21,013 nucleotides of DNA from a virus, in the IMG/VR virus record IMGVR_UViG_3300025131_000515, positions 1 through 21,013 of that record; one strand, 5' to 3'. The notes under the pieces are model-generated. The model was given only the letters and a program-made list of their open reading frames with translations. It did no database searches and was not told where the DNA came from. A program made the position numbers and the translations under genes. Position 1 is the stretch's first letter; each line of letters begins with the position of its first letter. Below, one piece after another: positions 1-21,013 of this stretch.

Positions 1-910
1 TCTCATCAACATTCTTATAAAACATGCCTTTGTTTTCAGTATAGCCTGGAACTCGCTGTAATACCGCGAACATATCTTTTCTCCACTTGCCAGCTAACTT
101 GGGATCCTGTGGGTATGCTTTTATTTGTACCCTAAGATCCTCCGACGCGTCACCTAGAAGATGGTCATTCTTCGCACCCAACATCACATCAACGAAATTC
201 TCGCGATTAATTTCAAAAGCAAAGAGAGCCAACTTAGAAACACTATCACCTTCTGTGTCTTTAAGGGCAATCAAGTATTTAATCGAAGGAACACCTCCTC
301 CTCCTCGGAGGAAAAGATAATCAATGAGATTAGTAAAGCTACCGTGAATAACCGTATCGGGGCTCAAAAGTTTTAAACTAACATTTTCACCCGCACCAGT
401 AATAAAATCTTCAATTGGCAGAGTGCCACCAACGCGGCCCGATTCCTGTCTGCCCCCTGTAAGCGCCGCCATAAATGCTTCAAATACAAATCCGGAAGAT
501 GCCTCGTTATAATCGTTAAGCGTTGCTTGTAGTGCTTCGATAATCATCATCATGTTCAAGAGCGTGTTCGACTTACCACCTGGAGCCTTCCGTTTAGCAG
601 CTTCGGGATCCAAAAAGGAATTAACGTGTGCGATTCGCGCTCTCATATTACCACCGCCCGTAACAGAAGCAAAAATTCTATCGACTTCTTGACGGGATTG
701 ACTTTTAGGATCGCCCCAAGACTCAGTTGGGATCAGCTTTGGAAGATCAATATCAACACTAAAACGACGAGCTTCTTCCTCTTCTATCACCTCTGGCTCA
801 ATAGCATCATACAAGTGCTCAACCATTTCCATTAACATGGAAAAGTCGATAGGCTTCTTCTTTTCCTTCTTTTTATATTCTTTTCTCAATATCTCAGACA
901 GTTCAGACAT
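1..910 (-). CDS. Uncharacterised phage protein, C-terminus beyond the window
   Basis: An open frame of 303 codons runs from ATG at 910 off the low end of the window. The start is supported by GAGGT six bases upstream and by its position 9 bases after the preceding ClpP-like gene. I do not recognise a named family. The N-terminus (residues 1-50) is highly charged, Lys-rich then Glu-rich. Around residues 140-200 there is a segment with Asp168 and a Ser-Leu-Lys at 178-180 followed by a Gly-Ser; this loosely recalls the D...(E/S)xK core of restriction-endonuclease-like folds, but that is a guess. Coding is certain, function unknown; proximity to the ClpP-like and acidic proteins makes a virion or assembly role possible. 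Confidence 0.85.
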   Translation of the reverse strand, partial: MSELSEILRKEYKKKEKKKPIDFSMLMEMVEHLYDAIEPEVIEEEEARRFSVDIDLPKLIPTESWGDPKSQSRQEVDRIFASVTGGGNMRARIAHVNSFLDPEAAKRKAPGGKSNTLLNMMMIIEALQATLNDYNEASSGFVFEAFMAALTGGRQESGRVGGTLPIEDFITGAGENVSLKLLSPDTVIHGSFTNLIDYLFLRGGGGVPSIKYLIALKDTEGDSVSKLALFAFEINRENFVDVMLGAKNDHLLGDASEDLRVQIKAYPQDPKLAGKWRKDMFAVLQRVPGYTENKGMFYKNVDE

Positions 911-919
911 TTATATACC

Positions 920-1591
920 TCATAATATTTCGTCAGCGATCCCTAACTTAATTGCTTGCTCTGCAGATAAATAGACATTCACTTTACGTTTTAACATTTT
1001 TTTAAGTTGAGATTTGGTCATTTTTGTTTCTGCTACTAAACAATTTATATACATTTTTTGTAGCTCTTCAACTGCTTCTAATTCGTTAACGAGATCATGA
1101 ATATTTCCCTGGTTGCCGGCACTTACTGAATGAATCATAATACGGCAGTTCTTTGCAATCTTGCGCTTGCCCTTTGTTCCGCAAGCAAGCAGTGGCACAC
1201 CAGCCGACATTACTTTTCCTACGCCAACTGTATGGATTTCTGTTCTCTTCTGGATATCTTTCATTATATCATACAAAGCGAACATGTCATCAGCAGAGCC
1301 GCCGTAAGTTGAAAGATAAAACTCAATAGGTTCTCTATCTTCTTCCTTTTTGTCCTTATTCGTTTCGTTCATGTACATAAGCGCGTGAACTAATTCCGCT
1401 ATAGGCTCTTCTAGTATGTCAGAAAACAAGCCGATTGTCCTCAAGCTAATCTCTGGCTCTCCTCCTTGTAGTTTAGAAGGATCAACCAAAATAACTTTCT
1501 TTTCTTCTATAGTTTCTTCAACACCATCAAGAAAGCTACGTAACTTTTCTTTTAATTTGTCTAATACATCACTCTTCAAGAAGGAACGCAT
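920..1591 (-). CDS. ClpP-like serine peptidase (S14), Asp-to-Asn at the third triad position
   Basis: A 223-residue ClpP-fold protein. The body aligns by eye with ClpP: the YGGSADD loop near residues 96-102 (GGS oxyanion region), Ser129 in VMSAG, His154 in IMIHS, and the C-terminal YLSAEQA motif. The residue aligned with the catalytic Asp of ClpP (D-x-F/Y-L-S-A) is Asn205, so the triad would be Ser-His-Asn. A longer frame opens at 1645, but ATG 1591 has GAGAGGTGG just upstream and is preferred; it overlaps the preceding gene by 23 bases. The first 35 residues are a charged helical extension. S14 proteins in phages often serve as prohead maturation proteases; the nearby acidic scaffold-like gene fits that. 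Role and activity are inferred. Confidence 0.88.
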   Translation of the reverse strand: MRSFLKSDVLDKLKEKLRSFLDGVEETIEEKKVILVDPSKLQGGEPEISLRTIGLFSDILEEPIAELVHALMYMNETNKDKKEEDREPIEFYLSTYGGSADDMFALYDIMKDIQKRTEIHTVGVGKVMSAGVPLLACGTKGKRKIAKNCRIMIHSVSAGNQGNIHDLVNELEAVEELQKMYINCLVAETKMTKSQLKKMLKRKVNVYLSAEQAIKLGIADEIL

Positions 1592-1967
1592 GCGCCACCT
1601 CTCTATTCTGCTCAAGATAGTCCATTCCCGATCTCCAATCATCAAAATCTAATATCTCTTTGTAAAATTTAGAATGCTGTTCGACTATATGTTTAATTGC
1701 TTTTTCTTTGTAGGAGTTAATTGCTAGATCAATGTTAATGGTATAAGCGCCAATGTTTTGTTCGCTGGCTCCACTTTCTTGCAAAGTAAGAATCTTATAA
1801 GTTCTTGAGAAAGCAAAATTTTCCATTGACTTTGCGAGGATGGCCAGACTAATAACTTGGGCGCTTTTCACTATTAATATTCCAGTTCTAGTGGCGCGAA
1901 AAAAATAAAATGTCTTACAAGTTAGGTAACCAAACACAAATACAAGAAAATATTGAAGCCATTCCAT
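1569..1967 (-). CDS. Small membrane-anchored protein of unknown function
   Basis: A 132-residue protein with a hydrophobic segment at about residues 4-26 (rich in Phe, Leu, Val and Tyr), then a basic stretch (RATRTG), a second mildly hydrophobic segment around 32-48, and a soluble helical C-terminal region with many charged residues. This suggests one N-terminal membrane anchor with a cytoplasmic body. The ATG at 1967 is preceded by AAGGAT, and the gene lies directly after the terminator/promoter element at 1982-2044, so it is probably the first gene of a transcript that continues into the ClpP-like gene, which it overlaps by 23 bases. I recall similar proteins from uncultured marine phages, without function. 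No enzymatic motif seen. Confidence 0.82.
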   Translation of the reverse strand: MEWLQYFLVFVFGYLTCKTFYFFRATRTGILIVKSAQVISLAILAKSMENFAFSRTYKILTLQESGASEQNIGAYTINIDLAINSYKEKAIKHIVEQHSKFYKEILDFDDWRSGMDYLEQNREVAHAFLLEE

Positions 1968-1981
1968 ATAATATCCTTTTC

Positions 1982-2014
1982 AAAAAATAACCACCAATAT
2001 CTCTATCGGTGGTT
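1982..2014 (-). terminator. Rho-independent terminator after the acidic-protein gene
   Basis: On the minus strand a hairpin with arms of nine pairs (ACCACCGAT with ATTGGTGGT, one G-T pair, six-base loop, 1990-2013) is followed by a T-rich tract (1988-1982). It lies 31 bases after the stop codon of the acidic-protein gene and would end transcripts from upstream. Its 5' arm overlaps the expected start site of the promoter at 2016-2044. Confidence 0.72.
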
Positions 2015-2015
2015 T

Positions 2016-2044
2016 ATTATAACAGCTTGTAAATTCTTTGTCAA
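2016..2044 (-). promoter_or_regulatory. Consensus sigma70 promoter for the membrane protein/ClpP-like transcript
   Basis: Minus-strand TTGACA (2044-2039), a 17-base spacer and TATAAT (2021-2016): a perfect match to both hexamers. The predicted start is about 2010, inside the 5' arm of the terminator hairpin, giving a leader of about 42 bases before the ATG at 1967. Confidence 0.8.
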
Positions 2045-2671
2045 CTACTTTTTCAAGAGCCTCTTCATAATCTTTTCAGCTAGTTGATCAGCCATCTTTT
2101 CTTTTCGAGATTCCTTCATTAAACGAGCGGCTACGCGACGGGCAACTTCTTGCATCATCATTTCTTCTTCGCCGCCTACTTCCATTTCCTCACCTCCTTC
2201 CGGGGGCATTTCTTCTTCGGGGGCCATTTCCTCGTCTTCGAGACCTTCTAGGCCTTCCTCGTCTTCGAGACCTAGCTCTTCTTCTTCGCCGCCTTCGCTG
2301 CGTTCGGCGTCCATTACAATACCATATGGTTCAAGGGCACTGCCCATAGCATCGAGCATTGTTTCTAGAGCGGTTTCCACAGCTTCTACAGCGTCAGGAG
2401 CAAGCTCTTCTGCTCCTTCATCTTCCAGGCCCATTTCATCATCTTCCAGGCCCATTTCATCATCTTCCATACCCATTTCTTCATCTTCTAGGCCTACTTC
2501 CTCATCTTCCAGGCCCATTTCTTCGCCTGCTCCCATATCGTCCATAGGCTCTTCTTCTACCTCAGTAACGCCATTCCACTCACGCAATCTAGGACTGCCA
2601 ACCGCCGGCATGCTGGCCAATTTCATGAATCGACGGATTTCTGATTCAGTTAACAAAGTCTTACGAGCCAT
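2045..2671 (-). CDS. Highly acidic repeat protein, possible scaffold or prohead-core protein
   Basis: A 208-residue protein. Residues 1-35 are basic/helical (MARKTLLTESEIRRFMKLA), the centre (about 36-175) is dominated by Glu, Asp, Met and Gly, and the last 35 residues are again basic and helical, ending in RLLKK. Residues 50-84 are five copies of a seven-residue unit of the type MGLEDDE. ATG 2671 was chosen over the frame opening at 2701 because AAGGAG lies seven bases upstream. The strong charge segregation and neighbouring ClpP-like protease resemble capsid scaffolding or internal core proteins, but no homology to a defined family is visible. Followed by a terminator. Confidence 0.85.
   Translation of the reverse strand: MARKTLLTESEIRRFMKLASMPAVGSPRLREWNGVTEVEEEPMDDMGAGEEMGLEDEEVGLEDEEMGMEDDEMGLEDDEMGLEDEGAEELAPDAVEAVETALETMLDAMGSALEPYGIVMDAERSEGGEEEELGLEDEEGLEGLEDEEMAPEEEMPPEGGEEMEVGGEEEMMMQEVARRVAARLMKESRKEKMADQLAEKIMKRLLKK
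2419..2523 (-). repeat. Five tandem 21-bp coding repeats
   Basis: Five head-to-tail 21-base units at 2419-2439, 2440-2460, 2461-2481, 2482-2502 and 2503-2523, each based on catcttccaggcccatttc on the plus strand, encode the seven-residue acidic repeat of the scaffold-like protein. Copies differ mostly by single substitutions. Confidence 0.9.
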
Positions 2672-2732
2672 TATAAATCTCCTTAAAATGTACAAACTCA
2701 AATATAAATAGTGTTGTGGTTTAATAAACTCC

Positions 2733-2993
2733 CTAAAAAAGCAATCTTGCCGAAGATATACGTTTTTTTAACTTTTCTAGAGCCTTTACTTCTATTTGTT
2801 TCACTCTCGCAAATGAAATGCCTAAGCGATCTGCTGCTTCTCTGAGGGTCATATTCCCGTTCTCGTAAACAGATATTAAACAACAATTATGTTCTTTTTC
2901 ATAATCTATCCAAAGACGACACTCCGTCACCGGGCACGACACTCCTTCTTTCAAACAATACTTAGAGCATTTTAATAATCCATTTTGTTTCAT
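2733..2993 (-). CDS. Cys-rich sigma region 4-like helix-turn-helix protein
   Basis: An 86-residue protein. Residues 48-78 (MTLREAADRLGISFARVKQI and on) closely match sigma70 region 4.2, with the typical xxxxLGIxxxRVxQIExxALxxLK pattern that reads the -35 element. The N-terminal half holds six Cys (9, 13, 20, 25, 37, 38) that could bind zinc. There is no region 2, so it is not a full sigma factor; it may be a transcription regulator, an appropriator of host RNA polymerase or a DNA-binding adaptor. Its ATG overlaps the stop of the preceding gene as ATGA (2990-2993). The family resemblance is clear, the role is inference. Confidence 0.82.
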   Translation of the reverse strand: MKQNGLLKCSKYCLKEGVSCPVTECRLWIDYEKEHNCCLISVYENGNMTLREAADRLGISFARVKQIEVKALEKLKKRISSARLLF

Positions 2994-3316
2994 AACTCTG
3001 GGTGCTCCTCTTCTAATAAATCAAAAATGTTTTCTATTTCGCCTTCGCTAAGTGCAAAGTCCTTAAGGGTCGTCTTTCCTTTGTTGCGTAGTTGCGCAGA
3101 TTTTGCCTTTTTAATTTTAGACTGATCTTTTACTTCATCAACATATCCTTGAATTCTGTGATCACCTGTGATGTATGCTGTTATCATATGACGAAAAAAG
3201 GCAGACTGCGTAAGTCCATCCTGTTTTAATCTGATTAAAAGTTGAGCTTGGCGGTGATCATTGTCTGTGAAGATTATTCGTTTTGTTAAGTTTCCATAAT
3301 CTATTTCCGTAGACAT
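2990..3316 (-). CDS. Small putative DNA-binding (ribbon-helix-helix-like) protein
   Basis: A 108-residue protein. The first half (RIIFTDNDHRQAQLLIRL, then GLTQSAFFRHMI) has the strand-helix-turn-helix rhythm of ribbon-helix-helix regulators; the middle (about 65-85) is Lys-rich and the C-terminus is acidic (IFDLLEEEHPEL). No residue pattern proves the fold. AGGAG lies five bases before ATG 3316, and the start overlaps the thioredoxin-like stop as TAATG; it is coupled by ATGA to the sigma region 4-like gene, so the two may act in one regulatory step. Function not established. Confidence 0.78.
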   Translation of the reverse strand: MSTEIDYGNLTKRIIFTDNDHRQAQLLIRLKQDGLTQSAFFRHMITAYITGDHRIQGYVDEVKDQSKIKKAKSAQLRNKGKTTLKDFALSEGEIENIFDLLEEEHPEL

Positions 3317-3681
3317 TATTTCTCCTTCTCAATAAATTCTTTAATATCGTTCAAATGGTACCATGTCTCTTTGTTTGGTTCCTCTGGATCCTTTAACACT
3401 CTAATCTTGGGCGTATTAAATCCTGTTTTAACCAAGGTAATTGTGGGCACTCCATTAAACCCTATAATCTTTTCTGCTTGTGGATAATCAGCGATATTAA
3501 AAGCAAAAAAGTGTAAGTCTGAGTATTCTTTGTTTTCTGCTATGTCTTTATAAGGGCTGCTTAATTTATGACAGAACGGGCACTTATTCGAATAAAATTT
3601 AATAACACAAATTGCTGCTTCATTTACTTTACCAGATAATAATTTTTGAAGTGCTGGTTTTGACAATCTATCAATCGACAT
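3316..3681 (-). CDS. Thioredoxin-fold protein with CPFC active site
   Basis: A 121-residue thioredoxin-like protein: beta strand CVIKFYS leading into Cys34-Pro-Phe-Cys37, an aspartate-containing loop (NIADYP), and the cis-proline loop GVPT with Pro79. The dipeptide between the cysteines is Pro-Phe, between that of thioredoxin (Gly-Pro) and of glutaredoxin (Pro-Tyr). Such phage proteins commonly reduce ribonucleotide reductase; this window has a class II reductase with a C-terminal Cys pair, so that is a reasonable partner. AAGGAGAG precedes ATG 3681. It overlaps the zinc-ribbon gene by 11 bases upstream. Confidence 0.87.
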   Translation of the reverse strand: MSIDRLSKPALQKLLSGKVNEAAICVIKFYSNKCPFCHKLSSPYKDIAENKEYSDLHFFAFNIADYPQAEKIIGFNGVPTITLVKTGFNTPKIRVLKDPEEPNKETWYHLNDIKEFIEKEK

Positions 3682-3925
3682 TTTCTCTCTCCTTAACTAC
3701 TTTTTTTGCCTTTTCAATACAGGGAGGGCAAAATAAGCGAACCTTTTCCGCCTCCTGGTGAACAACCACCGACCAAGACATCACCATTTCTTTGTTTTTC
3801 TTGTCAAATGATTCGTGACATGTATCACATTTATCAGGCAAAAGCCCAAATAACGCAACCTCAGAGGCCAATGCCTTTTCGGCTTTTGATGTCTTCTCCA
3901 AAGCTCGTCTTTGCTTTCTATTCAT
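3671..3925 (-). CDS. Small zinc-ribbon-like protein
   Basis: An 84-residue protein with two CxxC pairs, Cys33/Cys36 (CDTC) and Cys66/Cys69 (CPPC), about 30 residues apart, consistent with a single zinc ribbon. Both ends are Lys/Arg-rich (MNRKQRRALEK at the start). ATG 3925 overlaps the stop of the Dam-type gene as ATGA, with GGAG five bases upstream. I recall similarly starting small proteins in marine phages without known function. Nucleic-acid or protein binding is possible. Confidence 0.8.
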   Translation of the reverse strand: MNRKQRRALEKTSKAEKALASEVALFGLLPDKCDTCHESFDKKNKEMVMSWSVVVHQEAEKVRLFCPPCIEKAKKVVKERENVD

Positions 3926-4410
3926 CCTCGCTCCATCGTATACACAGATGGATATAGGTTTCGAATATAAGAAGACCCCGAATTAAATACCACTACTGCA
4001 GAGGGAAACGGAGCAGAGTTCTTAGAGTCTCCAAATTTAAGGCGTCCTTTAATAAAATGAATCTCTGATGCTCTCATTACATATTTGTGCCAGTACTTTG
4101 TATCAGTTCGGGCAGGGATGAGCATCACCACTTTGGTATCATCCTTCTGGCTTTCTCTATATCCCTTCTCTACCCACTCTGAGAGGTTGCCGTAGGGAGG
4201 GTTAACAAAGACAGTTTCCCCTTCCCAGTCTTGGGCCAGTCCATTATCTTCAAGAGTATAATACTTCTTAGCCTTATGATTATCATTTGTAGCACAAGGA
4301 TCCAAAGTAAACTTTCCAAATCTCCAGTCTAGCTTATTAAAAAATTCTTGTGGTGTTGCCCATTCGCCCGTCTTAGAGCTAAACAGCGTTTTTTGTGTTG
4401 TTTTGTTCAT
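3922..4410 (-). CDS. Phage Dam-type DNA N6-adenine methyltransferase
   Basis: A 162-residue protein matching the phage Dam family (DNA N-6-adenine-methyltransferase, Pfam Dam): the N-terminal WATPQEFFNKL segment, FTLDPCA (residues 35-40), the catalytic NPPYG at 70-74, and the GRLKFGD...APFPSAVVVF C-terminal signature. These enzymes transfer a methyl group from S-adenosylmethionine to adenine in DNA and in phages are often stand-alone, protecting the genome. AAGGAG precedes ATG 4410. It overlaps the beta-class methyltransferase by four bases, so two different DNA methyltransferases are made from the same transcript. Target sequence cannot be read from the protein. Confidence 0.9.
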   Translation of the reverse strand: MNKTTQKTLFSSKTGEWATPQEFFNKLDWRFGKFTLDPCATNDNHKAKKYYTLEDNGLAQDWEGETVFVNPPYGNLSEWVEKGYRESQKDDTKVVMLIPARTDTKYWHKYVMRASEIHFIKGRLKFGDSKNSAPFPSAVVVFNSGSSYIRNLYPSVYTMERG

Positions 4411-5318
4411 TTCTCTTCTCCTTCGAAGATATGCTCATTAATTCTTTTTTTAGAAATCTCAATATATTTCTCTTCCATGTCAATACCAAAAAATGTTCGG
4501 CCTTCCTTCATTGCGCCGATCCCAGTTGAGCCACTACCGCAAAAAGGATCCAAAACGATCTTATCAGGTGGACAATAGATCTTACATAAATAAGACATTA
4601 AAGAAATAGGCTTAGGCGTCGGATGATCATTGTATTCTCCACGCTCTTTGCGCGTCACACGCGGAGCATAAAAATATTTCTGATGTTCTGTCTGAACCTC
4701 TCCTATGATGTTGGAAGGATATCGCCCGGCGGGGTTGGCATCAACCTTGCCAAAGTCAACCATCTCCCCTGTAGCAATAAGTGTCCAGCCCTCTTTCTTA
4801 GTTTTAATTGAAGATGCTCTCGCGTGCTTTCCATCCTTTCCGAAAGATCTACGCTTGACGCCTTGACCGACCCATCCAGTAGGAGGCTTGCCGTCCCACG
4901 GAACACGCGTGTTTTCCACGTCAATGACCCCAACCTTCCATTCCTCAAAGTTCTTTTTAATGCTGCCCTTGAATGGTTTCTGCGCAACTACAATTGGTTC
5001 ATGGGCCGGCTTCAATCTATTCTTCTTTGGCATCTTCGTAGTCACCATCCACATAATCTGGTCTTTAATATCAAACCCGGCATCCTCTACCGCGCATGCC
5101 ATTCGATGATAAAGCTGGGGACTACAAAAGCTGAGACAGAAGCTCCCAGGCTTAAGAACTCTCAGCACCTCTTTCCAAACCTCAACTGTTGGAACCGAAT
5201 GATCCCACTCCTCCATTCCCATGCCATATGGCGGATCGGTAATACAACTATCAATTGAATTATCTGAAAAGGTCTTTAGGATTTCTCGACAGTCTCCATG
5301 GAAAAGCTTATGAGACAT
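4407..5318 (-). CDS. Beta-class DNA methyltransferase (N6-adenine likely)
   Basis: A 303-residue S-adenosylmethionine-dependent DNA methyltransferase of the N6/N4 family. Catalytic motif IV DPPYG (28-32) precedes the cofactor motif DPFCGSG (257-263), the beta-class order; the long middle (about 100-235) would hold the target-recognition region, and NPAGRYPSNI and HPTPKP are typical of phage members. DPPY rather than SPPY favours adenine N6. The start is ATG 5318, with AGGGAG nine bases upstream, rather than the frame opening at 5444. It overlaps the endonuclease gene by 11 bases, as expected of a restriction-modification pair, and is followed by a four-base overlap into the Dam-type gene. Confidence 0.9.
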   Translation of the reverse strand: MSHKLFHGDCREILKTFSDNSIDSCITDPPYGMGMEEWDHSVPTVEVWKEVLRVLKPGSFCLSFCSPQLYHRMACAVEDAGFDIKDQIMWMVTTKMPKKNRLKPAHEPIVVAQKPFKGSIKKNFEEWKVGVIDVENTRVPWDGKPPTGWVGQGVKRRSFGKDGKHARASSIKTKKEGWTLIATGEMVDFGKVDANPAGRYPSNIIGEVQTEHQKYFYAPRVTRKERGEYNDHPTPKPISLMSYLCKIYCPPDKIVLDPFCGSGSTGIGAMKEGRTFFGIDMEEKYIEISKKRINEHIFEGEEK

Positions 5319-5964
5319 AATCAAGAACTCCCTGTTCGCAACGCTCACGCTCAGAGTGTGTAAAATAGTCTGTTTTCTCGGCGCCTCCTTTTTGACACCA
5401 CATCGCCCTGAAATATAGATCGAGTCCACGCTGATTAGTGTCATGACTTTTCAATTCTGAATTCAATTCACTAAACACTTTCTTGATCTTAGGTTCGTAA
5501 GCTTCAATCACCTTTCTCTGTTCGTCACTAACAATATCTTCACCTCTGAAAAGAGTTGTGCTATTTGGCTTGGCGCTGCTGAAAATATAGACATACTCCT
5601 TCTTTGGCATGCCGCTGTTGAAAGTTGGATACAATTGCTTGGAACTTTTACATTCTAAAAAATAGACGCGATCATTAACTTTGACAATAAAGTCCGGGCT
5701 GTTGTGCGTCCCACATGGTTGCGAAATGAAGGTATTATTCTCCATATAACACTTTGATGGATCTTTAAGCCATAAATCCCTTACTTTCAAGAACCCCTTA
5801 CTCTTATGATTTATTACCTCGACTAGTCCACGATTAATTAATATATCCTCGACCGCATCTTCATGTTTCGAAATATTATGAACCATCCCGCTGGCAGCGG
5901 CATAATTTTTGTAATAAGGCATCTTCAAAACAGCTTCCAAAATTTGTTTCATGGTTGGTTTCAT
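5308..5964 (-). CDS. Predicted type II restriction-like endonuclease, PD-(D/E)xK
   Basis: A 218-residue protein with a clear PD-(D/E)xK nuclease core: Pro90-Asp91, twelve residues, then Glu104-Cys-Lys106 (VYFLECKSSK), preceded by a helix with Glu35/Glu39 and a QPCGTHNSPDF loop like those of type II restriction enzymes. Length is normal for such enzymes. The directly following overlapping gene is a beta-class methyltransferase, so the natural reading is a restriction-modification pair carried by the phage; alternatively it degrades host or competitor DNA. No recognition site can be deduced and I cannot assign it to a named enzyme. ATG 5964 forms an ATGA overlap with the dUTPase stop and has AGGGAG upstream. 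Confidence 0.8.
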   Translation of the reverse strand: MKPTMKQILEAVLKMPYYKNYAAASGMVHNISKHEDAVEDILINRGLVEVINHKSKGFLKVRDLWLKDPSKCYMENNTFISQPCGTHNSPDFIVKVNDRVYFLECKSSKQLYPTFNSGMPKKEYVYIFSSAKPNSTTLFRGEDIVSDEQRKVIEAYEPKIKKVFSELNSELKSHDTNQRGLDLYFRAMWCQKGGAEKTDYFTHSERERCEQGVLDYVS

Positions 5965-6425
5965 TGGTCTGTGCTCCCTAGTGCTCCTGCGCCTCTGGCG
6001 CTCATTGTAATTGGATATTCATATAGTTCGCCATCTCTTCGTCTGATGGCTCTAAAGTGGACCACAGGCACCATCACAACTTGTGCGATCTTTGTGCCTG
6101 CTTCGATAGTTTGTGTCGTGTTTCCTACATTATGAAGATTGATAAACACCTCTCCATCATAACCTGAATCAACAACACACGCCCCCACCAGCAAGCTACG
6201 CTTAGCTGCTACGCTAGAACGATTCTTTACTTCCAGCATATAACCATGCGGGACTCCAAATCGTAAACCAGTAGAGAGAATCTTACTTTCCCCCGGTGCG
6301 ATAGAGACTGCCCTGTGCAACTCGCTGGATGGAGGCGAGTACCGCACGTCCAACCCGGCATCCGATGGATTGGCACGGGCTGGTTCGTTAGCGGTTGGGT
6401 GGACTAATGCGTATTCAAGCAGCAT
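5961..6425 (-). CDS. dut: dUTP diphosphatase (trimeric dUTPase)
   Basis: A 154-residue trimeric dUTPase hydrolysing dUTP to dUMP and pyrophosphate, keeping uracil out of DNA and feeding dTMP synthesis. All five family motifs are visible: PSDAGLDV (1), NRSSVA (2), VVDSGYDGEVFINLHN (3, with the catalytic Asp and Tyr), GTKIAQVVMVPV (4) and RGAGALGSTD (5, the Gly-rich C-terminal P-loop-like arm). ATG 6425 follows AAGAGGAAC and overlaps the preceding gene by 11 bases. It acts with the deaminase (19517-19966) and reductase (14517-16484) in nucleotide supply. Confidence 0.96.
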   Translation of the reverse strand: MLLEYALVHPTANEPARANPSDAGLDVRYSPPSSELHRAVSIAPGESKILSTGLRFGVPHGYMLEVKNRSSVAAKRSLLVGACVVDSGYDGEVFINLHNVGNTTQTIEAGTKIAQVVMVPVVHFRAIRRRDGELYEYPITMSARGAGALGSTDQ

Positions 6426-6678
6426 TGGTGTTCCTCTTCTTATTCAGAATGAGGTTGTAAGCATCATAGAATTCATCGACGTTCAATTCGCTCTTCATAA
6501 AACGATATGCCTTAACGGCAGTGCGAATCTCGTCGGTGGACAACCACCCGTTGTCACGGAACTCCTTGCGAAGTTCCCTCTTCTGCTCCTTGTATGGTTC
6601 CATCGCTTCTTCGATGGCGTTTAATGATCGAACATATTCTAAGATATAACGATCCTTGTCTGTGTTGTTTGTGGCCAT
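6415..6678 (-). CDS. Small helical protein of unknown function, first gene of the dUTPase transcript
   Basis: An 87-residue, charged, probably all-helical protein. Residues 10-45 look like a helix or short coiled coil (EYVRSLNAIEEAMEPYKEQK), followed by a loop NGWLSTDEIRTAVKAYR resembling a helical DNA-binding or regulatory hairpin. No Cys or catalytic motif. It is the first gene after the promoter at 6700-6728, with AAAGGAGGC closely upstream of ATG 6678 and a predicted leader of only about 15 bases. Function unknown. Confidence 0.82.
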   Translation of the reverse strand: MATNNTDKDRYILEYVRSLNAIEEAMEPYKEQKRELRKEFRDNGWLSTDEIRTAVKAYRFMKSELNVDEFYDAYNLILNKKRNTNAA

Positions 6679-6699
6679 GTAGCCTCCTTTTGTATTAAT

Positions 6700-6728
6700 A
6701 ATATATCAGACTGAGAGGCCTATGTCAA
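6700..6728 (-). promoter_or_regulatory. Sigma70-type promoter for the dUTPase/restriction/methylase transcript
   Basis: Minus-strand TTGACA (6728-6723), 17-base spacer, TATATT (6705-6700). Predicted start about 6693, just upstream of the ribosome-binding site of the gene starting at 6678. The -35 element begins only a few bases after the stop codon of the preceding ClpP-like gene. Confidence 0.8.
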
Positions 6729-6731
6729 GCA

Positions 6732-7337
6732 TTATTCGAACTTAAAATCAACTTTAACATTAATATTTAAAGTTGGAACATGCAAGTAATTAACTAGGTT
6801 ATGGCGCCTACATTCATGTGGTGCCAGGTACCAATCAGCGTGACCTCTCTGGTGAATAATATCCAAAAAATGGTCTTTGCTTTGTCCACAATTTTCAGCC
6901 ATCATATGAAAAATCTTTTTGTTTAATCTGTCAGCTTCTTTAGCATCTGCTTTAAGCTCTTCAACTTTTCCTTCCATCATCGAACTCACATCGTGAATCA
7001 TTACAGTGGCATCGGGATCCATATATCTTTTTCCTTCGGCTCCAAAGCTTGCTAGCACAACACCACAAGACATCGCCTTGCCTTGTATAATAGTAGCAAC
7101 CGGAATTTTAGAGTGTCTGATGTCTGATATCATCGACATTAATGAATATACTTGACCACCATAACTATCAATTATAATTGGAACTATTGGCTGTCCTGTA
7201 TTTTGCGCCTTGCTCATCTGAGTTGAGAACGCATTAGCAGAATCCTCGTCAAACTTTCTCACACGAACAACAATCGGCAAATCCTCCACTAATTCCTGAT
7301 CTTTCAAAAGTGGACTAAAGTATTTAATAATATTCAT
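6732..7337 (-). CDS. ClpP-like serine peptidase (S14), complete triad
   Basis: A 201-residue ClpP-fold protein with the full catalytic set: Ser90 in AMSCG, His115 in VMIHD and Asp168 in ADWYLAP, plus the oxyanion-loop equivalent DSYGGQV (57-63). It differs strongly from the other ClpP-like protein at 920-1591, so the two are diverged paralogues or separate acquisitions. Partners could be a host Clp ATPase, or it could act alone in processing phage proteins; no ATPase gene is visible here. ATG 7337 has AGGAT eight bases upstream and lies 6 bases after the polymerase gene. It is the last gene before the promoter at 6700-6728. Confidence 0.9.
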   Translation of the reverse strand: MNIIKYFSPLLKDQELVEDLPIVVRVRKFDEDSANAFSTQMSKAQNTGQPIVPIIIDSYGGQVYSLMSMISDIRHSKIPVATIIQGKAMSCGVVLASFGAEGKRYMDPDATVMIHDVSSMMEGKVEELKADAKEADRLNKKIFHMMAENCGQSKDHFLDIIHQRGHADWYLAPHECRRHNLVNYLHVPTLNINVKVDFKFE

Positions 7338-7343
7338 TTTGTT

Positions 7344-10300
7344 TTATCCTAGTAATTTAAATGTTCTCCCAATCGCATAAGTAGAAAATCCCCATTGTTC
7401 GTCATACTTAAGCTTCGCCATATACGGTTTATTAAGTGAGATCTTGTCCTTCTCTGGTTTAACGCCCCAACAACGAATCCTTGTCTGTTCGTTATTGCTA
7501 TCGATCACTTCTACGATCCAGTAGTCTTTACCGTTCTTGGTCTTCTTCGGCGTAATCTTGCGCGGAATGAACCAGCACACATTCAACAAGCTATCGAATT
7601 CTGAAATCGGTGGAATATACTTATCGCCTAGGCGCTTAAGCATGGCGTCGTCTACCACAAGGTTCAACGGGAAGACGCCTGTAAGCTCTGTTCTAAATTG
7701 AATAATTTCTTCTTCGCTAAAATGTCCCTCGGGGCGATACAGTTCCATATTCTCGGCTAGCTTTTTTGTGTTCTTTGGGCGCTCTACGATACAAGCTGAC
7801 CAGAAGTGTTTCATGCCAGTGAACCTATCATCAATCAGGTTATCTAGCGCTCCACCTCGACACAAAGCATCCAAGGACTTCTTGTTTAACTTGCCATATG
7901 CCACCCCTTCTTTGAAGAGAAGATCTTCCGCATTTGTAAAAGGACGGTTATTGAGTATCTGTTCAATCGCTGCCATGCCCAGTCCCTTGATCGAAGTGAG
8001 TGGTTGGATTAGCGTCTTGCCATCTTCACTAATTTCCCAGATGACACCCGACTTATTAATGTCAAGCGGCTCGATACTATATCCGTACTTCTTAGCAATG
8101 TTGATTGCTTTTTCTTTTCTGCTCTCTGGTTCTTTGTCCAAGAACGCTGCTAACCACTCTACGGGATAATATGCAAATAAGAAAGCGCACTGATAAGACA
8201 ACATACTATAGGAAACAGCATGAGACTTATTAAAACCGTAGCCTGAAAAGTATTCAAAGTTATTCCATAAAGTTTGCGCGCTATCCTTGCCAATTCCTTT
8301 TTCTTCGCATCCTGCGATGAACTTGTTGTAGATCTTTCTTTTTGCATCATTTCCCTTTCCTGTTCCTTTCTTAGTTAAAAGCTTGCGTAGTTTATTTCCC
8401 TCGTCCAAAGACAGATCCTTGCCCAGCGTGTGAGCGATCTTAGCGATCTGTTCTTGGAAAATCAGGAAACCATATGTTTCCTCCGTAACCTCCCGCACCT
8501 CATCCGTAAGATACGAGATGCGATGTGGGTGCTCTCGCGCCTCCATAAAGTCATCATGCACATTAGCCGCTAGCGGCCCAGGACGGAAGATAGATGTAAC
8601 AGCGGAGATATCAATAATGTTTCTCGGCTTCACTCTCTTACAGAACTTCTGCGATCCTGACTCCGTGAACTGAAAGATGCCAGCCCACTTGCCTGCGTGG
8701 AAAATGTCTTCATACACCTTCTGATCATCCAAGTCAATAACATCTGGATGGAGGTGATTATTATAATATGCTTTTACATCTTCGAACGTAGGCTCTGCGA
8801 TATCGTGATGGCGCTTCAAGATGTGACGGATACACTCCTCAATCATCTTAAGCGTAGAGAGTCCCAAGATATCGAACTTAATGAACCCCATAGGTTCCAA
8901 GTGCCGAACGTTCTGTCCCTCGCTCCAAGGCGTCTGTCTCACGCCACCAGAGTTAATCAGCGGCATGTAACGGTCTAGATTCTCCGCGACCACCACACCA
9001 CCAGCGTGGCGAGAACAAGAGCGAACCTGTCCAACCAACGCTTCAACGTGTGTCTTAACTTCCGGGTAAGCACTTAAAAACTCCTGGAGAGAGGAACTAA
9101 ACTCCATCACCTCTTGCCATGTCGGAGCGTACACCCCAGACTTAATCCCGTGACGACGCTTAGCTTCGGGTGTGGCCTCGTAAATCATCTTGCTCGTTAC
9201 GTTATTAACTTCAGTGAAGGGAATACCATACAACTTAGAGATGTCCTTAATAAGCGAACGCAACTGCAGCGTGTTCCAGTTAGAAATGGGAGCTACTGTG
9301 TCTTCTCCCCACTCCTTAATCAGCGCCTCCTTCAGCGCCATCGGATCTGCCACATCGTAATCGATATCAGGATAGTCTGTTGCGTCTGCCCGAAGGAATC
9401 GAGAGAACAATAGTCCATATTTGATTGGATCGATCTGTGTGATGTTCAATGCGTATGCGACCAACGAACCAGCTGCAGAGCCACGTCCAGGGCTAGTGAG
9501 CATTGTGCCCAGCGCCCGATCAGAGATTGCCTTCATGGTAAGGAAGTACTTGGAGAACCCGCGATCATCGATAACCTTCAGTTCGTGCTTTAATCGACTA
9601 AGATATTCGTTATTGTAGATAAAACCCAACTCCTTCAAGCCATCCATAGAAAGCTTTACTAACGCATTGGTAGCTGTCATTCCCGCTGGCACCACAAAGT
9701 CGGGCAACCTAACGGTATTATCTGGCAAGAACGTATCAATGCGTTCATGGGCGATTCGATGCGTTTCTGTAATAGAATTTAAAACCAACTCGTCATCGTA
9801 GTCATACTCTTCAGAGTATTGTTTATACGAATCCCACATCTGGTTCCCGTTCTTTGGATATAGTTCATAACCAATCTCTTCTACGCCCGCCGGCAGATCT
9901 GTACTGTCTGCCCACTTTGGCGTTCCCTTGCCAAGCCAGCCAAGACGCTTGTAAAGCTCTCTGTCCTTCCAAGCGTCTTGGTTGGGGTAATGACTATCGG
10001 CTGTTGATATCAGTCCAATGTCAAACTCTTTAGCAGTCTGAATAATATATTGATTCAGTTGGTGTTGTTCTTTAATGTTGTTCCATTGAAGCTCTGCGTA
10101 CCAGCGATCTCCAAAGATATCAGTCATACGCCTACTTGTCTCGCGCATTGCGCCTAACACAGCTTCATCGCCTTCCTCACGGTTCTCCCAGAAGTTACCC
10201 GCATACACGCCACCTAGGCAAGCAGAGGCGGCAATGATGCCTTCTCCATACTTTTCCAACAGTGCATAATCCACGCGAGGATACCGATAAAAATTCTCGG

Positions 10301-10760
10301 CTTTATAGCTCTCGGAGATCAATTTAAAGAGGTTATTTAAGCCCTCCTGGTTCATCGCTAACAGGACCAAATGTCTACGCCTACGCAGGACATCTTGTGT
10401 CTTTTTGCTCGCGCCCTCGTCCTCTACAGTGGCCCCTGACGCCTTGTCAGCTTTAATAGCACGGGCCTTCTTCTTGTCTTCCATCGCCTTAGCATACTCT
10501 TCGTGCCACTCTGCGATGGAAGGGATAAAATACGCCTCGCAACCGAAGATAGGTTTAAAGTCTTTACCTTCTGCTTGCATCTTCTTGGCATGTAACACCT
10601 GATATGCCAGTCCGTTCATGTTCCCATGATCAGTTAGCGCCAAGGCATCGCTGCCATTTTCATACGCGAAGTCCATATGCGCTTGTGGATACCCAATGGC
10701 ATCAAAAATAGACCCTGCTACACTATGGGCATGCAGCCCAACAAATTTAATATCTTTCAT
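7344..10760 (-). CDS. dnaE: DNA polymerase III alpha subunit (DnaE type)
   Basis: A 1138-residue family C replicative polymerase. An N-terminal PHP domain (about 1-270) keeps its metal-site residues: His10, His12, Asp44-His45, Glu75, His130, Cys181, Asp255 and His257. The polymerase core has SPGRGSAAGS (423-432), the catalytic PDIDYD (464-469) and Asp630 in IKFDILGL; later come YGFNKSHAVSY, a helix-hairpin-helix region (LGMAAIEQIL) and a C-terminal OB domain. A charged low-complexity linker (about 85-128) interrupts the PHP domain. No separate proofreading exonuclease or clamp gene is in the window. ATG 10760 has GAGGG upstream and overlaps the preceding gene by four bases. Confidence 0.97.
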   Translation of the reverse strand: MKDIKFVGLHAHSVAGSIFDAIGYPQAHMDFAYENGSDALALTDHGNMNGLAYQVLHAKKMQAEGKDFKPIFGCEAYFIPSIAEWHEEYAKAMEDKKKARAIKADKASGATVEDEGASKKTQDVLRRRRHLVLLAMNQEGLNNLFKLISESYKAENFYRYPRVDYALLEKYGEGIIAASACLGGVYAGNFWENREEGDEAVLGAMRETSRRMTDIFGDRWYAELQWNNIKEQHQLNQYIIQTAKEFDIGLISTADSHYPNQDAWKDRELYKRLGWLGKGTPKWADSTDLPAGVEEIGYELYPKNGNQMWDSYKQYSEEYDYDDELVLNSITETHRIAHERIDTFLPDNTVRLPDFVVPAGMTATNALVKLSMDGLKELGFIYNNEYLSRLKHELKVIDDRGFSKYFLTMKAISDRALGTMLTSPGRGSAAGSLVAYALNITQIDPIKYGLLFSRFLRADATDYPDIDYDVADPMALKEALIKEWGEDTVAPISNWNTLQLRSLIKDISKLYGIPFTEVNNVTSKMIYEATPEAKRRHGIKSGVYAPTWQEVMEFSSSLQEFLSAYPEVKTHVEALVGQVRSCSRHAGGVVVAENLDRYMPLINSGGVRQTPWSEGQNVRHLEPMGFIKFDILGLSTLKMIEECIRHILKRHHDIAEPTFEDVKAYYNNHLHPDVIDLDDQKVYEDIFHAGKWAGIFQFTESGSQKFCKRVKPRNIIDISAVTSIFRPGPLAANVHDDFMEAREHPHRISYLTDEVREVTEETYGFLIFQEQIAKIAHTLGKDLSLDEGNKLRKLLTKKGTGKGNDAKRKIYNKFIAGCEEKGIGKDSAQTLWNNFEYFSGYGFNKSHAVSYSMLSYQCAFLFAYYPVEWLAAFLDKEPESRKEKAINIAKKYGYSIEPLDINKSGVIWEISEDGKTLIQPLTSIKGLGMAAIEQILNNRPFTNAEDLLFKEGVAYGKLNKKSLDALCRGGALDNLIDDRFTGMKHFWSACIVERPKNTKKLAENMELYRPEGHFSEEEIIQFRTELTGVFPLNLVVDDAMLKRLGDKYIPPISEFDSLLNVCWFIPRKITPKKTKNGKDYWIVEVIDSNNEQTRIRCWGVKPEKDKISLNKPYMAKLKYDEQWGFSTYAIGRTFKLLG

Positions 10761-11647
10761 TCCTTACCCTCATAAGCTATCTTACTATGTTTATGTGTCT
10801 GTGTCAAGCCTTCTTCTGGCTTTTTTATAATATTTTCTGAACCTAAAAAGTTACAGTATTCTCGCCACTTAGAGAGATCATAAAACCACTCCAGTTCAAG
10901 GTGTGACGCGTCCTTTTCCTCGACCTCCCCAAATACGTCTTCAAAGTCAAAATGCCGTGCTGACCATCGCTCTTCCAACGGCAGCTTCTCTGATGGCATC
11001 TCACCGGGAGGAGGATTAATAAATGTCCTAGTTGTCTTTTTGTTTACTGCGTTGCGGCAGGCCTTAAAATCTTTTCCAAACATAGTGAAGGCAAGCGGTA
11101 CGTTGTCTTTTACTGTCTTGCCATCGTGTGTTAGGAAAAAGTTTTCTTTCATGCTGGAAATTTGGATCCTGTGCTCTCTCAAACTATAAATGTCATACGC
11201 GGACATAGGGAAAGTAATATAATACTTATCGGGCAACAGCCACTTAGATATTTTATATGCCACCTTCCAAGCAGCAAGAATACCATATAATGCCCCCCAC
11301 CCATACGAGTCGCGACGATCACGATCCTTCGGATGAACAGGCACATAGTAAATAGGAATTTCCTTGCGAACGCCTTGATAAAATTTAGTAAATTTTCGAG
11401 AATAATATACAGGATCGTACACCCACTCCCCCACTCTCTTTCTAACAATCGGAGCTAAATCATCGTTGGCAACAATCCAGATGGTTTGACAGCCAGCGAT
11501 AGCGCACTCGAATACTGCCTTTTGAATAGCTGTGTAACCAGCCTCCACAGGCATCATCACAGCAGGGATATCCATATCGAAATCTGTCTTAAGATTTGCT
11601 ACTGGAATGATGCCTGCCAAATGAGAATGGCGGGGAATAGTCGTCAA
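10757..11647 (-). CDS. GT-A nucleotidyltransferase-like protein
   Basis: A 296-residue protein whose first 140 residues follow the pattern of sugar-phosphate nucleotidyltransferases: LAGIIPVA near residue 10, PAVMMPVEAG in the place of the PKxLLPV segment, AVFECAIAGCQTIWIVAND, and a later SYGWGALYGILAAW resembling the substrate-loop helix. The signature GxGTR nucleotide loop is not present, so activity or substrate may differ. The C-terminal 100 residues are acidic and unrecognised. Translation begins at TTG 11647 with GAGGT upstream, because the next ATG would remove the conserved first strand; the start overlaps the preceding stop as TTGA. It is coupled by ATGA to the DNA polymerase gene. 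Family by pattern only, role unknown. Confidence 0.75.
   Translation of the reverse strand: MTTIPRHSHLAGIIPVANLKTDFDMDIPAVMMPVEAGYTAIQKAVFECAIAGCQTIWIVANDDLAPIVRKRVGEWVYDPVYYSRKFTKFYQGVRKEIPIYYVPVHPKDRDRRDSYGWGALYGILAAWKVAYKISKWLLPDKYYITFPMSAYDIYSLREHRIQISSMKENFFLTHDGKTVKDNVPLAFTMFGKDFKACRNAVNKKTTRTFINPPPGEMPSEKLPLEERWSARHFDFEDVFGEVEEKDASHLELEWFYDLSKWREYCNFLGSENIIKKPEEGLTQTHKHSKIAYEGKE
10779..10807 (-). promoter_or_regulatory. Possible internal promoter for the DNA polymerase gene
   Basis: TTGACA (10807-10802), 17-base spacer, TAAGAT (10784-10779, four of six consensus bases) on the minus strand inside the end of the nucleotidyltransferase-like gene, with a start expected about 12 bases before ATG 10760. 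The -35 is perfect and spacing equals that of the better promoters, but the -10 is weak. Confidence 0.38.
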
Positions 11648-12528
11648 AAATACCTCAAAAATCTATCGTAGGCCATACTAGCCGAATGTAGATCTCTGAG
11701 TAGATCTTCTTCTTTAAGTTTTGGTAACTCGATAGAATCCTGCCCTTCCCACGACGGATCTTTCTCCTTGCGCTTTGTCCTTGTGATAGACGTTGTTCTA
11801 AATTTATAATATTTTGGTTTGCCATTTGGTCCGTACCCATTAAATACTCCTTTCATACCTCGGGTTTCCATTTCGGAAATTAGTTTAAATCGCGCCATTG
11901 TTTCGGAAAAATCAAAATCGAGTAAATCTTCTTCCTTGATTCTCGAAACGACGCATGCATCCTTTACGGGTGTGTTTCCATCAATCCTATCAGAAGGATA
12001 AAACCACACCTCGTTAACGAAGTCATCTTCTAGTTTGATGTAATCAACATCATGCTTCCCTCCTCGATTGAATGCTATCCAATCATAACATATATAATCT
12101 GATTTCGCAAGTGTTTTCTCTTTCATTCCCGAACAATTTTGATCTCCAAAAAAATAGCAAGTTTCAAAATTTATTTGGGCGATTTTTGCGTACTCATTCG
12201 AACATACGACTTTATTCTCCTGTAATCTCATACTTTTACATAAGTTGGAAAAAAGAACTTTTCCATCGAGAGATAAGAAGAAAAGAAGACGTTCCCATAG
12301 AGTTTCCTTGGGTATCCCAAAAGTCAAAATCTCGCCAAATGCTTGGAAAAAATTTTCAGCGTTTTCTAGTTTTAGGGAAGAAAAATCTAAATCAGGCCTG
12401 AAGTAGTCGAACCGAAACGGGCGCTCTGGCTCCGAGAACACTATCGGAAGACGTTTGTTAAAAGCAAACAACACAGCCTTCAAGCTGCTTCCAATAACTA
12501 TTTCATCATACTCAAAAACAAAACTCAA
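11644..12528 (-). CDS. Protein with Rossmann-like N-terminus, unknown function
   Basis: A 294-residue protein. Residues 8-36 (DEIVIGSSLKAVLFAF and a following strand ending IVFSE) look like the first strand-turn-helix-strand of a dinucleotide-binding Rossmann fold, although the glycine pattern is GSSxxA rather than GxGxxG. The rest has no motif I recognise; it has many aromatic residues and ends in a basic then acidic stretch. It starts at TTG 12528 with AAGGA seven bases upstream, overlapping the protease stop as TTGA, and overlaps the nucleotidyltransferase-like gene by four bases. A shared pathway with that neighbour is plausible; a flavoprotein is one guess. Confidence 0.75.
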   Translation of the reverse strand: MSFVFEYDEIVIGSSLKAVLFAFNKRLPIVFSEPERPFRFDYFRPDLDFSSLKLENAENFFQAFGEILTFGIPKETLWERLLFFLSLDGKVLFSNLCKSMRLQENKVVCSNEYAKIAQINFETCYFFGDQNCSGMKEKTLAKSDYICYDWIAFNRGGKHDVDYIKLEDDFVNEVWFYPSDRIDGNTPVKDACVVSRIKEEDLLDFDFSETMARFKLISEMETRGMKGVFNGYGPNGKPKYYKFRTTSITRTKRKEKDPSWEGQDSIELPKLKEEDLLRDLHSASMAYDRFLRYF

Positions 12529-13064
12529 TTGAGTTTCCTTAAATGTCTATTATCATAGCCACCGTTTTCCCAATCGGGATTCATTATATGCATATACTGA
12601 GGATAATGTTTCCATCCTAGCGAATGCCCTAATTCATGTTCTAAAACCCTAGGGCGATTAACATCTTTCTGTCTAATAATTATTTTTGCTCTCACGATGT
12701 TGCCTGTTGTTGTGTTTATCGATGTGCTTGTTAGCGCCAAAAAATCATCATCTAAATCTTGGTTGGCGCCAGTTATTATTATGCCACTACCATGATCTAC
12801 ACCAAAACACTCAAGCGAATCATAATCATATAATACATCATGGAATTCATATCCGATATTGCGCCAGTATGCTATAGCTATTTGTACCCTTGTGTGGGAT
12901 ATATTTAACTCTTTACAAATTTTCACTACCGGTGGTACTTTCCAGACGCCTGATTGTTTGGGCTTTCCAAGTGCAAATATTTCATATGGCTCAGCCGTAT
13001 AATAAAAATGTAAAGGATAACTACCTACGTTTACACATGTAAACAACAGCAATAGGAATAACAT
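12525..13064 (-). CDS. Exported metzincin-type zinc metalloprotease
   Basis: A 179-residue protein with the metzincin zinc motif HELGHSLGWKH (His143, Glu144, His147, His153) and a downstream Met-turn HIMNP (Met161), as in matrixin-like peptidases. The N-terminus (about 1-14, nearly all Leu/Phe) is a hydrophobic export signal or anchor, unusual in having no Lys or Arg before it. It would therefore act outside the cytoplasm or be membrane-tethered. It starts 12 bases after the endolysin gene, which suggests a part in lysis, in attack on the envelope, or in the virion. The ribosome-binding site before ATG 13064 is weak. Not a known standard phage lysis protein. Confidence 0.85.
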   Translation of the reverse strand: MLFLLLLFTCVNVGSYPLHFYYTAEPYEIFALGKPKQSGVWKVPPVVKICKELNISHTRVQIAIAYWRNIGYEFHDVLYDYDSLECFGVDHGSGIIITGANQDLDDDFLALTSTSINTTTGNIVRAKIIIRQKDVNRPRVLEHELGHSLGWKHYPQYMHIMNPDWENGGYDNRHLRKLN

Positions 13065-13076
13065 ATTAATACATAG

Positions 13077-13985
13077 TTATTCTTCTTCGTTCTCAACCTC
13101 GTCTAAAAGTGTTTTAATGTCTAGGCCGGCACAATCTATTTTTCTCTTGCTAATGTGATAGTGACTAACAAAACCACTAAATTTGCCATATGGAACATCC
13201 TGTTCATATTTTGTTGATGTCTTTCCAAATTGACCCAATGGTGTTTCATAAGGGATGCCAGTCGCTCCATGGATTGCTTTCCATAGAGCTTTTAGAGCTT
13301 CGATCTGAGCCGGGTAAAAATCTAAAAACGGTTTAAGCTTGCTTCCATGGACCCAAGCATCTTCTACTATGGATCTTTCCCCGAAACCTCTTTTAACATA
13401 AGTTTCCTGATATTTGGGATAGTAAGCGTTTGATATTTCCACGCCGACTGACGCACGATTTGTTCGCGATGAACCAGCATGAAACGCCGCGTGTTGCATG
13501 TCTAAAGTTTGATAAATAGTACCATCATTGTCAATCAAAAAATGAACTGAAATACCACGCTTGTCAAGTACCCTAGCGCAAGATGTGGCAGATAAACAAA
13601 CATCCCAATGGTTTACAAAATAGCGTATGTTTCGTTTTGGGCGCCCAGTGTAATCGTAATAGTGCCCCTTGTCTGCCTTGTGGCCACCTCTCTCAGACCA
13701 CAAAACAACTTTGTCCCATTTAATGGGGAAACAATTGCCATTGTAAACAATATAGTTAGAATATTTTGGATCATCTGGTTTGTGTTCATCAATTTCTGCT
13801 TGTCTCTCTGTCCACAAGCGTCGAAATGTCATTGGACCACATAAACCATCAGCCGAGAGTTCTCGGTCCTTTTGCCATTTTTTGATAGCTCTAACTAGCT
13901 TATCGTCAAAATATTTCTCACCAAACCAAGTTGGATCCCATCCAAGTTTCTTGGCCGACGATTCGTTATAAAAATCTTTGTCCAT
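13077..13985 (-). CDS. Endolysin: N-acetylmuramoyl-L-alanine amidase with peptidoglycan-binding domain
   Basis: A 302-residue endolysin. Residues about 25-60 form a PG_binding_1-type cell-wall domain (LVRAIKKWQKD...DGLCGPMTFRRLW). The Amidase_2 domain follows, with zinc ligands fitting His126 (VNHWDV), His277 (SHYHIS) and Cys285 (KIDCAG); the eight-residue spacing His277-Cys285 is that of T7 lysozyme. It would cleave the bond between muramic acid and L-alanine. No signal peptide is visible, so a holin would be needed for release; none is recognised in the window. AAGGAAC precedes ATG 13985. Neighbours are the GroES-like gene upstream and the exported metalloprotease downstream. Confidence 0.92.
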   Translation of the reverse strand: MDKDFYNESSAKKLGWDPTWFGEKYFDDKLVRAIKKWQKDRELSADGLCGPMTFRRLWTERQAEIDEHKPDDPKYSNYIVYNGNCFPIKWDKVVLWSERGGHKADKGHYYDYTGRPKRNIRYFVNHWDVCLSATSCARVLDKRGISVHFLIDNDGTIYQTLDMQHAAFHAGSSRTNRASVGVEISNAYYPKYQETYVKRGFGERSIVEDAWVHGSKLKPFLDFYPAQIEALKALWKAIHGATGIPYETPLGQFGKTSTKYEQDVPYGKFSGFVSHYHISKRKIDCAGLDIKTLLDEVENEEE

Positions 13986-13996
13986 TAGTGTGTTCC

Positions 13997-14299
13997 TTAT
14001 AATATTCCTATAATGTAATTATCTAGGATTACATTATATTTACTTCCGTCCACGTTTATTTCTTCCATCATAGATTTATCAATAACTATCATAGAATGTT
14101 CTCCAAGTTTAGAGCGCGCCGATAGAATGTTCTTAAATCTAACATCGTCTGCCCAATCAATTACCGAAACAATCGCGTGTCTTTCTTCGGCCGGCTTAAA
14201 ACTCTCTGGGAGTACAATGCCGCTAGCAGTTTCTGCTTGTTTTTGCTGTGTTTCCACTAGTACGTATCGGTTAACAGGCTTAAACAATGCCCACCTCAC
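13997..14299 (-). CDS. groES: GroES-like co-chaperonin (Cpn10)
   Basis: A 100-residue Cpn10-fold protein: KPVNRYVLVE as first strand, a mobile-loop segment (ETASGIVLPES) that would contact GroEL, and the closing strands YNVILDNYIIGIL. Sequence is diverged from bacterial GroES but the mobile loop and ends match. Phage co-chaperonins, like T4 gp31, replace host GroES so GroEL can fold the capsid protein. The start is uncertain: ATG 14299 has a ribosome site too close to it, whereas TTG 14287 has GAGG six bases upstream and would give a product starting at FKPVNRY. No GroEL gene is in the window. Confidence 0.83.
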   Translation of the reverse strand: MRWALFKPVNRYVLVETQQKQAETASGIVLPESFKPAEERHAIVSVIDWADDVRFKNILSARSKLGEHSMIVIDKSMMEEINVDGSKYNVILDNYIIGIL

Positions 14300-14504
14300 C
14301 TTCTAAGAGCTTCTTATGCACCTTGAACTCGCTTTCTGTTAAGAAAAGATCTTCGCGGCAAGTGCAATGTTTACAGTAAAGGGTCACATTTACTTTTCCC
14401 CCCACCATAGCGCGAATCTGTCCTGTGGGCGCCCAATAACACTCTTGTTGGCATTTGCCTATTGTTTTTATTCTCTTTTGATCAAAGAGATGATTGAAAT
14501 TCAT
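14280..14504 (-). CDS. Small Cys-rich, probably zinc-binding protein
   Basis: A 74-residue protein with Cys18 and Cys22 (KCQQEC) and Cys44, Cys47 and Cys49 (YCKHCTC) about 22 residues later, suggesting one zinc site. The last 25 residues are charged and helical. AGGAGGT precedes ATG 14504. It lies 12 bases after the reductase gene and overlaps the co-chaperonin gene by up to 20 bases. Function unknown. Confidence 0.8.
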   Translation of the reverse strand: MNFNHLFDQKRIKTIGKCQQECYWAPTGQIRAMVGGKVNVTLYCKHCTCREDLFLTESEFKVHKKLLEGEVGIV

Positions 14505-14516
14505 TTATACCTCCTA

Positions 14517-16484
14517 TTAAATAGTACATGAATCATTTGTACAAAACTTTGTTCCGCTTCCACCTTCTTCGTCTTGGATGCGTTGAATCGGTTTTATATT
14601 TTTTATCATCTTTTTATAAGTCTTTTTATCAATTGCTTCATAGGGAGCTTGCTTATAGCCAGTTTCTTTATATCTCAAAAATGACACAGCTTTAAGGCGC
14701 GTCTCATACATTTCTAAAGCATCTTTAATTTGATGAGCCTCGTCATCATTGAAAGTCACAGTAATAGAAACAGAATTATCCGCCCAATAATGCTGGTACT
14801 GAGCAGCAATTTCTAACTGTTCCCACATACTTACTCCTTTCTTACCTTTCAAAAAATACGGCTCGTGAATTGGAAATTCCACCACTTTAGTCTTAGGAGA
14901 GTATTCATCATCTTCGATAATATAACCAGCTTTTTCCAATGCCTCCAGTAGGCCCGATTGACTAGAGAAACGAATGCGACGAATATAGTATTCGCTCTCA
15001 GGAAAATGAATTCCTGGGGTAGATCCATTCAACAACGAAACAGTGCCGGATGGCTTGATAGAGGTTGTTCTAACAGACTTAGGGATGCACAACCAATTAG
15101 AATATTCCTCATCTAATTCGGCTACATGTTTATAGGCACTGTCGCACCATTTATACATTGTTCTTCTTCCAAACTTATTAAATGCTTGTACAACTCCAGA
15201 CTGAGATAGTCCGATTCTTCTATTCTTCAACATCTTTGCGTTGGTTTCGGGCCATTGAGTGTTTGTAAGCGTAACAGTCTTGCCATAAAGATAGGCAATC
15301 TTAAGCGTCTTTAAATAATCTTCATAAGAATCGTGCTTGGCAGGATATGTCTCAACCAAACAACACAACTCCCCATCTTCAAGCTGTTGCTCAACACAAG
15401 GATTAAACCCTGCAACGTTAATGTCATCGTACCTTTCAGGATCTTTGAACCTTCCTCGGGTACGAGCATTATTAAGCCAGATATATCCTGGCTCACCATT
15501 CTTCTGGCTCTGTTCTGCGTGCCACGTGTAGTCCATTCCTACTTCAGCAACAAAAGAATTATTTGAACCCCATCGATGATGATAAAGCTTTTCCTGATCA
15601 TTTTTCATTTGAAGGTAATGCATATCATCGTGGGATCCCATTGCTAACGCTGCAGAGCGACGAACGTTTCCAGCTACAACGCAACGACCAATTAAGTTCT
15701 CAACATCAACGATGTCAACTGAAGTAATAGATTCTCCTATTTTATCTGAAAACAATTCATTAAGATTTTCGTGTAATTCCTTAAGTGGGGCGGCACCGCT
15801 AGATGTGCCTCCAAAACCCTTAATAAGGGCCCCTTCCGGTCGGATTGCCGAATAATCAAATTTTGGTACCTTACCTCCAAAGAAAAATCCATCCAAAAGA
15901 AGATGAACAGAATCAACCCAGCCCTCGCGAGAATCGTCAATCACTAACGTGTCATTTGTATAGTGGGGTTCTTCAATGGTTACAGTGCCTGCGCCAGAGG
16001 TATCAAAACCTACGCCAATCCCAACCATTAAAGCATCCATCATCCAAGAGAACAAATATCCCCCCTTAGAAGAAAGTTCTTTGGTGGAACGAAAAGCACA
16101 ATTAAAAAGTCCAGCGCCAGTCTTTTCCTCCACAAACTTAGTTCCCATCATCCACAAGCCCCGACCTGGAGGTGTCCACTTAAGGCTGAATAAACGATCA
16201 TACGCTTCTTTGGCGGTTCTTTGTGCTTTCGAATCGTTCCATTCCAAGCCACTGTCCACCACGTGTTGTTTCTGCATATTAAACATGCCCTCAACAACAC
16301 GTCGGCATGTTTGCCACCACTCTTCTGTGCCCGTAGCATCTGAATCAAATTCATTTAAACGCCTGGCATAAGTACGCTTAAAAGTAACATATCCCAAGGG
16401 GCCCCATGGCACCTCCTGTGTCCGGTATGGGTCAATAAACACATCTGATAAACGAAATCTGCGGATATTTTGCGAAGTTCTCAT
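14517..16484 (-). CDS. nrdJ: Class II (adenosylcobalamin-dependent) ribonucleotide reductase
   Basis: A 655-residue monomeric reductase of the ribonucleoside-triphosphate type. It reduces ribonucleotides to deoxyribonucleotides with a B12 coenzyme instead of an oxygen-made radical. Visible residues: Cys129 (LFNCAF) and Cys374 as the redox pair, Cys363 and Glu365 in the NPCVE active-site motif (11 residues before Cys374, as in the Lactobacillus enzyme), GNVRRSAA, and the C-terminal Cys648-x4-Cys653 pair that takes electrons from thioredoxin. The host or environment must supply cobalamin. AGGAG lies about ten bases before ATG 16484. Placed between the helicase and a Cys-rich small protein. Confidence 0.96.
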   Translation of the reverse strand: MRTSQNIRRFRLSDVFIDPYRTQEVPWGPLGYVTFKRTYARRLNEFDSDATGTEEWWQTCRRVVEGMFNMQKQHVVDSGLEWNDSKAQRTAKEAYDRLFSLKWTPPGRGLWMMGTKFVEEKTGAGLFNCAFRSTKELSSKGGYLFSWMMDALMVGIGVGFDTSGAGTVTIEEPHYTNDTLVIDDSREGWVDSVHLLLDGFFFGGKVPKFDYSAIRPEGALIKGFGGTSSGAAPLKELHENLNELFSDKIGESITSVDIVDVENLIGRCVVAGNVRRSAALAMGSHDDMHYLQMKNDQEKLYHHRWGSNNSFVAEVGMDYTWHAEQSQKNGEPGYIWLNNARTRGRFKDPERYDDINVAGFNPCVEQQLEDGELCCLVETYPAKHDSYEDYLKTLKIAYLYGKTVTLTNTQWPETNAKMLKNRRIGLSQSGVVQAFNKFGRRTMYKWCDSAYKHVAELDEEYSNWLCIPKSVRTTSIKPSGTVSLLNGSTPGIHFPESEYYIRRIRFSSQSGLLEALEKAGYIIEDDEYSPKTKVVEFPIHEPYFLKGKKGVSMWEQLEIAAQYQHYWADNSVSITVTFNDDEAHQIKDALEMYETRLKAVSFLRYKETGYKQAPYEAIDKKTYKKMIKNIKPIQRIQDEEGGSGTKFCTNDSCTI

Positions 16485-16487
16485 AAA

Positions 16488-17858
16488 CTATTTTCTCCTT
16501 TTTCTAAACTTTTCATATCTTGTTTGTAGTACTTGTTGTTGTTTCTTAGGATCAAGCGCTACAGGATTCAATGGAATTTGTGGCGCTACAATCTTTGGGG
16601 CGATCTTAATATTCACGTTAGAAGTGTCCATAAAAATATTGTATACAATACCATCTGGGCCATTTCTGTTTTTGGCGATAAAAAGCTTTCCCTGGTTCTT
16701 TTGTTTATCCTCGATTGTACGAGAGATAGAAAAAATAAAATCGGCTACAAAACATTTATTGAAAGCTTCAGAAATTTGTTCCATTGTAATCACTTCTGCG
16801 TTTAGCCCAGAGCGGTTCGTCTGGGAAGCTGTCCATAGCGCACACTTAAATTCAGAAGCAATCGCTCTAAGCTCTTCATAAATAGATTCCAGTTCATTTC
16901 TTTTCTCTTTTCTGATGACAGTCGGTCTTAACAAATCAGCATAATCAACAATAATCATGCCTGGATTAATTCCTCGTTTAGCCAAACGAGAAAGATGAGC
17001 ACGAATTGTGTTAGTTGACGCCGATTTAGTGGGGTATTCTTTCACAATTAGTTTACCATCAATCTGGCTAATTTGTTTATAAATATCTTCTTTAAAGTTT
17101 GGTAAATTGGAAAGAGGATAACCAGTAATACAACTATCATAGCGATTGCCAATAACAGTGTCAGGCAACTCAAGGGTGTAATGAACTACTACCTTTTTTT
17201 CTTTAAGCGCCTGCACACCAAGATGAACAAGTACCATTGACTTGCCGGCGCCGGTGGGAGCAATAACAACTCCCATTTCTTTTTGTCCAAGACCTCCCCC
17301 ACTGATATTATCAATGTCGTTCCAACCAGTTGTAACGGGACGACGGTGCTTTGGCTTATATCGATCTTCAAAATCCAAAAGGAAATCATGTCCAAAATCC
17401 GTCTCGGAGCCCAATCTTAATGAATCATTAATAACTTTTGAAATCTCATCAAAAGAACACGTTTGTAACAAGCCAACGGACTTCATCATGGCTTCTTTAA
17501 GGTTTTGTTTTCTACAGAAATCCAACGAAGCTTCTTTAATATATTCTACATCCGTGAGTTCTCTCGTGTGAATCTTAGCAAAATAATCACGCACTTGCTT
17601 CTGGACTATTTCGTCTTCTTTTTCTAGATCAGTGCGTAAAATGCTTATAATAGCGTCCACAGAGGGATGTTTATTATACTTCTCCCTGTATCCAATAATT
17701 CTATGTACAAACACCCTCAGATATTCTAACTCTAGGAAGTTTGTATTGAACACTTCCATTATCTGATCGGCAAATGGCCGATCTTCGAAAATCAGTTGTA
17801 CTAGCCCTTCTTGGAAAGCTTTACCATACTTTCCAAAGCTTGCGCCCTCTCTTGTCAT
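16488..17858 (-). CDS. dnaB: DnaB-type replicative DNA helicase
   Basis: A 456-residue hexameric RecA-fold helicase that would unwind DNA at the fork. The N-terminal 150 residues are the helical domain; the motor has Walker A APTGAGKS (200-207), the HYTLEL segment after it, Walker B MIIVDYAD (301-308), SQTNRSG (sensor loop) and a Lys/Arg-rich tail (KFRKRRK). The layout resembles DnaB/gp41 helicases. The start at ATG 17858 has GAGGG upstream, with a predicted leader of only about ten bases from the promoter at 17875-17902. No primase is visible in the window. Confidence 0.94.
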   Translation of the reverse strand: MTREGASFGKYGKAFQEGLVQLIFEDRPFADQIMEVFNTNFLELEYLRVFVHRIIGYREKYNKHPSVDAIISILRTDLEKEDEIVQKQVRDYFAKIHTRELTDVEYIKEASLDFCRKQNLKEAMMKSVGLLQTCSFDEISKVINDSLRLGSETDFGHDFLLDFEDRYKPKHRRPVTTGWNDIDNISGGGLGQKEMGVVIAPTGAGKSMVLVHLGVQALKEKKVVVHYTLELPDTVIGNRYDSCITGYPLSNLPNFKEDIYKQISQIDGKLIVKEYPTKSASTNTIRAHLSRLAKRGINPGMIIVDYADLLRPTVIRKEKRNELESIYEELRAIASEFKCALWTASQTNRSGLNAEVITMEQISEAFNKCFVADFIFSISRTIEDKQKNQGKLFIAKNRNGPDGIVYNIFMDTSNVNIKIAPKIVAPQIPLNPVALDPKKQQQVLQTRYEKFRKRRK

Positions 17859-17874
17859 TTATGCCCTCTTGATT

Positions 17875-17902
17875 ATTATAACACGCTGACCGTAAAAGTC
17901 AA
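17875..17902 (-). promoter_or_regulatory. Sigma70-type promoter for the helicase/reductase/lysis transcript
   Basis: Minus-strand TTGACT (17902-17897), 16-base spacer, TATAAT (17880-17875). The -35 overlaps the stop codon of the exonuclease gene. Predicted start about 17868 leaves roughly ten bases, beginning GAGGG, before ATG 17858. Confidence 0.78.
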
Positions 17903-18858
17903 CCACATTCTCTAACGATCTTATTCATGTGCGTCTTTAAGTCTTCCAAATTTAGTTCTCCAAATCCATCATCACGCATCATGCGAATAATCTCTGTTTT
18001 ATTAAATGTGAAGTCAAAGTTCTCGACAGCTTCCTTCGTCACCATTTTAGATTGGAAGGACATCTGGGGAGCGTATAACTGCATCATTTTATAATTATGC
18101 TCAATTAACTCCTTTCCCTCCACGATATTGGGAAAAAATCTAAGTTTGCTCTCAGCGTGCTCACAGTGTTCTATAACTTCCTCAATTGTATAGGCTTTTT
18201 CTTCCGATAAAAAATTAAGCCGTTTTGCAACAGTAGCGAATCCAACGCCTTTAATACCCGGCAGGTTGTCTGAAGTATCTCCGATAATCGCACGTGCGAG
18301 AGCCATATTTGTTGGATGGACGCCTGTTTGTTCAATGATGCGATTCTTGTTTAACGTTTCTTTCTTCACCGGTCGCATTAACACTGTTTCGTCGTCACAT
18401 AATTGAAAAAAGTCTTTATCATTTGAAACAACAACCTTCTGCCATCCCTTGTAATAGGGCATCTGAGTGATGTAAGATATAACATCATCTGCTTCAATTT
18501 GCGGCAGCATTGTCTGAATGATCGGCATCTCATTTAGATACTCAATCAGCCTACTTTGTTGCCACACTTTGTTTGTGATTTCCTCATCCTCTGATAAGTT
18601 ATGAAAAGCACGATTCAATCGAATAGGCTTGCGGCCCGCTTTATAGTTCTTGTCCATAGTCTTGCGCTTTCGTGAGCCATCTGGACCATCCCAAGCGATC
18701 ACTACATGATCTGGCTTCGTATCTCTCACAAGCTTCTGTAAAATCTTCAACGATCCTTTTAGCCCTCCAATGGGTTGTCCATTGGTAGAGATCGAAGGAT
18801 CTACAATATACGCCCTCAGATACATATTCAATGCATCAATAATCAAAACTCTTTTCAT
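17899..18858 (-). CDS. 5'-3' exonuclease (FEN-type, T4 RNase H-like)
   Basis: A 319-residue flap-endonuclease-family nuclease. Metal-binding acidic residues occur in the expected order: VLIIDALN at the N-terminus, VIAWDGPDGSRKRK with the basic cluster after it, IEADDV, VVSNDKDFFQL and GDTSDNLPGIKGVG, which is the helix-hairpin-helix DNA-binding part. It would remove RNA primers and flaps at the lagging strand; it is free-standing and not fused to a polymerase. ATG 18858 overlaps the previous stop as ATGA. It closes the deaminase transcript just before the helicase promoter. Confidence 0.95.
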   Translation of the reverse strand: MKRVLIIDALNMYLRAYIVDPSISTNGQPIGGLKGSLKILQKLVRDTKPDHVVIAWDGPDGSRKRKTMDKNYKAGRKPIRLNRAFHNLSEDEEITNKVWQQSRLIEYLNEMPIIQTMLPQIEADDVISYITQMPYYKGWQKVVVSNDKDFFQLCDDETVLMRPVKKETLNKNRIIEQTGVHPTNMALARAIIGDTSDNLPGIKGVGFATVAKRLNFLSEEKAYTIEEVIEHCEHAESKLRFFPNIVEGKELIEHNYKMMQLYAPQMSFQSKMVTKEAVENFDFTFNKTEIIRMMRDDGFGELNLEDLKTHMNKIVRECG

Positions 18859-19178
18859 ATCTCAATTTTCTCCAATAAATATGCCTCTATTTCATGCTTC
18901 GCTCCCGCTACTACTATTTGATACGTCTCTGCTGACATCTCACCATAATGTATTCCATCATCTTCGTCCAGTCCTGCATGCCCCGTAATGGGAACCGAAA
19001 GCTCCACAGACAACACTACTCCAACACTCTTCATATAATAAACAGGAGGTATCAGTGCATTGCCTTCATCATCTAAAGATGCCTCTAAGAGTAGACCAAA
19101 GTTTTTATCATTCCAATCCAATTCGCGGGCGCGGTCTCTTACTTTTACTAAATCTCCAATCTTAAATTTACTTTTCAT
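18855..19178 (-). CDS. Small beta-rich SH3-like protein
   Basis: A 107-residue protein whose start, MKSKFKIGDLVKVRDRA, has the strand-turn pattern of SH3/KOW-like barrels. It is paralogous by pattern to the 58-residue product at 19344-19520. The remainder is acidic and beta-rich. ATG 19178 is chosen because AGGAG lies six bases upstream, whereas the longer frame from 19199 has no ribosome site. It overlaps the candidate lipoprotein gene by 11 bases and the exonuclease by four. Function unknown. Confidence 0.8.
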   Translation of the reverse strand: MKSKFKIGDLVKVRDRARELDWNDKNFGLLLEASLDDEGNALIPPVYYMKSVGVVLSVELSVPITGHAGLDEDDGIHYGEMSAETYQIVVAGAKHEIEAYLLEKIEI

Positions 19179-19347
19179 TTCTTTCTCCTGTGTCATCACA
19201 GATTATATTACCGTTTTCATCAAGGGGAGGGAGGATTTTGTGAGCGGTGTCGCCGGGACACCAACAGTCAGGACCCCCAGGACACCTACTATCGTTAGGA
19301 TAAAGTCCGTAACTACACGCAAATATCAGCGGCAGAATAAAATTCAT
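19168..19347 (-). CDS. Tiny candidate lipoprotein
   Basis: A 59-residue product: MNFILPLIFAC, in which Cys11 follows a short hydrophobic run with Ala before it, then a Pro/Gly/Cys-rich mature part with Cys22, Cys28, Cys30 and Cys50 and acidic ends. The lipobox is imperfect (Ile-Phe-Ala-Cys), the hydrophobic run is short and there is no N-terminal Lys or Arg, so lipidation is uncertain. The gene is real by context: GAGGT six bases before ATG 19347, ATGA overlap with the gene before, 11-base overlap with the gene after. Phage lipoproteins of this size include spanin and superinfection-exclusion proteins; neither is shown here. Confidence 0.7.
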   Translation of the reverse strand: MNFILPLIFACSYGLYPNDSRCPGGPDCWCPGDTAHKILPPLDENGNIICDDTGERNEK

Positions 19348-19520
19348 TCTAGTACCTCGACAATCTCACTTTCAAAAAACACCTCTGGACCCTTGTCTCC
19401 TACACATAGGATCTCATAGGTACCTTCCTTCCAGTCACCTACAATAAGTCCCACATAGTATCTGTTGGGAGGAGATACGTCGTCTATTATTTTTACCAAT
19501 TGTCCTACTTTATATTTCAT
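19344..19520 (-). CDS. 58-residue SH3-like protein
   Basis: A 58-residue protein beginning MKYKVGQLVKIIDDV, followed by strands around YYVGLIVGDW, YEILCVG and the end FFESEIVEVLE: a five-strand SH3-like pattern. The start resembles that of the 107-residue protein at 18855-19178, two genes further on. GGGAG lies nine bases before ATG 19520, which overlaps the deaminase stop as ATGA. Too short to assign a function; SH3/KOW-like proteins often bind nucleic acid or protein. Confidence 0.75.
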   Translation of the reverse strand: MKYKVGQLVKIIDDVSPPNRYYVGLIVGDWKEGTYEILCVGDKGPEVFFESEIVEVLE

Positions 19521-19966
19521 AGTTTATAGCTCCCCACAATCTTATCATCAATAGTATATACCACCTTCTTAATGCCTACGTGCTTCATAGCAGCATGGCA
19601 CATTGAACACGGCTTGCTCAGCCTGTATTCTCCACACTTGCCCACCCTTGCAACATATACAGTTGCGCCGGTTGTAATAGCGCGATCAAGGCCCAAAATA
19701 ACACCCAATTCAGCATGTACTGTGGACCTTCCATTATGGTCTTTTTGGAACCTCTTCCCGAAAGAAGAAAAATTGTTTTTATTATGTGCTGTGTTTCTAA
19801 TGGAGCCACCCCTAACTAGGACAGCCCCATGTTTGTACTCTGGATAAACTGATTGGTTTGCCACTCTTTTCGCCAAATCCATATATCGATTAACCTTACC
19901 CTTATACTTGTGGTACCTGTCTGCTGACTGCGTATTATATTCTGCACATTGTTTGGGCCCAGACAA
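19517..19966 (-). CDS. Deoxycytidylate deaminase-family protein
   Basis: A 149-residue zinc-dependent deaminase with the HAE motif (His84-Ala-Glu86) and PCSMC (Cys120, Cys123) that bind the catalytic zinc. In a phage with dUTPase and a reductase, deamination of dCMP to dUMP for dTTP synthesis is the likely job, though it is short and could use another cytosine nucleotide. It starts at TTG 19966, with a perfect AGGAGG five bases upstream and an in-frame stop just before; the next ATG (Met29) lacks a ribosome site. First gene of a coupled run down to the exonuclease. Confidence 0.88.
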   Translation of the reverse strand: MSGPKQCAEYNTQSADRYHKYKGKVNRYMDLAKRVANQSVYPEYKHGAVLVRGGSIRNTAHNKNNFSSFGKRFQKDHNGRSTVHAELGVILGLDRAITTGATVYVARVGKCGEYRLSKPCSMCHAAMKHVGIKKVVYTIDDKIVGSYKL

Positions 19967-19971
19967 GAAAA

Positions 19972-20009
19972 CCTCCTAAACGTTATACCAAGTATACTAG
20001 CTTAGGAGG
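19972..20009 (-). promoter_or_regulatory. Inverted repeat pairing promoter spacer with the ribosome-binding site
   Basis: On the minus strand CCTCCTAA (20009-20002, within the promoter spacer) is perfectly complementary to TTAGGAGG (19979-19972, the deaminase ribosome site). Between them lies a smaller dyad TATAC-TTG-GTATA (19996-19984) that includes part of the -10. Could be an operator or, in read-through RNA only, a hairpin hiding the ribosome site; a short T-rich run follows. Confidence 0.6.
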
Positions 20010-20019
20010 CTGAAGTCAA
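19991..20019 (-). promoter_or_regulatory. Sigma70-type promoter for the deaminase/exonuclease transcript
   Basis: Minus-strand TTGACT (20019-20014), 17-base spacer, TATACT (19996-19991), 14 bases after the stop of the histidine-rich gene. Predicted start about 19984 gives a leader of about 18 bases containing AGGAGG before TTG 19966. Confidence 0.78.
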
Positions 20020-20032
20020 GTGTTTATTTGTT

Positions 20033-20272
20033 TTAAATAACTACTTTAACACCGAATGACCATCTTCCACGAATCCAATGTCCATAAGGATCATAATGCC
20101 CTGGTGTCCAATTCCACCCTACAACACGGCGTGCGTGATGTCGGTGTCGTGGAGGCGTGTGCCGGTGTGCCGTCGCATGGTGATTATGCTTCGGTGGTGG
20201 CGACTTATGTGCCTTGTGGTGTGCGTCTGCTGGTGCTGATAAAAGCACCATCAAAGATAGAATATTTAACAT
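20033..20272 (-). CDS. Secreted histidine-rich protein with WxxGxW-type end
   Basis: A 79-residue protein. Residues 1-17 (MLNILSLMVLLSAPADA) are a signal peptide with a likely cut after ADA. The mature part starts with 13 His, mixed with Pro, Lys and Arg, to about residue 50, and ends with WNWTPGHYDPYGHWIRGRW, like the tryptophan-glycine repeats (YXWGXW/WxxGxW) of bacterial envelope proteins. It would be exported; the His tract could bind Zn, Ni or Cu. AAGGAG lies a few bases before ATG 20272. Such a protein is not part of standard phage gene sets, and its role here is unknown. Confidence 0.82.
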   Translation of the reverse strand: MLNILSLMVLLSAPADAHHKAHKSPPPKHNHHATAHRHTPPRHRHHARRVVGWNWTPGHYDPYGHWIRGRWSFGVKVVI

Positions 20273-20336
20273 GTTATTTCTCCTTTCTATGTGGGATTAG
20301 TTTCCCAGTAATTAGACGGCTGTGTTGTTGTTTTAT

Positions 20337-20894
20337 TCAATTTAATGTATTATAAAGTCTAACATCTCTTTTAAGATGTTCTATTATTTGTTCTCGCTCT
20401 TTTTCCAGCAGTAGTTCAGAAGATGTGTCTGATGGCAATTCTTCTATCACTTCAAACACAAATGCGTCTTTTCCGTGCTCGTCATAGTCTCGCTGGAGAT
20501 GTTTGTTTGGATGTGTGTTCTTTCGTAAGTGTTTTTTGTGTTCTGTCCATCTTCGTGAATACCGGGTAGATTGCCCGATATACACCTTTCCATTTATTGT
20601 GTTCATTATTAAATACGTTGCTGCTGGGAGATTTTGAAGCCATTGCTTGTCGTATTCTTTGTTGTCTTGACGCCATTGCTTGTTGTATTGCTTTATACGT
20701 TCTTTGTTGTCTGGGTCTTGATAGTATTGCTTGTGGTATTGCTTGTTGTATTGCTTTTTGTGTTCTTTGTTGTCTTGATAGTATTGCTTGTGGTATTCAA
20801 CCACACACGCCTTACATTGGTTTCTGTTTTTACGCATCTCACTAATCGGCTTCACTTCGCCACATTTGCTACAAGTCTTATTCATCTTCTTCAT
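20337..20894 (-). CDS. GIY-YIG endonuclease with N-terminal Cys4 motif
   Basis: A product of about 185 residues. The N-terminus has CSKCGE (Cys8, Cys11) and CKAC (Cys27, Cys30), a zinc-finger-like set common to phage homing nucleases, then repeats of the type KQYYQDNKE (about 35-88), then a GIY-YIG nuclease domain from residue 93: TYLIMN (in place of GIY), VYIG (104-107), RRWTEH, the acidic helix LLEKEREQI and a closing YNTLN. It is probably a free-standing, mobile homing endonuclease. The start is uncertain: frames from 20924, 20894 and 20885 are possible, none with a strong ribosome site; the two shorter ones reduce overlap with the preceding gene. Confidence 0.88.
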   Translation of the reverse strand: MKKMNKTCSKCGEVKPISEMRKNRNQCKACVVEYHKQYYQDNKEHKKQYNKQYHKQYYQDPDNKERIKQYNKQWRQDNKEYDKQWLQNLPAATYLIMNTINGKVYIGQSTRYSRRWTEHKKHLRKNTHPNKHLQRDYDEHGKDAFVFEVIEELPSDTSSELLLEKEREQIIEHLKRDVRLYNTLN

Positions 20895-21012
20895 AAAAAT
20901 CTTTTGCGTTTCCGAGTCTTTCATCGAACTTTCTCACAACCTCTTCGTCCATCAGTTGGAGAATCTTTTCTCTAAATTCTGAGTCATTGAGAATCAGGCC
21001 ACCCCACTTAGA
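20878..21012 (-). CDS. C-terminal end of an unknown gene, entering from the window edge
   Basis: An open frame runs from the window edge to a TAA at 20878-20880, giving 44 residues ending VRKFDERLGNAKDFYEEDE. It is charged and helical, with no motif I recognise. The frame is open to the edge and overlaps the GIY-YIG gene by a few bases in the manner of other gene pairs here, which supports it as a real gene end. Confidence 0.6.
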   Translation of the reverse strand, partial: SKWGGLILNDSEFREKILQLMDEEVVRKFDERLGNAKDFYEEDE

Positions 21013-21013
21013 C

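Follow-up and report, generated by a model that had tools for sequence, protein, structure and literature searches.

Bacteria and chlorella viruses are well known to carry complete restriction-modification (R-M) pairs; the usual finding in phages is a lone methyltransferase (MTase). For the gene pair described in this study, the R-M pairs of chlorella viruses are the closest working precedent. The chlorella virus PBCV-1 encodes the Type II R-M systems CviAI (GATC) and CviAII (CATG), and the endonucleases of such viruses are packaged in the particle (PMC7248222). As in the chlorella viruses, where a restriction enzyme is carried along with an m6A MTase for a 4-bp palindrome (PMC7248222), both components are present in the phages considered here, as predicted from their genes. 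Unlike the chlorella viruses, which have algal hosts, the present pair is found in bacteriophages, its nuclease is without a Pfam or PADLOC model, and its predicted site is TGCA. The same site is recognized in Helicobacter pylori, where HpyCH4V cuts TGCA. The H. pylori enzyme M.Hpy66VIII is a TGC-m6A MTase (PMC10423294). A search of the open-access PMC literature turned up neither a description of this pair nor a TGCA R-M system from cyanophages, which does not prove absence.

Organization of the locus

The DNA that was analyzed, referred to as the window, is a single marine phage record of 21 kb from IMG/VR (IMGVR_UViG_3300025131_000515), to which contig L001 is a near-exact match. An overlapping run of genes on the minus strand begins with a dUTPase (5961..6425; PF00692, 4.4e-16) and continues with a putative Type II restriction endonuclease of the PD-(D/E)XK type (5308..5964, 218 aa), a beta-class DNA MTase (4407..5318, 303 aa), a Dam-family phage N6-adenine MTase (3922..4410, 162 aa), an unnamed gene (3671-3925), and a thioredoxin-like gene (3316-3681). 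From the dUTPase to the unnamed gene, the successive overlaps are 4, 11, 4, and 4 bases. An earlier note on this DNA had described the nuclease frame with Pro90-Asp91 and Glu104-Cys105-Lys106, its 11-base overlap with the beta MTase, and the 4-base overlap of the beta MTase with the Dam-type gene; all three were confirmed from the open reading frames and their coordinates. The best promoter-like match upstream on the coding strand, TTGACA-17-TATATT with a TG before the -10 element (6728-6700, minus strand), was identified by consensus and could drive the overlapping run from a gene at 6415-6678 through the pair.

Elsewhere in the window, there are two ClpP-family proteases (920-1645 and 6732-7337), a highly acidic and repetitive protein of 218 aa with runs such as LEDEEMG (2045-2701), a small protein resembling metalloproteases, whose match to Matrixin (PF00413) is weak and falls below the cut-off (12525-13064), and a SegE-like GIY-YIG endonuclease (20337-20924).

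The Dam-type MTase was identified by its profile match to PF05869 (9.9e-35, 120 bits against a cut-off of 28.1), with NCBIfam TIGR01712 scoring 93.2 bits, just below its cut-off of 97.05. The earlier note had described this gene in one overlapping run with the nuclease and the beta MTase. Since many carriers within the same clade have no Dam-type gene next to the pair, and since this gene flanks a different pair in the sister phage L240, a three-gene system was rejected and the Dam-type gene is considered to be a conserved neighbor only.

The DNA polymerase (PolIII) of L240 is 94% identical to that of the window. Nucleotide homology between the two is lost at window position 5968, where the dUTPase ends, and returns at 4423, immediately ahead of the Dam-type gene. 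In place of the pair, L240 and L241 encode a 233-aa protein with a GHDF...FEVK motif and a 255-aa SPPY MTase (L240:14489-16019). Thus, the locus is an exchangeable slot (4411..5960) bounded by the dUTPase upstream and by the Dam-type gene as a conserved flank. Among 102 loci of the clade with both flanks, 65 slot proteins were Dam-type, and the remaining content varied between loci, from no additional gene to the present pair or to MTases and other proteins that have nuclease-like motifs. Downstream of the Dam-type gene, a weak REase_II match was found in L271 and an MvaI/BcnI-family match in L279.

The L240 genome is low in GACC/GGTC (0.24-0.26) and in GGCC. The closely related L249, L251, and L252 have no GTAC at all (0 of ~58 expected in L249 and L251 together), and their slot contains an NPPF-type gamma MTase (L249:11944-12894).

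The nuclease

The nuclease matches phrog_18119 at 6.3e-38, a family whose function is given as unknown in PHROGs, and had no informative sequence match in the PDB, Pfam, NCBIfam, or PADLOC. When 66 diverse homologues were aligned, only G85, P90, D91, E104, K106, P113, N116, P120, and Y126 proved invariant, with E35 nearly so. As P90, D91, E104, and K106 are all invariant, the PD...ExK motif is not due to chance, and the protein possesses the PD...(D/E)xK catalytic motif of the PD-(D/E)XK superfamily. The dN/dS ratio was 0.05-0.25 in 9 of 10 homologue pairs, dS being saturated in the tenth; therefore, the gene is kept by purifying selection.

A structural model calculated from the homologue alignment was confident (pLDDT = 92.8, pTM = 0.88). 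The nearest solved folds were mostly of the PD-(D/E)XK type and included I-Ssp6803I, Hjc, EcoRV, HincII, and RecU, with weak scores (VIA Z ≤ 6.5). The top VIA row was human Rep15 (Z 6.8); by the tool's own yardstick this may be a chance arrangement and it was not used. A Foldseek search of the model against the PDB gave no E value below 0.07. Among viral structure models, the best match was a protein from Micromonas pusilla virus SP1 (E 7e-5), an algal virus. By fold, EcoRV and HincII come closest among named restriction enzymes (VIA Z 5.2-6.1) and have the PD...(D/E)xK motif in common with the nuclease, but sequence similarity is no more than about 11% and the scores are too weak for membership. 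Since Z does not exceed 6.5 and Foldseek E values were 0.07 or above, the fold alone would not decide the class of nuclease. The earlier note's assignment to this superfamily is consistent with a confident model with nearest folds that are nearly all PD-(D/E)XK, but only at weak scores; the predicted structure supports the fold without proving it.

Two other roles for the nuclease are suggested by these same matches. As Hjc and RecU are among the nearest folds, the protein could be a Holliday-junction resolvase or another phage DNA-repair nuclease. Against this, the nuclease is absent from the examined sequence of 79 of the 80 relative loci in the first scan, and is therefore not a core replication gene. 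It also nearly always adjoins an MTase, and a repair role is exceedingly improbable. In the second, the nuclease would be a free-standing homing or selfish endonuclease promoting the spread of its own locus, with the MTase as a passenger. I-Ssp6803I, a PD-(D/E)XK homing enzyme, is one of the nearest folds (VIA Z 6.5), and the exchangeable nature of the slot would also agree with such a role. The arrangement of the two genes across phages bears on this role and is considered below.

The beta methyltransferase and its linkage to the nuclease

The beta MTase matched the Pfam family N6_N4_Mtase (PF01555) at 3.5e-38 (132 bits against a cut-off of 26.7). Its DPPY sequence (motif IV) lies ahead of DPFCGSG (motif I), which places the enzyme in the beta class. 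Judging from the DPPY motif, the enzyme is probably an N6-adenine MTase. The start was taken as the ATG at 5318 (303 aa), which is common to homologues; a longer reading of 345 aa from 5444 exists.

To survey linkage, IMG/VR was searched with the beta MTase alone and the best 80 matches were examined. The nuclease was found upstream on the same strand in 73 of these 80, a figure that holds for this MTase subfamily and not for all beta MTases since the alignment behind the search came from carriers and the 80 are its closest relatives. The two genes were adjacent or overlapping (within 300 bases) in 57 of the linked loci and had about one gene between them in the other 16. Of the seven unlinked loci, two (L108 and L165) begin at the edge of a contig, and the contigs of L136, L138, L139, and L166 also hold a nuclease match; in one such record that was searched whole, the nuclease is 10 kb from the beta MTase on the same strand. 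No nuclease was found in the L144 locus.

All nine annotated phage records with the beta MTase at ≥60% identity carry the nuclease. The nuclease itself is present in ten annotated records, namely these nine and a Helicobacter phage with another MTase type. Distant relatives of the beta MTase are present in 315 phage records. The orphan MTases of phages (Dam, PF05869, and beta-class N6_N4) belong to the same MTase superfamilies as the genes of the window; in contrast, within the annotated phage collection the nuclease family is confined to the nine close-relative records and the Helicobacter phage. When 20 records were searched whole, both genes were present in 12/12 carriers and neither in 8/8 cyanophage controls. 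Separate and linked endonuclease and MTase genes, as expected of an orthodox Type II system, are thus found both in the survey (73/80) and in the complete records (12/12 and 8/8). From these data, the nuclease and the beta MTase form one unit.

This linkage weighs against two alternatives. Homing enzymes are not generally known to be accompanied by an MTase that matches them, and here the pair is the unit: the nuclease was accompanied by an MTase in most of the loci examined and does not behave as a lone gene. Alternatively, the MTase may serve as an anti-restriction factor against hosts that cut TGCA, with an unrelated nuclease involved in host-DNA breakdown or recombination. Phage MTases with an anti-restriction role are known, as in 936-type phages (PMC4190342). 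The near inseparability of nuclease and MTase (73/80; 12/12, 8/8) speaks against this alternative.

Several loci merit individual mention. In the cyanophage S-CAM4, the beta MTase is one open frame (L005:5477-6364; S-CAM4 46403-47290) that was annotated as a C-terminal fragment and a wrong-strand hypothetical gene. One unrelated gene (phrog_33124 or phrog_2615) lies between the nuclease and MTase in some cyanophages (L006:4503-5900, L005:4520-5473). A 189-kb single-cell contig from Prochlorococcus sp. AG-418-C09 (L088, QCLS01000003.1) carries the pair and has a TGCA ratio of 0.18; this contig may be phage DNA that was amplified along with the cell.

Exchange of partners

The nuclease family occurs directly beside at least four MTase kinds in addition to the beta MTase, giving at least five kinds in all. 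An SPPY MTase adjoins the nuclease in another marine phage clade (L010-L021) and an NPPY MTase adjoins a homologue in Brachyspira. Homologues in a spirochaete, a gammaproteobacterium, a Nautiliaceae genome, and a Helicobacter phage are beside an NPPF MTase; the Helicobacter phage thus resembles the present phages in pairing the nuclease with an MTase, but one that is not of the beta class. A C5 cytosine MTase is the neighbor in an Arcobacteraceae genome (L103), and a second beta-type MTase with DLPY is found beside the nuclease in L034 and L039. Such a variety of partners would be unexpected if the nuclease were unrelated to the MTase, as the anti-restriction alternative supposes.

The exchange also proceeds in the other direction. 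In L381 and L389, the SPPY MTase is kept (86-88% identical) and the upstream protein is swapped for one of 281-283 aa (L381:6836-7681 and L389:5185-6036) that has a GDIKV...VELKVS motif and no PHROG match. TGCA was depleted where this nuclease is paired with either of two MTase kinds and where the SPPY MTase is paired with either of two nucleases, which bears indirectly on a single site for both enzymes. Partner exchange would be expected if one recognition site is what is conserved. Since TGCA holds both an A and a C, MTases producing m6A, m4C, or m5C could all block a TGCA enzyme, and blocking by several chemistries would explain the tolerance of varied MTase partners.

Depletion of TGCA in carrier genomes

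According to Rusinov and co-workers, depletion of a system's own sites is found with orthodox Type II systems and, in the vast majority of cases, not with other R-M types; R-M systems that have been lost leave traces (PMC4687349). Of the 4-bp palindromes, TGCA showed the deepest depletion in a first word scan, and did so in every phage group that has the nuclease. Non-carriers served as controls in each of three clades: the window clade, the T4-like cyanophages, and the clade with the SPPY MTase.

In the window clade, carriers (n = 17) had an observed/expected TGCA ratio of 0.47, compared to 0.87 for non-carriers (n = 79), the strongest difference of 136 words tested (p 1.5e-9). The raw densities were 1.35 per kb and 3.60 per kb, respectively. 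The next most significant of the 136 word classes, and all other palindromes, changed by about 15% or less. TGCA falls alike in AT-rich, mixed, and GC-rich contexts, and the site is therefore one of 4 bp; a 6-bp site such as ATGCAT or CTGCAG was ruled out since all flanking contexts are affected.

Because related loci are not independent, the comparison was repeated on a polymerase tree of 117 rows with seven independent carrier/non-carrier pairs. At a cut-off of 0.7, depletion tracks the gene pair in 6-7 of 7 with none against (sign p 0.016). The result was similar at a cut-off of 0.6; at 0.8, only 3.9 of 7 were in favor and again none against. Individual comparisons include the window (0.51) and its sister L240 (0.73), the carrier L291 (0.25) and L286 (0.76), and the carrier contig of L117 (L320, 0.49) and its sisters L321-L329 (0.71-1.08).

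The other two clades agree. With segments taken across the genome, T4-like cyanophage carriers had a TGCA ratio of 0.41 compared to 0.70 in controls, the lowest ratio of 134 words (p 0.002). In the SPPY clade, a comparison that takes in L381 and L389 with their exchanged nuclease, the values were 0.22 in carriers and 0.65 in non-carriers, again the lowest ratio of 134 words. Depletion of a system's own site in its carrier, which is typical though not universal for orthodox Type II systems, is thus observed in three clades.

TGCA is also somewhat scarce (0.46-0.91) in many T4-like cyanophages that lack the pair, which would be compatible with restriction pressure from hosts and with an anti-restriction MTase. 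As a general trait of marine phages, this weaker depletion was rejected as an explanation for the carriers. Furthermore, close relatives without the pair are mostly not depleted, and along with the linkage and the diversity of MTase partners this makes the anti-restriction alternative unlikely. The homing alternative becomes highly improbable, since genome-wide loss of a 4-bp word implies frequent cleavage sites and not one long homing site.

There are exceptions among the non-carriers. L278, L299, L315, L332, and L414 are low in TGCA with no nuclease in the examined sequence, several being fragments, and several low-TGCA non-carriers, including L315 and L332, are depleted in many palindromes. 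The group L315-L317 is likewise low in TGCA with no nuclease in the examined sequence. A search elsewhere in the records of those exceptions that were checked did not find the nuclease. These cases may represent fragment ends, lost systems, or host pressure; the low values in some non-carriers and the intermediate TGCA of L240 fit the traces of lost systems but are not proof of them. Bacterial homologues of the nuclease (about 23-28% identity) are not consistently depleted (Brachyspira 0.86, Helicobacter phage locus 1.44) and their site may therefore differ.

A model for the function of the pair

Taken from sequence comparisons, the nuclease and beta MTase are probably a cognate, phage-borne, orthodox Type II R-M pair that recognizes TGCA. 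Three lines of evidence give this reading strong support: the linkage of the two genes, the exchange of partners, and the depletion of TGCA in three clades of phages. An R-M pairing had been suggested in the earlier note; that suggestion stands for the nuclease and beta MTase, but the Dam-type MTase is not cognate. The note's two further suggestions, host-DNA degradation and exclusion of rival phages, concern what such a pair would do. The nuclease family phrog_18119 may accordingly be regarded as a probable restriction enzyme.

In the proposed mechanism, both enzymes would be translated from one overlapping message. The MTase would mark the TGCA sites of the phage, probably as TGC-m6A given its DPPY motif. 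The nuclease, which like other Type IIP enzymes would probably be dimeric, would cut unmarked TGCA in the host chromosome early in infection, in co-infecting phages, or in both. In host DNA, and in phages that lack the system, such sites would occur at intervals of a few hundred bases. That TGCA is depleted in carriers suggests incomplete protection of their own genomes. The pair would move as a cassette in the slot between the dUTPase and the Dam-type gene, and the gain could come from breaking down host DNA or from excluding rivals, or the cassette may simply persist for its own sake. Cleavage and methylation, along with their timing and any advantage to the phage, are inferred, and the evidence on specificity is entirely statistical.

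In broader terms, it may tentatively be proposed that marine phages draw on a common pool of exchangeable R-M modules that occupy a fixed slot. Nucleases and MTases of the same specificity would swap partners freely and act within the infected cell as weapons against host DNA and competing phages, and the lost word would be a record of the module.

With this study, an uncharacterized nuclease family becomes a probable restriction enzyme with a predicted site across T4-like cyanophages and other marine phages, including the isolated phages S-SKS1 and S-CAM4. The comparison of carriers with near-identical non-carriers among related genomes also suggests a way to read restriction specificities that are unknown. 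Unrelated ocean phages have this gene pair as well, with partners exchanged, and the use of restriction by lytic phages for host breakdown or for shutting out rivals is made testable. If the predicted action at TGCA is true, a phage could cut the unmarked DNA of its host or of a rival phage while sparing its own.
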